A DNA stretch of 62,025 bases, from positions 1-62,025 of the forward strand of contig JALVMN010000381.1 of assembly GCA_027027005.1 (NCBI GenBank), given 5' to 3'. Shown one piece after another: positions 1 through 62,025 of the stretch (positions within the stretch are counted from its first letter, which is position 1; every line of letters begins with the position of its first letter). This DNA comes from Desulfobacterales bacterium (GTDB lineage: Bacteria > Desulfobacterota > DSM-4660 > Desulfatiglandales > Desulfatiglandaceae). Below the pieces are notes generated by a model. The model was not told the DNA's origin, ran no database searches, and worked only from the letters and a program-made list of their open reading frames with translations. Made by a program: the position numbers and the translations under genes.

Positions 1-31
1 GGGTGGAGGAGCTGGAGGAGGGTTTTAGAAA

Positions 32-763
32 ATGGCAAAGAGTCCGCGTGATCCAAAGGAGATATTTCCGGCCGTAACAGAGGAGCTGAGGTCCATATTT
101 GGCGGGGAGCTTTCCAGCATAGTCTTATATGGGAGTGCTGCCACCTCAGACTACAGGCCCGGTAGATCTGACATAAACTTCATGGTGGTGCTAACAGAGG
201 ATGGGATCCAAAATCTGGACCTTGCCTTTGGATTCGTTTCAAAATGGAGAAAAAGGGGAGTTGCGGTCCCCTTGTTTCTCACCGAAAGTTACATTATGGC
301 GTCCCTGGATGTCTTCCCTCTGGAATACCTGAATTTTCAGAGTGCCTATGTTGTGGTGTACGGCCCTGACCCGTTGAGAGAACTCACATTTGATCCCCAG
401 TGGGTCAGACTTCAGTGCGAGCGTGAAATAAAGGGAAAGCTGTTATTACTCCGGGAGGGGTTTCTGGAGAGTGAGGGCAAGGCCTCAATCCTAAAACAGA
501 TCATCCGCAATTCCATTGTCTCCTTTGTGGCCATATTTGAAGGGCTCTTGTTCCTCAAAGGCCTCTCATCCCCTAAGGACAAACGGGCCAAGATAAAGGC
601 CGTCACAGAGGCCTATGGTCTGGATTCGGGTCTGTTTGAAAGACTCTTGGATGTAAGAGAGGGGATATACAACCCCGGCAAGGAGGAATTATTAAAAATA
701 TTTAAGTCGTATCTTTCACAAGTGAGGTTGTTGGGCCAGAAGGTGGATCAGCTGGTTATTTAA
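32..763 (+). CDS. nucleotidyltransferase-fold protein with altered active site
   Basis: This 243-residue protein has a MNT/KNT-type nucleotidyltransferase core at residues 30-55: a hydrophobic strand, then GS (34-35), then SDIN (46-49). The family motif is GS-x(8-11)-D-x-D, in which two aspartates bind the catalytic metal. Here the second is Asn49, so activity may be lost or altered. The C-terminal half is alpha-helical and unlike anything I recognise. The ATG is preceded by GGAGGAGG about 12 nt upstream. It lies 21 nt before lemA and may share its transcript. It is not a canonical MntA antitoxin: no HEPN partner gene is visible, though the gene is at the window edge. Substrate unknown. Confidence 0.6.
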   Translation: MAKSPRDPKEIFPAVTEELRSIFGGELSSIVLYGSAATSDYRPGRSDINFMVVLTEDGIQNLDLAFGFVSKWRKRGVAVPLFLTESYIMASLDVFPLEYLNFQSAYVVVYGPDPLRELTFDPQWVRLQCEREIKGKLLLLREGFLESEGKASILKQIIRNSIVSFVAIFEGLLFLKGLSSPKDKRAKIKAVTEAYGLDSGLFERLLDVREGIYNPGKEELLKIFKSYLSQVRLLGQKVDQLVI

Positions 764-784
764 TATGAGGGTCAGGAGGTGGGT

Positions 785-1354
785 ATGAAGAGGAACCTGT
801 TAATTATACTGGGAATAATTTTTATCCTGGTGGTGGTGCCACTGCTGTGGGTAAAGAGCACATACAATGCACTGGTGCGCATGGATGAGGCGGTAAAGGC
901 CGCCTGGGCCCAGGTGGAAAACCAGCTTCAGCGCCGCTATGACCTCATACCCAACTATGTTGAGACCGTAAAGGCCTATGCTAAACACGAAAAAGAGGTA
1001 TTCATCAAGGTGACAGAGGCGCGCTCAAAGGTGGCAGGCGCCAAGACCATCCCTGAGAAGATCCAGGCAAACAATGATCTTTCGGCGGCCCTGGCACGCC
1101 TCCTGGTGGTGGTGGAACGATATCCGGATCTGAAGGCCAACCGCAACTTCATTCGCCTCCAGGACGAGCTGGCTGGCACGGAAAACCGCATAGCCGTAGA
1201 AAGAAGGCGTTTCAATGAGGCCGTGCGTGCATATAATACAAAGCTCCGCTCCTTTCCCACCAACATAATTGCTTCCCTCTTTGGCTTTGAAAAGGCCCAG
1301 TTTTTCCAGGTACCAAAGGAGCGCCAGGAAGCCCCCAGGGTGAAGTTCGACTAA
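785..1354 (+). CDS. lemA: LemA family protein
   Basis: This is a 189-residue LemA protein: one N-terminal membrane anchor (residues 3-24), then the family's long helical bundle, with the typical phrases YNALVRMDEAVKAAWAQVEN and RRYDLIPNYVETVKAY followed by AVERRRFNEAVRAYN. The C-terminal segment carries the usual FFQVP-type ending. LemA proteins are exposed outside the inner membrane and their biochemical role is unsettled. I chose the ATG at 785 because AGGAGGT sits 5-6 nt upstream; an in-frame GTG at 779 lies inside that site. LemA is often followed by TPM-domain genes, but none is present here. Confidence 0.9.
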   Translation: MKRNLLIILGIIFILVVVPLLWVKSTYNALVRMDEAVKAAWAQVENQLQRRYDLIPNYVETVKAYAKHEKEVFIKVTEARSKVAGAKTIPEKIQANNDLSAALARLLVVVERYPDLKANRNFIRLQDELAGTENRIAVERRRFNEAVRAYNTKLRSFPTNIIASLFGFEKAQFFQVPKERQEAPRVKFD

Positions 1355-1682
1355 GCCTTCCCAAAAGGCCTGGAAACTTGACAAGATAAGCCACTGGGCG
1401 CTAAGGTGCTGGGTAGTCTTGCTGGCAGAGGCACCCCATCGATTCTTAGATGTGTGGATATGTTGTTTATTTGTCTGAAATTTGGGTTTAAGTTCAAGTA
1501 CCGTCTGGCCAGGACCAAATCCCTTGAGCCGCCATAGCTTTACCTAATCCAACCATTCCAAAAATCCGATAACTTAATTGAAGGCCGACCCTCTCATGGA
1601 GGAGAGGGGAATACCAAGGTGTGCCTTTCGTGTCCACGGTGAAGGTAGGGGGTTACGTTTCCAAGAAAAAGCGGGGGCAGGT
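1355..1682. other. intergenic stretch, no gene seen
   Basis: About 330 nt between lemA and the KamA-like gene. I see no convincing coding sequence, strong hairpin with T-tract or consensus promoter. The KamA-like frame is open back to 1578, but the codons before 1683 look non-family and lack a ribosome binding site. Confidence 0.4.
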
Positions 1683-2828
1683 ATGAAGAGACCTAAATAC
1701 ATCAGCAAGATCTCGGATATTTCGGAGGCCAGTGGTTCGGAAAAAAGCTCAATGAGAGAGGTGGAAAAGAGGTTCAGGTTTCTCTCAAACAGCTATTATC
1801 TTTCGTTGATAGACTGGAATGACCCTGATGACCCCATCAGGCGCCTGATAGTGCCTCACCCTGATGAGCTGGCCGAGTGGGGCGCCATAGATCCTTCCAA
1901 TGAAGAGAGTTATACCATAATGCCCGGGCTTCAACACAAGTACAAGTCCACTGCCGTGTTGTTGGTGAGCAAGGCCTGTGGGGGAATCTGCCGTTACTGC
2001 TTCAGGAAACGCCTCTTCATGGGTGTTCAATCAGACATCCTGCGCGACTTTGACGCTGCATACGATTACATAAAGGAGCACAGGGAAATCAGCAATGTCC
2101 TGCTCACTGGTGGAGATGCATTAATGCTTTCCACCAAAAAACTCGATAAGATGATTGAGGCCCTTTTCAAGCTGGATCATGTGGGAATCGTGAGGCTGGG
2201 CACAAAGATGCTTTCCTTTGACCCGTTCAGGGTGGTAAACGATCCAGCCTTCGTGGAAATGGTGAGGAAATACAAGGGCAAAGGGAAAAGCATTTATATC
2301 GTCACCCATTTCAGCCACACTAAGGAGTTGACCCAGGTGGCCAGGGAAGCGGTGGCGATGTTACAGGATGCAGGAGGAGTGCTGGTCAACCAAACCCCTC
2401 TCATCAGAGGAGTAAACGATGACCCTGACACCCTGGCCAAGCTGTTCAGGGAACTCTCGTTCCTCGGGATTCCGCCATACTATGTGTTCCAGTGCAGGCC
2501 TGCGGTGGGAAACAATGCTTACGCTGTCCCCATTGAGGAGGGCTACGAGATATTCGAAGCTGCCAAGAGCATGGTCTCAGGCCTTGCCAAGAGGGCCAAG
2601 TATGTGATGTCACATTCCACTGGCAAGTTGGAGATGGTGGGTAAAGGAGAAAAATACATGTATTTCAAGTACCACAGGGCAGCAAAGGATGAGGACAGTG
2701 GAAAGTTCGTGGTGGCCGAGAGGAACCCGGAGGCCTACTGGTTCAACGATTATAAAACCATTGTGGATGAATTTCCCATAAAATGGGCAGGCTCCAGCGC
2801 CACCCAATTCCAGGGGCTGGCGTTATGA
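1683..2828 (+). CDS. KamA family radical SAM protein (lysine 2,3-aminomutase-like)
   Basis: From the ATG at 1683 this is 381 residues. The radical SAM cluster motif is C99-GGI-C103-RY-C106 (CX3CX2C, with the CRYC typical of KamA/EpmB enzymes). It is followed by VLLTGGDALML (the GGE/GGD SAM-binding motif) and NQTPLIRGVNDD, also typical of the family. Aminomutases hold PLP through a lysine in a C-terminal glycine-rich loop. Here the corresponding stretch reads HSTGKLEMVG, with a candidate lysine in a less glycine-rich setting, so substrate and even PLP use are uncertain. Known relatives act on lysine, beta-lysine, glutamate or EF-P. No epmA or efp gene is nearby. The gene stands alone. Confidence 0.8.
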   Translation: MKRPKYISKISDISEASGSEKSSMREVEKRFRFLSNSYYLSLIDWNDPDDPIRRLIVPHPDELAEWGAIDPSNEESYTIMPGLQHKYKSTAVLLVSKACGGICRYCFRKRLFMGVQSDILRDFDAAYDYIKEHREISNVLLTGGDALMLSTKKLDKMIEALFKLDHVGIVRLGTKMLSFDPFRVVNDPAFVEMVRKYKGKGKSIYIVTHFSHTKELTQVAREAVAMLQDAGGVLVNQTPLIRGVNDDPDTLAKLFRELSFLGIPPYYVFQCRPAVGNNAYAVPIEEGYEIFEAAKSMVSGLAKRAKYVMSHSTGKLEMVGKGEKYMYFKYHRAAKDEDSGKFVVAERNPEAYWFNDYKTIVDEFPIKWAGSSATQFQGLAL

Positions 2829-2863
2829 AGCCCCAAAAAGCTGGTGAGGGAGCGTGATAGCGC

Positions 2864-3556
2864 ATGTACAATGTAGCCATTGAAGAGACCTATCAGGATG
2901 GACAGATAGTGTTCAGGGAAGGCAGCTCAGGGGACTGGGTCTATATAATTCTTTCCGGTTCCATCGAGATATCCAAGATGGTGGGAGGAGAGAAGTATAT
3001 AATTGAGATCCTCAAACCAGGCGATGTCTTTGGAGAGCTGGGATTCATCGGAGGAATCAAGCGGACGGCCACTGCAAGGGCCATAGGCGAGACTACCCTG
3101 GGTATCATTGACCGCGAGTTTTTGGACGAGGAATTCAACAAGCTCTCGGGCCAGTTCAGGGCCATCCTGGTGGCCATTACCCACAGGTTCAAGAAGATGC
3201 TGGAGAGGGCCTGTGAATACTCGGTGCGCTCAGAGGCCCGCATCCCAAAGGCCCTGTCCCTGGTCTTCAAGGATCGCGATTCCTTTGTGAAGGCCTATAC
3301 GGGCAACATAAGCGTGGGGGGGCTTTTTATAAAAACCGAAAACCCGCTCAGGCCGGGGAGGCAGTTTATGCTCAAGCTCCAGCTACCAGGAGTTTCCAAT
3401 CCTTTGCAAATCAAGTGCGAGGTGGTCTGGTCCAGGAAGAGGGAGGAGGGGAGCCCTGGAAAACCCGCTGGAATGGGTGTGAAGTTCATCGAAATCGCTG
3501 AAAAAGACTACAAACTAATCAAGAACTATATTGCCGGCCTCCCTGTCAATGACTGA
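2864..3556 (+). CDS. cyclic-nucleotide-binding domain / PilZ domain fusion protein
   Basis: This 230-residue protein joins two second-messenger domains. Residues about 10-115 are a cNMP-binding beta-roll, with the phosphate-binding-cassette-like GDVFGELGFIGGIKRTATA (family consensus GE-[LI]-x(n)-R-[ST]-A). Residues about 125-228 are a PilZ domain: RSEAR fits the RxxxR element and NISVGGLF fits the [D/N]xSxxG element that together bind c-di-GMP. No output domain (HTH, kinase) is present, so the protein probably acts by protein contact. It follows the KamA-like gene by 35 nt and overlaps trmB tail-to-tail by 11 nt. A class III cyclase is encoded at 40382-42100. Confidence 0.85.
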   Translation: MYNVAIEETYQDGQIVFREGSSGDWVYIILSGSIEISKMVGGEKYIIEILKPGDVFGELGFIGGIKRTATARAIGETTLGIIDREFLDEEFNKLSGQFRAILVAITHRFKKMLERACEYSVRSEARIPKALSLVFKDRDSFVKAYTGNISVGGLFIKTENPLRPGRQFMLKLQLPGVSNPLQIKCEVVWSRKREEGSPGKPAGMGVKFIEIAEKDYKLIKNYIAGLPVND

Positions 3557-4487
3557 TCACCTCCTGCTGAGAGACTATTGCCTCAAAGACCAGGTCCACC
3601 GCCTTTTGCACTCCCCATGTGGGCACTATGGAAGAACCCTTGGCAGGCCCCACTAGCCAATAATCTCCTCTATTTACCACCTGTATCCAGAAGTCTTGGG
3701 TGAAGGCCCCTTCGGCCACAAAGGCCCTTATCATGGCCTTTTTTCTCACCGGATCATAGATGGTCTCCTTGAACTCCACCACCACAGCTCCGTCCTTATG
3801 GCCTCGAAGTATTAATTTTTCTGGGAAAAAATCGGCTACCCTGTGCGTCTTCAATGCGATCTCCTTTTTTTCCTCTATGTCCAAGTGTTCAACCTTGTGG
3901 AAGGTGAGCTGAAAGAATTCCTTTTGCCCCAACCGGCTCCATTTTTTTTCATATTTGGTGCCAAAGGAAGGCCCTATGGTCTCCAGCTCCAAGGCCAAGC
4001 CTGTGCCTTGAGCTTGCTCCATTACCCATTCGCAGAAGGGGCCATGATCTGTTACCAGCATGATCTCGCCTCCTGTCTCCAGCCTGCTGTTTAAAAGCCG
4101 CAGGAAATCCCTGGAAAAGAGCCTGTGTTTTTGGTGCCTTTTTTTCGGCCACGGGCATGGGAAGAGGCTGTAGATCCTTTGGATACTCTCCTGTCCAAAA
4201 AGCCACTCAAAGGCCACACGGGCATCTGACTGAATAAGCCTTACATTTGAGATGGCCTCCTTTGAAATGGCCCTCAGGGCCTTTCTGATGGAGATCCATC
4301 CCACCTCGATTCCCACAAAATTGTGCAAGAAATTTTCTTTTGCCCGGCTTACCAGATAATCACCACGGCCGAAGCCGATTTCAACCTCAATGGGGCGGTG
4401 GCTCCCGAATACCTGATCCCAATCAATGGGCTTGGGTAAACGCAGCCATGGTAAAAGGGGGTCTAAGGATATATACTTTGGCTCCAT
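3546..4487 (-). CDS. trmB: tRNA (guanine-N7-)-methyltransferase with C-terminal extension
   Basis: TrmB makes m7G46 in the tRNA variable loop using SAM. The SAM-binding motif VEIGFGRGDYLVSRA is near residues 35-49, and the family signature PCPWPKKRHQKHRLF is near 118-132; its cysteine replaces the usual aspartate of DPWPKKRH. At 313 residues the protein is some 90 longer than the common 210-240-residue form. The extra C-terminal domain contains VADFFPEKLILRGHKDG; extended TrmB proteins are known in some thermophiles. The gene faces the PilZ fusion gene and overlaps its end. Confidence 0.9.
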   Translation of the reverse strand: MEPKYISLDPLLPWLRLPKPIDWDQVFGSHRPIEVEIGFGRGDYLVSRAKENFLHNFVGIEVGWISIRKALRAISKEAISNVRLIQSDARVAFEWLFGQESIQRIYSLFPCPWPKKRHQKHRLFSRDFLRLLNSRLETGGEIMLVTDHGPFCEWVMEQAQGTGLALELETIGPSFGTKYEKKWSRLGQKEFFQLTFHKVEHLDIEEKKEIALKTHRVADFFPEKLILRGHKDGAVVVEFKETIYDPVRKKAMIRAFVAEGAFTQDFWIQVVNRGDYWLVGPAKGSSIVPTWGVQKAVDLVFEAIVSQQEVISH

Positions 4488-4624
4488 GCTTGCCGATTCA
4501 ATTCCTATGGGGACAGAGGCTATAGCCTACTATAGCACTGTTTGGTATTTTTCCAAAGATAGGTGCAGGAAGCGTGCAGCCCCCCGATGGGGCGGCAATA
4601 GCAGAGAAAACTGTCTTAAAGTGT

Positions 4625-4654
4625 TTGACCATAAAGGCCGTTTTCTACTATGTT
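4625..4654 (+). promoter_or_regulatory. candidate sigma-70 promoter
   Basis: TTGACC and TATGTT are separated by 18 nt, about 30 nt upstream of the first of three co-directional small genes starting at 4683. The match is imperfect and unsupported by other evidence. Confidence 0.35.
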
Positions 4655-4682
4655 GCAACTATAAACCAAAGGGGGGAGTCAG

Positions 4683-4919
4683 ATGGAAGAGAGTGGAAAA
4701 CCCTATAAAAAAGAGTTCCGGCCCATCACCATCAAGACCTCTGAGGGCTCCACCATTCAAGGCAAGGTGAATCTCGGGGTAAAGGAGAGGGTGTCTGAGC
4801 TGTTCACCAAGTCTGATCAGGCCTTCATCGTGCTGGTGGATGCAACAACAAAGGAGGGGACAGGCAAGGTATTGTTCGTGAACAAGAACCACATCGTGTG
4901 GGTGGAGCCGGAGGACTGA
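4683..4919 (+). CDS. small conserved-looking protein of unknown function
   Basis: This 78-residue acidic protein has no signal peptide and no cysteine. A GGGGGGAG-type ribosome binding site lies close upstream. Alternating hydrophobic residues (AFIVLVDATT, KVLFVNKNHIVWVEP) suggest a small beta-barrel. It resembles short proteins annotated as DUF6812-like, but that is memory rather than a search. It is the first of three tightly spaced plus-strand small genes (4683, 4966, 5327), probably one transcript. Confidence 0.65.
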   Translation: MEESGKPYKKEFRPITIKTSEGSTIQGKVNLGVKERVSELFTKSDQAFIVLVDATTKEGTGKVLFVNKNHIVWVEPED

Positions 4920-4965
4920 ATAGCCTATTCATTACAGAAGACACGAGAAAGGAGAATCGAGGTTC

Positions 4966-5313
4966 ATGGCATCCAAGAGCAAGACGGTTCGGCTTGAGCA
5001 AAAGGCCTATTGGGAGGGCAAGCTGGAGCAGCGCTTGAATGAACTGGCCCAAAAAGGCCTGGATCCGCAAAAGGCTTCCAGGGACCCTCAAGTGAGGCGA
5101 TTGAGGGCAAAGTTGAGGGAAACCGAGGCCAGGATCCAGGTCATAGAGGCCCTTGAGCGCAAGAACCAAGAGATGGCCCGCAAAAAGGAGGAAAAGGCAA
5201 AGAAACCAAAGGAGCCCAAGACAAAGAAGAAAAAGGCCGAAGAAGAGAAAAAGGAGCTGAGCAAACGCCAGCAAAAGAAGCAGAAGAAGAAGCAACAAAA
5301 GGCCAAGGGTTGA
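4966..5313 (+). CDS. lysine-rich coiled-coil protein
   Basis: 115 residues, start ATG 16 nt after an AAAGGAGA site. Residues 8-65 are amphipathic with heptad spacing. Residues 68-115 are almost wholly Lys, Glu and Gln, ending in KKQKKKQQKAKG. Such tails bind nucleic acids nonspecifically in many proteins, but no fold is recognisable. It lies between two other small genes and is separated from the next by only 13 nt. Function unknown. The high A content of the tail reflects AAG/AAA codons, not a simple repeat. Confidence 0.6.
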   Translation: MASKSKTVRLEQKAYWEGKLEQRLNELAQKGLDPQKASRDPQVRRLRAKLRETEARIQVIEALERKNQEMARKKEEKAKKPKEPKTKKKKAEEEKKELSKRQQKKQKKKQQKAKG

Positions 5314-5326
5314 TGATTTCAAGAAA

Positions 5327-5755
5327 ATGGACAGGGACCAACTTATAGCAATCATCAAAGGGCGCCTGGGGCTGAGTGATGAGGAATTTGATCGCATCCA
5401 ATCTCAGCCCAAATACCAAAGGCTCTTTGACCATGCCTTGGAGGCTAGCAACTACCGCCTGGTGGCAGAGGTGGTGGACTCCATAGGCTGCCATTCCGGC
5501 CACCACGTGGGCCAGAAGATATGGTTTGATTCCACTGGAAATCTCCTTACAAAAGAGGCCCCATCCAGGGTTTGTGCCTTCCTCATGCCGAATCTCACGG
5601 TGCTTATCAATGCATTTTTCGAGAACCTTATGAATGGTCGGGACCCCAATGAAGTTATCTTTAACAGGACGGGCTGCTTTGACGTGGGGGTTGCCTGCGG
5701 GGGATGGGGCCGTGTGGTGGTGGAGATGAAGGCCGTAAAGGTCCAAAAGGATTGA
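5327..5755 (+). CDS. TIGR04076-like small protein
   Basis: 142 residues. The central GCHSGHHVGQKIWFDSTGNL and the later NLTVLINAFF resemble a family of short proteins known as TIGR04076, whose members carry a Cys-x-x-Gly-His-x-x-Gly pattern near the start and an acidic-polar C-terminal strand; the match is from memory. Function of that family is unknown. Four cysteines (in GCHSG, RVCAF, TGCFD and VACGG) could bind metal. Its ATG follows the coiled-coil gene by 13 nt, so the two are probably co-translated. Confidence 0.55.
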   Translation: MDRDQLIAIIKGRLGLSDEEFDRIQSQPKYQRLFDHALEASNYRLVAEVVDSIGCHSGHHVGQKIWFDSTGNLLTKEAPSRVCAFLMPNLTVLINAFFENLMNGRDPNEVIFNRTGCFDVGVACGGWGRVVVEMKAVKVQKD

Positions 5756-5840
5756 CTTGACCAAATAAGCGACTAATTTTTGATGAAGATCGGCCTTTGC
5801 CCTTGGAACAATACTTGGTTTGCCAGGTGGAGTTTAGAAT

Positions 5841-6737
5841 ATGGATTGCTCGGTAGATACAGAAGGCATGCACTATGAGGGGACCATTATCAGGCCCCCC
5901 AGCGAGGCCTACAGCATTTTGTTGCAGGTCACAGTGGGGTGTTCCCACAACAAGTGCACTTTCTGTGGAACATATAAGGACAAAAGATTCAGGATCAAGG
6001 ATGACGAGACCATCCTGAGCGACATCCTGTTTGCCTCAAAATACATGAGGGCCCAGGACAGGGTCTTTCTCATGGACGGAGATGCCTTGATTATTCCCCA
6101 AAAGCGGCTTTTGTGGATCCTGGAGCAGATAGAGGAGCACCTGCCGTGGGTGAGGCGGGTGGGTGCCTATGCCAATGCCAAGGGCATAAGGATGAAGACC
6201 CTCGAGGAGCTGAAGGAGCTCAAGCGCCACGGCCTCGGGATCCTCTACCTGGGAGTGGAGACAGGGGATGACCGGCTCCTAAAAAAGATCAGAAAGGGCA
6301 CCTCTGCCCGCAACCTCATAGAGATGGGGCGCAAGGTGAGGGAGGCCGGCATAAAGCTTTCGGTTACGGTCCTCCTAGGGATCGGGGGCAAGGAACTCTC
6401 ACTGGAGCACGCCAGGGCCACCGGAGAGCTGTTGAGCGAGATGGACCCCAATTATGTGGGAGCCCTCACCTTGATGCTGATTCCAGGGACTCCCCTCTAC
6501 CGAGATTATGTGGAGGGGCGCTTTGAGCTCCCGTCAGAGAGGGAGTTACTCCTTGAGCTGAGAGAGATGCTCGCCCATACCAACCTGAGCCAGGGGCTGT
6601 TCATGTCCAACCATGCCTCCAATTACCTCCCCATAAAGGCCAGGCTCCCCAGAGGGAAGCAGGAGGCCTTGGACCTGATTGATGCGGCTCTACGAGGTGA
6701 GGTGGGCCTCAGGCCCGAGTGGATGAGGGCCCTTTAA
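5841..6737 (+). CDS. radical SAM protein with CX4CX2C cluster motif
   Basis: 298 residues; an internal ATG at 5871 (MHYEGTIIRPPSEA) is an alternative start. The cluster-binding motif reads C-SHNK-C-TF-C, with four rather than three residues between the first two cysteines. Then come MDGDALIIP (the SAM-binding glycine region) and LYLGVETGDDRLLKKIRKGT, typical of the COG1032/Elp3-like radical SAM fold. No second cluster or B12 domain is present. The reaction is unknown. The last 29 nt overlap the convergent thioesterase gene. Confidence 0.8.
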   Translation: MDCSVDTEGMHYEGTIIRPPSEAYSILLQVTVGCSHNKCTFCGTYKDKRFRIKDDETILSDILFASKYMRAQDRVFLMDGDALIIPQKRLLWILEQIEEHLPWVRRVGAYANAKGIRMKTLEELKELKRHGLGILYLGVETGDDRLLKKIRKGTSARNLIEMGRKVREAGIKLSVTVLLGIGGKELSLEHARATGELLSEMDPNYVGALTLMLIPGTPLYRDYVEGRFELPSERELLLELREMLAHTNLSQGLFMSNHASNYLPIKARLPRGKQEALDLIDAALRGEVGLRPEWMRAL

Positions 6738-7161
6738 GGGCACTTGATAGAATTTGATGGATATCTTCCGGGATGTGGGTTGCCTTGAAAGCGGCAGGGT
6801 CTGAGACATCCAGGCATATTCGCCTCTCAAAGCCATCTACCATCAGTTCATGCTCAGGCATCCTGTAGATCCTGTGGGCCAAGGTCAGGGACTTTGCTCT
6901 GAGTTCCTCCACTGTGGTGATGAGACACACCTTGTCAAAATACCTGCCTGGAGAGAGGTACCTGCATCCAGTCTCAACCAACCCAAATTGGATATTTCTG
7001 CCTTTCCACAAGGTTCCCAGGTTGATCCCCAATGAATCAAAAAAGGCGTGAGCAGCCTCATCCATCCATTCATAGTACCTGGGATAAAAGACTATACCCA
7101 GGGCATCCAGTTCGCCCCATGTAATGCTCTTCTCCAGGGTGTGTTGCATTGGATCAGTCAA
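6709..7161 (-). CDS. acyl-CoA thioesterase, 4HBT/YbgC type hotdog fold
   Basis: 150 residues with the hotdog-fold active-site segment GELDALGIVFYPRYYEWMDE near residues 17-36. The aspartate of ELDALG corresponds to the catalytic Asp of YbgC and 4-hydroxybenzoyl-CoA thioesterase. The likely reaction is hydrolysis of a short- or aryl-CoA thioester. It overlaps the end of ftsY by 8 nt and lies downstream of it, so smc-ftsY-thioesterase probably form one minus-strand transcript. Natural substrate not deducible. Confidence 0.8.
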   Translation of the reverse strand: MTDPMQHTLEKSITWGELDALGIVFYPRYYEWMDEAAHAFFDSLGINLGTLWKGRNIQFGLVETGCRYLSPGRYFDKVCLITTVEELRAKSLTLAHRIYRMPEHELMVDGFERRICLDVSDPAAFKATHIPEDIHQILSSALKGPSSTRA

Positions 7162-8146
7162 AGATGGCCCCTACGAATTCTTCTGGATCAAATGGTCTCA
7201 GATCCTCCACCTTCTCGCCAATTCCAATGAAGTGGACGGGGAGGTTCATCTGATGACATATGCCAACCACTATACCGCCCTTTGCGGTTCCGTCCAACTT
7301 GGTAAGTATCAGGCCTGTAACGCCGAGGGCCTCGTGGAACATCTTGGCTTGGCTTATGGCGTTTTGGCCAGTAGTGGCATCCAGCACCAGCCAGACCTCG
7401 TGGGGGGCGCCGGGCAGCTTCTTGCCAATCACGCGCTTTACCTTCTGCAATTCCTCCATCAGGTTTTTCTTGGTATGAAGTCTCCCAGCCGTGTCTATGA
7501 GCACCACGTCCAGGCCACGGGCAACTGCTGCTGCGATGCCGTCAAATGCCACGGCAGAAGGGTCTGCCCCTGATTTTTGCTTCACCACATCGGCCCCCAC
7601 CCTCTGGCCCCATATCTCCAATTGTTCTATGGCCGCGGCCCTGAATGTATCAGATGCCACCAACATTACCTTTTTGCCCTGCTTTATGAGCTGGTGGGCC
7701 ACTTTGCCTATGGTGGTGGTCTTTCCCACACCATTGACTCCCACCACCATGATCACCAGGGGAGGTTTTTCAGGCCATCTGATGGAGGCAGGGCCAGGGG
7801 ATTGGAGAAACCCCAGGATCTCACGGCGCAATACCGTCTTCAGCTTGGCCGGATCGCTCAGCTCCTTCCTGGCCACCTTTTCCTGGACCATGTCTATGAG
7901 TTCCTGGGTGGTCTCAACACCTAGGTCAGACGTAAACAGTATCTCTTCCAGCTCCTCCATCACCTCGGGCGTTATCTCCTTCTTGCCCAAGATAAGGCGG
8001 TCCAGCCTACCGGTGATGGAGGAGCGGGTCTTTGAGAGGCCCTCTTTTAGACGCCGAAAGAGGCCCTTTTTCTCCTCAGGAGGGGACTCTTTGGGTCTTT
8101 GTTCATCTTCTTGTTGTTTGCCCTTGCTCTTGAAAAAACCGATCAT
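7154..8146 (-). CDS. ftsY: signal recognition particle receptor FtsY
   Basis: 330 residues. FtsY is the membrane-associated GTPase that receives SRP-bound ribosomes. A short charged N-terminal A region (residues 1-35) is followed by the N domain helices and the G domain: GVNGVGKTTTIGKVA (P-loop), DTFRAAAIEQL, DTAGRLHTKKNLMEEL, TKLDGTAKGGI and GIGEKVEDLRPF. The short A domain is normal for this group. It starts 6 nt after the smc stop, so the two are co-transcribed. Confidence 0.97.
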   Translation of the reverse strand: MIGFFKSKGKQQEDEQRPKESPPEEKKGLFRRLKEGLSKTRSSITGRLDRLILGKKEITPEVMEELEEILFTSDLGVETTQELIDMVQEKVARKELSDPAKLKTVLRREILGFLQSPGPASIRWPEKPPLVIMVVGVNGVGKTTTIGKVAHQLIKQGKKVMLVASDTFRAAAIEQLEIWGQRVGADVVKQKSGADPSAVAFDGIAAAVARGLDVVLIDTAGRLHTKKNLMEELQKVKRVIGKKLPGAPHEVWLVLDATTGQNAISQAKMFHEALGVTGLILTKLDGTAKGGIVVGICHQMNLPVHFIGIGEKVEDLRPFDPEEFVGAIFD

Positions 8147-8152
8147 GCTATC

Positions 8153-11100
8153 TTAATTGCCTCGTTCTTCCTGGAGTCTTCTGGCCTCTTCCATGTCCAC
8201 TGAGACGATCTTGGATATGCCTGCCTCCTCCATGGTGACCCCATACAGGCGGTCAGCTATCTCCATGGTGCGGCGGTTGTGTGTGACCATGATGATCTGG
8301 GAAGATTTCTTTATCTCCTGGAGCAGGTTGTTGAACCGCTCTATGTTCGCCTCATCCAGGGGTGCGTCGACCTCGTCCAAAAGACAGAATGGACTTGGCT
8401 TTATCATGTATATGGAAAATAGGAGGGCCATTGCCACCAGGGCCTTCTCACCACCTGAAAGGAGCCCCATGTGGCTGAGCTTCTTTCCAGGGGGTTGTAC
8501 CTCCACGAGCACGCCGCTGTCCAACGGGGCGTCCTCCTTGGTTAGCCTCAACCCGGCAGTGCCTCCGTTAAAGAGGATGGGGAATATCTCTTTTAGCTTT
8601 TTGTCAACCTCTTGAAAGGTATGACGGAATTTTTCCAATGAGGTCCGATTTATCTTACGTATTGCCTTCTGGAGGGCCTCAATGGAGTCAAGCAGGTCCT
8701 TTCGCTGCTTTTCCATGAATTCAAGCCGCTCGTTCAGGGCCTCATGCTCCTTGATGGCCGTGAGGTTTACCTCACCGAGCCTGTCCCTGGCCTCCTTTTT
8801 GATCCTAAGTTCCTCTTTGATGGCAGAGGCTGAAAAGTCCTCCTTGATGTAAGAGTTGAAGATCTCCTTGAGATCCAAGTTGAATTTCTCCCTTACGGTC
8901 TCCACAAATCCTGATATCCTCAACTCTATCTCGGACTGTTCCATACGGGCAGAGGCTATCTTGTCCTTGAGCTCATCCAGTTGACGGCGGAGCTTTTCCA
9001 TCTCCTCCTCTTGCTCGCGCATTCGTGAGAGCAATTCCTGTCTCTCCCTCTCAGCCTTTTGGACCATTTGCTCCCTTAGTTGCATTTTTTCGTAGAGGTC
9101 TTCCAGGGCCTCTTTGATCCTTTCCTGCTCTTGAGCCCTTTGCTGGGCCTTTTGATTGCCGTTGGCGAGCTCCTGGTCTATGCGCCGGATCCTTTCTTCA
9201 GAATCCAGCAAGAAATTGGCAAGCCTTTCCCTTTCCCTGAGAAGCCCTCGCTTTTCCTCTTGGAGGAGCCGCAGTTGAGCCCTTGCTCGAGTTGCAGCCT
9301 CCTTTGCCTCTTCATACTCCTTCTGGCATTCCTTGTATTCCCGCTCCTTTTCCTGAAAAAATGCCTCCCTTTGTTGACGCCGCTCAACTGCCCCCTTCAG
9401 TGTCTCCTTGATCTCAAGGAGCCTCTTTTGGTGGGCCTCGTGGTCTTTGGACTTTTTTTCCAGGTCCTCCCTGATGCGAGATGAGAGGATTTCCAGTTGG
9501 TCCATTTGTTGGCTGATACGAAAAATGGCATTTTCAATGCTGTTTAGCTCTTGTTGTGAGTTCCACCTCTCATCTAATAAGGCTTCCAGCCGCTCTTTTA
9601 GGCCCTTGATTTCAGCATCGATTTTCTCCAGGGACTGATGGGTGGTGTTCACTGCTTGTTCAAGCTTTTTTACTTGCTCCTTTAGGGCCTGGATTTCCCG
9701 CCGCCTCTGGAGTAAGCCCCCCGAGTCTCTGGTGAGCCGGCCCCCACTTATGATTCCTCTTTCATCCACCACGTCGCCCTCAAGGGTGACGAGGCACTGG
9801 TTTCGGCCGTTTTCTTTCCAACAAGAAAGGGCCTGGTCCAAGTTGTCCACCACCACTGTGTCGCCAAGGAGTGCGTCAACCAATGGCTTGAAAGATTGGG
9901 GGACCGAGACAATCTCCCTGAGCCTGATGCCAGGGCTGTCATGACTGTTTGTTGACAAGGCCGAGTGCCCCCCCCTGTTTCCGTTTCCGTTCAACTCCTG
10001 GATGGGCACAAAGCTGCTCCTCCCCCTGGCCTTGGTCTTGAGGTAGTTCACGGCAAGCTTTCCGTCCTCGTGGGTCTGGACGATTATGTATTGGAGTTTG
10101 TCAGACAAGACGGCTTCTACGGCCTGCTCGTAACGGGGATCAACAGAGATGATGTCGGCCACAAGCCCCAGGATGCGGCCCCTTTGTCGGAGCTCGAGAT
10201 CTTTGGCCTTCATGATGCTCCTGACACCCAACTTGTAGCCTTCAAAGTTCTCTGCCAGGGTTTCCAGGCTCCCTAGTTTGGACTTTGCCGTGTTTAGTTG
10301 TCCCTCTTGCTCTCTGAGTGATTCAGAAGCTCTATGACGCTCTTCCTCCAGTTCTTGTAATTCGGCCTTTAATACTTCAATCTCCTCATCCAGATCCCTT
10401 ACCCTTTGGGCTTGGGCCTCACGTTGCCGCGCTTTTTGTTCAGATGCCCTGAGAAGGCGGCCCATTTGCTCTTCTGCCTTGGTAAGTTCCTGCTCAAGCC
10501 TAGTGCGGGCATCAGAGACCTGGTTAAATAATCTTTCCAGGTACTTGGATTCGTGTTTGAGATCGGTTTCCTTGTTGATCCCCAGGCCCAAGATCTCCCT
10601 TGCCTGTTCGTACTCCTGCTGGACCCGCTGGAGCGCCTCTTTCCGTGCCCGGGCCCTTTTGTCCAGCAATGAAATCTCAGTCTGCAGTTGGTCCATAGAT
10701 GTTTCGAGTTTTTGGATGGCGGTTTCAAGCTCCTCAGACTCCTTCCCAAGGGTCGACATCCTGGACTTGACCCGCTCACGCTCCTGGATGAGCCTGGTTT
10801 CCACCTCCTTCTGTATTTGGTGCTCTTTTTCAAGGGCCTCCAGGGCTGCCTGGGCCTTGTTGACCCGCTCCTTTGCGGCAATGTAGTCGTCTTTCAGGCG
10901 CGCAAGGGCCCTGTGGTGCTCTTCCATCTCCAGCCGCCTGGCCTCTATCCTGTTTTGGCGCTCCGAAAGGCTTGCAGCAAGGGCCACTTCCTGCTCCACC
11001 AGGGCACGGGCTGCCTCTTCCCTTTGACCAGCCTCTAGTGATAGCTCCCTGAACAGATTCGCATAAAGTGTCAGCTCCAGGTCCTTCATTTCCTCGGTCA

Positions 11101-11761
11101 GGCGATGGTAGCGCCTTGCCTTGGAGGCCTGCCGCTTTAGCGAGCGCATCTGCCGCTGGACCTCACCCATGATGTCTTCCAAGCGTTGGAGATTGGCCTG
11201 GGTGAGTGAGATCTTTTTCTGGGAGGCCTCCACCTTTTTCCTGTACTTGGTTATGCCAGCGGCCTCTTCGATCATCACCCTCGTCTCTTCAGGCTTTTGC
11301 TCCAGGATAACGCCAATTCTGCCCTGGCCTATCACTGAATAGGCCTTGTTTCCAAGGCCGGTGTCCATGAAGAGTTCCTGGATGTCCTTGAGCCTGCACG
11401 GAAGGTTGTTAAGTAGATACTCGCTCTCCCCAGAGCGATAAAGGCGTCTGGTTACAGAGATCTCGGTCATCTGGCCCAGGTCATGGGGAAGCCCCTCCAC
11501 ACCCCCTTCCAGGACAAGGGTGACTTCGGCCATGCCCAGGGGCTTGTAATTGCCCGCGCCGTTGAAGATAACATCTTCCATCTGTCGGCCCCGGAGCTGC
11601 TTTGCGCTCTGCTCGCCCATGCACCATCGGATGGCATCCACTATGTTGCTCTTGCCGCAACCGTTGGGCCCCACGATGGCACTTATCCCTCCTGGAAAGG
11701 AGATTTCCACCCTGTCCATAAAGGATTTAAAGCCGATTATAGATAACCTCTTTATCTTCAT
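8153..11761 (-). CDS. smc: chromosome segregation protein SMC
   Basis: 1,202 residues from the ATG at 11761 (MKIKRLSIIGFKSF), the family's usual N-terminus; an in-frame start 18 nt upstream is less likely. The N-terminal ATPase half has Walker A GPNGCGKSNIVDA. Long coiled coils flank a glycine-containing hinge near residues 515-670, which includes GVRSIM and the RGIISGGRLT region. The C-terminal half carries signature LLSGGEKALVAMA and Walker B FCLLDEVDAPLDEA. SMC dimers with ScpA/ScpB organise and segregate chromosomes. scpAB are not in the window. Gene order smc-ftsY is widespread. Confidence 0.97.
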   Translation of the reverse strand: MKIKRLSIIGFKSFMDRVEISFPGGISAIVGPNGCGKSNIVDAIRWCMGEQSAKQLRGRQMEDVIFNGAGNYKPLGMAEVTLVLEGGVEGLPHDLGQMTEISVTRRLYRSGESEYLLNNLPCRLKDIQELFMDTGLGNKAYSVIGQGRIGVILEQKPEETRVMIEEAAGITKYRKKVEASQKKISLTQANLQRLEDIMGEVQRQMRSLKRQASKARRYHRLTEEMKDLELTLYANLFRELSLEAGQREEAARALVEQEVALAASLSERQNRIEARRLEMEEHHRALARLKDDYIAAKERVNKAQAALEALEKEHQIQKEVETRLIQERERVKSRMSTLGKESEELETAIQKLETSMDQLQTEISLLDKRARARKEALQRVQQEYEQAREILGLGINKETDLKHESKYLERLFNQVSDARTRLEQELTKAEEQMGRLLRASEQKARQREAQAQRVRDLDEEIEVLKAELQELEEERHRASESLREQEGQLNTAKSKLGSLETLAENFEGYKLGVRSIMKAKDLELRQRGRILGLVADIISVDPRYEQAVEAVLSDKLQYIIVQTHEDGKLAVNYLKTKARGRSSFVPIQELNGNGNRGGHSALSTNSHDSPGIRLREIVSVPQSFKPLVDALLGDTVVVDNLDQALSCWKENGRNQCLVTLEGDVVDERGIISGGRLTRDSGGLLQRRREIQALKEQVKKLEQAVNTTHQSLEKIDAEIKGLKERLEALLDERWNSQQELNSIENAIFRISQQMDQLEILSSRIREDLEKKSKDHEAHQKRLLEIKETLKGAVERRQQREAFFQEKEREYKECQKEYEEAKEAATRARAQLRLLQEEKRGLLRERERLANFLLDSEERIRRIDQELANGNQKAQQRAQEQERIKEALEDLYEKMQLREQMVQKAERERQELLSRMREQEEEMEKLRRQLDELKDKIASARMEQSEIELRISGFVETVREKFNLDLKEIFNSYIKEDFSASAIKEELRIKKEARDRLGEVNLTAIKEHEALNERLEFMEKQRKDLLDSIEALQKAIRKINRTSLEKFRHTFQEVDKKLKEIFPILFNGGTAGLRLTKEDAPLDSGVLVEVQPPGKKLSHMGLLSGGEKALVAMALLFSIYMIKPSPFCLLDEVDAPLDEANIERFNNLLQEIKKSSQIIMVTHNRRTMEIADRLYGVTMEEAGISKIVSVDMEEARRLQEERGN

Positions 11762-11926
11762 GTGACCCTTTATTAACACCAGGGCTCTTGAGCTGGGTGC
11801 AAAAACGGTAGATTGATTATTTCTATCAGAACCAGGGACTAATGTAAAGTTTAAATACTATATGATGTGTTTTACGTTTCCATCCTCATCAATATGTAGT
11901 AGTGTATCCATTGCTGGTGAAAGATG

Positions 11927-11956
11927 TTGACATGGATTTTATAAAATTCCTAGTAT
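11927..11956 (+). promoter_or_regulatory. candidate sigma-70 promoter for the LysM gene
   Basis: TTGACA at 11927-11932 and TAGTAT at 11951-11956, 18 nt apart, in the AT-rich region between smc and the LysM gene. This predicts a leader of about 45 nt. The -35 is perfect; the -10 matches four of six. Confidence 0.5.
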
Positions 11957-12008
11957 TTACACAAAAATATACAAAATTATCCCCTTATGGGCTTATTTTT
12001 TTGTGGTC

Positions 12009-13745
12009 ATGGAGTGTAAGGTGAGACCTTTGATTCTGACGCTCGGCTGGATCTTGGTGCTGGTCCCATTTGTTGCCGATGCCTCAAAGTCCAATGAAAA
12101 AACCTATTCCATCACGTTGACCAAAACGGCTGGTGCAGACCACGATGTATATAGGGTCGGGAATCGAAAGGTCCTGGCAGATGTCCATGAGGTAAAGAAG
12201 GGCGAATACCTGTGGAAGATCATGCGAGACAAGGGGCTCCTCAAGCGGGCCGATTTCCCTGCCCTTTTCAAGGCGCTCAAGGAGCTGAATAAGTCCTTCA
12301 AAAATCTGGACCTCATACACCCTGGCGACAAGATCCTCATACCGCTCAAGATCACCCCTGTGGAAGGAGTGGCTCCCACCAAGGTGGCAAAGGTCGTGGA
12401 GACCAAGGTGACCCCTGCTCAACTGAAAGACCTCAAGCTTGATCACTATACAGTGGCCCCTGGAGACAACATTGTAAAGGTGGTCACAAGCAGATACGAT
12501 ATCCCGGCAAGCCAGCTCTACGGCCAGTACATGGACATGGTCAAAAAGCTCAATCCTCACATAAGGGATATCAACAGGATCTATCCCGGCCAGGTCATCA
12601 AGCTCCCCATCTTTTCGCCCAAGGTGGTGCGCAAACCCATAGAGCGTCCTCCACCAAAGGAGCCCACCACTAAGGCCCCACGACGGACCACTGGGCTCAA
12701 CCCCCATGCCCAGGAGCTTCGGGCCATCTTTGAGGCAATTGGAGAGGAATGGGTCCAGAGTGGCGAGCACTTCATACCGCTTCGCTCAGGGGGGCAGATT
12801 GACCTAAAGGCCACATCCTTTCCCCTGATCAACCTCACCAACGGTGCAAGGATCATAGTGGATTTGGGTAACAAGCTCCCCCCAAGAATGGCCAGCCTCA
12901 TTGAAAACACCTGGGGGAGTTACAGGGTGGTCCATTTACTCCCCTCAGATGATCTCCCCACTGCCCTTGAAAAGATCCTGAGCCGTTGCGGTTATGTAAA
13001 GGTCCTTCGGAGGGGAGAATCAGTGGTGATGGAGCGCGGTGTCAGGCTTCAGCTAAAGGGGGATTGGATAGTGGAGCGGGGTGCCGCACCTTCTGGTAAC
13101 GGCTGGTCCACGGCCGTCATAAATATCATCTCTGACGACTCGGAGAGGACGGTCCCATCTCTGGTGAGGTATTTGCAAGGATTAGGTGTCCAGGTAGTAG
13201 ATTTTCCTCTGCTCTCTCCAGCGAAAAAATCCACAGGCCACGAGAAGGCCTTCCTTTCCATAAGTGACCTCAAAACCCTTTCAAGGGTATTGGTGGACAT
13301 GGCCGGGATCAAGTATTCCACCGGCGTAGAGATCCCCGTATATGGGAAAAAGGAGGCCGATTTTAATCTGATTATAATGGCTGACATCTTTTTCAGTCAT
13401 CAAGGCAAAGACTGCATCATCGATCTTGGCAGCCTGGACAAGACGTTGATATCCTTTTTGGAGAAGCACCGCTTCAAGGTTTTAAGCCTCTCTGGGAAGA
13501 AAGGCCCCCTTGAGAGGATAGAAGAGATCTTGGGTTTTTTGGGGTATCCTTTTGAAAGGGGTTTTCACCCCTTCTGGGGCTCCACCAGGGACCCTTCCCG
13601 TAACATAAAGATAGAGATCCCCGGGGTGATCTTTGCTGATGTAAGCGCACAAAAGGTGTTGGCCACGACCGTCCCTATCACACCTGAGCTGGCAAGCTTC
13701 CTCTGGTCCCACGGCTTCAAAGCCCTTTCCCTTGCCATCAGGTAA
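12009..13745 (+). CDS. exported LysM-domain protein
   Basis: 578 residues from ATG 12009 (an in-frame GTG at 12003 is the alternative; neither has a clear ribosome binding site). An N-terminal signal peptide (LILTLGWILVLVPFVADA) is followed by a LysM repeat around residues 55-120 (EVKKGEYLWKIM ... HPGDKILIPL) and a second around 145-205 (YTVAPGDNIVKVV ... YPGQVIKLPIF). LysM binds N-acetylglucosamine in peptidoglycan. A Pro/Lys-rich linker leads into a roughly 350-residue C-terminal region of repeated alpha/beta units that I do not recognise. No peptidase or amidase motif is seen. It probably anchors to the cell wall in the periplasm. Confidence 0.8.
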   Translation: MECKVRPLILTLGWILVLVPFVADASKSNEKTYSITLTKTAGADHDVYRVGNRKVLADVHEVKKGEYLWKIMRDKGLLKRADFPALFKALKELNKSFKNLDLIHPGDKILIPLKITPVEGVAPTKVAKVVETKVTPAQLKDLKLDHYTVAPGDNIVKVVTSRYDIPASQLYGQYMDMVKKLNPHIRDINRIYPGQVIKLPIFSPKVVRKPIERPPPKEPTTKAPRRTTGLNPHAQELRAIFEAIGEEWVQSGEHFIPLRSGGQIDLKATSFPLINLTNGARIIVDLGNKLPPRMASLIENTWGSYRVVHLLPSDDLPTALEKILSRCGYVKVLRRGESVVMERGVRLQLKGDWIVERGAAPSGNGWSTAVINIISDDSERTVPSLVRYLQGLGVQVVDFPLLSPAKKSTGHEKAFLSISDLKTLSRVLVDMAGIKYSTGVEIPVYGKKEADFNLIIMADIFFSHQGKDCIIDLGSLDKTLISFLEKHRFKVLSLSGKKGPLERIEEILGFLGYPFERGFHPFWGSTRDPSRNIKIEIPGVIFADVSAQKVLATTVPITPELASFLWSHGFKALSLAIR

Positions 13746-13777
13746 TGGTTTGTACTTCTATGAGGGTTGAGTTGAGA

Positions 13778-13802
13778 GGGTCAGCCCTTGACATTTGACA
13801 TC
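13778..13802. repeat. left terminal inverted repeat of the transposon
   Basis: GGGTCAGCCCTTGACATTTG plus ACATC; inverted copy at 14791-14813. Homologous ends occur in both miniature elements. Confidence 0.8.
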
Positions 13803-14776
13803 TTTCCAAGTAGTTCCTTAACGGCCTTGCCAAGCGCCTTGTCTTTGCTCGATTTTTCGAGGAATCTGGCTTCAACCTTGCTGACCGCTGAATAAGTAAG
13901 CCCACCCACAAGTTCACCAATTTCTCTGTTGGTCATAGCGGTTTTCCTCTTGAGCAGGTGGACCAGCAACCCCCTCCGCTCCCCCTTATTCCTTATTAGT
14001 TCCTCCAGCTCCATACCGAAGTGCTCACACACCAACTCCAGGATTTCCTGAGGCCCGTATCGCCCCCGGAGCGCCCTCCTGTGGGAAATCTCCTCACGTG
14101 TCAACACCTCACCTTTCAGCCTCTCTAAAGTCTGCCGTATGAAGGACTCTGCACCGAGGATGCATCCCCCGTAGACTTTATCCAAGGGATTACCCATCTC
14201 CTGTCCTATCCCTCTCTCCACAAAGGATCTATATTGGTCCCGTGCCAGTCTCCGATTCCTTGAAACCATTGCCCAGATGAGTTCACGACTGACCAACTCT
14301 TCATCCTTGCCCGAGACGTAAGAACCATAGCTGCTGTATCCATATGCCTCTGGTCGATCCACAATTCCCGCCCTCACCGGATTGAGGTGGATATAACGGC
14401 TCAACTCAAGAAGGTAGGTATCCACGTCAATGAGAATCGCCTTGTACCGGCCCTGAAACAGATGGCCTACCCTTTTCCTCTTGCGATTGAGGAAATTGGT
14501 GTAGGACCCGTTGATGAACTGCATCACTTTACTGAGGTTGGCGTCCGGGGTCTCCACGATGAGATGATAGTGGTTAGGCATGAAGGCGTAGCAATGGAAG
14601 CGGCAGCCGTACTTCTCTTTTGCTTGGTGGAGGTAGTCCTTGAATTGATCGTAGTCGGTCTTTGCGTAAAAGATTCTCTTACGTTCGTTTCCCCTGCTGG
14701 TTACGTGATAGAAAGCGCCCTTGTATTCAATTCGAAGGGGTCTGGCCATGGGGAGTCCTCCCAAATGAGAAGGCAT
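13781..14776 (-). CDS. REP-associated-type HUH (Y1) transposase
   Basis: 331 residues; MARPLRIEYKGAFYHVTSRG near the start is the hallmark of the TnpA_REP/Y1 transposase family. The HUH metal motif is PNHYHLIVE and the candidate nucleophilic tyrosine is in GSYTNFLNRK. After the catalytic domain (about residues 10-150) a C-terminal region resembles DnaA domain IV: ILELVCEHFGMELEEL, a basic stretch, then TNREIGELVGGLTYSAVSKV, a likely DNA-binding helix-turn-helix. The last residues (MSNVKG) are encoded by the terminal repeat. The frame appears intact. The true start may be the second methionine, MARPLR (14755). Confidence 0.88.
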   Translation of the reverse strand: MPSHLGGLPMARPLRIEYKGAFYHVTSRGNERKRIFYAKTDYDQFKDYLHQAKEKYGCRFHCYAFMPNHYHLIVETPDANLSKVMQFINGSYTNFLNRKRKRVGHLFQGRYKAILIDVDTYLLELSRYIHLNPVRAGIVDRPEAYGYSSYGSYVSGKDEELVSRELIWAMVSRNRRLARDQYRSFVERGIGQEMGNPLDKVYGGCILGAESFIRQTLERLKGEVLTREEISHRRALRGRYGPQEILELVCEHFGMELEELIRNKGERRGLLVHLLKRKTAMTNREIGELVGGLTYSAVSKVEARFLEKSSKDKALGKAVKELLGKMSNVKG

Positions 14777-14781
14777 CTACA

Positions 14782-14958
14782 TTACAAAACGTCAAATGTC
14801 AAGGGCCGACCCCAGCTCACACCCCACTTGTGTCTCGGATTTGATGCGAGAAATTTTATGTCTTTCTTTACAGCTTTGTATCTTTTTTCAAGACCTTTAT
14901 CAGCCTTGAGCTTGGCCAGTTGACTTCTCGCTTCTTGAGTAAGAAATATCTCAAACAA
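14782..14958 (-). pseudogene. truncated RelE/ParE-like toxin, cut by the transposon
   Basis: Starting at TTG 14958, 9 nt after the antitoxin stop, the frame reads LFEIFLTQEARSQLAKL, then a central helix ending YKAVKKDIKFLASNPRH. This is the N-terminal half of a RelE-type toxin of the kind that continues with PGLxTH and the catalytic C-terminal strands. After NPRH the frame enters the transposon end and stops at 14782, giving 58 residues. The catalytic half is missing, so the product should be inactive. The fusion point near 14821 marks the insertion site. Confidence 0.7.
14791..14813. repeat. right terminal inverted repeat of the transposon
   Basis: Reverse complement begins GGGGTCGGCCCTTGACATTT, matching the left repeat except for one transition. 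It also forms the fused 3' end of the truncated toxin frame. Confidence 0.8.
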
Positions 14959-14967
14959 GTTTTGATC

Positions 14968-15246
14968 CTAAATTTCGTCAAGATTGAGCTTGGTTATCCT
15001 TCCTTCTGATGCCTCTTTCAGGCCTCTCTGAACACTTTCAAGGGCTTGCTTGTTCTCAAAAAGCCATATCTCATGTGCAGGAATTTCAACCATTGGCTGC
15101 AATAACAATTCCCCCCGTGCATTCTTAAATATGCGAACCCTCTTGCACCCCTTAAAGATTCCGCCGAGAGTTAGCCTATTTCGGTCATCCAATGTTCTTG
15201 TCCCTATCTCGTCAAAACTGTCGTTCACACTAACACTGTCGGGCAT
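14968..15246 (-). CDS. AbrB-like antitoxin, orphaned
   Basis: 92 residues from ATG 15246; GGGAGGT lies 8 nt upstream (the in-frame GTG at 15255 falls inside that site). The core TRTLDDRNRLTLGGIFKGCK then VRIFKNARGELLLQP is a SpoVT/AbrB-type swapped-hairpin barrel. The C-terminal VQRGLKEASEGRITKLNLDE is the toxin-binding tail seen in antitoxins paired with RelE-like toxins. The partner follows directly but is truncated by the transposon, so the antitoxin is probably a relic or now acts only as a repressor. Confidence 0.7.
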   Translation of the reverse strand: MPDSVSVNDSFDEIGTRTLDDRNRLTLGGIFKGCKRVRIFKNARGELLLQPMVEIPAHEIWLFENKQALESVQRGLKEASEGRITKLNLDEI

Positions 15247-15279
15247 ATCAATCACCTCCCAATCATCAGTATAGGGGAA

Positions 15280-15294
15280 TTCCCAGAATGGGAA
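15280..15294. promoter_or_regulatory. candidate antitoxin operator
   Basis: Perfect inverted repeat TTCCC-AGAAT-GGGAA, 34-48 nt upstream of the antitoxin start, where AbrB-type antitoxins usually bind to autoregulate. Inference from position and symmetry only. Confidence 0.35.
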
Positions 15295-15344
15295 ATTTTC
15301 ACTGTCTGAATTGTTTGAAGGTAGGAGGTGCTTACCCCGCTAGT

Positions 15345-15506
15345 GGGGTAAGCTCTTGACATTTGACATTTTGTAATGTAAATGCCCTCCCGTTTGGGTG
15401 GACTTTCCATGGCTCGACCCCTTCGCATTGAGCACCGCGGCACATCAAAAGGACCTTAAGCAACCGCGGAGGAAGATGTCAAATGTCAAGGGCCGACCCC
15501 AGCTCA
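15345..15506. mobile_element. MITE 1: internally deleted derivative of the HUH element
   Basis: About 162 nt bounded by the same ends as the full element. From left to right it holds the leader of the transposase gene, the first codons of a transposase (ATGGCTCGACCCCTTCGCAT = MARPLRI), a short central piece, then the last codons (AAGATGTCAAATGTCAAGGG = KMSNVKG) and the terminal repeat. It is therefore a 5'-plus-3' fusion lacking the catalytic core, mobilisable only in trans. It differs from MITE 2 at about five positions. Confidence 0.85.
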
Positions 15507-15621
15507 CTAATGCGGCCGCGGCGCAAAATCCCAATGCTCCCAAGCAAACCTCTAAAATCTCCTTAGGGGTTGCAGGTGGCAATGGCGGCTTGATACCTTC
15601 TAGTACGTTGACTCTTACCAT
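15445..15621 (-). pseudogene. small gene fragment fused to MITE 1
   Basis: ATG 15621 follows a good AGGAGG site and gives about 38 native residues (MVRVNVLEGIKPPLPPATPK, then a helix ending CAAAALV). The frame then enters MITE 1 and stops at 15445 after 58 residues. The native part is probably the start of a longer gene interrupted by the MITE; I do not recognise it. Confidence 0.35.
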
Positions 15622-15684
15622 ACCTATATCCTCCTGATTTTGGAACCAATATAGAGCAATAAGAAATAACCTTCCTAAGAGAAT

Positions 15685-16203
15685 TCAACAATCATCTAAC
15701 ACCTCATCCTTTTTGCACTCCTTCACCAGACTTACAAGACTAGCCATATACCTCTTTTGGTGGCCATGGGAAGGAAAAGGTAATGTGTACTTGTCGATAT
15801 TAAACAAAGCGGCCTTCTCGCCGAGAGCTTTTTTCACGTAGGGCTTTATGCCTTTCATTACCACAACAATCTTCTTTGGTTCTAGTTCCTCTATAATACG
15901 TGAGAGATTCTTAACCCCCTGGTTTCTCCTTTTATTGCGCTCATATTTGTCCAGATTATTGATAGGGTCATCGCATAAGTCCACAAGATAGCATCCCTTT
16001 TCTTTGAACACCCTCAGGAAATCTGACATGCTATCGAATTTACCACACACTCTTTCAAGGGCCTCTCTTGTATATCGGGCAAGATTTGAGTTTCCGCAAT
16101 AGAAAAAAGTCCCGTTTGCGGGTGGAGACTCACCGACAAAGAGCACCACTACTTTGCTTGGCTTCCATCTTTTTCTTTTTGACTGGATTCCCTTGCAAGC
16201 CAC
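15685..16203 (-). CDS. uracil-DNA-glycosylase-fold-like protein
   Basis: 172 residues from GTG 16203, chosen because GAGAGGG lies 8 nt upstream; TTG 16218 is the other option. The N-terminal VVLFVGESPPANGTFFY and the C-terminal LPFPSHGHQKRYMASL resemble the two active-site segments of UDG-superfamily proteins (GxxPP near the start, a PSPS-like loop with His near the end). The usual catalytic pairing is not clear, so activity is unproven. The codon use is AT-richer than in flanking core genes and the gene sits in the mobile patch, which suggests transfer. Confidence 0.5.
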   Translation of the reverse strand: MACKGIQSKRKRWKPSKVVVLFVGESPPANGTFFYCGNSNLARYTREALERVCGKFDSMSDFLRVFKEKGCYLVDLCDDPINNLDKYERNKRRNQGVKNLSRIIEELEPKKIVVVMKGIKPYVKKALGEKAALFNIDKYTLPFPSHGHQKRYMASLVSLVKECKKDEVLDDC

Positions 16204-16379
16204 AAATTTCCCTCTCAAATTTCGAACTTTCCAATCACAAAACTAAATCTGATTGACTCAGGTGAGTATCTACTAATTGGAGAATCTCCACTTATGAGAG
16301 TACTATGTAACTCCTTTCTTAGAATTCCCAAATTTACTTTACCGAATTGTCACATTTCAAAGTCCCCTACAAATCGATC

Positions 16380-16440
16380 TTGGGCGAAATTTGCCCTTTT
16401 TTCTGCTTGGTAAAAAACCAGGCTTGATATTTAGCCCAGA
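16380..16440. terminator. hairpin cluster with opposite T-tracts
   Basis: On the plus strand GGGCGAAATTTGCCC is followed by six Ts. On the minus strand GGCTAAATATCAAGCC is followed by TGG and six Ts. It lies just beyond the end of the minus-strand lipoprotein gene, so the second hairpin could terminate it. Stems are short. Confidence 0.4.
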
Positions 16441-16488
16441 ATGAATAAACTTCACCATATCAATGGATTTTGTGGAAGAGCCCTTTTA

Positions 16489-16881
16489 CTACTTCACGTT
16501 TTCAGATGCAGTCTTTATCCTATTGAAGATACTTTTCACCATGCGTTCCTGATGTCCCCATCCAATCAGTTGCATTTTAGCCCCTGCATCAAAGATCATA
16601 ATTGTTTGTCTCTCTCCTTTTGGAATAAGCTGTATACTGATATCATCACCCCAACTCCAAAAAGTAGCGTGCTTCCTTGCTGAAATGAAATAATCATTTT
16701 TATTGATCATATTCAGTGTTATTCTCTCGGTCGGGAGTATCTCTAATGTCTTTTCCCACACCACATCAATGGGAGCGTTAATTATATTCTCGGCATCGCT
16801 CCTTAATGCAGTTGAATAATGTGAACAACCTATACTGAGAGCTGTGACTATAAAAAAGGCAATTTTTATAATGCACTTCAT
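16489..16881 (-). CDS. small lipoprotein of unknown function
   Basis: 130 residues. The lipoprotein signal is MKCIIKIAFFIVTALSIGC with the lipobox LSIGC (Cys19), so the mature protein should be lipid-anchored. The body (NAPIDVVWEKTLEILPTE ... KGERQTIMIFDAG) resembles small envelope lipoproteins built on a single alpha/beta fold, but I cannot assign a family. AT-rich and within the accessory patch. Confidence 0.6.
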   Translation of the reverse strand: MKCIIKIAFFIVTALSIGCSHYSTALRSDAENIINAPIDVVWEKTLEILPTERITLNMINKNDYFISARKHATFWSWGDDISIQLIPKGERQTIMIFDAGAKMQLIGWGHQERMVKSIFNRIKTASENVK

Positions 16882-17199
16882 TTACCTCTATCCTTTCTTC
16901 AGTCTTGTCAAAAAATGGGAGGGTTAAGCACGCCATACTCAATATTCTTCCGCCTCATATGGCAGTGGCAATAAAGTGCGAGACTTATCAACCGACTCGA
17001 AGAAATTTTTCATTATACCGAGCCCTACCTATGCATAGCAGGACCATGGCAATTGCCGCAGCTATTAGCATGAAAATCATGCTATGACAACCACCTCCTT
17101 TCCTGGCCTGATTTTAGTTCGTTCAGTTCAAGAAGCACAATCTCCTTGAAAAATTACTGTAACGCCTCTTTCAGTTCCATAGCCCTACCCTTCTCTTTC
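16882..17199. other. gene-poor stretch, one possible micro-gene
   Basis: About 320 nt upstream of the lipoprotein gene. Apart from the 30-codon hydrophobic frame at 16988-17080 I see no gene; the plus-strand frame at 16905-17087 lacks a ribosome binding site and any family character. Confidence 0.4.
16988..17080 (-). CDS. possible 30-residue membrane peptide
   Basis: ATG 17080 is preceded by a perfect AAAGGAGGTGG, though 13 nt away, which is long. The peptide starts MIFMLIAAAIAMVLLCIG and ends with a basic tail (RARYNEKFLRVG): one short transmembrane helix with a positive C-terminus. This is the shape of type I toxin or regulatory small membrane peptides, but no antisense RNA evidence is available. 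Confidence 0.3.
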   Translation of the reverse strand: MIFMLIAAAIAMVLLCIGRARYNEKFLRVG

Positions 17200-17535
17200 C
17201 TACTCGGCTGGCTTTTCCTTCTCGAAGATCTCCCAGAGGTTTATGTCCATACCCAGGGTCTCTATCCTGATCGTCTCGTCCCAGTTGACAATCTCAGGTG
17301 CGCCGTACCTGCCTGACTGCCTGTCTGCCGGCCAGGCAGGCGCACGGCAGGCAGGCTTACCTTCCTCAAGACGGTACCGCCGCTCCACGTACTCCCTCTC
17401 CGGGAACACCAGGATGTATTCGGCCACGCCGAATCTCTCATAGACCGCCTTCTTTTCCCTGCGGTCCTTGACCTCTGTTGTAAGGGAAACCACCTCTATC
17501 ACGAGATCAGGGGCACCGTTGATGGCCTGCTCATA
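17200..17535 (-). pseudogene. Uma2 (DUF820) family nuclease remnant
   Basis: The frame carries the C-terminal half of a Uma2/PD-(D/E)XK-like protein: NGAPDLVIEVVS, then RREKKAVYERFGVAEYILV, typical of the family's catalytic Asp and Glu/Lys region. The first in-frame start is GTG at 17502, and a stop lies just upstream of the GAPDLV segment, so the N-terminal half is missing. A GC-rich palindromic repeat (17308-17355) adds about 15 residues (ACRAPAWPADRQSG) between GKP and RYGAPE. MITE 2 lies about 85 nt upstream. Probably a dead gene. Confidence 0.6.
17308..17355. repeat. GC-rich palindromic repeat inside the Uma2 remnant
   Basis: Interleaved CCTGCCTG/GCCAGGCAGG and GCACGGCAGGCAGGC units form a strong hairpin in an otherwise AT-richer gene. 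It keeps the reading frame open. It looks like a small dispersed palindrome inserted into coding sequence. Confidence 0.55.
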
Positions 17536-17619
17536 TTTCTACCCCTCCAATTGCCAATATCGTCCATTTTGCCGCAACTGTCAACTTTAAGGAAAAAATG
17601 AGGCCCTGTTAGTGTTAGT

Positions 17620-17780
17620 GGGGTCAGCTCTTGACATTTGACATTTTGTAATGTAAATGCCCTCCCGTTTGGGTGGACTCTCCATGGCTCGACCCCTTCG
17701 CATTGAGCACCGTGGCACATCAAAAGGACCTTAAGCAACCGCGGGGGAAGATGTCAAATGTCAAGGGCTGACCCCAGCTC
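17620..17780. mobile_element. MITE 2: internally deleted derivative of the HUH element
   Basis: About 161 nt, near-identical to MITE 1 (about five substitutions), with the same fused transposase start (MARPLRI) and end (KMSNVKG) codons. Its right end lies inside the 3' end of the polyferredoxin gene and supplies that gene's last codons and stop. Confidence 0.85.
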
Positions 17781-18221
17781 CCTTAGAAAAATGATACAGT
17801 GGGCCAGGCAGATATTGTCTGCACATGCAGGCACAAGCCCATTGTCAACCCTATGGAAACACAAGTTACACTTCTGGGCAATACCCCTTTCTTGATCAAG
17901 TGAAATAGCGTCATACGGGCACTCATCAGCGCACAGTCCACATCCTGTGCATTTTTCCTGATCCAGGATAACGATCCCATCCGCCCTCTTTTCAATTGCA
18001 TCTTCCGGACATACCTCCACACAAGGGGGATCATCGCAATGCTGACATACATGAACACGAAAGAGAAATTCAAGTTTGCCATCCACTTCCCGTGGACCAT
18101 CCTCAACCACCTTGATGAGTCGGATCCCCACGGGGAGGTCTAGTTCCTGCTTGCAGGCCACCTCGCAGGTCCTGCATCCCCAGCATGCCTTTTCATTGAT
18201 CACAAGCTTATACTGATTCAT
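17754..18221 (-). CDS. 4x[4Fe-4S] ferredoxin-like electron-transfer subunit
   Basis: 155 residues of the DmsB/PhsB/HycB type with four cysteine clusters: [35 protein letters not shown] and CNLC with a later CADNIC/AHC. It would carry electrons for the molybdopterin subunit upstream, which it overlaps by 14 nt. No signal peptide or Tat motif, so it is cytoplasmic. The ATG has GGAGG 6 nt upstream. The last ten or so residues (RELGSALDI) and the stop are encoded by MITE 2, so the ancestral C-terminus was longer or different; all four clusters are intact. Confidence 0.88.
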
Positions 18222-20454
18222 GCAAGCCTCCCACTGCTCCTTCGCTACTCCTTTCTCCCGGATCTTCTAACTTCTGACTCCTAACTCCTATCTCCTTGCT
18301 CCTTTTCTCCGGATAAATTTTGCAAAGCAGGCACCGCACATGGGTTGCGCCCATTGCAGGATCACAGTTTTCATACTCATTGCTTGTGAGGATATTGATA
18401 TTTGACTCATCCCATCCGTGGCCAGGATCTTTCTTTTCCGGAAACCACCATCCATGTTCTGCGGATACCACCTTAGGGTCCATGCCTGAAAAGAGCTTTG
18501 CCCGCTGCCTCACTTTCCCCCTTGGTGTTTCAATAATTACCCAATCACCCTCATTGATTCCCTCTTTCATGGCAGTATCAGGGTGAATTTCCACCACGGG
18601 ATGTGGGTGAAGCTCCCTCATCCATGGGAGTTGGCGATTCTCTGTATGGAAAAAGCCAGGCAGACGTCTCCCGGTTATTAGTATGTAGGGGTATTTCTCA
18701 TGAAGCTCGGGTGTGCTGTATGGGCTCTCAGGTGGCTCGCGGTACTGGGGTAGCGGATCATAGCCCCATTTGTCCAGTAACGTGGAGTAAAGCTCAACCT
18801 TTCCTGTTGGAGTTGAAAAGGCCTTTTCCCTGTACTTTTCGTATTCCACTTCGCCTCTCAAATAGTCCATTTCCTTGAACTGCTTCCAAGTGAGGCCCTC
18901 CGGCTCCAGTATCCAATCGAGGGCCTGCTCAAAGTGCTCCCACCAGTACTTGCCCTGCCCCACCCGGTGGGCGAGATCGTTGAGCATTTCATGATCTGAT
19001 CGGCACTCGCCGATTTGGATCACCTTTCTTCTGGGCAGTAGGTAGCCATGGCGTTTCCAAAAATCTCCCACATAGTCCATTTCAAGCCATGTGGCAGCGG
19101 GAAGCACGATATCGGCCAGCTCTGCTGTTGGTGTAATAAAAAAATCTGCCACTGCCATGAATTCCACTGCCTCAAGGGCCTTGCGCACGTGCCGTGCATT
19201 GGCCCTGGTAAGAAGGGGATTAGAGCTAATGAAAAAAAGCATCTTCACTGGGTAGGGCTTTTCCTCCAATATGGCATCCCACACGCACCTTGGATTAATG
19301 ATGGCAAAGTTTCCCGCCAGCCGGAAGCGATCACCTCCAAGCCGTTTTGCAGCCTGCTTCTTTGGGAGCATGTTGTGGGCCCCGAACTGACTCACAGTCC
19401 TTATCTTTGGCGGTTTGAACAGTACCTGCCCACCGCGTCTATCAAGATTCCCTGTGATTGCCATAAGGGCGATGAGAGCCCTGTCGTTATCGGCGCAGTT
19501 TACCTGCTGCTCGATGGCCACTCCCCACTGTATTCCTGCTGGCTTTGTAGTGGCATAGAGGCGGGCTGCCTGGGCTATCTTTTCCTTGGGTACCCATGTG
19601 ATCTGCTCCACCCGCTCAAGGGGATATTCGCCCGCCCGTTTTACGAACTCATCCCATCCATGTACCCAGTTTTGCACAAATTCTTCATCATATAGCCCTT
19701 CCTGGATGATCACATTGGCCATACCAAGGGCAAGGGCTGTATCGGTCCCTGGTCGCAATTGTAGCCAGATATCGGCCCGGGCTGCTATACGGGTCAGCCT
19801 GGGGTCCACAACAATGAGCTTAGCCCCCTTGTCCACAGCCACAGAGAAAGGCTCGCCTTTGTATTCATCAGGGTTGCTGATCACGATGTTGTTTCCCCAA
19901 ACCATTATGCAGCGCGGGTAGTTCTCATAGTCTACTACCGGGTTTGAACCACAGGTGATGATGCCTGTTGCCACCCTCGGGCCATAGCAGAAATGCCCCG
20001 CTGTCAACACGTTGGGCGTGCCCAACAGATTGGCGAAACGGTATATCACTGCCTCGTTTTCACGTCCCGTGCCATAGCCCATCACAATAGACTCTGCGCC
20101 ATATTGCTCCTTGTAACGCATAATCCTCTCTGCAATGCTATCCAGGGCCTCATCCCATGAGATACGTTCCCACTTGCCGCTACCCTTGGGACCAACACGC
20201 CTTACAGGATATGTGAGGCGGTCAGGGTGGTAGGCGAGTTGAATTGATGCAAAGGCCTTGGTACAAAGGGTACCGTGGTTGATGGGGCAGTCAGGGTCTC
20301 CTGCAATCTTTACTGCTCTTCCATCCTTGACATATACCAGGACACCGCAGCCCCCATGGCACATCCTGCAGTGGCTTTTCACAACCCTGTCATAACCGTA
20401 AACCTCCATTTCTCTCTCGGCATTTGAGCACATAAAGTTGGTCATTTGATTCAT
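18208..20454 (-). CDS. molybdopterin-dependent oxidoreductase, DMSO reductase family
   Basis: 748 residues. An N-terminal [4Fe-4S] site is formed by C29, C32, C36 and C64 (CRMCHGGC ... GTLCTKA). GHFCYGPR places Cys156 at the position of the Mo/W ligand. [16 protein letters not shown] and the C-terminal [16 protein letters not shown] are typical bis-MGD contacts. There is no Tat signal, so the enzyme is cytoplasmic, unlike most thiosulfate, polysulfide or DMSO reductases. Candidates include relatives of acetylene hydratase and pyrogallol transhydroxylase, but the substrate cannot be read from sequence. The C-terminal tail ([18 protein letters not shown]) comes from a short repeat. Its start overlaps iclR by 4 nt (ATGA) with GGGAGGT upstream. 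Confidence 0.85.
18263..18301. repeat. short tandem repeat encoding the oxidoreductase C-terminal tail
   Basis: Degenerate 7-8 nt units (CTTCTAA, CTTCTGA, CTCCTAA, CTCCTAT) in tandem just before the stop of the molybdopterin subunit. Such heptamer-like tracts occur between genes in many genomes; here one is translated. Confidence 0.5.
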
Positions 20455-21254
20455 ACCTCCCTACAATTGGGCTCGCCATCGAATCCCAGGGCTTTGGATA
20501 TCTCTTCAGCGGCATCGGCCACGGCAGGTCCAAACAAAGCGACCTTCTCTTGAGGGAACGTGCCCACGACAATGACGCATCCCACTACAGATCCATTTCC
20601 GTCCATCACAGCCGAACTGACAGCGTTGACCCCATGCTGGAGTTCCCCCAGGTCCACCGCAAAACCCGTACGTTCTGTCTCACTGAGTTCAGCCTCCAAA
20701 CGGCCTTTGTCAAACCGGGACGGGTCCCCGTAAAAGTAAAGCCTTTTTCTCGATAGAATTTTTTTTCGCCCCTCAGGTCTCATCTTAGCAACAATGGCCT
20801 TTCCATGTGCTCCAGCCGTCATATGAAATCGGTCGCCCACGTCCACGTTGACTCCTATGAGCTGTTTGCCGGGCTCTTTGACGATAATGAAGACCTGCTC
20901 AGCGCTAAGGAGGCCGAACAAGCAGGTTTCACCAGTCTTTTCGGCTAGATCCTTAAGGTAGGGAGAGACCAGATCACGGAGGTCCAGGCCTTCCAGCGCT
21001 TTGCGACCCAGATGTGCGAGGCCGGGCCCCAGCCTATAAGTCTTGGCCAAGGGGTCCTTTTGTACCAGACCAAACCGCATTAGAGTATTAAGGATGGAGT
21101 AGCCCTTGCTGTTATGGATTCCAACCTGTTTGCTAATGCTGATTAGATTCAACGGAGTGGCGGAGTTTCTTGAAAGACATATCAAGATCCTGCACGCCTG
21201 CTCCACTGCGGGAACAGACACCCCATAATTAGTCCTGGATTTGCTTTTAGCCAC
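20451..21254 (-). CDS. IclR family transcriptional regulator
   Basis: 267 residues. An N-terminal winged helix (residues 12-75: VEQACRILICLSRNSATPLN ... ISKQVGIHNSKGYSILNTLM) is followed by the IclR effector domain (about 90-255), with GAHGKAIVAKM and GELQHGVNAVSSAVMD, both standard for the family. IclR proteins respond to small carboxylates or aromatics. Translational coupling to the molybdopterin gene suggests it controls that operon and senses its substrate. Confidence 0.92.
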   Translation of the reverse strand: MAKSKSRTNYGVSVPAVEQACRILICLSRNSATPLNLISISKQVGIHNSKGYSILNTLMRFGLVQKDPLAKTYRLGPGLAHLGRKALEGLDLRDLVSPYLKDLAEKTGETCLFGLLSAEQVFIIVKEPGKQLIGVNVDVGDRFHMTAGAHGKAIVAKMRPEGRKKILSRKRLYFYGDPSRFDKGRLEAELSETERTGFAVDLGELQHGVNAVSSAVMDGNGSVVGCVIVVGTFPQEKVALFGPAVADAAEEISKALGFDGEPNCREV

Positions 21255-21616
21255 GAGCCCTCTCCTGCTCCCTAAAAAGGCAGAACTAATTCTGTGAAAA
21301 GAAACAGTTTCAGTATATTGAATTTAAAATGGATGTCAAGGCAAAATAACATCCCAGGCAATCTGTATTGATCTCAGTTCTCTAGGAAATTAGGATAGCG
21401 GCTATGATACATTTTCCATGAGTATATGAATCTCTCATGCTATTCAGATTCAAAATAAGCGAAAAATGTTGTACTTGACTGTTTGGTCGGCTCATCCCGC
21501 TGAACAATTTCCAAATTAAATGTGACTTACTACAAAACTTGGCGGTCATATCTTGAAGAAGGCATTCCTCGGCAAGACATATATACACCTCGGCATTCCC
21601 ACAAGGTGGTGGAAAT
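21255..21616. other. divergent intergenic region between iclR-like and cheR-like genes
   Basis: About 360 AT-rich nt that should hold both promoters. Near iclR it contains two small inverted repeats (21281-21311). I see no further gene, and no consensus promoter stands out. Confidence 0.4.
21281..21311. promoter_or_regulatory. candidate IclR operator pair
   Basis: CAGAA-CTAA-TTCTG (21281-21294) and GAAAC-A-GTTTC (21301-21311), 27-57 nt upstream of the iclR start. Position suits autoregulation; the sites are short and unproven. Confidence 0.3.
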
Positions 21617-22414
21617 TTGGATGATAGGAAATTCAAAGAATTACTCGAAAGATTCGGCTATTGCTGGCAGGGATATCGAAAGGTAAGAAAGGGTCTGAAA
21701 AAGCGGATCGTCCGCCACATGCACCGGTTGGGGATGACCCAGCTTGACGACTACATGCAGGCGGTGAGGACTGATCCGGAGGTAAGGAGCCAATTCAATC
21801 TCCTGATAACCGTATCCATCAGCCGCTTTTTCCGGGACAAGAGGCTGTGGGATGATATCAAAGGATCCATTTTGCCAGGGCTCGCACAGAATAAAGGCGT
21901 GGTAAAGGCATGGAGCGCCGGGTGTGCATGTGGTGAAGAGGCCTACACACTGAAGATGACATGGGAGGCGGTGAAGGTCTCACTCAGAAAAAAGGCAGAG
22001 TTGTTCCTCCTTGCAACTGATATCAATCCAGAGTATTTGAGGCGCGCAAGGGAGGCCCTCTATCCATCAAGTAGTATAAAAGAGGCCCCACCTAATATGG
22101 TTCAGGCCTTTCTTGAAGCACGAGAAGATAAACAGTTTGCCCTCAAGGAATACGTCAAGGAAGGAATCCATTGGCGAATTCATGATTTACTGGAAGGAGC
22201 TCCAGTGACAGAGCTCGACCTTATCTTTTTGAGGAACAATCTGCTCACATATTACGGAAAGGAGATAAAGGCCAGCGCATTTCGGCGGATACTCAACGAT
22301 CTCAACCCCGGAGGGTTCTTGATTATAGGCGCCCATGAGCGCTTGCCTGGAGAGTTTGAAGAGTTGAGGCGATGGCATGGCCGAAAGTATATATTTCAGA
22401 AGAGTGTCTTTTGA
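21617..22414 (+). CDS. CheR-type SAM methyltransferase
   Basis: 265 residues from TTG 21617; no ATG or GTG lies between it and the upstream in-frame stop, and AAGGTGGTG precedes it. The CheR pattern is complete: an N-terminal helical domain, VSISRFFRDKRLWDDI (usual T-x-FFR), KAWSAGCACGEEAYTLKMT (SAM motif I; consensus WSAAxSxGEEPYS), LLATDINPEYLRRAREALY, LDLIFLRNNLLTYY and LIIGAHERLP. CheR methylates glutamates of chemoreceptors, but no receptor or cheB is nearby. The SAM motif has CACGEE where chemotaxis CheR has S(T)GEE. A role outside chemotaxis is likely. Confidence 0.85.
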   Translation: MDDRKFKELLERFGYCWQGYRKVRKGLKKRIVRHMHRLGMTQLDDYMQAVRTDPEVRSQFNLLITVSISRFFRDKRLWDDIKGSILPGLAQNKGVVKAWSAGCACGEEAYTLKMTWEAVKVSLRKKAELFLLATDINPEYLRRAREALYPSSSIKEAPPNMVQAFLEAREDKQFALKEYVKEGIHWRIHDLLEGAPVTELDLIFLRNNLLTYYGKEIKASAFRRILNDLNPGGFLIIGAHERLPGEFEELRRWHGRKYIFQKSVF

Positions 22415-22455
22415 TTTGCAAGTTCAATGGGAAGGAAAAGATTTGCATGGAGCCA

Positions 22456-22485
22456 TGACAAGGGGAAATGGTATTCCCCTTGTCA
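22456..22485. terminator. bidirectional hairpin terminator
   Basis: Perfect 12-bp stem TGACAAGGGGAA / TTCCCCTTGTCA with a 6-nt loop, between the convergent cheR-like gene and the small exported-protein gene. No long T-tract, so termination strength is uncertain. Confidence 0.6.
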
Positions 22486-22505
22486 TCAATGCTGTAATGC
22501 CGAGT

Positions 22506-22802
22506 TTATGATTTCTCTTTTTCAATGGATTTGATGACCCCGTCGTTGGTGCACACCAACTTCACCTTGTCTCCCTTACTGAAGGCTGCAAGATTAATGT
22601 CTGAGCCATCTGCAAGCCTGTAAGTGGAGAGCTTGTTGGAGCCATCCTCCAGAACCACGATCTTGCCCTCTTCTGGGCTCAAAGTCACAACTTTCCCCTT
22701 TACCACTTTGTCGTTTCCTGCAACTGCCGTGACACCAAGAGAAATCACCAGCATTACGGCAAACAGCATTGGTATTAGCTTATTTCCCTGAATAAGTTTC
22801 AT
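22506..22802 (-). CDS. small exported protein of unknown function
   Basis: 98 residues with a cleavable signal peptide (MLFAVMLVISLGVTAVAG). The mature part is a compact beta-rich domain: KVVKGKVVTLSPEEGKIVVL, then GDKVKLVCTNDGVIKSI, resembling a small OB or SH3-like barrel in which the repeated K-G-K-V-V pattern forms strands. One cysteine. It probably acts in the periplasm. The ATG has a good GGAGAGAA site. No partner is evident. Confidence 0.6.
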   Translation of the reverse strand: MKLIQGNKLIPMLFAVMLVISLGVTAVAGNDKVVKGKVVTLSPEEGKIVVLEDGSNKLSTYRLADGSDINLAAFSKGDKVKLVCTNDGVIKSIEKEKS

Positions 22803-22971
22803 GGTCTTCTCTCCTTATCTGTTATTGGTTTATTATTCATTTCCTTACCATTGACTAAACCTCTCGATTACTTTGTGTTTAGTGGGCCATCACCTCCTTT
22901 CTTTTCTTCATATGCCCCTATTTGATGAGTCGCTGATGGACTAAGGATTTTGTGTTCAAGGCAAGGTGTGC

Positions 22972-23328
22972 TCATGATGTCGTGTGGAGAAGGGTTATCA
23001 GCTCCTTTCTGGAAAAAGGTTTTCTCAATATGTTTACCCGATACTTCTTTTTCGCTTCTTCGATGGGGTCTCCCAGTATGCTCAGGCTCCCCGTCATCAA
23101 GACCACCTTTGTGTCTGGATTGTGCTGCCATATGGCCTTCATAAGCTCTATGCCGTTTTTCTTGGCCATATACACATCAGTGAGCACTAGATCGGGTTTG
23201 AATTGTAGATACGCTGAGTAGGCGCTCTCTCCATCCCTGGCGGTCATGGTGTCGTGGTTTTCTCCCTCTATTACTTCCTGGACTACAGAGGCCAATGATT
23301 CATTGTCATCCACAATCAATATTTTCAT
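22972..23328 (-). CDS. stand-alone response regulator receiver (CheY-like)
   Basis: 118 residues from ATG 23328 (MKILIVDDNESLASVVQ); AAAGGGGG precedes it, and the open frame upstream to 23376 is non-family. Conserved residues are the acidic pair DD near residues 7-8, phospho-acceptor Asp in LVLTDVYMAKKNG, Thr in VLMTGS and Lys in LRKPFSRKEL. There is no output domain. The region just upstream contains a near-perfect sigma-54 promoter, and the sigma-54 activator gene lies 220 nt further upstream, so it may be a target of that activator. Confidence 0.9.
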   Translation of the reverse strand: MKILIVDDNESLASVVQEVIEGENHDTMTARDGESAYSAYLQFKPDLVLTDVYMAKKNGIELMKAIWQHNPDTKVVLMTGSLSILGDPIEEAKKKYRVNILRKPFSRKELITLLHTTS

Positions 23329-23359
23329 TCTTCTCAGCCCCCTTTCGTTTCCATAACAA

Positions 23360-23375
23360 GGCAACAGACATGCCA
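23360..23375 (-). promoter_or_regulatory. sigma-54 promoter for the CheY-like gene
   Basis: The minus strand reads TGGCATGTCTGTTGCC: the -24 TGGCAT and -12 TTGCC elements are correctly spaced (GG-N10-GC). The predicted start is near 23349, giving a leader of about 20 nt that contains the ribosome binding site, an ideal arrangement. Confidence 0.75.
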
Positions 23376-23549
23376 ACGGTGTACATCCTGCTTATCCTGC
23401 TGTTTTTACAAGAGGTTTGCTGTTAGGCAGAAAGTCGAGGAGGGGCGGTTTTCGTAGGGAATATCCTTCAGGGTCAACAGATAAATATGCGCGGATTCTT
23501 GGTAACCGGCTGTAAGTAAAAGATTATTTTGTGAAGGGATTGGCCTTCA

Positions 23550-24905
23550 TTAAGAGGTTCTAAAATCAGCGGGATCCAGTCGATGTTTGCGCAACATATC
23601 GTATAGATCTGCCCTGTATTTACCCGCCAATTTTGCTGCACGGCTTACATTACCTTTTGTGATGTTCAGAAGCTGGATCAGATACTCCCTTTCAAAGTCT
23701 TCCTTGGCACTCTTTAAGGGTTTGATAGCAGTCTTATCGGTATTCTGGGCCTGGAGAACAAGGCTGTCGTCGATATAGTCATGGGTGGCCATGGCAACGG
23801 CGCATTCAATGGTATTTTCCAATTCCCTTATGTTCCCCGGCCATAGATAAAGCAAGAGTTTTTGTAAGGCCGAGGGCGTAATTCCTTTGACCTTTTTGTT
23901 CATCTTGCGGGCATACTTGTCCAGAAAGTGCCTTGCAAGAAGGGGGATGTCCTCTTTGCGTTCCCGTAAAGGGGGGAGTTTTATTGGTATTACATGGATC
24001 CTGTAAAACAGGTCCTCCCTGAAAATGCCCTGCTCAACTAGCTTTGCAAGGTTCTTGTTGGAGGCCGCGATGATGCGGACATCCACTTTAACCACTTCCT
24101 CTGATCCCAGGGGATAAAATTCCCCGGCCTCCAGGACCCGAAGCAATTTTGCCTGCATGGGCAGTGACATCTCTGATATCTCGTCCAGAAAAAGGGTACC
24201 ACTGTGGGCCTGAAGAAAAATTCCCTTTTTAGAAGAAAGGGCCCCGGTAAAGGCACCTTTCTTGTATCCAAACAGTTCGCTCTCAAGGAGGTTCTCAGGG
24301 ATTGCAGCGCAATTTATAGCCACAAAAGGCCCATTTTTTCGCTGGCTCACCACATGAATGGTCCTTGCAATGAGTTCCTTGCCTGTCCCGCTTTCTCCTT
24401 CAATATAGACATTAGATTCAGTTGGCCCAATGTGTGCAACCTTTTCCAGCACCCTGACCATCTTTTCGCTTTTGCCCACTATATTTTCAAACTTATACTT
24501 TGCTCTTACGATTTCCTTGAGCCTGCTTACCTCTTTGGAGAGGCGGCTTTTCTCCAGACAGCGCTCGATCTGCAAAAGGAATTCTTCATGCTTGAAAGGC
24601 TTTGTAAGATAACCGTATGCTCCTCTTTTCATGGCCTCCACCGCGTTCTCTATCGTGCCGTAGGCCGTCAAGATTATTACCGGGAGCTCTGGATTGGTTT
24701 TATGGAGCTCGTCCATTATTTCTATGCCATCCTTGCCGGTGAGCTTGAGGTCAACAATGGCCAAGTCAAACAGCTCCTCCTTTGCAATTTCTACCGCCCG
24801 CTCACCTTCTGTTGCCGTAACAACGCGGTATCCATTGGCCTCCAGCCTCATCTTGAGCAGTTTGAGTATATTGAGGTCATCATCTACCACCAGAATATTG
24901 TCCAT
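23550..24905 (-). CDS. sigma-54-dependent response regulator (GlrR/QseF-like)
   Basis: 451 residues from ATG 24905 (MDNILVVDDDLNILKLL). The receiver domain (1-120) has Asp in LAIVDLKLTGKDG. The AAA+ domain (about 140-375) has Walker A GESGTGKELIARTIH, the sigma-54-contacting GAFTGA in YKKGAFTGALSS, Walker B GTLFLDEISEM and arginine-finger region FREDLFYRIHVI. The C-terminal Fis-type helix-turn-helix (KGNVSRAAKLAGKYRADLYD) binds DNA. It is the last gene of a kinase-lipoprotein-regulator operon ordered like E. coli glrK-qseG-glrR, and that gene order is the basis of the name. Confidence 0.93.
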   Translation of the reverse strand: MDNILVVDDDLNILKLLKMRLEANGYRVVTATEGERAVEIAKEELFDLAIVDLKLTGKDGIEIMDELHKTNPELPVIILTAYGTIENAVEAMKRGAYGYLTKPFKHEEFLLQIERCLEKSRLSKEVSRLKEIVRAKYKFENIVGKSEKMVRVLEKVAHIGPTESNVYIEGESGTGKELIARTIHVVSQRKNGPFVAINCAAIPENLLESELFGYKKGAFTGALSSKKGIFLQAHSGTLFLDEISEMSLPMQAKLLRVLEAGEFYPLGSEEVVKVDVRIIAASNKNLAKLVEQGIFREDLFYRIHVIPIKLPPLRERKEDIPLLARHFLDKYARKMNKKVKGITPSALQKLLLYLWPGNIRELENTIECAVAMATHDYIDDSLVLQAQNTDKTAIKPLKSAKEDFEREYLIQLLNITKGNVSRAAKLAGKYRADLYDMLRKHRLDPADFRTS

Positions 24906-25005
24906 TATCCTAATCTCCACCAGGGTTGAAACTGCCTATCTTGCGTGGCCTCAGCCTTAGATGGATAATCCCACCAACCGGTGCCAGCAAAGAGTCCTCC
25001 GTCTC

Positions 25006-25577
25006 TCACCTTTTCTTTTCAATGCGCAGATCTATTTCTTTTAACTTCTGCATTTGCTTTTTTATCCCTGATAGTTGCAGTTGTAATGTGTCTATTTCTT
25101 TTTTTAGTTCACTCACCTTTTCCTGGCACTCAAGCCTGCTTTTTTCTGTGGTTGCCAGTGTTTCTTCCAACATCAAGGCCTTCTTTTTCTGTGAGATATA
25201 GCGGTGGATCAGGTCTTCCAGTACCATGACTTCAGGCATGAGAGGACTGTCCGGAAGTCGACTTTGAAGTCGTCTCAGGGCCTCAAGTGATTTCTGGTAA
25301 TCTCTGCCAGTATTTTCAGGATGGGAGTAAATCAATGCCATGAGAAACAAGGCTTCATCCCCCATGGATTCAGGATATAGCTCCAAGGCCTTTTTGCTTC
25401 TACCAGGGAGAACTGAAAGTCGTGTTGCTCTACGTAATGCCTTGCCTTCGCCAGGCTCTCATCCTTATTGCTGAGGTCAGCAAAATCCAGAGAGCAGGAG
25501 TTTATGGTCAAGGCTAACGAGCAACAGGCAACGTAAAAAAGAAAGTGCTTCCATGTCCTACTCGGCTTTGTACCCAT
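25006..25577 (-). pseudogene. QseG/YfhG-like lipoprotein, frameshifted
   Basis: The 5' frame (25577 to 25332) gives a lipoprotein signal ([12 protein letters not shown]) and a helical start ending FQFSLVEAK. The homologous continuation lies one frame away (ELYPESMGDEALFLMALIYS through a coiled-coil tail ending at 25006). The switch falls at a run of five As (25391-25395, minus-strand sense): one more A would restore GCA-AAA-AAG-GCC and a single product of roughly 190 residues. It may be a true frameshift, a -1 slippage site, or a base-call error. Position between kinase and sigma-54 regulator matches QseG, which links the kinase to the envelope. Confidence 0.7.
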
Positions 25578-26971
25578 ATTTTTCCTCCATGGGCTGATAT
25601 GATATGTTTGGCGATGGAAAGCCCCAGCCCTGTTCCTCTAATGGCTTCTCTTCCTTCCTCTATCCTCCTGAATTGCTCAAAGATCATTTTAATACTTTCA
25701 CCTGGAATTCCAGGGCCTGTATCTGAGACTGAAACCTCTACCACCTCATTTTCCGCCTTGAAAGAGCATTCCACAGTGATTGAGCCTCCGGTAGGGGAGA
25801 GGAATTTGAGGGCGTTTCCAATCAGATTCTCCATGACCTGGGCTATTCTTTCTTCGTCAATGTTGACCAGGGGCAGCTCTTCGCAGGGTTTTAGTTCCAA
25901 GTTGATACTACGGCGCTGTGCAATTGGGGCCAACTTGATGATGCTTTTTCGTATTACTTCCAGCAGGTTTGTGGGCCTGAAGAAATAGGGCATCATGTTG
26001 GCCTCCATCCTGGAGAGGTCAAGTATCCTGTTCACGGAATTAATCAATCGCTCACACTCTTCCCTGGTTATGCTCAGGAGCTCCTTTTGTTTTGTTTGGT
26101 CATCTGGGTATGTATCTTCCAAAAGCATGCTTGATGCCTCGCGGATTGCGGTCAGCGGTGTGAGGAGCTCGTGGGATACATGGCTTATGAAGTCAATCTT
26201 CAGCTTGTCCAGTTCCTTCAATCTCTCACACATGATGTTAAAATCGTCTGCCAGTTTCTTGATCTCAGGGGGAAAGCCGGTTGTTTCAATCTTTTCAAAC
26301 TTGCCCTTTGAGATTTCATTCGTCTGTTTTCTGAGAAGAGCGATGGAGTTGTTGATGCTCCTGGTGGTAAAGAAGGATATTAGAAAGGCCATGAGAGCGG
26401 CCAGCACAGAAATCACTGTGGCCACTTTTGCTACTCGTGCGCTCATTTGCTCGGATAATTGAATCTTTGAGTCTTTGGCAATCCTGGCCCTGAGGATCAA
26501 ATTTCTGAGGAACGAATTAATCTCCTTGACTGCCTTGTCCTTTTCTTCTTTGTAGACTTCCCTGGGATAGTCAGATCGTATCCTGATGAAGCCGGTCTCT
26601 TGTTCAAAGAGGGCCAAGTACTGCTCATAGGCATGTGCTGCCCGCGAAACTAAATCTGATTTCTCCGAGGTATCCGATAACTGTTTTAGTTCCCTAAAAC
26701 GGGTTAGCACCGAATTTCTTATTTCCCAGAATTTCCTCTTAAAGTCTTCATCTTTTGAGACCAGGTATTTCTTCTCGAACTTGATCTGGCTCAATAGTTC
26801 GTCCATTATCTTTTCGGCCAGGCTTATGGTCTGGCTGTCAATCATTGCGATGGATCCGGTAAGTTGATTCAGTTCATTGAGCTTAATTGTGACGTATGTG
26901 CCCAGAAACACCAGCATCAATACTATGGTGACAAAACCAAGTATCAGGCGCATAAAGATGCTGATTCTCAT
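25514..26971 (-). CDS. sensor histidine kinase (GlrK/QseE-like)
   Basis: 485 residues from ATG 26971 (GGAGG lies 11 nt upstream). TM1 (residues 7-28) and TM2 (about 175-200) enclose a helical periplasmic sensor of about 145 residues. Then come HAMP (about 200-255), the HisKA H-box [20 protein letters not shown] with the phospho-acceptor His, and HATPase_c with N-box [14 protein letters not shown]1 [10 protein letters not shown] and G2 [12 protein letters not shown]. The LLTPL variant of the H-box is unusual but keeps His-Glu. The 3' end overlaps the lipoprotein gene by 64 nt. Transcription likely starts at the sigma-54 promoter upstream. Confidence 0.93.
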
Positions 26972-27004
26972 TACACTTGGCACCTCCAAATGATCACTGA
27001 CCAC

Positions 27005-27360
27005 AAGGGACCAAACCTAAAAACGTGATCAGGTGTTTTCCAGAAGACAAGCACTCTGGCCCACCTCTCCTGGAACCTGACTATGAAGTGCAAAAGGAGT
27101 GCCACCTTGTGGCTTCTAGAGCAGAGAGCGAAGACATCTTAAGCCCAGGGCTCTTTTTGCTGCTCAAAATATAAAACAAATTGTGATATTAATAGGTTGC
27201 CGGATTTTAATCAAAGATAAGACTCTCCCTTTAAGGGTATGATGCCCCTGTAACCGCAAAGGGGTGTGGTGTCCAGTAAGCACAGTTGTGTGCTTTGATA
27301 TACAGGTGGCCAATCCGGGGGATGAGGTTTGTTGTATGGCAGGCGGTTGAATGGGGCATG
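27005..27360. other. intergenic region with sigma-54 promoter and hairpins
   Basis: Contains the sigma-54 promoter at 27089-27104 and, nearer the thioredoxin-fold gene end, a 7-bp hairpin AAGCACA-GTTG-TGTGCTT and a CCCCT/AGGGG stem, which may terminate the minus-strand transcript that ends at 27361. No gene seen. Confidence 0.5.
27089..27104 (-). promoter_or_regulatory. sigma-54 promoter for the kinase operon
   Basis: The minus strand reads TGGCACTCCTTTTGCA, a perfect match to TGGCAC-N5-TTGCA. The predicted start is near 27078, about 105 nt before the kinase ATG. It implies that the operon's own sigma-54 activator drives its expression. Confidence 0.8.
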
Positions 27361-27861
27361 CTATCCTTGTTTTTCCAGGGCAGCCTTTTTAAGCCACTCT
27401 CGCAAGGTGGCAGGGGGAGGGACGAGCCCCATGGATTTTATCTGGCCGTTTATGACGAGGGCCGGGAGGGCAAAGGCCTTGTATTTTGCTATTTCTTCGG
27501 GTGACCTCACATGTTCAATGTTGGCCCTGATGCCCAGCTCGCTTGATATCTGGATGAGGCTCCGTTCGAGGCCATCACACTGTGGGCACCCAGTGCCCAA
27601 CACCTTGATTTCTAAGCTATGATAGGCTTCTTCTTCCACCTCAAGACCTGCAAATTTCTTAAATTCCCTGAGAAAGGCCTGTGAATATGCCTCTTGGGCC
27701 TTGGGGGGGATGTAGTTGCGTTGGGATATTTTGTTGAATAGTTCTTCTTTTAGCTCAGCTTCGGTCATGTTTGGAGATTTGTTGACCAATTCCTGGAAGA
27801 CTTCCTTGAGCCCCACCATGCCGACCTTGTTGCCACCTACTGAAATCTGCTCTACCTTCAT
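27361..27861 (-). CDS. thioredoxin-fold protein with CPQC motif
   Basis: 166 residues. The C-terminal 80 form a small thioredoxin/glutaredoxin-like domain: IKVLGTGCPQCDGLERSLIQ (CxxC redox pair), cis-proline region FALPALVINGQI, and the tail GLVPPPATLREWLKK typical of the Thioredoxin_3 / MTH895-like group. The N-terminal 70 residues (GMVGLKEVFQEL ... RNYIPPKAQEAYSQAFLREF) form a helical segment often found beside such domains in anaerobes. Likely a cytoplasmic thiol-disulfide oxidoreductase. It lies 31 nt downstream of the methyltransferase gene, probably in one operon. Confidence 0.85.
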   Translation of the reverse strand: MKVEQISVGGNKVGMVGLKEVFQELVNKSPNMTEAELKEELFNKISQRNYIPPKAQEAYSQAFLREFKKFAGLEVEEEAYHSLEIKVLGTGCPQCDGLERSLIQISSELGIRANIEHVRSPEEIAKYKAFALPALVINGQIKSMGLVPPPATLREWLKKAALEKQG

Positions 27862-27892
27862 GGCCTGCAGATCCTTTGAGTCATGTCCTTTC

Positions 27893-28522
27893 TCATTTTT
27901 CCTTAGAGTATGCCTCGATCAGCCAAATCAGATCTGATGAAAGAGGTCTTTGAAAGCTTATTTCCCAGCCAGCTTTTCTTATGTGTGAGAGGGTGTCGCG
28001 ATTGATGTTGTCTGCAATGGTCCATAACATCAGCGGATTTATTAAATCAAAAAATGCTGCCAACAGGGGTCTTTTAGGGCGCACGTGCTCAATCATGAGG
28101 AGCCTTGCACCAGGCTTGCACACCCTCCTGATCTCTTGGAGGCCCTTTACAGGGTTCATCACAGAGCAGAAGGTGAAGCTGGCAATGGCCGTGTCAAATA
28201 CATGGTTGCCAAAGCCCAGGTTTTCCACATCCATGACCGCAAATTCTACGTCTCTGCCAAGTCTCCTCGCCCTATCTACAGCCCTGCTCAACATCTTGGG
28301 ACTCAGATCGAGTGCAGTGTATCTTACCTCATCCTGATAGTAGGGTATATTGCGACCTGTCCCAACTCCCACCTCCAGCGCCTTTGGACCTGTTACAAGA
28401 TTGTTTAGCTGGGTGCGCCATTGTTTTCCCACAAAAATCTCCATGGAGCCCTCGATGAGGTCATAAAATCTGTAAATGAGATCATAGCGGCGCCTGACCA
28501 GTGGTCTGAGTCGATCGCTCAT
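27893..28522 (-). CDS. class I SAM methyltransferase (UbiE/PmtA-like)
   Basis: 209 residues. Motif I is ALEVGVGTGRNIPYY, the acidic post-I motif is YTALDLSPKMLSRAV, and later comes FDTAIASFTFCSVMNPVKGL. The N-terminal RRRYDLIYRFYDLIEGSME resembles phospholipid and quinone methyltransferases. The substrate could be phosphatidylethanolamine or a quinone precursor; sequence alone does not decide. It precedes the thioredoxin-fold gene on the same strand. Confidence 0.85.
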   Translation of the reverse strand: MSDRLRPLVRRRYDLIYRFYDLIEGSMEIFVGKQWRTQLNNLVTGPKALEVGVGTGRNIPYYQDEVRYTALDLSPKMLSRAVDRARRLGRDVEFAVMDVENLGFGNHVFDTAIASFTFCSVMNPVKGLQEIRRVCKPGARLLMIEHVRPKRPLLAAFFDLINPLMLWTIADNINRDTLSHIRKAGWEISFQRPLSSDLIWLIEAYSKEK

Positions 28523-28660
28523 GAGGAGGCCTGTTCAGGTTTGTCTAATATGGATATCCGCCCCCAGCAGGTAAAGCCCAATATGGGATGCAGTGCTCAC
28601 ATCATGGCGATTTCTGTGGACGTGAGTGGAAGAATGATATTGTAGGCCAAAGACATGGAC

Positions 28661-29134
28661 TCATTGGGCAAGGAGTACAGAGCGGTCTTTGCACAATTGA
28701 AGCACCTTGTGGGAGACACTACCCAAAAAGAATTCCTTTAAACCTGATAGCCCTCTTCTGCCCATGACGATGATATCAGCCCCAAGCTCTTCTGCCTTTG
28801 AAACGATGTCTTTGGCAATCCCGCTTTTCTGCTTGGCTAGATAGGCGCTGATATTGTCTTCAGAAAATCCCGCGTCCACCAGCCTTTGTCTTGCCTGTTC
28901 AAGGGCTTGCCCCAACAGATTCTCTTTATGTCCTTCCACTTGGCAAAACAGGCTCTGCTCTGCCTTGAAGTGAGCGGTCAAGGTGGGCTCATTCAACTCG
29001 CAGGCCGCAACCATCTTGGGCAGCACGCTCAAGAGGATAATCTCTGTGTCCTTGTCAAAGGTCTCTGCCACGAGGGATACGGCCCTGGAGGCATTTTCCG
29101 AATCATCAATGGCAATAAGGACCCTCTTAGCCAT
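28661..29134 (-). CDS. universal stress protein UspA family
   Basis: 157 residues of a single Usp domain. The start VLIAIDDSENASRAVSLVAE and the C-terminal GADIIVMGRRGLSGLKEFFLGSVSHKVLQ carry the ATP-binding G-x2-G-x9-G-[ST] motif in the form GRRGLSGLKEFFLGSVS. So it probably binds ATP rather than being the non-binding E. coli UspA type. Cytoplasmic stress-related role; monocistronic. Confidence 0.93.
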   Translation of the reverse strand: MAKRVLIAIDDSENASRAVSLVAETFDKDTEIILLSVLPKMVAACELNEPTLTAHFKAEQSLFCQVEGHKENLLGQALEQARQRLVDAGFSEDNISAYLAKQKSGIAKDIVSKAEELGADIIVMGRRGLSGLKEFFLGSVSHKVLQLCKDRSVLLAQ

Positions 29135-29455
29135 AAAGCTCCTCCCAAAAGATTAAAACAGAGCAGGATAACATCAAAAAACTATGGAATCCAGATATAT
29201 AGGCCTAACCGCGAGATCCCTGAACTAGTACTTTAAGAAAGCCTAGCAGACCCACGGGTTTTGATCAAGGGCTTTTGTGGCTCAGAGTAAAAGTAAAGGC
29301 CCCCTGCCCTTGAATTGACGAAATATGAGAGATGGAAAACCGGAATCCTTGACTTATTCAAACAAGCTGATAAAAGTTTGTGACAGCGATATTTTCAAGG
29401 CAGAGGATCAACCCTGATATCAGGGTTTCTGGGTGCCTTAGAGCGGAAGGCATAT
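29135..29455. other. divergent intergenic region
   Basis: 320 nt between uspA-like and acyl-CoA synthetase genes. It holds the 18-bp palindrome at 29410-29427 and a weak TTGACT -35-like element at 29349. No gene seen. Confidence 0.45.
29410..29427. promoter_or_regulatory. perfect 18-bp palindrome, candidate operator
   Basis: AACCCTGATATCAGGGTT, fully symmetric, ends 28 nt before the acyl-CoA synthetase ATG. A dimeric repressor site is the simplest reading; no adjacent regulator gene is present. Confidence 0.45.
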
Positions 29456-30862
29456 ATGGACAAGGAAAAGCTGGCCAACATGAAATTCCTGTTTGATCCA
29501 GCCACGGTAGCTGTGATCGGGGCATCGCCCAACCCCAACAAGCTGGGATTTCATGTCATGAAGAGCCTGACACAAGGAGGCTACGGGGGGCAGATAGTTC
29601 CAGTAAATCCTAAAGCCACTGAGGTAATGGGAATTGGCTGCAACCCTTCACTTGAATCCTATCCAGGAAGGGTCGACCTTGTAATAGTTGTAGTCCCTGC
29701 GAGGGCCGTCAAAGAGGTGTTCATTCAATGCAGTAAAAGAGATGTAAAGGGTATAGTGCTTATCACAGCAGGCTTCAAAGAGATTGAGGATCCCGTTGGG
29801 ACAAGGCTTCACAATGAGATAAGGGCAATTGCAGAGCAGACCCGCATTCCGGTTATTGGACCAAACACATTTGGATTTATCAATTTTCATGCCTCCCTCA
29901 ACGCCTCCTTTACCCCTGAATTTTCCCTCATCAATCGAGGCAGGATAGCCTTGGTGAGCCAGAGCGGTGGCATGGCGCACCTGTTGGGTTTCCTGGCCCT
30001 GAGACAGGATGTGGGCTTCAGCAAGATAGTGGGCATTGGCAACAGATTGAATGTGGATTTCCCTGAAATGGTAGAGTACCTATCCCAAGACCCTGAAACA
30101 AAAGCAATCGCCCTTTATATGGAAGGTATGGACCACCCACGAGCCATGATAGAGGTGGCAAAAAAGTATAGTGCCATTAAACCCATGGTGATTTACAAGA
30201 CAGGGATTTCGAAGGTGGGGGATCAGGCCTCCTTGTCCCATACAGGGTCGGTTGCGGGCAACTATGACATCTATGAATCCGCATTCAAGCAGGCAGGATT
30301 GATCATCGCTCGCAGCGCTGAACAGCTCCTGGACTTTTCTAAGGTAATGGCGCACTGTTCTCTCCCAAGGGGAAATGGCATAGCCATTCTTTCGGGTCAG
30401 GCAGGCCCTGGGATGGCAGGCGCAGATGTGTGCGAACGCGAGGGGCTAAACCTGGTTTCGTTTTCAAAGGAGACACAGCAGAGGATAAATGAGCTGCTTC
30501 CCCCCCTCGCCCTCAGGACCAACCCAGTGGATATGGGGCCTGCCTGGTATGATGCCAAAGCCATTGCCGGCATCGTGGAAGCGGTAATGAATGATGAGAA
30601 TGTGGACGCCATCCTGCTCTACATGATGTTTGCATCTGCCAACATGGACGCCGTTGAAAGGCTTTCAACACTTCTCAAGGAGTGGTCCCAGAGGAAACCC
30701 CTAATTTCTTGCCTGCTTGCGCCTCAAGGGATCTGGGACTCTCAGGTGGAGGAACTGGAACAAGCCGGTGCCTTGGTCAATCTTCCCACCCCAGAGAGGG
30801 CTGCCTCGGCCATGGCAGCACTGTGGAGATGTGCAGCCACGTTACGAAAACAGATCACTTGA
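29456..30862 (+). CDS. ADP-forming acyl-CoA synthetase, alpha (CoA-binding/ligase) subunit
   Basis: 468 residues. CoA-binding domain (residues 8-135) with FDPATVAVIGASPNPNKLG and PVIGPNTFGFIN. The first ligase-CoA domain follows, with GRIALVSQSGGMAHLLG, then SLSHTGSVAGNYDIYESAFK containing the phospho-accepting His (SHTGS), and a final ligase-CoA domain to residue 465. The enzyme class converts acyl-CoA + ADP + Pi to acid + ATP + CoA or the reverse. The beta subunit gene follows after 45 nt; the two are often fused in other species. Confidence 0.92.
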   Translation: MDKEKLANMKFLFDPATVAVIGASPNPNKLGFHVMKSLTQGGYGGQIVPVNPKATEVMGIGCNPSLESYPGRVDLVIVVVPARAVKEVFIQCSKRDVKGIVLITAGFKEIEDPVGTRLHNEIRAIAEQTRIPVIGPNTFGFINFHASLNASFTPEFSLINRGRIALVSQSGGMAHLLGFLALRQDVGFSKIVGIGNRLNVDFPEMVEYLSQDPETKAIALYMEGMDHPRAMIEVAKKYSAIKPMVIYKTGISKVGDQASLSHTGSVAGNYDIYESAFKQAGLIIARSAEQLLDFSKVMAHCSLPRGNGIAILSGQAGPGMAGADVCEREGLNLVSFSKETQQRINELLPPLALRTNPVDMGPAWYDAKAIAGIVEAVMNDENVDAILLYMMFASANMDAVERLSTLLKEWSQRKPLISCLLAPQGIWDSQVEELEQAGALVNLPTPERAASAMAALWRCAATLRKQIT

Positions 30863-30907
30863 GGTTATGAGTGAAAACCAAACCGTATCCAGAAGGAGAG
30901 GGCTCAA

Positions 30908-31597
30908 ATGGATGTAATAAAAAAGGCGCTCCAGGAGGGGAGGAGGATCCTCTCAGAGCATGAAGCCAAAAAGCTCCTGGCCAGTTATGGAATACCGGTT
31001 ACAAGGGAGGTGGTGGCCGAAAATATTGAACAATTAAAGGAGGCGGCCACTCAAATTGGCTACCCCCTGGTGCTGAAGGCCCACTCTTCCGCTCTAGCGC
31101 ACAAGACGGAAAAGGACTTGATCAGGATTGATATACGAGACCAGGCCGAGGCAGTGGAGGCCTTCCATGAGATCCTGGAAAAAATGGAGGCCCCAGACAA
31201 GGCCGTCCTTGTCCAGGAAATGATAAAAGGCAAAAGGGAGCTGGTGGTGGGGCTCACCAGGGATCCCCAGTTCGGCCCTTGCGTCATGTTTGGATTGGGA
31301 GGGATCTTCACGGAGATCCTGAAGGACATCTCGTTTCGGGTGGCACCACTTGAAAAGCACGACGCCATGGAAATGATGAAGGAGATCAGGGGACACAAGA
31401 TCTTGGAGCGTGTAAGGGGCATGCCCGCTGCTGATACGGATGCCCTTGCAGATATTCTGGTGACGGTAGGCCGTATCGGTCTTGAGATTGAACAGATCAA
31501 GGAGATAGACATAAATCCCGTTATTTTACAGGAAAGCAGACCCGTGGCAGTTGATGCCCTGGTGGTGCTGGAAGCTCCAGAATCTCATGCCAGATAG
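30908..31597 (+). CDS. ADP-forming acyl-CoA synthetase, beta (ATP-grasp) subunit
   Basis: 229 residues, an ATP-grasp domain as in acetate-CoA ligase beta subunits: ILSEHEAKKLLASYGIPVTR at the start, YPLVLKAHSSALAHKTEKD (ATP-binding Lys and the His region), VLVQEMIKGKRELVVG and EIKEIDINPVIL-type ending (EIDINPV). A GGAGAGGG site precedes the ATG. It pairs with the alpha subunit and completes an energy-conserving or acid-activating synthetase in the same operon as the lyase and transporter. Confidence 0.92.
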   Translation: MDVIKKALQEGRRILSEHEAKKLLASYGIPVTREVVAENIEQLKEAATQIGYPLVLKAHSSALAHKTEKDLIRIDIRDQAEAVEAFHEILEKMEAPDKAVLVQEMIKGKRELVVGLTRDPQFGPCVMFGLGGIFTEILKDISFRVAPLEKHDAMEMMKEIRGHKILERVRGMPAADTDALADILVTVGRIGLEIEQIKEIDINPVILQESRPVAVDALVVLEAPESHAR

Positions 31598-31700
31598 CTT
31601 AGGCAATTTGGGGTGGCATCCTCCAATGTGGGCCTCAATGGATGATCGGTTTCCCTTCGAGGCAACTCCCCTTTTTAAATAAGTGAACTGGAGGGAATTT

Positions 31701-32603
31701 ATGGTCAACTCTAGTGGAATGCTAGAAGGAGTTATTCCTCCCATCCCCACACCCCTTGGCCCCCACGGTGAAGTGGACCATGTGGCGTTGCGCCGTAACC
31801 TGGAGCGGTGGAATTCTTACGGGCTTTCTGGTTATGTGGTGCTTGGATCAAACGGAGAGACCCCCTACCTTACCCAGAATGAAAAACTTGCCATCCTGGA
31901 GACGGCTAGGGCCGCCATACCGGCGTCCAAATGGATGATAGCAGGCACCGGGTGTGAGTCCACAGGGGCCACCATTGAGCTCACGCGCCGGGCTGCTGAA
32001 GCTGGGGCAGATGCCGCCTTGGTAATTTCCCCCCACTTTTACACAAATAAAATGACTTCACAGGCCCTGATGAAACATTATCTGTCGGTTGCAGATGCAT
32101 CTCCCATCCCTGTCCTTCTATACAATGTCCCTGCATTTACCCACCTGGACATGGGCAGCGAGACGGTGGCCCGCCTTGCAGAGCATCCAAACATAGTGGG
32201 GATCAAGGATAGCGGTGGCAACATAACCAAGATTTCCGACATGGTTCGATTGACTCCTGGCTCTTTCAGGGTGCTTGCAGGCTCTGGAGGCTTCTTTCTC
32301 CCCGCCCTGGTAGTGGGTGCTTCAGGTGGGATAATGGCAGTGGCAAATGTGGCACCTGAGCTCACCTTATCAATATACAAGCTTTTCAGGCAGGGAGAGG
32401 TGGACAGAGCGGCAGTGCTTCAAAGAGGCCTGATACCCCTCAATCATGCTGTAACGGCCCGCTTTGGCGTTGCCGGGCTCAAGGCTGCATTGGACATGCT
32501 CGGTTACCATGGCGGCCCTGTGCGTCCGCCTCTCATGGACCTGGATGAGCCTGACAGAAACGCCTTGCGGGATATCCTTTCAGAATGTCTTGAGATCTCA
32601 TAG
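31701..32603 (+). CDS. DapA-family (N-acetylneuraminate lyase superfamily) aldolase
   Basis: 300 residues from ATG 31701, with GGAGGGAA directly upstream; the longer frame from 31683 has no site. TIM-barrel Schiff-base lyase: SNGETPYL loop near residue 45, YNVPAF with the catalytic Tyr, and the Schiff-base Lys in IVGIKDSGGNI (about residue 165). True DapA is usually beside other lysine genes. Here the neighbours are acyl-CoA synthetase and a Liv-type transporter, so a catabolic aldolase or dehydratase acting on a keto-acid is more likely. Substrate unknown. Confidence 0.85.
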   Translation: MVNSSGMLEGVIPPIPTPLGPHGEVDHVALRRNLERWNSYGLSGYVVLGSNGETPYLTQNEKLAILETARAAIPASKWMIAGTGCESTGATIELTRRAAEAGADAALVISPHFYTNKMTSQALMKHYLSVADASPIPVLLYNVPAFTHLDMGSETVARLAEHPNIVGIKDSGGNITKISDMVRLTPGSFRVLAGSGGFFLPALVVGASGGIMAVANVAPELTLSIYKLFRQGEVDRAAVLQRGLIPLNHAVTARFGVAGLKAALDMLGYHGGPVRPPLMDLDEPDRNALRDILSECLEIS

Positions 32604-32650
32604 CCCAAAGCCAGTGCACAGGGCCTGAGAGAGGCTTGACAAAGGAGGAG

Positions 32651-32674
32651 TTGGCGTCTATTGTCTAGCGCCAA
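32651..32674 (+). promoter_or_regulatory. hairpin between lyase and transporter genes
   Basis: TTGGCG...CGCCAA with an inner CTA/TAG pair (about 9 bp, one bulge), 27 nt before the substrate-binding-protein ATG. Inside an operon such hairpins may protect the highly expressed binding-protein message or attenuate. Confidence 0.4.
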
Positions 32675-32700
32675 ACAATCTTTCCAAGGGGAGGTAGGCT

Positions 32701-33882
32701 ATGAAAAAGGGGTTTGTTGCGTTGGGGTTAGTGGCGGCAATGGTAGTCCTTTTGCTTGGAGTTGTTTGTCCTTCGGTCTCCAGTGCAAGGACCATAGCCA
32801 TTGGGATGAACATCCCCCTGACCGGGGATATCCCAAAAGTGGGGGAGGGAAGTAAATATGCCGGGCTCATGTGGCTGGAAGACATTCAGCGGGCAGGCGG
32901 TATAAAGATTGGTGGCAAGACATACAAGGTGGAGTTGATCATTGAGGACAATGAGTCAAAAGCCGAATCAGCGGTCTCTGTGGCCACAAAGCTCATTACC
33001 CAAGACGATGTGCTCGCAATTGTCGGCCCCCAGGCCTCAAAACAGGCCGTCCCTGCAGGAGAGGTTTGCAACAACTACAAGACGCCCATGATCAGTCCCT
33101 GGTCTACAAATCCAGCAACCACCAAGGACCGCCCATATGTGTTCCGCGGCTGCTTTCTGGATTCGTTCCAAGGACCCGTGGTGGCCAAATTTGTTACCCA
33201 GGAATATGGCTTTACAAAGGCAGCGGTCCTGTTTGATGTTGCCAGCGACTATCCCAAGGGACTTGCCGAGTTTTTTAAGAAGGCGTGGGAAAAGCTCCAC
33301 GGCCCAGGATCGGTGGTGGCCTATGAAAGCTTTACCACCAAGGATACCGACTTCAGCTCTCAGTTGACAAAGATCATAAAGTCAAAGGCCCAGTTCCTGT
33401 TTCTTCCTCAGTATTACAATGAGGTACCCTTGATAGTGCAACAGGCCCATGCACTTGGTTGGGACAAGCCCATTGTAGGGAGTGATAGCTGGGGATCGCC
33501 AGAGACGGTTAAATTGTGTGGAAAAGCCTGCTTTGGCTACTTTTTCTGTACCCATTATGCAGCAGCAGGTGCAAAGGGCTCCACCAAGGTCTTCATTGAT
33601 CGCTATAAGAAGAAATACGGCTACGTGCCTGACGATGTGGCAGCCCTTACATGGGACTCTCTGCATATCATCCAGAGGGCCTTGGAGACTTGCGGCGGAC
33701 TCACCGGTAACATAAAGAAAGACCGAAAGATCCTTCGCGACGCCATAGCCAAGATAAAGAACTTTGAGGGCATCACCGGCAAGATGACCTTCACCGAAGA
33801 TGGTGATCCAATAAAGTGCGCAGTTATAGTGAAGATCAGCGATAAGGGGGAGTACACCTTTTATAAGTCTGTTTGCCCCTAA
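32701..33882 (+). CDS. ABC transporter substrate-binding protein, branched-chain amino acid type
   Basis: 393 residues. The signal peptide (MKKGFVALGLVAAMVVLLLG ... SSA) leads to a periplasmic-binding fold of the LivJ/Peripla_BP_6 type: TIAIGMNIPLTGDIPKVGEG at the start, VGPQASKQAVPAGEVC, then domain two with VAYESFTTKDTDFSSQLTKI. It delivers ligand to the LivHMGF complex encoded next. Relatives bind leucine/valine but also aromatic acids, urea and short amides; the ligand pocket cannot be read here. Confidence 0.92.
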   Translation: MKKGFVALGLVAAMVVLLLGVVCPSVSSARTIAIGMNIPLTGDIPKVGEGSKYAGLMWLEDIQRAGGIKIGGKTYKVELIIEDNESKAESAVSVATKLITQDDVLAIVGPQASKQAVPAGEVCNNYKTPMISPWSTNPATTKDRPYVFRGCFLDSFQGPVVAKFVTQEYGFTKAAVLFDVASDYPKGLAEFFKKAWEKLHGPGSVVAYESFTTKDTDFSSQLTKIIKSKAQFLFLPQYYNEVPLIVQQAHALGWDKPIVGSDSWGSPETVKLCGKACFGYFFCTHYAAAGAKGSTKVFIDRYKKKYGYVPDDVAALTWDSLHIIQRALETCGGLTGNIKKDRKILRDAIAKIKNFEGITGKMTFTEDGDPIKCAVIVKISDKGEYTFYKSVCP

Positions 33883-33983
33883 CTGAAGATCTCCTCAGGG
33901 CTTTTTCCGGGGTGCCAACACCGCTTCCCGGGAAAGGCCCTGTTTTTTGCGGAGTCCTGGCTTTTTGGAGGGAGTTTCACTAG

Positions 33984-34907
33984 ATGACATTCCTTTTGCA
34001 AAACATAGTTAATGCCCTCCAGTGGGGAAGCTTTTATGCCTTGATCGCCCTCGGCTACGCCATGGTCTATAGCATCCTAATGCTCTTCAATTTTGCCCAC
34101 GGTGATATCTTTATGGCAGGCGCATACATTGGTTTTGGTGTGGCCTCAGCTCTCTTGTACCTGGTTGCCACTGGTTTCTTCCCATTGCCGGATTGGCTGA
34201 TCCTGGTCCTGACCATAGTCATAGCCATGTTCCTTACATCATTCTTGGGTATGATTGTGGAAAGGATAGGTTACAGACCGCTACGACAGGCCCCGAGGGC
34301 TTCGGCCGCCATAACCGGTTTGATGATAGGCATAATCCTCGAGACAGGAAATCTCGCCCTTCTTGGTGCAAGGCGGCTGTGCTTCCCCTCGTTGATAGAC
34401 TTGAAGACTTATGAAATCGGCGGGGTCTTTCTTACCAACCGGAAGATCCTGGTGGTGATCATATCCCTGGGGTTGATGCTGGCCCTGGACCAGTTTGTGC
34501 GAAAGACCAAGTGGGGGATGGCCATGAGGGCCATGTCCTACGACTTCGTGGTGGTGCCCCTCATGGGGGTCTCCATCAATGTCATAGCGCCCATGACATT
34601 TGCAATAGGGTCAGGACTTGCCGCTGCCGGTGGGGTTCTATACGGCCTGGCCTATCCTGTCCTTGACCCATACATGGGGATCCTCATTGGCTGGAAGGCC
34701 TTTGTGGCGGCAATCTTGGGAGGACGGGGCTCCATCATGGGAGCAGCCCTTGCAGGATTTATGTTGGGCTTTATAGAGATCTTCGTGGCAATGGTATTTC
34801 CATCCACCCTGAGGGATCTCATCGCCTTTTCCATCGTTTTGATAATACTCACTTTCAGGCCATACGGGTTCTTTGGTAAGCCTTACAGTGCAAAATTGAG
34901 GCTGTAA
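33984..34907 (+). CDS. livH: ABC transporter permease LivH type
   Basis: 307 residues, eight or so transmembrane segments. Typical LivH phrases are NALQWGSFYALIALGYAMVY and LMLFNFAHGDIFMAGAYIG near the start, and LAGFMLGFIEIFVAM near the end. Pairs with LivM (25 nt downstream) to form the membrane pore. GGAGGGAG precedes the ATG. Confidence 0.93.
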   Translation: MTFLLQNIVNALQWGSFYALIALGYAMVYSILMLFNFAHGDIFMAGAYIGFGVASALLYLVATGFFPLPDWLILVLTIVIAMFLTSFLGMIVERIGYRPLRQAPRASAAITGLMIGIILETGNLALLGARRLCFPSLIDLKTYEIGGVFLTNRKILVVIISLGLMLALDQFVRKTKWGMAMRAMSYDFVVVPLMGVSINVIAPMTFAIGSGLAAAGGVLYGLAYPVLDPYMGILIGWKAFVAAILGGRGSIMGAALAGFMLGFIEIFVAMVFPSTLRDLIAFSIVLIILTFRPYGFFGKPYSAKLRL

Positions 34908-34932
34908 TGATCGGTTTTCATGGGAGTCTTTA

Positions 34933-36210
34933 ATGACTAAAGGGGTATTCACAAGGATATCCGGTTTCTTTTCCGGGATACCAGTGCTTGGCTGGCTATT
35001 GGGGGCATTTATAGCCGTGCTGCTGGAGCGTTTCCTGGGGTACCCGATCTCAGAACTGCTGGGGCTTCCCAAGATACCCGTGCTCTTTGGTGTGGTGGTA
35101 ATGCTCAAAAAACCGCACCTGATCCCAGGGGCCTTTGCTTATGTGCTTCTCATTTATGTCCTTCCCATTGCTGTTTTTGCCAGGATTGGTTCGAAGGCCA
35201 TGAACTGGGTGGCAGGAAGGCTCGAGGTGATTCCTCTTTGGCTCTCTGCCCTCATTCATCTAGGACTCCTCTACTTCAGCCTGGATCTTTGGTGCGATGT
35301 TAGTGATTATCGGCTTCTGCTGGTAAAGCTCACCCTGATAGCCATTATGTTGACCCTGAGTCTCAATGTAATAAATGGTTACATGGGTGAGTTTTCCTGC
35401 TCTCACCCGGGCTTCATGGCCCTCGGTGCATACGTGGCCTCAATATTTACCGTGGGCCTGTTTGTGGATGACAGGATCTTTGGTCCTGCCCTCTTGCCCA
35501 CCTTTCTGGGAAAATTTCTTTTTCCAGTGGGACTGCTCCTGGGCGGAGTGATGGCCGCCATCGGTGCCCTGGTGGTTGCAATCCCATCCTTTCGAACCCG
35601 GGGGGATTATCTGGCAATCATCTCCCTGGCCTTTATGTTCATTGTCAAGAGCCTGATCGAAAACCTTGAGGTGATCGGTGGTCCTCGAGGCCTCGGGGGG
35701 CAGCCGGATTATGCCTCCCTCCCCATGGTGTTCTTGTGGGCAGTGCTTTGTGTATGGACCATAAACAATTTCGTGGAATCCATCATGGGCAAGGCACTGA
35801 ACGCCGTAAGAGATGAGGAATCTGCTGCTGAGGCCATGACTGTGAACACCCGAAAGACCAAGATGGTGGCATTCATGTTCGGGGCTTTCTGGGCAGGGGT
35901 GGCAGGAGGCCTCTTTGCCCATGTGCTGAGATATGTAAATCCGGGCACTTTTGGCCTCAAGAAGCTGGCAGAGATCCTGGCCATGCTCTACTTTGGTGGG
36001 TTGAATTCTGTGGTGGGCTCCATCGTGGGGGCAGTGGGGTTCAATGTGCTCAGTGAGATGTTGAGGCCTCTGGAGATATTCAAGTGGATCATCATTCCCA
36101 TCCTGCTGATACTTGTAATGATCTTTCGGCCCACCGGGCTCATTGCCTTTAAGCACTTTGATGTGCGGGAGATACTCAGTCCCAAGGCAAGATCAGAGGA
36201 AAGGGCTTAG
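34933..36210 (+). CDS. livM: ABC transporter permease LivM type
   Basis: 425 residues, longer than the common 330-350 because of an N-terminal hydrophobic extension of about 100 residues with two or three extra membrane spans. The core has LTLSLNVINGYMGEFSCSHPG (family: LSLNLVxGYxGxxSLGHA), FRTRGDYLAIISLAF and LYFGGLNSVVGSIVGAV. Forms the pore with LivH. The LivG gene starts 5 nt after the stop. Confidence 0.92.
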   Translation: MTKGVFTRISGFFSGIPVLGWLLGAFIAVLLERFLGYPISELLGLPKIPVLFGVVVMLKKPHLIPGAFAYVLLIYVLPIAVFARIGSKAMNWVAGRLEVIPLWLSALIHLGLLYFSLDLWCDVSDYRLLLVKLTLIAIMLTLSLNVINGYMGEFSCSHPGFMALGAYVASIFTVGLFVDDRIFGPALLPTFLGKFLFPVGLLLGGVMAAIGALVVAIPSFRTRGDYLAIISLAFMFIVKSLIENLEVIGGPRGLGGQPDYASLPMVFLWAVLCVWTINNFVESIMGKALNAVRDEESAAEAMTVNTRKTKMVAFMFGAFWAGVAGGLFAHVLRYVNPGTFGLKKLAEILAMLYFGGLNSVVGSIVGAVGFNVLSEMLRPLEIFKWIIIPILLILVMIFRPTGLIAFKHFDVREILSPKARSEERA

Positions 36211-36215
36211 GTACC

Positions 36216-36986
36216 ATGGGGCTCCTAGAGGTCAAAAACATGACCCATTTCTTTGCCGGTCTGAGGGCGGTGCACAATTACAGCCTCACCATAAGGCCTG
36301 GGGAGATACGAGGTCTTATAGGGCCAAACGGGGCGGGCAAGACCACCGTATTCAATCTCATCACCGGCGTATACACCCCTACCCAGGGTGAAATCTACTT
36401 CAAGGGGAAAAACATCAAAGGGATGAGGCCCCACCTGATAGCCTCCATGGGCCTGGGGAGGACATTTCAAAACATGCTCCTGTGGCGCCACATGACAGTG
36501 CTCGAACACGTGATGATGGCCCACTATTCCAAGCTGAACTACGGGCTGTTGGGCGCATTTTTCGGCACTTCCAGGAGGTATCGAGAGGAAAAAGAAATCG
36601 AGGAGCACTCCGTGGGACTCTTGGAGCTCCTCGGAATCGCCCACTATGCTGACCAGAATGTGTTGAACCTCCCTTACGGAGTGCAGAGAAAGGTGGAGAT
36701 GGCAAGAGCCCTGGCGATCCGGCCCCAAATACTGCTTCTAGACGAGCCAACAGTGGGAATGACCCCTGAGGAGTTGAGGGCGATGATGCAGACCTTGCGC
36801 CGAATTCACAACGAGTTTGGCTTGGCTATATTGTTGATCGAGCACCGGATGGAGGTCGTGATGGAGCTTTGTGAAAGGATCCAGACATTGAATTTCGGCG
36901 AGGTGATTGCTGAAGGCCCTCCTGGAGAAATCCAGAACAATCCTAAGGTGATTGAGGCATACCTGGGGGTGGAGGAGATAGAATAG
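36216..36986 (+). CDS. livG: ABC transporter ATPase LivG type
   Basis: 256 residues. Walker A is [16 protein letters not shown]; the signature is [17 protein letters not shown], the degenerate LPYGxQR form normal for LivG; Walker B is [16 protein letters not shown]; the H-loop is [11 protein letters not shown]. The ATG lacks a strong site of its own and is probably translationally coupled to livM. The LivF gene follows after 2 nt. Confidence 0.94.
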
Positions 36987-36988
36987 GG

Positions 36989-37702
36989 ATGCTGCTTGAG
37001 ATCGAAGACCTCAGGGTCTCTTACGACGGAATCACCGCTCTACATGGGGTGGACTTCCAAATAGATGACAAGGAAATCGTCTGTATCATAGGGGCCAATG
37101 GTGCTGGAAAGAGCACCACCCTGAGGGCCATTTCCCGTATGGTAGAGGTTGAGCCAGGCACCAGGATGACCTTTATGGGCAAAGACATGCTGAAATACAA
37201 ACCTGAGAAGGTGGTAAGTGAGCTTGGTATATCCCACGTGCCTGAAGGCAGAAGGCTGTTTGGGAACCTTACCGTAATGGAGAACCTAAAGCTTGCAACC
37301 TTTGCCAGAAAAGACCGCCAAAAGATCACGCAGGACCTTGAGCGGATGTTTTCCATCTTCCCAAGATTGGAGGAGAGGAAGGACCAGGAGGCAGGGACCC
37401 TTAGCGGTGGAGAGCAACAGATGCTGGCAGTGGCTAGAGCCTATATGAGCGCCCAAAGGATGATGCTCCTGGATGAGCCTTCCATGGGCCTTGCGCCCAT
37501 GCTGATCCTAAATATGTTTGATTCTCTCAAAGAGATTAATCAGGAAGGAACCACTATACTCCTGGTGGAGCAGAACGCCCGCCTGGCCTTGAGGTTTGCT
37601 CAGAGAGGTTATGTGCTGGAGGCCGGCGACCTGGTGCTGGAGGGAAGCTCGAAGGAGCTCTCCACCAACCCAGAGGTCAAGAAGGCGTACCTGGGCGCAT
37701 AA
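36989..37702 (+). CDS. livF: ABC transporter ATPase LivF type
   Basis: 237 residues. Walker A is GANGAGKSTTLRAISR; the signature is LSGGEQQMLAVARAYM; Walker B is MMLLDEPSMGLAPM; the H-loop region is LLVEQNARLAL. It completes the five-gene transporter. The whole set from the acyl-CoA synthetase alpha gene to livF runs in one direction and may be a single uptake-and-catabolism operon. Confidence 0.94.
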   Translation: MLLEIEDLRVSYDGITALHGVDFQIDDKEIVCIIGANGAGKSTTLRAISRMVEVEPGTRMTFMGKDMLKYKPEKVVSELGISHVPEGRRLFGNLTVMENLKLATFARKDRQKITQDLERMFSIFPRLEERKDQEAGTLSGGEQQMLAVARAYMSAQRMMLLDEPSMGLAPMLILNMFDSLKEINQEGTTILLVEQNARLALRFAQRGYVLEAGDLVLEGSSKELSTNPEVKKAYLGA

Positions 37703-38026
37703 TTTCAATTTCCCCTACCGATCTCTGATTTATCCACTAGGAACTCTAGCAGATTTTGGCCTGGCCGGGTGCTTTTTACCCGGACAGCCAGCAAAAAGTG
37801 GATAAAGATTACTCACTTGCTCTCCCATTCTCCTATTATCATGAGCCCCAGCCCCTTTGAAAAGGGGGGCATCGGCCTTCTCTCCAGCATGGATTGACAT
37901 GAACAGTTAAAACTAGTGATACTCTGTGGTATAATAATTGCTAATTTCCAAAAGAGGAACTATTCCGGCGCTGCGGGTTGTTTATTTTTCTCCTCTAGAA
38001 TATAAAAAGAAAAGAGGTGGCTTGAG
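37703..38026. other. intergenic region with hairpin and promoter
   Basis: Near livF a nested hairpin (CTGGC...GCCAG enclosing CCGGGT/ACCCGG, 37761-37791) may end the transporter transcript. Further on lies an extended -10 promoter at 37927. No gene seen. Confidence 0.5.
37907..37935 (+). promoter_or_regulatory. extended -10 promoter for the RseC-YHS/DsrE genes
   Basis: TGGTATAAT (37927-37935) is a perfect extended -10; TTAAAA 17 nt upstream is a weak -35. The predicted leader is about 85 nt. Confidence 0.55.
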
Positions 38027-38629
38027 ATGTCAGAGGAGCAGGGAATTGTGTTGAAGACCACGGATGATGGCTGGGCAGAGGTGGTAACAGAGCGGCGGGA
38101 TGCCTGTGAGAATTGTGGGGCCTCCCACTGCTGTGTGGCGGCAACAAGCGGAGAGAAAATGATCACCAGAGCCCTAAACAGGGCAGGAGCAGTCTCTGGC
38201 GACCTGGTTGCCCTCTCTGTTGAACCAGGCGTGGTTGTAAAGAGTGCCGCTGCACTCTACCTCGTCCCTGTGATCGGATTTGTGGTGGGGGCGATAACAG
38301 GTGCAGAAACACACGGGGCTTTGGGGCTGTCTGAGAGTGGTGGGGCCATATTGCTGGGTGCACTGGGCCTGGGAATAGGTTATGCTCTGACCTCTTTGAT
38401 CTCAAGGCGAATGACCAGAAAAGGGGCCCTTACTCCCACCATATCGCGTATCCTGGAAAAGGGGACCGGTCTCCCCGAGACCTCTATAGATCCTGTCTGC
38501 CACATGGAAGTGGAGGTAGCCATCGCCCCCTGGAGTTCCATCCACGATGGAATCACCTATTATTTTTGCTCTGCCGGGTGCAAGAGGGCCTTTGACCAAT
38601 ACCCTCAAAAATACCTGAAAGAAAAATGA
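38027..38629 (+). CDS. RseC/MucC domain fused to a YHS domain
   Basis: 200 residues, two parts. Residues 1-135 match the SoxR-reducing/RseC-MucC family: GIVLKTTDDGWAEVVTERRD, a four-cysteine patch (CENCGASHCC) and two transmembrane helices (about 70-90 and 98-120). Residues 150-198 are a YHS domain: DPVCHMEVEVA, then ITYYFCSAGCKRAFDQYPQKYL, with the Cys-Met and Cys-x3-Cys metal ligands seen in copper and heavy-metal proteins. RseC is normally linked to Rnf/NADH-type electron transfer. The fusion suggests a membrane redox or metal-handling role, perhaps with the DsrE-like protein 62 nt downstream. Confidence 0.8.
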   Translation: MSEEQGIVLKTTDDGWAEVVTERRDACENCGASHCCVAATSGEKMITRALNRAGAVSGDLVALSVEPGVVVKSAAALYLVPVIGFVVGAITGAETHGALGLSESGGAILLGALGLGIGYALTSLISRRMTRKGALTPTISRILEKGTGLPETSIDPVCHMEVEVAIAPWSSIHDGITYYFCSAGCKRAFDQYPQKYLKEK

Positions 38630-38691
38630 AGGGAGATGTAACACAGGGTTAGGCTGTAACTTGGGGTTTGCTAAAAAAGGAGTGGGAAGCT

Positions 38692-39003
38692 ATGAATGTC
38701 CTTTTTATCATTACCAGTGATGATGCTGAGACCATTTACAATGCCATGCGTCTTGCCAATGTGGCTGTCAAAAAGGGCGACGAGGTGAGTGTATTCATGC
38801 TTGGCAAAGGAGTCCTATTTGAGCAGGCAAAGGATGATCGATTTGATGTGATGGGTGAAATAAACAAATTTGAAGGAGATTTCTATGTGTGAGGCGTGTG
38901 CCTCAAATCCCACGGTCTGGAGGGATCAAGCACGTGCCCCATCGCATGGATGGACGACCTCTATGAACTGGTAAGAGAAGCTGACAAGGTGCTGACTTTC
39001 TAA
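38692..39003 (+). CDS. DsrE-family selenoprotein (in-frame TGA at 38890-38892)
   Basis: From ATG 38692 (AAAGGAG upstream) the frame gives 66 DsrE/YchN-like residues (MNVLFIITSDDAETIYNAMR; VFMLGKGVLFEQAK), then TGA, and continues with GVCLKSHGLEGSSTCP and MDDLYELVREADKVLTF to TAA at 39003, 103 residues in all. In cysteine homologues this place is a CGxCLKSR motif followed by a conserved ADKVLTF-type ending, so TGA stands for the first Cys (Sec67, UGVC70). A SECIS-like hairpin follows. DsrE proteins carry persulfide sulfur; a Sec form would be a more reactive sulfur or selenium carrier. Stop read-through rather than truncation is supported by the conserved tail. Confidence 0.88.
38890..38938 (+). 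promoter_or_regulatory. bacterial SECIS element of the DsrE-like gene
   Basis: After TGA, GGCGTGTGC (38893) can pair with GCACGTGCC (38930). An inner stem ATCCC/GGGAT and a C-G pair close an apical loop GGTCT at 38914-38918, 21 nt after the TGA. The E. coli fdhF SECIS loop recognised by SelB also contains GGUCU. Confidence 0.8.
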
Positions 39004-39010
39004 AGGGGAC

Positions 39011-39033
39011 CGGAAGGCCCGGGGCTCTTTCCG
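39011..39033 (+). terminator. possible terminator after the DsrE-like gene
   Basis: CGGAA...TTCCG with GC-rich inner pairing, then TTTCTCC, 7 nt past the stop. A 10-bp palindrome ATCACGTGAT follows at 39041. Confidence 0.4.
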
Positions 39034-39160
39034 TTTCTCCATCACGTGATTTTGTGCTTATTTTTTTGATCAGTTTGATGATAGTATTTCTGCTTATAAG
39101 TATGCCTGTTTTTCATCAGGCAAATTGTGGTTTCACTTTAAGTCAAGAAAGGAGGGGGAT

Positions 39161-39412
39161 GTGGGCAGACAAAATTTCAAAAAGGTATTGGCTGGTTTGA
39201 GCCTTGCCGGACTCATTGCTGGTGCGGGGCTCACCATTCCAGGGTGCGCCACCACGGGTGAGGGCGGTTGAGCAAAAAAGCAGGGTGCTGTCAGCGCCCA
39301 GGTATATAAGCCCGGCCGCAGCGGATCAGGGGTCCAAGAAAGATTGTCTGATTTTGAGCTTTCCCGGATATCGCCGTTTTTTTGCCTATCAAGCCTTCCC
39401 GGGAAAAAGTGA
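39161..39412 (+). CDS. selenobiotic-like leader peptide with in-frame TGA (39269-39271)
   Basis: GTG 39161 follows AAAGGAGGGGG and starts MGRQNFKKVLAGLSLAGLIA, then GAGLTIPGCATTGEGG, then TGA. This closely recalls, from memory, the leaders of the 'selenobiotic family radical SAM target peptides' (K-K-x-LAGL-x-x-A-x-L-x-x-GAGL...), whose core carries Sec after a Gly-rich stretch. Reading TGA as Sec continues AKKQGAVSAQVYKPGRSGSG and stops only at 39410, beyond the end of the convergent HAD gene. A hairpin of SECIS type follows the TGA. No radical SAM maturase is next to it. Without Sec insertion the product is 36 residues. Confidence 0.55.
39269..39299 (+). promoter_or_regulatory. SECIS-like hairpin in the selenobiotic-like gene
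   Basis: GGGTGCT-GTC-AGCGCCC (39283-39299), a 7-bp stem with one G-U pair and a 3-nt loop starting with G, 18 nt after the TGA. Confidence 0.6.
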
Positions 39413-40159
39413 TAGAAATTCCTCCCAGGTGGAGACCCGGATCACTGGGCTGTTGGGTTCGGTCAAATCTGTGGGAAAGGCCATGGGGATATTTCTCACC
39501 CCATGGTCCTGGGCATAGGTGAACCATACCGGCCTTATCCCGGCCTTTCTTGCCCCTTCGATGTCAGGGGAAGGGTCATCCCCCACATAGACAAGGTCAC
39601 TGGCCTCAAATCCCATGTCCTCCATCAAGACCTGAAAGGTCCGGGGATGTGGCTTCCTGTAGCCAATCTCACCAGAGATCACCACGGCACTAAAGAAACC
39701 CTCCAGGTCAAAGTGCTTCACCAGCCTTTTGCCAACCTCAGCATCCGTAAAATTGGTGAGGAGCCCCAGGGGATAACTCCCTGCCAGGATACCAAGGGCT
39801 TCCTGTGTGCCGGGGATGAGGCGGCAATACTCAAAAAAGGCTGAAAAATAGGCCTCAATGGCACTAGCCACCTCTGGCCCATGAGGGCTCAATGGATATC
39901 CAAGCTCGTAAAGGGCCTTTGCTATCCAAAACCTGTTGTGGGTTTCCTTCCCTGTTTTCCTTGCCTCCTGAATAAAGGATATGACAGCCTGGGTGTAGAG
40001 CTTTTTGAAATCTTCCCTTTTGAAGTGGATCCCCTTGCCCATGAGAGAGTCCATCAAGCGCTCCAGAGCCTCTCCCAGGGTGTTGGGACGAGCAACAATC
40101 AGTGTATTAAAGAGATCAAAACCAATCGCCTTGATCTTTGCGAGTGGGCTATCCTCCAT
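39389..40159 (-). CDS. HAD-superfamily hydrolase (subfamily IA)
   Basis: 256 residues. Motif I is IGFDLFNTLIV with the nucleophile Asp; its +2 position is Phe-then-Asn (DLFNT) rather than the canonical DxD, as in some HAD-IA proteins. Motif II is LGLLTNFTD, motif III Lys is in GYRKPHPRTFQVL, and motif IV is YVGDDPSPDIEGARKAG. Likely a phosphatase for a small phosphorylated metabolite. It faces the selenobiotic-like gene and has no obvious partner. Confidence 0.88.
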   Translation of the reverse strand: MEDSPLAKIKAIGFDLFNTLIVARPNTLGEALERLMDSLMGKGIHFKREDFKKLYTQAVISFIQEARKTGKETHNRFWIAKALYELGYPLSPHGPEVASAIEAYFSAFFEYCRLIPGTQEALGILAGSYPLGLLTNFTDAEVGKRLVKHFDLEGFFSAVVISGEIGYRKPHPRTFQVLMEDMGFEASDLVYVGDDPSPDIEGARKAGIRPVWFTYAQDHGVRNIPMAFPTDLTEPNSPVIRVSTWEEFLSLFPGKA

Positions 40160-40381
40160 TAGCTAATTAATCTCCTAGTTCTTGAACATATTCCTTTGAA
40201 AGTGATCCAATGGTTTCATTTCTGCTTTTTTGTGGACACAAGGGCATGACCAGGCGATAGTATCAGATACTTGAGAGCGGATAAAGAAAAACCTCCTGCT
40301 GAAACTTGTGGCCGCTCACTGCACACTATGCTATTTAACTGGAGCAATGGCGCTAACAGTTCGTGGGCACCTGAGGTTTCC

Positions 40382-42100
40382 ATGAGGATCAAGAGCTTAA
40401 ATCAAAGGTTCATGGTGTTTCTTGTCTTGCCCGTTGCCATCCTGTTGTTTGGGACGGGTTTTTTAGGATTTTTTTATGCAAGGGGGATAATGCTGGAGCA
40501 GTGGAGAAAGGGCGCTGTCATGAGGCTTCAGTGGGCAGCTCATCACATGGACATGAGGCTTGCAAAACCAGTGGAGCTTATAGAAATGTTTCATGAGGCC
40601 GTAATCCAGCAGCCCCACAGGGCTGTGCAGGATTGGCTACTTGAGAGGATTGAGGCCGTGGATGGGGTGATCTCTGTAAACCTTGATCTTCCCCAACGGG
40701 GTGGTAGGGGAATGGGCCGAATGTTTCAGAGGGGCGCGGGACCTGGGAAAGGAGTTATGATGGGCTCACACAGGGAAAAGGTCTATACCATTTCCACGCC
40801 CAGGTTTGACACCACCAGCGGCACAAAGGCCGTGGACATCGTTTCTGAATTCAGAGACCAGGACGGGACCATCTTGGGCAAACTGACCGTCTCTATTAGC
40901 TTCGATTATGTCATGCAAGATATCGTGAGACTCGGGTGGTGGGAGAGTGAGCTGGCATGTTTGGTGGATGAATCCGGTATGTATCTGGCCCAAACAAAGG
41001 AACTGGAGACAAGATCCAGATTAGGTGAGGGGGATGATCCACTTGAACTGGCTGTGCTCACCGCACTAAAGGAAAAAGAATTCGGGACCTTTCTGGGTGA
41101 AGGCCATCCCCCAGAGATGGTGGCAGGATTCCACAAGCTGACAAGGGCTCCATGGGCCATAGTAATGTTTGCACCTGGCAGAAAGATCCTCGAGCCCATC
41201 GTCAGATTCCGCAACTACTACCTTCTGGCCATGGCATTTTCCATTGCCGTGATTCTGGTCCTGATAAGGCTTGTAACCGGTAAGGCCGTGAGATCCATCA
41301 GGGAGATATCAGAGGCCGCAGGCCATGTTGCCCAGGGCAGATACATTGCACCCCTTGAAGTGAGGAGCGCCGATGAGATAGGAAGGCTTGTCAACAGCTT
41401 CAACCGGATGATCGAGGGTCTCAAAGAGAGGGATTTCATAAGAGACACCTTTGGGAGGTATGTTGACCCAGAGGTGGCCGAAGAACTCTTGAAAAGGCCT
41501 GAGGCCTCCCGCCTGGGTGGTGAAAAGAGAGAGGTGGTGATCCTTATGTCTGATATAAGGGGATTCAGCTCTCTAACCGAGACCCTGAGTCCAGAGTCAG
41601 TAATCACGGCTCTCAACAAGCACTTCAGCCATGTCATAGAGGTGGTTCAGGAGCACAGGGGAATCATAGTGGACTTTTTTGGCGACGGTGTACTGGTCTT
41701 CTTTGACCCCTTGGGAGGCCCCATAAAGGAATATGTGTTGAAGGCACTCCGATGTGCCCTGAAGATTCAAGAGAGGGTGAATGAATTGGGAAGAGAGTTG
41801 GAGGAGATGGGATTTCCTGGATTCAAGATAGGGATCGGGATAAATGCAGGTGAGGTGGTTGTGGGAAATATCGGGTCTGAAACAAGGGCAAAGTATGGGA
41901 TCGTGGGGGCGCCTGTAAACGCTGTTCATAGGATCCAGGCTGAGGCTAAGGGTGGAGAGGTGGTGGTGGCGGAACGAATATATTCCTGTGTTTCAGATGT
42001 GGTAGATGTGGTAAGATCTTTCAAGGTTGAAATGAAGGGATTCCGCCAACCCCAGACCCTATATGTTATCAGACTCAAAAAACAAGTCTCCTTCACCTAA
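40382..42100 (+). CDS. membrane-bound class III adenylate/guanylate cyclase
   Basis: 572 residues from ATG 40382 (MRIKSLNQRFMVFLVLP). TM1 (about 10-32), an extracytoplasmic Cache-like sensor (about 35-275), TM2 (about 280-300), HAMP (to about 350), and a cyclase domain (about 375-565). Catalytic features: VILMSDIRGFSSLTETLSPE with the first metal Asp, IIVDFFGDGVLVFFD with the second, and GINAGEVVVGNIGSETRAKY with the transition-state region. Product (cAMP or cGMP) cannot be fixed here. A matching cNMP-binding protein is encoded at 2864-3556. Confidence 0.9.
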   Translation: MRIKSLNQRFMVFLVLPVAILLFGTGFLGFFYARGIMLEQWRKGAVMRLQWAAHHMDMRLAKPVELIEMFHEAVIQQPHRAVQDWLLERIEAVDGVISVNLDLPQRGGRGMGRMFQRGAGPGKGVMMGSHREKVYTISTPRFDTTSGTKAVDIVSEFRDQDGTILGKLTVSISFDYVMQDIVRLGWWESELACLVDESGMYLAQTKELETRSRLGEGDDPLELAVLTALKEKEFGTFLGEGHPPEMVAGFHKLTRAPWAIVMFAPGRKILEPIVRFRNYYLLAMAFSIAVILVLIRLVTGKAVRSIREISEAAGHVAQGRYIAPLEVRSADEIGRLVNSFNRMIEGLKERDFIRDTFGRYVDPEVAEELLKRPEASRLGGEKREVVILMSDIRGFSSLTETLSPESVITALNKHFSHVIEVVQEHRGIIVDFFGDGVLVFFDPLGGPIKEYVLKALRCALKIQERVNELGRELEEMGFPGFKIGIGINAGEVVVGNIGSETRAKYGIVGAPVNAVHRIQAEAKGGEVVVAERIYSCVSDVVDVVRSFKVEMKGFRQPQTLYVIRLKKQVSFT

Positions 42101-42977
42101 CCTGGGCCACCAGCACCCTAAAGCGGCCCTGATAGTCTTTCACTTTTTCCCAGCCCTTGTACTTCCCCTTGGCTTCCAAAAGCTCCAAGGCCCTATCACA
42201 CTGGCGTGGGTCCATTTCCAAGGCGAGCCATCCTTCTTTTGTGAGGTGGAGGGGGGCATCTTGGATTATCCTTTCAATCACGGCAAGGCCGTTGCGTCCG
42301 CCATCCAGGGCAATTGTGGGTTCGTGTTCCCTTATCTCGGGCGGTAGGCAGGCAAGCTCCTCATGGGCCACATAAGGGGGATTGGAAACTATTAGATCAA
42401 AACGGGGTGCCGACTCATCCAATGCATCCCAAAGGTCTCCACATCTGAATACCAGTCTCTCTTTCACACCGTGTCTGTGGGCATTCATCTTTGCCACCTC
42501 CAGGGCATCAGGGGAAATGTCAGTGGCCCACACAAGGGCCCGGGGGAATTCCTTGGAGATGACAACAGCGATTGCCCCGCAGCCGGTCCCCAGGTCCAAG
42601 ACCGCCGGCCTCTCCTTTCCGGCCTTGAGCATCTCTCCCAATATGGAAAGGGCTTTTTCCATCAGCACTTCTGTCTCGGGCCGGGGTATCAGTACCCTTG
42701 GGTCCACCTTGAATTCCATGGACCAGAACTCTTTGACCCCAGTAATATATTGGACGGGCTCACCCTTGACCCTGCGGCCTACCAAGGTGCGATATCGTGA
42801 CAGTTCAGAGTCTGTTAATGGCTGGTCAAAGTGAAGATAAAGAGTGAGGCGATCCAGGCCCAGGGTATGAGATAAAAGGAGTTCAGCGGTAAGCCGGGGA
42901 CTTTCCACCCCCTTTTCCTTGAAGTATCGGGCAGTGGTCTCTATCAGCTCTTTGATCGTCCATTGCCTGGGCTTCAT
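42093..42977 (-). CDS. prmC: peptide chain release factor N5-glutamine methyltransferase
   Basis: 294 residues. PrmC methylates the Gln of the GGQ motif in RF1/RF2. SAM motif VLDLGTGCGAIAVVI (about 123-137) and the substrate Gln-binding LIVSNPPYVAHEEL (NPPY) are present; the N-terminal helical domain precedes them. It starts immediately after the prfA stop, the usual gene pair, and overlaps the cyclase gene end by 8 nt. Confidence 0.95.
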   Translation of the reverse strand: MKPRQWTIKELIETTARYFKEKGVESPRLTAELLLSHTLGLDRLTLYLHFDQPLTDSELSRYRTLVGRRVKGEPVQYITGVKEFWSMEFKVDPRVLIPRPETEVLMEKALSILGEMLKAGKERPAVLDLGTGCGAIAVVISKEFPRALVWATDISPDALEVAKMNAHRHGVKERLVFRCGDLWDALDESAPRFDLIVSNPPYVAHEELACLPPEIREHEPTIALDGGRNGLAVIERIIQDAPLHLTKEGWLALEMDPRQCDRALELLEAKGKYKGWEKVKDYQGRFRVLVAQVR

Positions 42978-44057
42978 CTATCTAGTGCCTTGAGACTCAA
43001 CCCTCTTGAGGGCTTCGGTCTGAAAGTGTGCGATTAATGGGTCTATCACCTGATCCAGCTCTCCCTGGAGTATGTCGTTCAGCTTGTAGAGGGTAAGGCC
43101 TATCCGGTGGTCGGTCACACGACCCTGGGGGAAGTTGTAAGTCCTGATACGCTCACTCCTGTCCCCAGAGCCCACAAGGTTCCGTCTCTCCTCTGATATC
43201 TTGGACTGCTGCTCCCTTTGCTGCAGCTCGTAAAGGCGGGAGCGAAGCACCTTCATGGCCTTGGCCTTGTTCTTGTGCTGAGACTTTTCGTCCTGGCAGG
43301 TGACGACCAGCCCGGTTGGGAGGTGGGTTATACGGACGGCTGAATCAGTGGTGTTCACATGCTGGCCACCATGGCCAGAGGCCCTATAGACATCTATACG
43401 GAGGTCTTCAGGATTTATCTGGACATCAATCTCTTCTGCCTCTGGGAGCACTGCAACAGTGACGGCAGATGTATGGATCCTGCCCTGTGCCTCGGTCTCG
43501 GGAACCCTCTGGACCCTGTGGACTCCGCTCTCGTACTTGAGCCTGCTATAAACCCTGCCGCCCTGTATGGAGAGTATTATTTCTTTGAATCCCCCGATTC
43601 CAGTGGCGTTCTGGCTCATGATCTCCACCTTCCAGCCCTTTTCTTCTGCATAGCGTGTGTACATCCTGAAGAGATCCGCGGCAAAAAGGGCTGCCTCCTC
43701 CCCGCCCGTGCCCGCCCTTATCTCGAGCAGGATATTTTTTTCATCGTTTGGGTCCTTGGGGAGCAAGAGGAGTTTTAGCTTGTGTTCCAGCTCAGAGCTT
43801 TTGGCCTTCAAGGAGTCGATCTCTTCCTTGGCCAGCTTTCGCATCTCCGGGTCAGGGTCGTTAAGGAGGGTGCGGCTTTCTTCTATCTCTTCCTGGACCG
43901 AGTTGTATTCCCTGAAGGTGGCTACAATGGGACTCAGCATCTTGTGCTCTTTGAGATATTTTTGATATAGCTCCTGATTCTGGATTACCTCTGGTTGGGC
44001 CAGGTTCTTTTCCAGCTCATCGTAGCGCTCTTCTATCTCTTTGATCTTTGCAAACAT
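42978..44057 (-). CDS. prfA: peptide chain release factor 1
   Basis: 359 residues from ATG 44057 ([20 protein letters not shown]). It reads UAA and UAG. The catalytic [20 protein letters not shown] contains GGQ, and the stop-recognition loop lies in the preceding domain. RF1 does not read UGA, consistent with UGA recoding being governed by RF2 and SelB. Co-transcribed with prmC. Confidence 0.96.
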
Positions 44058-44166
44058 TCTACCGAGACCTCTCATCAATCTTGTTCGTATGGAGAAGTTA
44101 GATGGTGCGGGCAGAATGCCCCAATTAAAGGGGCCACTACAGTTGAAGGATATAGTTCAGGAGGCT

Positions 44167-44195
44167 AAGTCCCTCCCACCTTTGTGGAGGGACTT
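44167..44195. promoter_or_regulatory. strong stem-loop between rpmE and prfA
   Basis: AAGTCCCTCC...GGAGGGACTT with additional CAC/GTG pairing (about 12 bp, one bulged C, 4-nt loop). No T-tract in either direction, so it may be a processing or attenuation structure within the rho-rpmE-prfA-prmC transcript. Confidence 0.4.
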
Positions 44196-44225
44196 GGTAA
44201 GTGTTGGAAGGGATTACAAAGTATC

Positions 44226-44453
44226 TTACGATTTTTCCTTATTTTCTTTGTTTTCAAACTTGGCATATTTTCTTCTAAAACGCTCCACCCGCCCAGCAGA
44301 GTCCACCAGCTTCTGTTTGCCAGTAAAGAAGGGATGACATTTTGAGCAGATTTCCACCTTTATCTCTTTTACAGTGGAGCCGGCTTCAAATTCATTACCA
44401 CAGGCGCACTTAATCTTTGCCTTATAATATGGGGGATGTATGTTGGGTTTCAT
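44226..44453 (-). CDS. rpmE: 50S ribosomal protein L31
   Basis: 75 residues of the zinc-binding C+ type: [12 protein letters not shown] and [13 protein letters not shown] supply the four-cysteine zinc site. The C-terminal [13 protein letters not shown] is typical. AGGAG lies 6 nt before the ATG. Downstream of rho, a common arrangement. Confidence 0.96.
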
Positions 44454-44489
44454 GTTAACTCCTTTCGGTCCACAAACTGAAATGTCCCT

Positions 44490-45737
44490 CTATTCGCTCA
44501 TGGAGGCCAGAAATTCTTTATTATCTTTTGTTCCCTTCATTTTTTCAAGCAAAAATTCCATGCTGTCCACCGGGGTAAGGGGGGCCAGTAATTTTCGCAA
44601 GATCCAGATGCGATTGAGATCCGACTCTGGCAACAACAACTCTTCTTTCCTGGTCCCGGAGCGATTGATGTCCATGGCAGGGAAGGTACGGCGGTCGGCG
44701 AGCTTGCGGTCAAGGTGTATCTCCATGTTACCGGTTCCCTTGAACTCCTCAAAGATTACCTCGTCCATACGGCTGCCGGTCTCAATGAGGGCAGTGGCAA
44801 TAATGGTCAAGCTGCCACCCTCTTCCACATTTCTGGCGGCTCCAAAGAAGCGCTTGGGCTTGTGAAGGGCATTGGAATCAAGCCCGCCCGAGAGGATCTT
44901 ACCGCTGGGAGGAACTGTGGCATTGTATGCCCTTGCAAGCCGGGTGATACTGTCAAGGAGTATCATGACATCCAGCTTGTGCTCCACCAGTCGCTTGGCC
45001 TTTTCCAGGACCATTTCCGCCACTTGGACGTGTCTCTGAGGCGGCTCGTCAAAGGTGGAGCTTATGACCTCGGCGTCTACGGATCGCTGCATGTCTGTCA
45101 CTTCCTCTGGTCTTTCATCGATCAAGAGCACGATCTTGTGGATTTCAGGGTGGTTCTTGGTGACGCTGTTTGCAATGTTCTGGAGCAACATGGTCTTACC
45201 CGTCCGCGGAGGGGCAACAATAAGCCCCCTCTGCCCCTTTCCGATGGGTGTCAGGAGATCCATTATCCTGGTGGAATAGTTGTCAGGCGTGGTCTCCAGC
45301 TTGATCCTCTCCTGGGGATAAAGAGGAGTGAGGTTGTCAAACAATATCTTTTCCCTGGCCGTCTCAGGGTCTTCGTGATTGACCTTTTCCACTTTCAAGA
45401 GGGCAAAATAGCGCTCTGAATCTTTTGGAGGCCTGATCTGACCAGAGATGGTGTCCCCGGTCCTGAGATTAAAGCGCCTTATCTGGGAAGGCGAGATATA
45501 GATATCGTCTGGTCCGGGGAGATAGTTTGCATCAGGAGCTCGCAGGAAGCCGAACCCATCTGGCAGTATCTCCAGGACCCCCTCTCCGTAGATCAACCCA
45601 TTGCGCTCGGAGTGGGCCTGGAGCAAGGCAAAGACCAGGTCCTGTTTGGGCATCCTGGAAGCCCCTTCAATGTTGAATTCCTTGGCAAGATTGGTCAATT
45701 CGCTGATTTTCATTTTTTTGAGTTCTACTAGATTCAT
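44490..45737 (-). CDS. rho: transcription termination factor Rho
   Basis: 415 residues from ATG 45737 ([20 protein letters not shown]); GGAG is 8 nt upstream of this ATG but only 2 nt from the one at 45743. N-terminal helical and OB-fold RNA-binding domains contain [20 protein letters not shown]. The hexameric ATPase domain has [14 protein letters not shown] (Walker A), [14 protein letters not shown] and the Q/R-loop region. An own promoter lies about 250 nt upstream, so a long leader may allow autoregulation. Confidence 0.96.
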
Positions 45738-45995
45738 GATCATGGCTCCATTACTAGTTGATCTTCTTGGTTTTTTGGATCATTTTTTCGAGGGAGCAAT
45801 ACAGTGGGAAGCCTACCCAGGAGTCGCCAAAAGATCTTTTAAGGCCCGTATCTCAATGTTTGGAAGACTGTTCCCAATGAATCAGATCCGCGAAAAAGAA
45901 TTGGCGATTCAGAAGAATTGCCGTGAAGAATCAATATGGAATTCGTCTCTTCAACGAATCCCCGAAAGGCAGGATAGCTACCTATTTTTTTATAA

Positions 45996-46023
45996 TCTAT
46001 AGTTATCATGCCTTAATTGTCAA
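45996..46023 (-). promoter_or_regulatory. sigma-70 promoter for rho
   Basis: The minus strand has TTGACA (46018-46023) and TATAGA (45996-46001) 16 nt apart. The -35 overlaps the stop of the rluD-like gene. It would create a leader of about 245 nt before rho with no gene in it. Confidence 0.55.
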
Positions 46024-47024
46024 GCGCTTTCTTCCTTTGTATTGTACAGAGCCTCTATTAGTTCCCTCATGTCTGGTGCCGCTGTTGCCTCGAACCTCAG
46101 TGGCTTCCCGCTCACCGGATGCGCAAAAGAGAGCCTGCAGGCATGAAGCATCTGACGCTGTGGTGGGGGGATCTTCATCACCCTGTAGTACTTGGTGCGC
46201 TTCCACCAGTTTCTTCCATATCCATATACCGGGTCCCCCACCACTGGATGGCCCGAGTGGGCCATGTGGACCCTGATTTGATGAGTCCTCCCGGTGCGTA
46301 TATCCACTTCCAACAAGTCAAAATCTCGATTTATTGTATCCCTTTTGCACCACAGGGTCAGGGCGTATTTGCCGCCCCCCTTGACCACGGCCATTTTCTT
46401 TCTGTTCTTGGGATGCCTTCCAATGGGAAGCTCTATCCTCCCCTCAAGGGCCTCCATAGGGCCGTGGACCATGGCAAGGTAGCGCTTGTTCACCTCTCCC
46501 CCTTTGAATTGTTTTACAAGGGCCCTGTGAGAAAAATCATCTTTTGCCACCACCATTAATCCCGAGGTGTCCTTGTCCAGTCTATGGACTATACCAGGTC
46601 TTTCCACCCCTCCGATGCCCTTCAAACACCTGCAGTGGTGTAGCAAGCCGTGAACCAGGGTTCCCGAGGGATGTCCTGGAGCCGGGTGGACCACCAAGCC
46701 AGGCGGCTTATTTAGCACCAGGATGTGCTCATCCTCGAACAGGATCTCAAGGGAAAGGGGCTCAGGAGTAATCTCGTAAGGGACAGGCGGAGGAATTGAC
46801 ACCCAGACCCTGTCGCCCGGCCTTAGCCTGTAACTGGGCTTAACCGTGGTATCATTGACGCGAACCAGGGCCTGCCGGATAAGGTTTTGAACCCTGGCCC
46901 TTGAAAGATCTGGGCACCTGGATGCCACAAAGAGGTCGAGGCGTTCTCCTTGGTCTTTTGCCTGGGCCTCGAATTCCTCTACTTTCGGCCGGATAGAATT
47001 GCCCCTTAAACTGTCCCGGGCCAC
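46020..47024 (-). CDS. RluD-family ribosomal large-subunit pseudouridine synthase
   Basis: 334 residues, GTG start. An S4 RNA-binding domain (about 25-85: GERLDLFVASRCPDLSRARV, VRVNDTTVKPSYRLRPGD) precedes the RluA-type catalytic domain, with the catalytic Asp in GIVHRLDKDTSGLMVVAK and the conserved RTGRTHQIRVHMAHSGHPV. RluD modifies 23S rRNA helix 69. RluC/RluD specificity is inferred from the S4 domain and length only. Confidence 0.93.
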   Translation of the reverse strand: MARDSLRGNSIRPKVEEFEAQAKDQGERLDLFVASRCPDLSRARVQNLIRQALVRVNDTTVKPSYRLRPGDRVWVSIPPPVPYEITPEPLSLEILFEDEHILVLNKPPGLVVHPAPGHPSGTLVHGLLHHCRCLKGIGGVERPGIVHRLDKDTSGLMVVAKDDFSHRALVKQFKGGEVNKRYLAMVHGPMEALEGRIELPIGRHPKNRKKMAVVKGGGKYALTLWCKRDTINRDFDLLEVDIRTGRTHQIRVHMAHSGHPVVGDPVYGYGRNWWKRTKYYRVMKIPPPQRQMLHACRLSFAHPVSGKPLRFEATAAPDMRELIEALYNTKEESA

Positions 47025-47043
47025 CAGGGCGCTCTCACCACTT

Positions 47044-47523
47044 TTAAGAAAAAAGGCTGTCCAGATCCTTCTCTACCTGTTCTTCATTGACATTTTTTGC
47101 AAGAGAGATCTCTTTGACAAGGAGGCTCCTGGCAGTATCAAGCATCTTCCTTTCGCCAAAAGATAGGTCCTTTTCCAGCTTCAGCATCAACAGATCACGA
47201 TAGACTTCGGCCACCTCAAATACCGAACCGGTCTTGATCTTTTCCATGTATTCACGGTATCTGCGATTCCAGGTCTGATTGTCAATCTGGACATCTCTTT
47301 TCTTTAAAATGGAGTAAAGTTTAGGGACCTCTGTTTGACCGATTAGTTCCCGCAATCCCACGTTACCCACATTATTGGTGGGTATCATTATGATCATGTC
47401 GTTGTCCAGGATGCGCATGACATAAAAGTCCTGTCGGCAGCCTGAGATCTCTTGGGTCTCTATCTTCTCAATTACTCCGACTCCATGAGCGGGATATACA
47501 GCCAAATCTCCTACCTTAAACAT
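47044..47523 (-). CDS. CarD family RNA-polymerase-binding regulator
   Basis: 159 residues. The N-terminal Tudor-like RNAP-interacting domain begins FKVGDLAVYPAHGVGVIEKI; then comes a helical C-terminal domain (NRRYREYMEKIKTGSVFEVA, DLLMLKLEKDLSFGERKMLD). CarD/CdnL proteins stabilise open promoter complexes, often at rRNA promoters. It lies between the hppA and rluD-like genes and may start the transcript with rluD. Confidence 0.95.
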   Translation of the reverse strand: MFKVGDLAVYPAHGVGVIEKIETQEISGCRQDFYVMRILDNDMIIMIPTNNVGNVGLRELIGQTEVPKLYSILKKRDVQIDNQTWNRRYREYMEKIKTGSVFEVAEVYRDLLMLKLEKDLSFGERKMLDTARSLLVKEISLAKNVNEEQVEKDLDSLFS

Positions 47524-47632
47524 TTACTCCTCCACAAAATATGAGTCTCTGTATTTTTACACCAATCTTGATCCTCTCATGAAGGGGCCCGGGCCCAAAT
47601 CTGCCCAAGCCCCTGTGAGAGGATCAATCCAC

Positions 47633-49690
47633 CTAGAACCTTAACAGAAAACCAGACATTGGCAGGACGGGAGCAATCACAAGAGATACCACGGACATCA
47701 ACTTGATGAGGATGTTCATGGCAGGTCCAGAGGTGTCCTTGAACGGGTCACCAACAGTGTCTCCCACAACGGCGGCCTTGTGATTGTCAGACCCCTTGCC
47801 GCCGAGGTTTCCAGCCTCGATGAACTTCTTGGCATTGTCCCAGGCCCCTCCACCGTTGGCCATGAAGAGGGCCAGGAAGGCGCCCATCACCGTGGCTCCC
47901 AGGAGCATGCCGCCAAGGGTCTGCTTGCCCAGCAAGAAGCCCACAGCCACAGGAGTGAGGACTGCCACTAATCCAGGGGCCACCATCTCCTTTAGGGCAG
48001 ATGTGGTGGCAATGGCCACACAGGTCTTGGGATCAGGTTTTACACCCTCTTTGCCTTCAAGGAGGCCGGGGATTTCCCTGAACTGGCGCCTGATCTCCTC
48101 CACAATGCTGAACGCGGCCTTGCCCACCGAGGTCATGGTAAGGGCGGCACAGATCATGGGGACCATGGCCCCGATGAAGACCCCGATTACGACCAGAGGG
48201 TCCTTTATGTCTATTATCTTGAGCCCTGCCGCTTGGGTATAGGCCACAAACAGGGCCAAAGCTGTAAGTGCTGCAGAACCAATGGCAAAGCCCTTGCCGA
48301 TTGCAGCAGTGGTGTTACCCAAGGCATCCAGGCTGTCAGTGATCTTCCTGGTCTCAGGACCCAGCCCGGCCATTTCGGAGATTCCACCTGCATTGTCAGC
48401 AATGGGGCCATAGGCATCAACGGTCATGGTGGCACCCACCGTTGCCAGCATGCCCACGGCAGAGAGCCCGATACCATAGATACCCGCTGCAAAATAGCCG
48501 ATAAAGGTGGCAACACAGATTCCCAGGATGGGGAGATATGTGGATTGCATGCCCACTGCAAGGCCGGCAATGATGACTGTGGCAGGCCCTGTCACAGACT
48601 GCTCTGCAATCCTTTTCACCGGGGGACCTGAGGTGTAGTACTCGGCCAGCAAGCCGATGGCAATACCGCAGAGAAGACCGGAGAATACGGCCCAAAATGC
48701 ACCCATGGGCATCCCTATGCCCTTTGTGATGAGGATGGTGAGCACCACAAAGATGGCTGCCGCAACAAAGGTGGTATACCTGAGGGCCCCGGCAGGGCTG
48801 CCCTTCTGGAAGATCTTTATGGAGAAAACCCCCACAAATGAGCTCAAGAGCCCGGCCATCACCACCAAGATGGGCATGGCCATGAATTTTAGCTTTATGG
48901 TTGTGGGATCCAGGCCCTTGAGCACCGGAAACTTTTCAAGAAATTCCGGCCCCACTGTAAGAGTAGCACCGATTGCAATGGTTGCTATCACCGAGCCGAC
49001 ATAGGATTCAAATATATCGGCACCCATTCCTGCGATATCACCCACATTGTCTCCCACATTATCTGCAATGACCCCAGGGTTTCGTGGGTCGTCCTCAGGT
49101 ATCCCTGCCTCGACTTTACCCACCAGATCTGCGCCCACATCTGCTGCCTTGGTGTAAATACCGCCTCCCACACGGGCAAAGAGGGCAATGGAACTGGCTC
49201 CCATGGCAAAGCCGTTTATGTATAGAGCAGTATCAGGGCTTCCTCCGTAATACCAGAACCAGAAACCCAATCCCAGCAGTCCAAGGCTTGCCACGGCAAG
49301 TCCCATGACTGAGCCTGAAAAATATGAGACATTGAGGGCCTTGGCCTGGCCATGCTTGTTGGCCGCCTCAGCGGTCCTGGAATTGCCCCTGGTGGCTGCG
49401 GTCATACCAGAGAAGCCGGCTATCATGGAGCAAAGCGCACCGGTCACAAATGCAACGGCGGTATTCCAGGAGATCCCCCAGCCCAGTAAGATGAAAACCA
49501 CCACTATGAAGATCACTAGGGCCGAGTACTCCTTTTTCAGGAAGGCCATAGCACCTTCATGTATCATTTCTTCCAGGTCCTGCATGAGTTGGTTGCCGTT
49601 AGGCTGGGATTTGACATACTTGTAGATGAGAAATGCGATGATCAACCCCAGAATCCCTAGGAAAGGAGCATAAACAGTTAGTCCCTGCAT
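47633..49690 (-). CDS. hppA: membrane-bound ion-translocating pyrophosphatase
   Basis: 685 residues from ATG 49690 ([20 protein letters not shown]), about 15-16 transmembrane helices. Catalytic loops are [20 protein letters not shown] with [20 protein letters not shown], and the C-terminal [20 protein letters not shown]. It hydrolyses PPi while pumping H+ or Na+. The GNTTAA segment (alanine after TT, followed by Ala) indicates the K+-dependent class; K+-independent enzymes have lysine there. The gene gives the cell a way to recover energy from PPi, typical of anaerobes. Confidence 0.96.
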
Positions 49691-50280
49691 CAGCTTTGTA
49701 CCTCCTTGTCTGCTAAGTTTTGGCAATTGACCTTTGTCATTGCCGCATCAACCCCCTCTAATACAAACAGTTCACAGGCCCGAACAGCCAGAGAAACTAC
49801 CTCCTCCACAAGATCCATCTGATCCTGGTAAAATGGAGAAAGCACATAGTCCTCAATGGCTTCACCATGTAGCGGACGCCCTATGCCTACCTTCACCCGG
49901 GGGAAATTGTCAGATCCAAGCTCCTCTATTATTGAACCGACCCCCTTGTGTCCTCCAGCCCCGCCACCTCGGACCACCTTGACCCTCCCCAGGGGAAGAT
50001 CAAGATCGTCGTGAATCACCAGGATCTGGTCCGGGTGGAGCTGGTGGTGTTGGGCGCACGCCTTTACGCTAACCCCGCTTCTGTTCATATAGGTGATCGG
50101 GCACAAAAGTATGACACTCTTTCCATTGATCTGAGTCCTTCCGCTCCTGGCTTGAAATTCATGGCCCGTCAATCCAACTCCCAACTCACGACACCAGGCC
50201 TCAACGACCATGAAGCCCACATTGTGCCTTGTGAACCGGTACCGCTCACCGGGATTTCCGAGCCCAACCACCAGGATCAC
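49690..50280 (-). CDS. pth: peptidyl-tRNA hydrolase
   Basis: 196 residues. Catalytic His in [19 protein letters not shown], Asp in [20 protein letters not shown] and the [18 protein letters not shown] motif. It frees tRNA from stalled peptidyl-tRNA. It follows rplY, the usual rplY-pth pair, with a 29-nt gap, and its last base is the first of the hppA start region (1-nt overlap). Confidence 0.96.
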
Positions 50281-50309
50281 TTTCTACTGTCCAATTCACC
50301 CCCTTTCAT

Positions 50310-50951
50310 CTATTCTTTATTGCTCTCTACAGTTTTCTGTTCTTCTTCTGCCTCTTCGACCTCTTCGGCCAGTTCCTCGGCCGTCACAGCCGGGGCCACA
50401 ACCACGGCTATGGTGGTCTCTGGTTCATCCTCCACTTCAATGCCTTCCGGAAGCTGGAGGTCTTTGACATGGATGGCATCCCCAATCTCGAGCCCGGAGA
50501 CATCTACATGAACGGAGTCGATCAACTTATCAGGCAGACAGGTAATGGTCAGCTCACGGAGTGCGTGCTGAAGCACCCCTCCCTTGCTCACTCCGACAGG
50601 GGTGTTGTCAAGGATGATGGGGATTTCAAAGGTCAATTCCTTATCCATTGATATGGCATAAAAGTCGGCATGGAGAAACGTGTCTTTTACCGGATCTGTC
50701 TGAAGCTCCTTAAGCATTACCTTCTTAATCTCAACCCCTGCGTCAGTTTGCAGGTGAAGATCCAAGAAAATGTTTTCTCCGGTTGCCCTGTTTACCACCC
50801 TCAGGAGTTCAGGATAGTCCACTGCAATCATGACCGGCTCGGTATCCGGTCCATAGAGGATGGCAGGGACCTTTTTTTGTCTGCGCAATTTTCTGGCAGC
50901 AGACTTGCCTTTTTGGTCTCTCATTTGGGCATTTAGTGATAATTGCTCCAT
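50310..50951 (-). CDS. rplY: 50S ribosomal protein L25 (long, CTC type)
   Basis: 213 residues: the 5S-rRNA-binding L25 domain (1-95: KSAARKLRRQKKVPAILYGP, with FLHADFYAISM) plus the C-terminal TL5/CTC beta domain (100-190), then an acidic tail (AEELAEEVEEAEEEQ). The long form is standard outside the enteric bacteria. It lies 78 nt downstream of prs. Confidence 0.95.
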   Translation of the reverse strand: MEQLSLNAQMRDQKGKSAARKLRRQKKVPAILYGPDTEPVMIAVDYPELLRVVNRATGENIFLDLHLQTDAGVEIKKVMLKELQTDPVKDTFLHADFYAISMDKELTFEIPIILDNTPVGVSKGGVLQHALRELTITCLPDKLIDSVHVDVSGLEIGDAIHVKDLQLPEGIEVEDEPETTIAVVVAPAVTAEELAEEVEEAEEEQKTVESNKE

Positions 50952-51028
50952 TTTTTATTTTGCCTCCAATAAATAAAATTTTTCACAAACTCGCAAACAA
51001 AAAATGCCCCTTGTCCCAGGGCATGCTA

Positions 51029-51958
51029 CTAAACAAACAATGTGCTCACAGAATGGGAGCTATATATCCTCTTAATGGTCTCGCCCAACAACTGGGCGAT
51101 GGAAAGCACGGTGATCTTCTTGCAGTTCCTTGCCTTTTCGTTCAGAGGGATGGTATTTGTAACCACAAGATGGTCGATGGGTGAACTCTCTATCCGCTCA
51201 ATGGCAGGGCCTGAGAGCACCGGATGCGTACAGCAGGCATAGATCTTGTTCGTATTTCTGTGTTGCAAGGCCACTGCTGCCTGGGTCAAGGTCCCTGCCG
51301 TATCAACCATATCGTCCAGTATAATTGCGGTTTTACCTTCCACTTCGCCGATGATGTTCATGGCCTCTGATACATTAGGGGCATCGCGGCGCTTGTCTAT
51401 TATGGCAAGAGAGGCATTCAGCCTTTTGGCAAAGGCCCGAGCCCTTTCAACACCACCAGCGTCAGGGGATACGATCACCAGATCGTCGGCAAAATGCGTT
51501 CTCAGATATTTCAGCAGGATGGGCGCTGCAAAGATGTTGTCCACCGGGATGTTGAAATAACCCTGTATCTGCCCTGCATGCAGGTCCATGGAGACCACCC
51601 TGTTTGCGCCCGCAATGGTTATGAGGTCTGCCACCAATTTCGCGCTGATGGGCACCCGTGGTTTTACCTTCCTGTCTTGTCGGGCGTATCCGTAATAAGG
51701 GATGACCGCGGTAACCCTCTGGGCCGAGGCCCTGCGAAGGGCATCCATCATGATGAGGAGTTGCATGAGGTTGTCGTTTACAGGGGGGCAGGTGGATTGC
51801 AGCACAAACACATCGCGACCCCGAACGTTTTCTCCGATCTCCACCTGGATTTCGCCGTCGCTGAAGGTCTTTGCAGTGACCTTGCCCGGCTCAATGCCAA
51901 GGTATTCACACACTTCCTGTGTAAGGCTGGGGTTTGAGGTTCCGCCAAATAATTTCAT
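51029..51958 (-). CDS. prs: ribose-phosphate pyrophosphokinase
   Basis: 309 residues from ATG 51958 ([20 protein letters not shown]). It makes PRPP from ribose-5-phosphate and ATP. PRPP-binding [20 protein letters not shown] and [14 protein letters not shown], and the [10 protein letters not shown] segment are present. The start falls 1 nt after the ispE frame ends. An upstream ATG (51976) is possible, but MKLFGG is the family start. Confidence 0.96.
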
Positions 51959-51959
51959 T

Positions 51960-52952
51960 TCAGCTCTCAGGCTCATTGCCGCACAAAAAATGGCTGGGGT
52001 GGGAGGATTCGAACCTCCGAATGCGGGCTCCAAAGGCCCGTGTCTTACCACTTGACGACACCCCAGCGGCGGATTTTTTATTGGATCTCTCGGCCTCCCA
52101 CTGGGTGACGATAAAAACCTCACCCTTTTGGGTCCGTTTTAATGCATCAGCCGCCTTCCGGGCCATGTCGCGGTCCAGGAATAGACCGAACACACTCGGC
52201 CCGCTGCCAGACATCAAGGCCCCTTCTGCTCCTGTCTCAATGAGATGCCTCTTTATCTCTTCTATCTCCGGGTGGCGTTGCACCGTGACCGATTCAAGGT
52301 CATTTTCAAGCAGAAGGGAGACTTGAAAATCCTCTTTTCTCAACCCCTTGAGTATATCTGAGATGGGGCTTTTTGTCAACTCTAATTTGAGTTGTGAATA
52401 GGCCCACGAGGTGGAGACCTGTATGGGGGGAACTACTATAACATACCAAAATGACGGCCAATTCTCAATTGGTGTGAGAACATCCCCAATGCCTCTGGCA
52501 AGGCTTGGGGTGGGACGGAGGAAGAAGGGTACATCGGCGCCCAGGCGCCTTGCCAGCCCTTTGAGGGTCTTGAAAGGTAAGGGGTGGTCAAAAATCTCAT
52601 TAAGGGCGGTAAGCGTAAAGGCTGCATTGCTGCTTCCTCCTCCAAGCCCGGCTGCCACAGGGATCTTCTTCTGGAGCCTGATTTCAATCCCCGGCTCTAT
52701 CCCAGAGGCAGAAAAAAACTCCCTTGCTGCCGCATAGACGAGATTCTCCTCCGGTGGGGGGAGCAGCCTGCCGGTGCACTTGAGAGTGGTCCGCCCTTTG
52801 GAGGCTTGATAAAATTCCAGCCGGTCACAAAGGCCTACGGGCACCATTATGGATTCCAGGTCATGGTAGCCGTCCTCCCTTTTTCCCACCACCTTGAGGC
52901 GCACATTGATCTTTGCAGGGCAGTGGCAAATATAGGGTAGGCACTGAGCCAT
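51960..52952 (-). CDS. ispE: 4-diphosphocytidyl-2-C-methyl-D-erythritol kinase
   Basis: 330 residues from ATG 52952 ([20 protein letters not shown]). GHMP kinase of the MEP isoprenoid pathway: [23 protein letters not shown] loop [19 protein letters not shown] and the C-terminal [15 protein letters not shown]. Family members end soon after the strand that here reads VFIVTQWE (about residue 290). This frame has no stop there: it runs on through the tRNA-Gln gene and ends one base before prs, adding about 35 residues ([17 protein letters not shown]). Real C-terminus uncertain because tRNA processing would cut the message. Confidence 0.92.
51991..52065 (-). tRNA. tRNA-Gln (anticodon TTG)
   Basis: 75 nt with an encoded CCA. 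The acceptor stem TGGGGTG/CACCCCA is perfect, the discriminator is G, and the anticodon arm CGGGC-CTTTGGA-GCCCG gives TTG. The T-arm GGAGGTTCGAATCCTCC is perfect. It lies entirely inside the open frame of ispE. Confidence 0.97.
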
Positions 52953-52957
52953 GGGCC

Positions 52958-54394
52958 TCAATCCCAAACCTTTAAGGTCAGGAATAAGGTGGAGTCCTGG
53001 CGCTTGACCAAAAAAAGGATTACATCGCCCTTTTTATACCTTGAAAGCAGGCGGTTAAATTGGTCAATATCGGTTACCTTTTTCTGATCCACTTCCAGGA
53101 TGAGGTCTCCTGGTCGCAGTCCGGCCTCACTGGCAGGGGAGGGTTGTTCCACCTGCAGCACCACCAGGCCTTCTTCATCAGGAGAGATATCGAACCGCTG
53201 TGCCAGAGAAGGGGTTAGCTCTTTTACCACCATGCCAAGCTCAAGGCTCTCCTTTTCTGAGGCCTGGGCCACCTCCTCCTCTTTCATTTCTCCGATGCGC
53301 ACACGAAATTTCTTTTTCCTGCCCTTTCGGATCACAATCACTTCCACTTTTTTGCCCACAGGAGTGGTTGCCACTATGTAGGGGAGGTCATTCATCTCAT
53401 GGATCTCTTTGCCGTCAAAAGATACGATCACATCTCCCCTTTTGATGCCCGCCTTGTCGGCAGGACCTCCCTCGACCACATCGGCAACTAGTGCACCCTT
53501 GGCCTCTTCCAGCCCCAACTTTTCCTTGAGCTCTGGGGTGATCTTCTGGATCATCACGCCCAGCCATCCCCTCACCACCTTGCCCTTCTTGAGTTGGGGC
53601 AGGAGCTGTTTTGCCATGTTGATTGGAATGGCAAAACCGATTCCAATGCTCCCACCACTTCGAGTGAAGATGGCCGTGTTGATACCTATCACCTCGCCGG
53701 CCATGTTGAGCAGAGGGCCGCCACTGTTTCCAGGATTTATCGGGGCATCGGTCTGAATAAAGTTATCATAGGCGCCTGCTCCTATGCGCCGATACTTGGC
53801 ACTCACGATTCCTGCGGTCACACTGTGGCCCAGACCAAAGGGGTTTCCAATGGCTATCACCCAGTCGCCCACCTCCAGCTTGTCTGAATCCCCCAGGGGC
53901 AAGGGCTTCAAGGGATGGTCTGTTTTTATGCGGATAAGGGCGAGATCGGTCTTGGGGTCGCGGCCCACGATCTCCGCGTCCAGTTCTGTGTCATTGGCAA
54001 GCTTCACCCTTATCTCGTCGGTGCCTTCCACCACGTGATTGTTGGTCAGGATGTAGCCCGCCTTATCAATAATAAAACCCGACCCCAGGCTCTTTTGCCT
54101 GAAGTTCTTGGGCATGTGATCCCTGAAAAAGCGCTCAAAAAATTCCCTGAAGGGATCATCCTGGCCAAAAGGCCCGTGAAAGGGAAACGGGATTCCCCTG
54201 TGTCCTTTTATTACCTTTACGGTGCTAATGTTGACCACAGAGTCCTTGGCCTTCTTTACAAGGCCTGAAAAAGAGGGAGGGGCTTGCGGTGGGACCGTCC
54301 CCCTGGCCCATGGGGTCTCGAGTGTCAGAAACAAAAATAGGACGACAATTAGGGTTACGAGCCCCGCGTATCGCAAAGAGGTTGTTTTTTGCAT
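52958..54394 (-). CDS. HtrA/DegP-type periplasmic serine protease
   Basis: 478 residues from ATG 54394. A signal peptide (YAGLVTLIVVLFLFLTLETP) is followed by a trypsin-like domain with triad His (ILTNNHVVEGTDEI), Asp (PKTDLALIRIKTD) and Ser (NPGNSGGPLLNMAG). Two PDZ domains follow (about 265-355 and 380-475: GDVIVSFDGKEIHEMNDL; LRPGDLILEVDQKKVTD). It degrades or refolds damaged envelope proteins. Its stop is 5 nt before the ispE start. Confidence 0.95.
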   Translation of the reverse strand: MQKTTSLRYAGLVTLIVVLFLFLTLETPWARGTVPPQAPPSFSGLVKKAKDSVVNISTVKVIKGHRGIPFPFHGPFGQDDPFREFFERFFRDHMPKNFRQKSLGSGFIIDKAGYILTNNHVVEGTDEIRVKLANDTELDAEIVGRDPKTDLALIRIKTDHPLKPLPLGDSDKLEVGDWVIAIGNPFGLGHSVTAGIVSAKYRRIGAGAYDNFIQTDAPINPGNSGGPLLNMAGEVIGINTAIFTRSGGSIGIGFAIPINMAKQLLPQLKKGKVVRGWLGVMIQKITPELKEKLGLEEAKGALVADVVEGGPADKAGIKRGDVIVSFDGKEIHEMNDLPYIVATTPVGKKVEVIVIRKGRKKKFRVRIGEMKEEEVAQASEKESLELGMVVKELTPSLAQRFDISPDEEGLVVLQVEQPSPASEAGLRPGDLILEVDQKKVTDIDQFNRLLSRYKKGDVILFLVKRQDSTLFLTLKVWD

Positions 54395-54408
54395 GGCGTT
54401 ATCTCTCC

Positions 54409-54825
54409 TTATGAAGCGGCCTTCACGTATTTCCACCTGAGATCGGTGAGCACGGCATCTATGAATCTCTGCTCCTCCTCGGTGAGATTCCCCTTGGTCT
54501 TTTCTTTGAGCATGGCAATGGTGTCAATGGTGTGCTTTGCAAGCTCAAGGTCCTTTTTCCTCTCTCCTGTTTGAGGGTCCGGGATCTCACCAAAGTGAAG
54601 GAGGGCAGAGGAGCTAAGGCTGAAAATAAAAGAGGTGAAAGTCACCTCAGGCAGTGGTCCTCGTGGCCGTTCTTGGGCCTCTTGTCGGCTTTGAGATGTA
54701 TCTTTTGCCTGGGGCCCTTGGTCTTTTTTTTCTTCAGGCCTTTTTTTGTGCTCCTCTTTCAGTTCTCCCTTTTCGTCCAACGCCCGTTTGTCTTTGATAA
54801 TGAATCCTTTTTCCTGCTCGTTCAT
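54409..54825 (-). CDS. DUF1844-domain protein
   Basis: 138 residues. A charged, low-complexity N-terminal half (about 1-58) leads to the compact DUF1844 domain: TFTSFIFSLSSSALLHFGEI, then AKHTIDTIAMLKEKTKGNLT and EEEQRFIDAVLTDLRWKYV. The function of DUF1844 is unknown; it is commonly a small helical protein in Desulfobacterota and Acidobacteria. It sits between serA and htrA on the same strand. Confidence 0.9.
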   Translation of the reverse strand: MNEQEKGFIIKDKRALDEKGELKEEHKKRPEEKKDQGPQAKDTSQSRQEAQERPRGPLPEVTFTSFIFSLSSSALLHFGEIPDPQTGERKKDLELAKHTIDTIAMLKEKTKGNLTEEEQRFIDAVLTDLRWKYVKAAS

Positions 54826-54848
54826 GGTCTCACTCCAATGTTGGGATA

Positions 54849-56426
54849 CTAAAGTTCGATCCTACGCACTGAGAAGACATGCTCCAGATCCTGGAGTTGT
54901 TTCAAGACAGAGTCGTCAGCAGGGGTGCTGGTGGCCAGGAATATTATGTTTTGTTGTTTGTTCTTTTCCTCTCCCACCTGCATGCGCGAAATATTTACAT
55001 TGTTCTTGCCCAGTGTGGTGCCGATGGTGCCGATCACACCAGGGATGTCTCTACTGTGAATCAACAGGTTGTGGCCTTCTGGAATGGCCTCAAGGTAGAA
55101 GTTGTTTATCCTCAAGATCCTAGGGAACTTCTTCCCAAAGATGGTCCCTGCCACAACGTTTTCACCTTCCAGGCTTTTTACAGCCACGCGGACCAGGCTG
55201 GTAAAATCTTCTGATGTCTCACTCTTGGATTCAATAACTTTAATGCCCCTCTCCTTGGCGATAACAGGGGCGTTGACAAAGTTCACCCCGTCCTTTATGG
55301 GGGTGAGCAATCCTTTTAACAAAGCAGTGGTGAGGGGGGTTACATCAAACTGGGCCACGGAGCCAGAGTAACTGACCTGGACCTCCGTTATGGCGGTATC
55401 AGCGAGCTGGGCCTGTAACAGGCCAAGGCGTTCAACCAATGTCACATAAGGCCTGAGGGTGGTCATCAATTCAGCACTGATGCTGGGCACATTCACTGCG
55501 TTTTGGACGGTTCCGTGAAGCAGATAGGCCACCACCTGGTTAGCAATGATTTTTGCAACATTTTCCTGGGCCTCTCTTGTGGAGGCCCCCAGATGGGGAG
55601 TGCAAATGAAGTTGGGCAGCTCCATGAGTTTTATCTTGCCAGGGGGCTCTTTTTTAAACACATCCAGGGCCGCCCCTGACAGCAGGCCTGATTTTAGCGC
55701 ATCATAGAGGTCATCTTCATTCACAATCCCGCCCCTGGCACAATTTATCAACATGGCACCCGGTTTCATCTTGGCAAATGTGTCCTTGTTAAACATGTTG
55801 GTGGTCTCGTCAGTCTTTGGCGTGTGAATGGTGACAAAATCAGCCCTGGCCAGCAGTTCGTCAAAGGATACGGGTTCAAAGTCCAGTTTTTCGATGGTCT
55901 CTGGCTTTATGTACGGATCATAAACTATCACCTTCATCTTCAGGCCCTTGGCCCTGTCACCCACGATCCTGCCTATGTGGCCAGCGCCCACCAGTCCCAG
56001 GGTCTTGTTGTAGAGCTCTCGACCCTGGAGCTTCTTTTTCTCCCACTTGCCCTCCCTCAGAGAGGCGGTGGCCTGAGGGATGTTGCGGGCAAGGGAGAGT
56101 AACAAGGCTATGGCATGTTCTGCAGTGGTGATGGTATTGCCCTCGGGGGCGTTCATTACCACTATCCCCCTGGCACTGGCTGCAGGGATGTCCACATTGT
56201 CCAGTCCGATACCAGCTCTCCCGATCACCCGCAGCTTATGGGCAGCATCTATGATATCAGCGGTTACCTTTGTGGCACTCCTGATTACCAGGGCGTCATA
56301 CTGCCCTATTATTCCTCTTAGCTCCTCGTGTGTGAGCCCTGTGTTGACATCCACCTCGATACCAGGGGTATCTTCAAAGATCTTGATCCCCACCTCGGCC
56401 AGATTATCACTTACAAGTACCCTCAT
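54849..56426 (-). CDS. serA: D-3-phosphoglycerate dehydrogenase
   Basis: 525 residues of the long type: a substrate/NAD domain (GLVGAGHIGRIVGDRAKGL Rossmann loop; catalytic Arg in INCARGGIVNEDDLYDAL; Glu in FKKEPP; His in FICTPHLGAST), an allosteric-substrate-binding domain (about 315-450), and a C-terminal ACT domain (IHSRDIPGVIGTIGTTLGKN) that senses serine. It begins serine biosynthesis. No serB or serC nearby. Confidence 0.95.
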   Translation of the reverse strand: MRVLVSDNLAEVGIKIFEDTPGIEVDVNTGLTHEELRGIIGQYDALVIRSATKVTADIIDAAHKLRVIGRAGIGLDNVDIPAASARGIVVMNAPEGNTITTAEHAIALLLSLARNIPQATASLREGKWEKKKLQGRELYNKTLGLVGAGHIGRIVGDRAKGLKMKVIVYDPYIKPETIEKLDFEPVSFDELLARADFVTIHTPKTDETTNMFNKDTFAKMKPGAMLINCARGGIVNEDDLYDALKSGLLSGAALDVFKKEPPGKIKLMELPNFICTPHLGASTREAQENVAKIIANQVVAYLLHGTVQNAVNVPSISAELMTTLRPYVTLVERLGLLQAQLADTAITEVQVSYSGSVAQFDVTPLTTALLKGLLTPIKDGVNFVNAPVIAKERGIKVIESKSETSEDFTSLVRVAVKSLEGENVVAGTIFGKKFPRILRINNFYLEAIPEGHNLLIHSRDIPGVIGTIGTTLGKNNVNISRMQVGEEKNKQQNIIFLATSTPADDSVLKQLQDLEHVFSVRRIEL

Positions 56427-56563
56427 GGTCCCCCCCGTGTCTCTGGTGTTCTATTCAGATACGGCGATCCTAAATCATTTTTTATCTTAATTGGACATCC
56501 CTGTGTTGTAAAGTAAAAGCAGATACTTTGCCACTCAAGGGCATAGGTCTAGGGTGAGATTGG

Positions 56564-57730
56564 TCAGGCAATGATCTTGCTGTTGATCAAGGTCTCCGCA
56601 GCCTCCCTTGAATAACCCAATTCTTTGAGGATTTCAGGGGCACAAGAGCGCTCCATATCAGGAATTTGTCCAGCCTTTCCAGGGGTCCTTGAAAGACAGG
56701 GCACAGGGCGGGGTTGGATCATATCCTTGTGTTCGAGGAACAAGTGGCGGTGTTTGTTGTGGGGGTGTTGGGCCGCTTCGGCCAGGTCCAGCACAGGGGC
56801 TACACAGGCATCCGTTCCCTCAAAGAGTGCCATCCATTCATCGCGGGTCTTGGTCTTAAAAACCTGGGCAAATCTAGCTTTTATTTCGGGCCAGGCCTGG
56901 GTATTGTTTTGCTCAGGCAGTGAGGAGGGATCAATCCCCATAATTCTCAGAAGCTCCTGGTAAAAGCGCTCCTCAATTGCCCCCACGGCCAGGAATTTGC
57001 CGTCAGCGGTTTCATAGGTTTCATAGTATGGAGCACCTGAGTCAAGCATATTGGTGCCTATGTCCAAACTCATGAGCCCGTGGGCCCACATGCTGAAAAG
57101 GAAGGTTATGAGGCTGGTGGCCCCATCCAGCATAGCGGCATCGATTACCTGGCCCTTTCCTGTTTTGCCTCTCTCCAGCAAGGCTAGCAGCACCCCAAAG
57201 GCACAAAGGAGCCCTCCGCCTGCAAAGTCCCCCAATACATTGCAAGGGGCCAGGGGTTTTTCACCCTTTCTCCGGAAAAGGGATAGGGCCCCTGAGAGGG
57301 CAATGTAATTGATGTCATGGCCTGCCATTTTTGCATAGGGCCCTGTTTGGCCCCATCCTGTCAGCCTCGCATAGATCAGAGAGGGGTTGATCTCCAGGGC
57401 CACCTCAGGACCCAGACCTAATTTCTCCATCACCCCGGGCCGGTAAGGCTCTATCAGCACATCATATTCCTTGATCATATCCTTTACCACCTTGGCTCCT
57501 CTGGGGTTTTTGAGGTCTATCTTTATGAAGCGCTTTCCCCGGTGAAATGGGTTTCTGTTCATTATGTTGGGGATTTCAGGCCCCTTGCCACTGATCCTAT
57601 CCACCACCACCACCTGGGCCCCGAAGTCAGCCAGTAGCATGCCGCAGTAAGGCGATGGGGCAAGGCCTGCCATCTCTATCACCTTGATTCCATCCAATGG
57701 ACGAGGTTCTTTTAGGGCAACGTGATCCAT
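56564..57730 (-). CDS. CaiB/BaiF family CoA-transferase
   Basis: 388 residues from ATG 57730 (GGGAGG lies 9 nt upstream; the frame from 57751 overlaps this site). Typical start PLDGIKVIEMAGLAPSPYCG, then FGAQVVVVDR, IKIDLKNPRGAKVVKDMIKE and the catalytic-Asp region GHDINYIALSGALSLF. It fits the alpha-methylacyl-CoA racemase / formyl-CoA transferase group; AMACR-like length and the GHDINYIA motif favour a racemase. No adjacent fatty-acid gene confirms it. Confidence 0.9.
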   Translation of the reverse strand: MDHVALKEPRPLDGIKVIEMAGLAPSPYCGMLLADFGAQVVVVDRISGKGPEIPNIMNRNPFHRGKRFIKIDLKNPRGAKVVKDMIKEYDVLIEPYRPGVMEKLGLGPEVALEINPSLIYARLTGWGQTGPYAKMAGHDINYIALSGALSLFRRKGEKPLAPCNVLGDFAGGGLLCAFGVLLALLERGKTGKGQVIDAAMLDGATSLITFLFSMWAHGLMSLDIGTNMLDSGAPYYETYETADGKFLAVGAIEERFYQELLRIMGIDPSSLPEQNNTQAWPEIKARFAQVFKTKTRDEWMALFEGTDACVAPVLDLAEAAQHPHNKHRHLFLEHKDMIQPRPVPCLSRTPGKAGQIPDMERSCAPEILKELGYSREAAETLINSKIIA

Positions 57731-57804
57731 GAATAACATCCTCCCATCCAAACTCTGAAAGGATCATACCAGAGGAAGCCACCTTTCAACCATCCCTAAT
57801 TCAC

Positions 57805-57840
57805 AAAAAACCCCCTCCCTGACGGGCAGAGAGGGGGTTT
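57805..57840 (-). terminator. rho-independent terminator of the hydrogenase operon
   Basis: On the minus strand AACCCCCTC...GAGGGGGTT, with a TCCC-rich interior, ends in TTTTTT. It lies 18 nt past the large-subunit stop. Confidence 0.85.
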
Positions 57841-57858
57841 GCAGATAATAACCTGTCT

Positions 57859-59499
57859 CTAAAGGACCTTGATCTTATAAACCTGATTAGAGTCAGGGTC
57901 AATTACGTGCACACCGCAAGCAATACATGGGTCAAAGGAATGGACGGTCCGCAAGATCTCAAGGGGCTTTTTGGGATCGGCAACCGGTGTTCCAATCAAT
58001 GCCTCTTCCACTGGCCCAAGCTTGCCGTTCTTGCATCTAGGACCGAGATTCCAAGTGGAAGGCACTACATACTGATAGTTCTTTATCTTTCCTTTTTCTA
58101 TCTCTATCCAGTGACCCAAAGATCCCCTGGGCACATCGTTGAGGCCTACGCCCATACCTGTCTTAGGCATCTCCCAGGACTCGTAGGTTTTGTTGTTGCC
58201 CTTTTTGAGAAGGCCCACCAGTTCCATGATCCACCCTTCCATGGCATCTCCAATGGCCACGGTCTCAATGCAGCGGGCCGCAGTCCTACCCAAGGTGGAA
58301 AAGAGAGCGGTTACGGGCACGTCAAGTTTGCTCAATACGGTGTTGACCAAGGCCTTGATCTCTTTCTTTCCATAGGCGTAGGCCACCAGGACTCGGGCAA
58401 GGGGGCCAACTTCGCAGGGCTGATCTTCGTAACGCGGTGCCTTGAACCACGAATACTTGGAAGAGGTGTCATAGTCGCCATGCTGTGGGTTGGTTTCACC
58501 TTCAAACGGGTGCTTGGCAGCCTTGCCCTTGTACCAAGAATGGGCAACATGTTCTGTGACCTTGTCCTGCTCGGCCATCTTTACGCCATTGAGGTTCCGG
58601 TTGAGAATTACCCCTCTCGGCATGAATAGACTTTCGGGCTCGTTGTCTCCTTCAGGGAATTCACCCCATGCCAAGAAGTTGGTGGTTCCGCCGTAGTTTG
58701 CCCAATCTTTATAAAAGGAAGCAACGGCCAGCACGTCCGGCAGGTAAACATTCTTGATGAAATCCTGGGTCTCTTTCCAGACATATAGGAACTCGGCTAT
58801 TCGATCAGGGGTGAGGTCTTTGACACAGGTCACACCACCCACAACCAGGGTTTGCAAGTGAGGGTTCTTGGCCCCAAAGATTGCGTGCATACGTGCGGCC
58901 TTGGCCTGGAGTCGCAGGGCCTCTATGTAGTGAGCCGCTGCCATAAGGTTTGCCTCAGGGGGCAGCTTGTAGGCCGGATGGCCCCAATAGGCATTGGCAA
59001 ACGGACCTAGCTGGCCGCTTTCAACAAAGGTCTTGAGCCTTTCTTGGACTTGCTTGTAGTAAACAGCTCCTCCCCAAGGAGCGTTGCTTACATTGTCTGC
59101 AAGGGATGCGGTTTTCTTGGGATCGGCCTTGAGTGCACTTACAATATCCACCCAGTCGAGTGCGTGGAGGTGATAAAAGTGGACAATGTGATCATGCTGG
59201 AATTGCGCACCATGGAGTAAGTTTCTTATAATTCTAGCTACTGGAGGAATCTTGACTCCCACTGCGTTTTCAATTGCCCTCACCGAGGACAAGTAATGGG
59301 TGTAAGTTCAGACCCCGCAGGAGCGTTGCACAAACAAGGGCGCGTCTCTGGGGTCCCGCCCTCTGAGGATGATCTCAATTCCGCGGAACATCTGGCCTGA
59401 GCTCCAGGCATTGACAACCTTGCCACCGGAAACCTCCACCTCGATACGGAGGTGGCCCTCAATCCTTGTAATCGGATCTATCGTAATTCTCTTTCCCAT
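57859..59499 (-). CDS. [NiFe]-type hydrogenase large subunit with in-frame TGA (Sec64)
   Basis: One frame of 546 residues, interrupted only by TGA at 59308-59310. Before it: [20 protein letters not shown] ... [10 protein letters not shown]; after it: [20 protein letters not shown] onward. The joint gives RSCGV-U-TYTH, where every ordinary enzyme has RxCGVCTxxH (L1 motif), so Sec64 replaces the second L1 cysteine, a Ni-Fe bridging ligand. The L2 motif DPCIACGVH near the end has both cysteines coded by TGT and TGC; the C-terminal 15 residues after His form the usual cleavable extension. A SECIS hairpin follows the TGA. GGGAGAT precedes the ATG. Periplasmic with its Tat-exported partner. Confidence 0.9.
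59274..59310 (-). promoter_or_regulatory. bacterial SECIS element of the hydrogenase gene
   Basis: Minus strand, after TGA: a 15-nt spacer, then TTGTCCTC-GGT-GAGGGCAA, an 8-bp stem with one G-U pair and a three-base loop GGU, the loop being 23 nt after the TGA. Spacing and GG in the loop match the bacterial SECIS consensus. Confidence 0.85.
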
Positions 59500-59556
59500 T
59501 TCATCTCCCTCTCTTTCTCTATGGTTGTAAAACGATCACAGAATCACATTCAGTCC

Positions 59557-60504
59557 CTATTCAGCCTGCTCAAAGAAGGGGGTCATCTTGTCCCAAAAAT
59601 TGGGCTCACTGCAACCAATACAGGGATGACCAGCTTCAATGGGCCAGCTTGTGCCGTCGTTGAATTTGGCTATAGGACAGTTGTTGTAAGTGTCAGGTCC
59701 CTTGCAGCCCATATTGTAGAGGCAGTATCCCATGGCGGCTTCTTCTGAGCCAAATTCCTCCACGAACTCGTCATTCTCATAATGGGCCCTCCTGGGACAT
59801 TGGTCGTGAATCGTTTTACCATAGGCAAAGAGTGGACGGCCAAGGTCATCAAGGGCGGGCAGCTTACCAAGCAATAGATAGTTGACCACAGTGCCTATCA
59901 GATTTACGGGATTTGGGGGACATCCAGGGATATTTAGGGTCTTGATACCCAGGGCCTCGCTCACTCCCTTGTATCCTCCAGGATTGGGGGCTGCAGCCTG
60001 GACCCCTCCAAAGGAGGAGCAAGTGCCGTAACAGATCACGGCTTTGGCTTTGGGGCACACATCCTTTGCAATTTCCAGGAAGGTCCTGCCCCCGATTTTT
60101 CCATAGGCGCCGTTATACTTGGTGGCAATGGCCCCTTCCACCACGCAGATGAATTTTCCTTTGTACTTTTCCACGGCCGAGTGCAAGGCTTCTTCGGCCT
60201 GATGACCTGCAGCGGCCATTATGGTCTCGTGATATTCGACTGATAGGATCTCCAGGACCAGTTGGTCAATCCATGGGTACATGGACCTCAGGAGCGACTC
60301 AGAACACCCGGTACACTCGGCAAAGTGAAGCCACACCACCGGGGGCCGCTGTTTTGGTGCCGCGAATACCTCAGCCACCTTTGGGACGAAAGAGGAAGAT
60401 AGCCCAAGGGTGGCGGTGAGGAATCCGCAGTATTTCATGAAGTCTCTCCGTGTTATCCCCTTCTCGGCCAGTTTCTCGTAGAATTCGGTTTCATCTCTTC
60501 TCAT
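59557..60504 (-). CDS. [NiFe] hydrogenase small subunit, Tat-exported
   Basis: 315 residues. The twin-arginine signal is GITRRDFMKYCGFLTATLGL, cleaved near VFAAP. The proximal cluster is set by ECTGCSES, CYGTCSSFGG and PGCPPNP; the distal by HDQCPRRAHYENDEF and GYCLYNMGCKG; the medial by NNCPIAKFND...SWPIEAGHPCIGC. That medial site keeps Pro (WPIEAG), as in standard [NiFe] enzymes with a [3Fe-4S] cluster, not the Cys of classical [NiFeSe] enzymes. The large-subunit gene follows after 57 nt. Confidence 0.95.
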   Translation of the reverse strand: MRRDETEFYEKLAEKGITRRDFMKYCGFLTATLGLSSSFVPKVAEVFAAPKQRPPVVWLHFAECTGCSESLLRSMYPWIDQLVLEILSVEYHETIMAAAGHQAEEALHSAVEKYKGKFICVVEGAIATKYNGAYGKIGGRTFLEIAKDVCPKAKAVICYGTCSSFGGVQAAAPNPGGYKGVSEALGIKTLNIPGCPPNPVNLIGTVVNYLLLGKLPALDDLGRPLFAYGKTIHDQCPRRAHYENDEFVEEFGSEEAAMGYCLYNMGCKGPDTYNNCPIAKFNDGTSWPIEAGHPCIGCSEPNFWDKMTPFFEQAE

Positions 60505-60571
60505 GCGGCACCTCCATGATGCTATTGGTTAAAGGAAAATATACAAACACCCATAGACTTTTTGTCCCGTA

Positions 60572-60601
60572 GAATTAGAAAAAATTTGATGGCTTTGTCA
60601 A
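60572..60601 (-). promoter_or_regulatory. sigma-70 promoter for the hydrogenase operon
   Basis: Minus strand TTGACA (60596-60601) and TAATTC (60572-60577), 18 nt apart, giving a leader of about 60 nt before the small-subunit ATG. Confidence 0.5.
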
Positions 60602-60767
60602 TAGTTTTTTATTCTGTTTTCCCATTGTTTTTAATGTGATCAGTCCTTCATAAGCTTTGAAAAAGGGCCTTACTCCATCCGGGAGGGAGATGAAAGGGAG
60701 GATTATCCTTTACAAGCCAATCTTATGGCTATAATATGACTACAATATAACTATCCAGGGTCTGTGT

Positions 60768-62009
60768 ATGAAAGGGAAATACAAGGGAAGCAGTATTCTG
60801 GTGGTGGGAGGAGGCATATCAGGGCTTATAGCAGGCCAGGAGCTTTCTGCCCTGGGCGCCCAGGTCCTGCTGGTAGAAAAGGACCATTTTATCGGGGGAA
60901 GAGGGGCAAGGCTGGCGTGCAAGGCAACGGAGCATTGTCTCAAGTGCAACAAGTGCCTGGTGGAAGATACGCTTAGACTGGTCAATGAAGAGAAGCCCTT
61001 TACCATTAAGACCCTCACCACGGTCGAGGTGCTGAAAAAGCACGATGGTGGGTTTCAGGCCCTGCTCTCCACCCTCAATCCTGTGATAGACCCCGAAAAA
61101 TGCACAAACTGTGGTGAATGCCTCTCGGCCTGCCCATTCAAGAGAGAGGGTGCCTTTATTGTTGCCCCATCGCCCAACATGCATCCCTTTTACGCCATAG
61201 AACCCAAACTTTGCCGGTGTAGTGAAACACGGCCATGCCAAGATGCCTGTCCGCAAGGGGCCATTGATTTTCAAAAAGGAAGTTCAAGGTGGACTTACAA
61301 TTGCGATGGAATTGTGCTGGCCTCTGGCTTTAAACCTTATGACCCCTCCAATGAGGCGAGATACGGGGTGGGACGCTTTAGGAACATAATTACTGCCGTG
61401 GACCTGGAACAGATGTTAAGGGATGAGCTGGCCGTTGAACCAACAGCCGGCGGGGATAGGATCAGGGTGGCATTTGTCCAATGTGTGGGCAGTCGAAACC
61501 CGAGGATCCAAAGGGATTACTGCTCCAGGGTTTGTTGCGGGTATGCCTTGAGGATGGCCTTCAGGCTCCTCCACAGGCAACCTGATTTGGATATCACCTT
61601 TTTCTACATGGACATACAGAATTTTGGGAAGAATTTTGAGAAATATTATCGAGAGGCCCGAGAAAAGATCAGGCTTGTGAGAGGTCTCCCGGGGGATTTC
61701 TACGGGCTTGAAAGCGGGGCGGTGAGGCTTAGCCTCTATGATGCTGAAAAGGGCGCCACCATGGTAGAGGATTTTGACTTGGTGGTGCTCTCCGTGGGCA
61801 TCGGCCCCAACTCTGAGGAGATCTTGAATGTCAGTGGATCATTGGAAATAGGGAAAAATGAGATGGGTTTTTTGACACAAGAAGGGAGCGGTCAAGGTGT
61901 AGTGATTGCAGGATCCGCCCAGGGCCCCATGGATGTATCGGAGAGCATTTCATCGGCAATGGCCGCTGCCCTTCAACTTGCACAGCACCTTGGTCTCACA
62001 AAGGAATGA
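60768..62009 (+). CDS. HdrA/QmoA-like FAD and iron-sulfur protein
   Basis: 413 residues. FAD-binding dinucleotide fold at the start (SSILVVGGGISGLIAGQELS), then a cysteine patch (ACKATEHCLKCNKC), an inserted ferredoxin-like module (CTNCGECLSACP and CRCSETRPCQDACP), and FVQCVGSRNPRIQRDYCSRV followed by CCGYA, as in HdrA and QmoA. A second FAD-site strand, GVVIAGSAQGPMDVSESISS, closes the protein. It lacks the long N-terminal part of full-size methanogen HdrA, so it fits the QmoA/HdrA2-type size. Divergent from the hydrogenase; it may couple its electrons to a cytoplasmic acceptor. Partner genes would lie beyond the window. Confidence 0.85.
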   Translation: MKGKYKGSSILVVGGGISGLIAGQELSALGAQVLLVEKDHFIGGRGARLACKATEHCLKCNKCLVEDTLRLVNEEKPFTIKTLTTVEVLKKHDGGFQALLSTLNPVIDPEKCTNCGECLSACPFKREGAFIVAPSPNMHPFYAIEPKLCRCSETRPCQDACPQGAIDFQKGSSRWTYNCDGIVLASGFKPYDPSNEARYGVGRFRNIITAVDLEQMLRDELAVEPTAGGDRIRVAFVQCVGSRNPRIQRDYCSRVCCGYALRMAFRLLHRQPDLDITFFYMDIQNFGKNFEKYYREAREKIRLVRGLPGDFYGLESGAVRLSLYDAEKGATMVEDFDLVVLSVGIGPNSEEILNVSGSLEIGKNEMGFLTQEGSGQGVVIAGSAQGPMDVSESISSAMAAALQLAQHLGLTKE

Positions 62010-62025
62010 GGGATTCAGTGCCAAC

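Follow-up and report, generated by a model that had tools for sequence, protein, structure and literature searches.

A predicted selenocysteine at the bridging position of the L1 nickel motif in a group 1-type [NiFe] hydrogenase from the Desulfobacterota

The window analyzed here, a stretch of DNA of 62,025 nucleotides taken as a whole, encodes on its minus strand a [NiFe]-type hydrogenase large subunit in which the codon for the second cysteine of the L1 nickel-ligand motif is TGA. We consider it highly probable that this gene specifies a group 1 [NiFe] uptake hydrogenase of the periplasm in which selenocysteine (Sec), inserted by SelB with the aid of an mRNA hairpin, takes the place of that cysteine and puts selenium in the Ni–Fe bridge. 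We also regard it as likely, with good confidence, that the enzyme represents a natural, Desulfobacterota-wide family of [NiFe] hydrogenases with bridging selenium, a subset of which would hold terminal and bridging selenium from one L1 loop, with L1 Sec in two lineages that are 53% identical and with repeated exchange of Cys and Sec. The features of the large-subunit gene are as follows:

57859..59499, minus strand: large subunit of a [NiFe]-type hydrogenase of the periplasmic group 1 type; 546 residues through one TGA, stop codon TAG; PF00374, 741.9 bits; nearest solved relative 1h2a_L, E 4.1e-221
59296..59325, minus strand: L1 nickel-ligand motif RSCGVUTYTH, residues 59–68, translated with TGA as U
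59308..59310, minus strand: in-frame TGA, codon 64, predicted to be read as Sec; TGA shared at this codon by 60 of 95 distinct genes
57907..57933, minus strand: L2 nickel-ligand motif DPCIACGVH, residues 523–531, all cysteine in translation; C525 and C528 align to residues 546 and 549 of 1h2a
57862..57906, minus strand: C-terminal extension of 15 residues beyond the L2 His, from the translation

When TGA is translated as U, codon 64 is the sole stop inside the 57859–59499 frame, and it coincides with the second L1 cysteine (RSCGV-U-TYTH). The first-pass annotation had described a large subunit that is continuous but for a TGA at this cysteine, together with an all-cysteine L2, and both descriptions hold for the 546-residue frame, which lies on the minus strand, a point that annotation had left unspecified. 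Global recoding of TGA was considered and rejected, since 18 of the 41 long open frames in the window (frames taken mechanically) end in TGA. The large subunit is the only PF00374 match in the assembly. [NiFe] hydrogenases carry a C-terminal extension that is cut off by a maturation protease, and removal of the 15-residue extension is expected here as well.

To place this gene among its relatives, we denote the L1 ligand pair as CxxC, CxxU, or UxxU according to whether each position is encoded as Cys or by TGA. The best 80 of 211 named-genome matches comprise 48 CxxU, 9 UxxU, and 23 CxxC genes, and the sequence relatives that the first-pass annotation had thought might exist are thereby at hand. 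CxxU members include the Eth-SRB1 partner (L073), the Olavius symbionts Delta 1 (L106) and Delta 3 (L085), and Candidatus Desulfaltia (L076 and L079). Full-length orthologues at 77 to 85% identity (60 relatives and the genome itself) have zero, one, or two TGAs, located at the L1 cysteines, and in an alignment of 23 sequences the Cys, single-Sec, and double-Sec forms are 73 to 98% identical to one another. The UxxU genes L042–L049 and L051 (with copies L004–L011 and L013) contain two UGAs nine bases apart and one conserved hairpin, which would be an instance of near-tandem Sec insertion in nature. Beyond the single Sec originally envisaged, nine named relatives and one member of a second lineage have TGA at both L1 cysteines, which the window sequence by itself could not reveal.

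Wider searches gave a similar picture. PF00374 at E 1e-60 gave 45 matches across the class, 21 of them with TGA and all 21 placed in the family of the window hydrogenase (L1 was read in 20 of these, all but G074). In a sample of the phylum, 175 of 395 genomes matched at E 1e-150, and among the matches listed 11 have TGA; three of these 11 belong to the second lineage, which is 53% identical to the window protein and, with a neighboring fourth gene included, holds L151 (UxxU), L152 and L153 (CxxU), and L154 (CxxC). The taxonomic family of this second lineage (8 genomes) yielded L151–L154, which are 88 to 100% identical to L151, and six TGA-free matches at 44 to 47%. A tree of 99 distinct proteins, of a quick kind with weak support on 28 of its 96 inner branches, requires a minimum of 19 changes among the three L1 states and at least 15 between Sec and Cys at the second L1 position (13 without L151–L154), all counted without direction.

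Reading frames were followed in a set of 109 genes (L002, L040–L119 less L118, L121, L122, L124, and L127–L154), from which L003–L026, L031, L120, L123, L125, and L126 were excluded, mostly as duplicates of included loci; L026 (CxxU) and L031 (CxxC) are partial, and L118 (CxxC) was read separately and is counted among the 80 but lies outside the 109. Between the DP-x-TRIEG start region and L2, no further TGA or other stop occurs in any of the 109 genes. The L2 ligands are Cys–Cys in 108 of them, the remaining gene ending with its contig after DPCIAC.

Bacterial SECIS elements are stem–loops located just past the UGA whose loop begins with two Gs, and a hairpin of this kind follows the TGA in the window:

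59274..59292, minus strand: SECIS-like hairpin TTGTCCTC-GGT-GAGGGCAA; 8-bp stem, loop GGT at 59284–59282, 23 nt between TGA and loop

Counting from the T of TGA, the stem pairs bases 19–26 with 30–37 around loop bases 27–29. A hairpin with its loop at this distance had been proposed from the window sequence; we find it at 59292–59274 and find that it tracks TGA among relatives. In the 95 distinct genes of the main family and nearer outgroups (L151–L154 omitted), codon 64 is TGA in 60 and Cys in 35, and a stem of at least seven of eight pairs with a loop starting in GG is present in 60/60 of the former vs 1/35 of the latter. The 84 distinct genes below L139, to which the 95-gene count adds the nearer outgroups, comprise 60 TGA and 24 Cys genes and were used for the codon and stem statistics; here the same stem with an unrestricted loop occurs in 60/60 TGA vs 2/24 Cys genes. 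Of the 60 TGA genes, 55 have the loop GGT and the other 5 have GGC. Among seven independent Sec/Cys pairs on well-supported branches, the hairpin follows Sec in six, opposes it in none, and shows no difference in one (p 0.03). We consider the hairpin more than chance because the codon is TGA in 60 of 95 genes and the hairpin tracks it.

This association resides in a stem at a fixed place. Folded alone, the window hairpin is unexceptional (z −1.38; equaled or bettered by 18 of 200 shuffled sequences), and at gathering scores Rfam reports nothing at the hairpin, its single hit across the window being a tRNA. When the best hairpin nearby is sought freely, its energy does not split TGA from Cys genes (means of −9.2, −9.5, and −9.5 kcal/mol for CxxU, UxxU, and CxxC, respectively); TGA and Cys genes are separated only by the stem at its fixed position and not by free-search energy. 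The stem shows few compensated pair changes. The pair at its base, T-A in the window, is C-G in 49, T-G in eight, T-A in two, and broken in one of the 60 TGA genes, and the fourth pair is G-T for T-G in one gene and broken in five. L053, on a contig of equal length and form to that of L014, is a Cys form (TGC) that the tree places amid CxxU genes; it keeps the whole hairpin, probably as a leftover from a recent Sec-to-Cys change. For other selenoproteins, the available text of PMC1794560 likewise proposes remnant hairpins. In the second lineage the stem differs (CAGCTC/GAGCTG, loop CGTGA), with the loop starting at the same base; since the Cys gene L154 keeps this hairpin, it does not separate the forms there.

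Codon usage over the hairpin region carries a further signature. The codon excess at positions +5 to +13 in TGA genes is 0.553, vs a mean over codon windows of 0.068 (sd 0.068) and the top of all such windows, and in Cys genes it is 0.061 vs a mean of 0.056. Arg+10 is AGG in 60/60 TGA vs 6/24 Cys genes, whereas in the remainder of the TGA genes AGG accounts for 271 of 1478 Arg codons, and Ser+8 is TCG in 60/60 TGA vs 11/24 Cys genes. Synonymous codons after the TGA are frozen in TGA genes only. These observations bear on whether the TGA is a sequencing error or a nonsense mutation that has broken the gene, as one might ask of a window that comes from a metagenome assembly; with the same codon being TGA in separate assemblies from many genera, no second stop in 109 genes, and the codons after the TGA frozen, we regard either event as extremely improbable.

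The hairpin also bears on whether the large subunit is split into an N-terminal piece of 63 residues and a separate chain. The mechanical list of open reading frames does offer a TTG start at 59292, and the large subunit of the methanogen enzyme VhuU/VhuA is split. The conserved hairpin, however, has this TTG as its first codon; the TTG lies downstream of L1, and a split there would therefore lose a ligand; the Cys homologues, moreover, are one continuous frame. We give a split subunit a negligible probability and read the gene as a single chain with Sec at codon 64.

Machinery for such a reading is encoded in the assembly. Profile and tRNA searches identify selA (606.5 bits), selB, and a tRNA-Sec with anticodon TCA, which the first-pass annotation had named as genes to look for; they lie on contigs other than that of the window, in a metagenome-assembled genome with 8.9% contamination. 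A selD-like C-terminal piece, also on another contig and at its edge, scores 97.5 bits (cut-off 125) alongside two weaker matches, with a model that gives weak matches in all 14 control genomes as well. Within the class, SelB was detected in 68 of 85 genomes, and among the 21 that have TGA in the hydrogenase gene it was detected in 16. As a marker of the TGA form SelB was rejected, as it is present in 9 of 10 TGA genomes vs 16 of 16 Cys genomes in a subset of the phylum; its occurrence in both means that the Sec trait is common in this group and does not predict the L1 form.

A different decoding of the UGA, in which Cys, Trp, or another near-cognate residue is inserted by suppression and Sec plays no part, has in its favor that Cys insertion would leave a normal site. 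Reading as Cys needs neither a UGA nor a hairpin, however, and the SECIS-like hairpin is in 60/60 TGA genes and absent from 34/35 Cys genes, in an assembly that encodes tRNA-Sec(UCA), selA, and selB; we hold suppression to be very unlikely. Given that the TGA is conserved, that the hairpin and the frozen codons are linked to it, and that sel genes, including the selD piece, are in the assembly, we conclude from these sequence comparisons that UGA codon 64 is most probably read as Sec, in line with what was first proposed for the second L1 cysteine.

The position of selenium in the active site follows from alignment to 1h2a, a periplasmic [NiFe] enzyme from Desulfovibrio vulgaris Miyazaki F. 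Residues 81, 84, 546, and 549 of 1h2a are the four nickel ligands, of which 84 and 549 also bridge to iron, and residues 61, 64, 525, and 528 of the window protein align to them in an end-to-end alignment (E 4.1e-221) that has no gap near U64. The remaining nickel ligands are kept in all 23 aligned relatives, with Sec shown as Cys in the alignment. By homology, Sec64 would replace the Ni–Fe bridging ligand equivalent to residue 84, and in UxxU relatives the alignment would have Sec replace the terminal ligand equivalent to residue 81 as well. The part of the first-pass annotation that put the second L1 cysteine at a bridging position is upheld by the alignment of U64 to residue 84; selenium in the bridge stays, as it was there, a deduction from homology. 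An AlphaFold model built from the 23 close relatives was poor (pLDDT 51.3) and was not used.

It is conceivable that Sec is inserted but that its selenium is terminal, labile, or shifts on oxidation, which would make the enzyme chemically nearer to the classical [NiFeSe] hydrogenases. The bridge geometry of Sec64 is a prediction, and for the O2-tolerant Hydrogenophilus [NiFe] enzyme the available part of PMC10214449 describes a terminal Cys that shifts into a bridging site when the enzyme is oxidized. We consider this arrangement unlikely, in view of the gap-free placement of U64 on residue 84 and the retention of all other ligands in the 23 aligned relatives, and favor a bridging Sec64.

The small subunit is encoded directly upstream:

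59557..60504, minus strand: hydrogenase small subunit with a Tat-type signal; TIGR00391, 429.9 bits; TIGR01409, 23.3 bits (cut-off 16.7); aligned to 1h2a_S

The PF00374 match, L1 and L2 in register with 1h2a, and this adjacent Tat-signal small subunit with its FeS-ligand region are features of group 1 [NiFe] hydrogenases; the group's set of four cysteine nickel ligands is interrupted at the second L1 codon, which is TGA. The small subunit keeps the Pro of WPIEAGHPC, which aligns to WPVDAGHPC of 1h2a_S and which we take to be typical of a [3Fe–4S] medial cluster. Two further genes flank the pair: a CoA-transferase family III gene (56564–57751, minus strand) lies downstream of the hydrogenase, and a divergent neighbor (60768–62009, plus strand) encodes a Cys-rich flavin-type oxidoreductase that by eye resembles heterodisulfide reductase subunit A and has no Pfam match at 1e-10.

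We propose the following scheme for the host, which would be an uncultured bacterium of the Desulfobacterota. SelB and Sec-tRNA-Sec would bind the mRNA hairpin and Sec would be inserted at UGA codon 64; in UxxU relatives, one hairpin would serve both UGAs, its loop lying 23 and 32 nt downstream. The large subunit would then acquire its Ni and Fe(CN)2CO, lose the tail that follows the L2 His, and be exported by the Tat pathway together with the small subunit. Four residues would hold nickel, Cys61 and Cys525 as terminal ligands and Sec64 and Cys528 as ligands that bridge to Fe, and in UxxU enzymes the terminal L1 ligand would also be Sec, giving two selenium ligands from a single L1 loop. The mature enzyme would oxidize H2 in the periplasm and pass electrons via the small-subunit FeS clusters to an acceptor that, by analogy with group 1 enzymes of sulfate reducers, is probably cytochrome c. 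Bridging selenium may make for a softer Ni–Fe link and so tune the Ni–Fe unit, and it might be reversibly oxidized in place of Ni or S.

Natural [NiFeSe] hydrogenases have, in the literature as available to us, one Sec as a terminal nickel ligand, and ideas on the benefit of selenium (proton relay and oxygen repair) rest on that place. The Cys, single-Sec, and double-Sec forms described here would offer natural test sets for how the bridging chalcogen affects hydride binding, overpotential, and oxygen damage. The hosts are uncultured relatives of sulfate-reducing bacteria, some of which seem to hold two Sec, and if annotation pipelines to which the Sec site is unknown end the gene at codon 63, H2 uptake may be under-called in such genomes.

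Among known systems, the D. vulgaris Miyazaki F [NiFe] hydrogenase (1h2a) is the closest solved relative for both subunits; the four ligands align one to one and are all cysteine in 1h2a, whereas in the window enzyme one is predicted to be Sec. To our knowledge, only cysteine is known at the second L1 position of natural hydrogenases. We found no natural hydrogenase with L1 Sec in the accessible portion of the open-licence literature, where an earlier mention is possible, and reviews of 2022 and 2026 give, in their available text, UxxC as the Sec motif of hydrogenase alpha subunits. The classical [NiFeSe] enzymes (HysA of Desulfovibrio and Desulfomicrobium, and Vhu/Fru of methanogens) are likewise Ni–Fe hydrogenases with Sec as a nickel ligand, and HysA is likewise a bacterial UGA-Sec gene of sulfate reducers. 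Their Sec is a terminal nickel ligand in the place of Cys546 of E. coli Hyd-2, as stated in the available text of PMC11212049 and PMC4510704, in agreement with the first-pass annotation. It lies in L2, whereas the L2 ligands of the window family are cysteines throughout and Sec is predicted at the second position of L1, or at both L1 positions in some members. Sec at the first L2 position is absent both from the window protein and from the 109 genes; the HysA model NF045518 scores 423.1 bits (cut-off 780), and NF033181 narrowly misses its cut-off of 600 at 586.7 bits when scored with Cys replacing Sec. Classical [NiFeSe] hydrogenases also have a [4Fe–4S] medial cluster instead of [3Fe–4S] (available text of PMC10779653), a feature that the Pro kept in alignment to 1h2a_S does not match. 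It is the lack of the L2 Sec, the defining feature of classical [NiFeSe] enzymes, that leads us to set the window enzyme apart from them.

Two engineered or synthetic systems are also related in where selenium is placed. Evans et al. (2021) reportedly made Sec substitutions in E. coli hydrogenase-1 one ligand at a time. As described in the available text of PMC11212049, this work by Evans, Armstrong and co-workers (2021, PNAS) changed each of the four nickel-ligand cysteines to Sec; these variants include the L1 positions but are engineered, whereas the window family is natural and has single and double forms. In the model complex [NiFe('S2Se2')(CO)3], one selenolate bridges Ni and Fe and another is terminal on Ni, with metal–selenium bonds ≈0.1 Å longer and more electron-rich metals (PMC4510704, available text); selenium is placed as predicted for UxxU enzymes, though in a small molecule and not in an enzyme, and the existence of this complex makes the UxxU form chemically plausible. 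The L1-Sec hydrogenase would represent a new variant of [NiFeSe] hydrogenase that stands outside the classical family.
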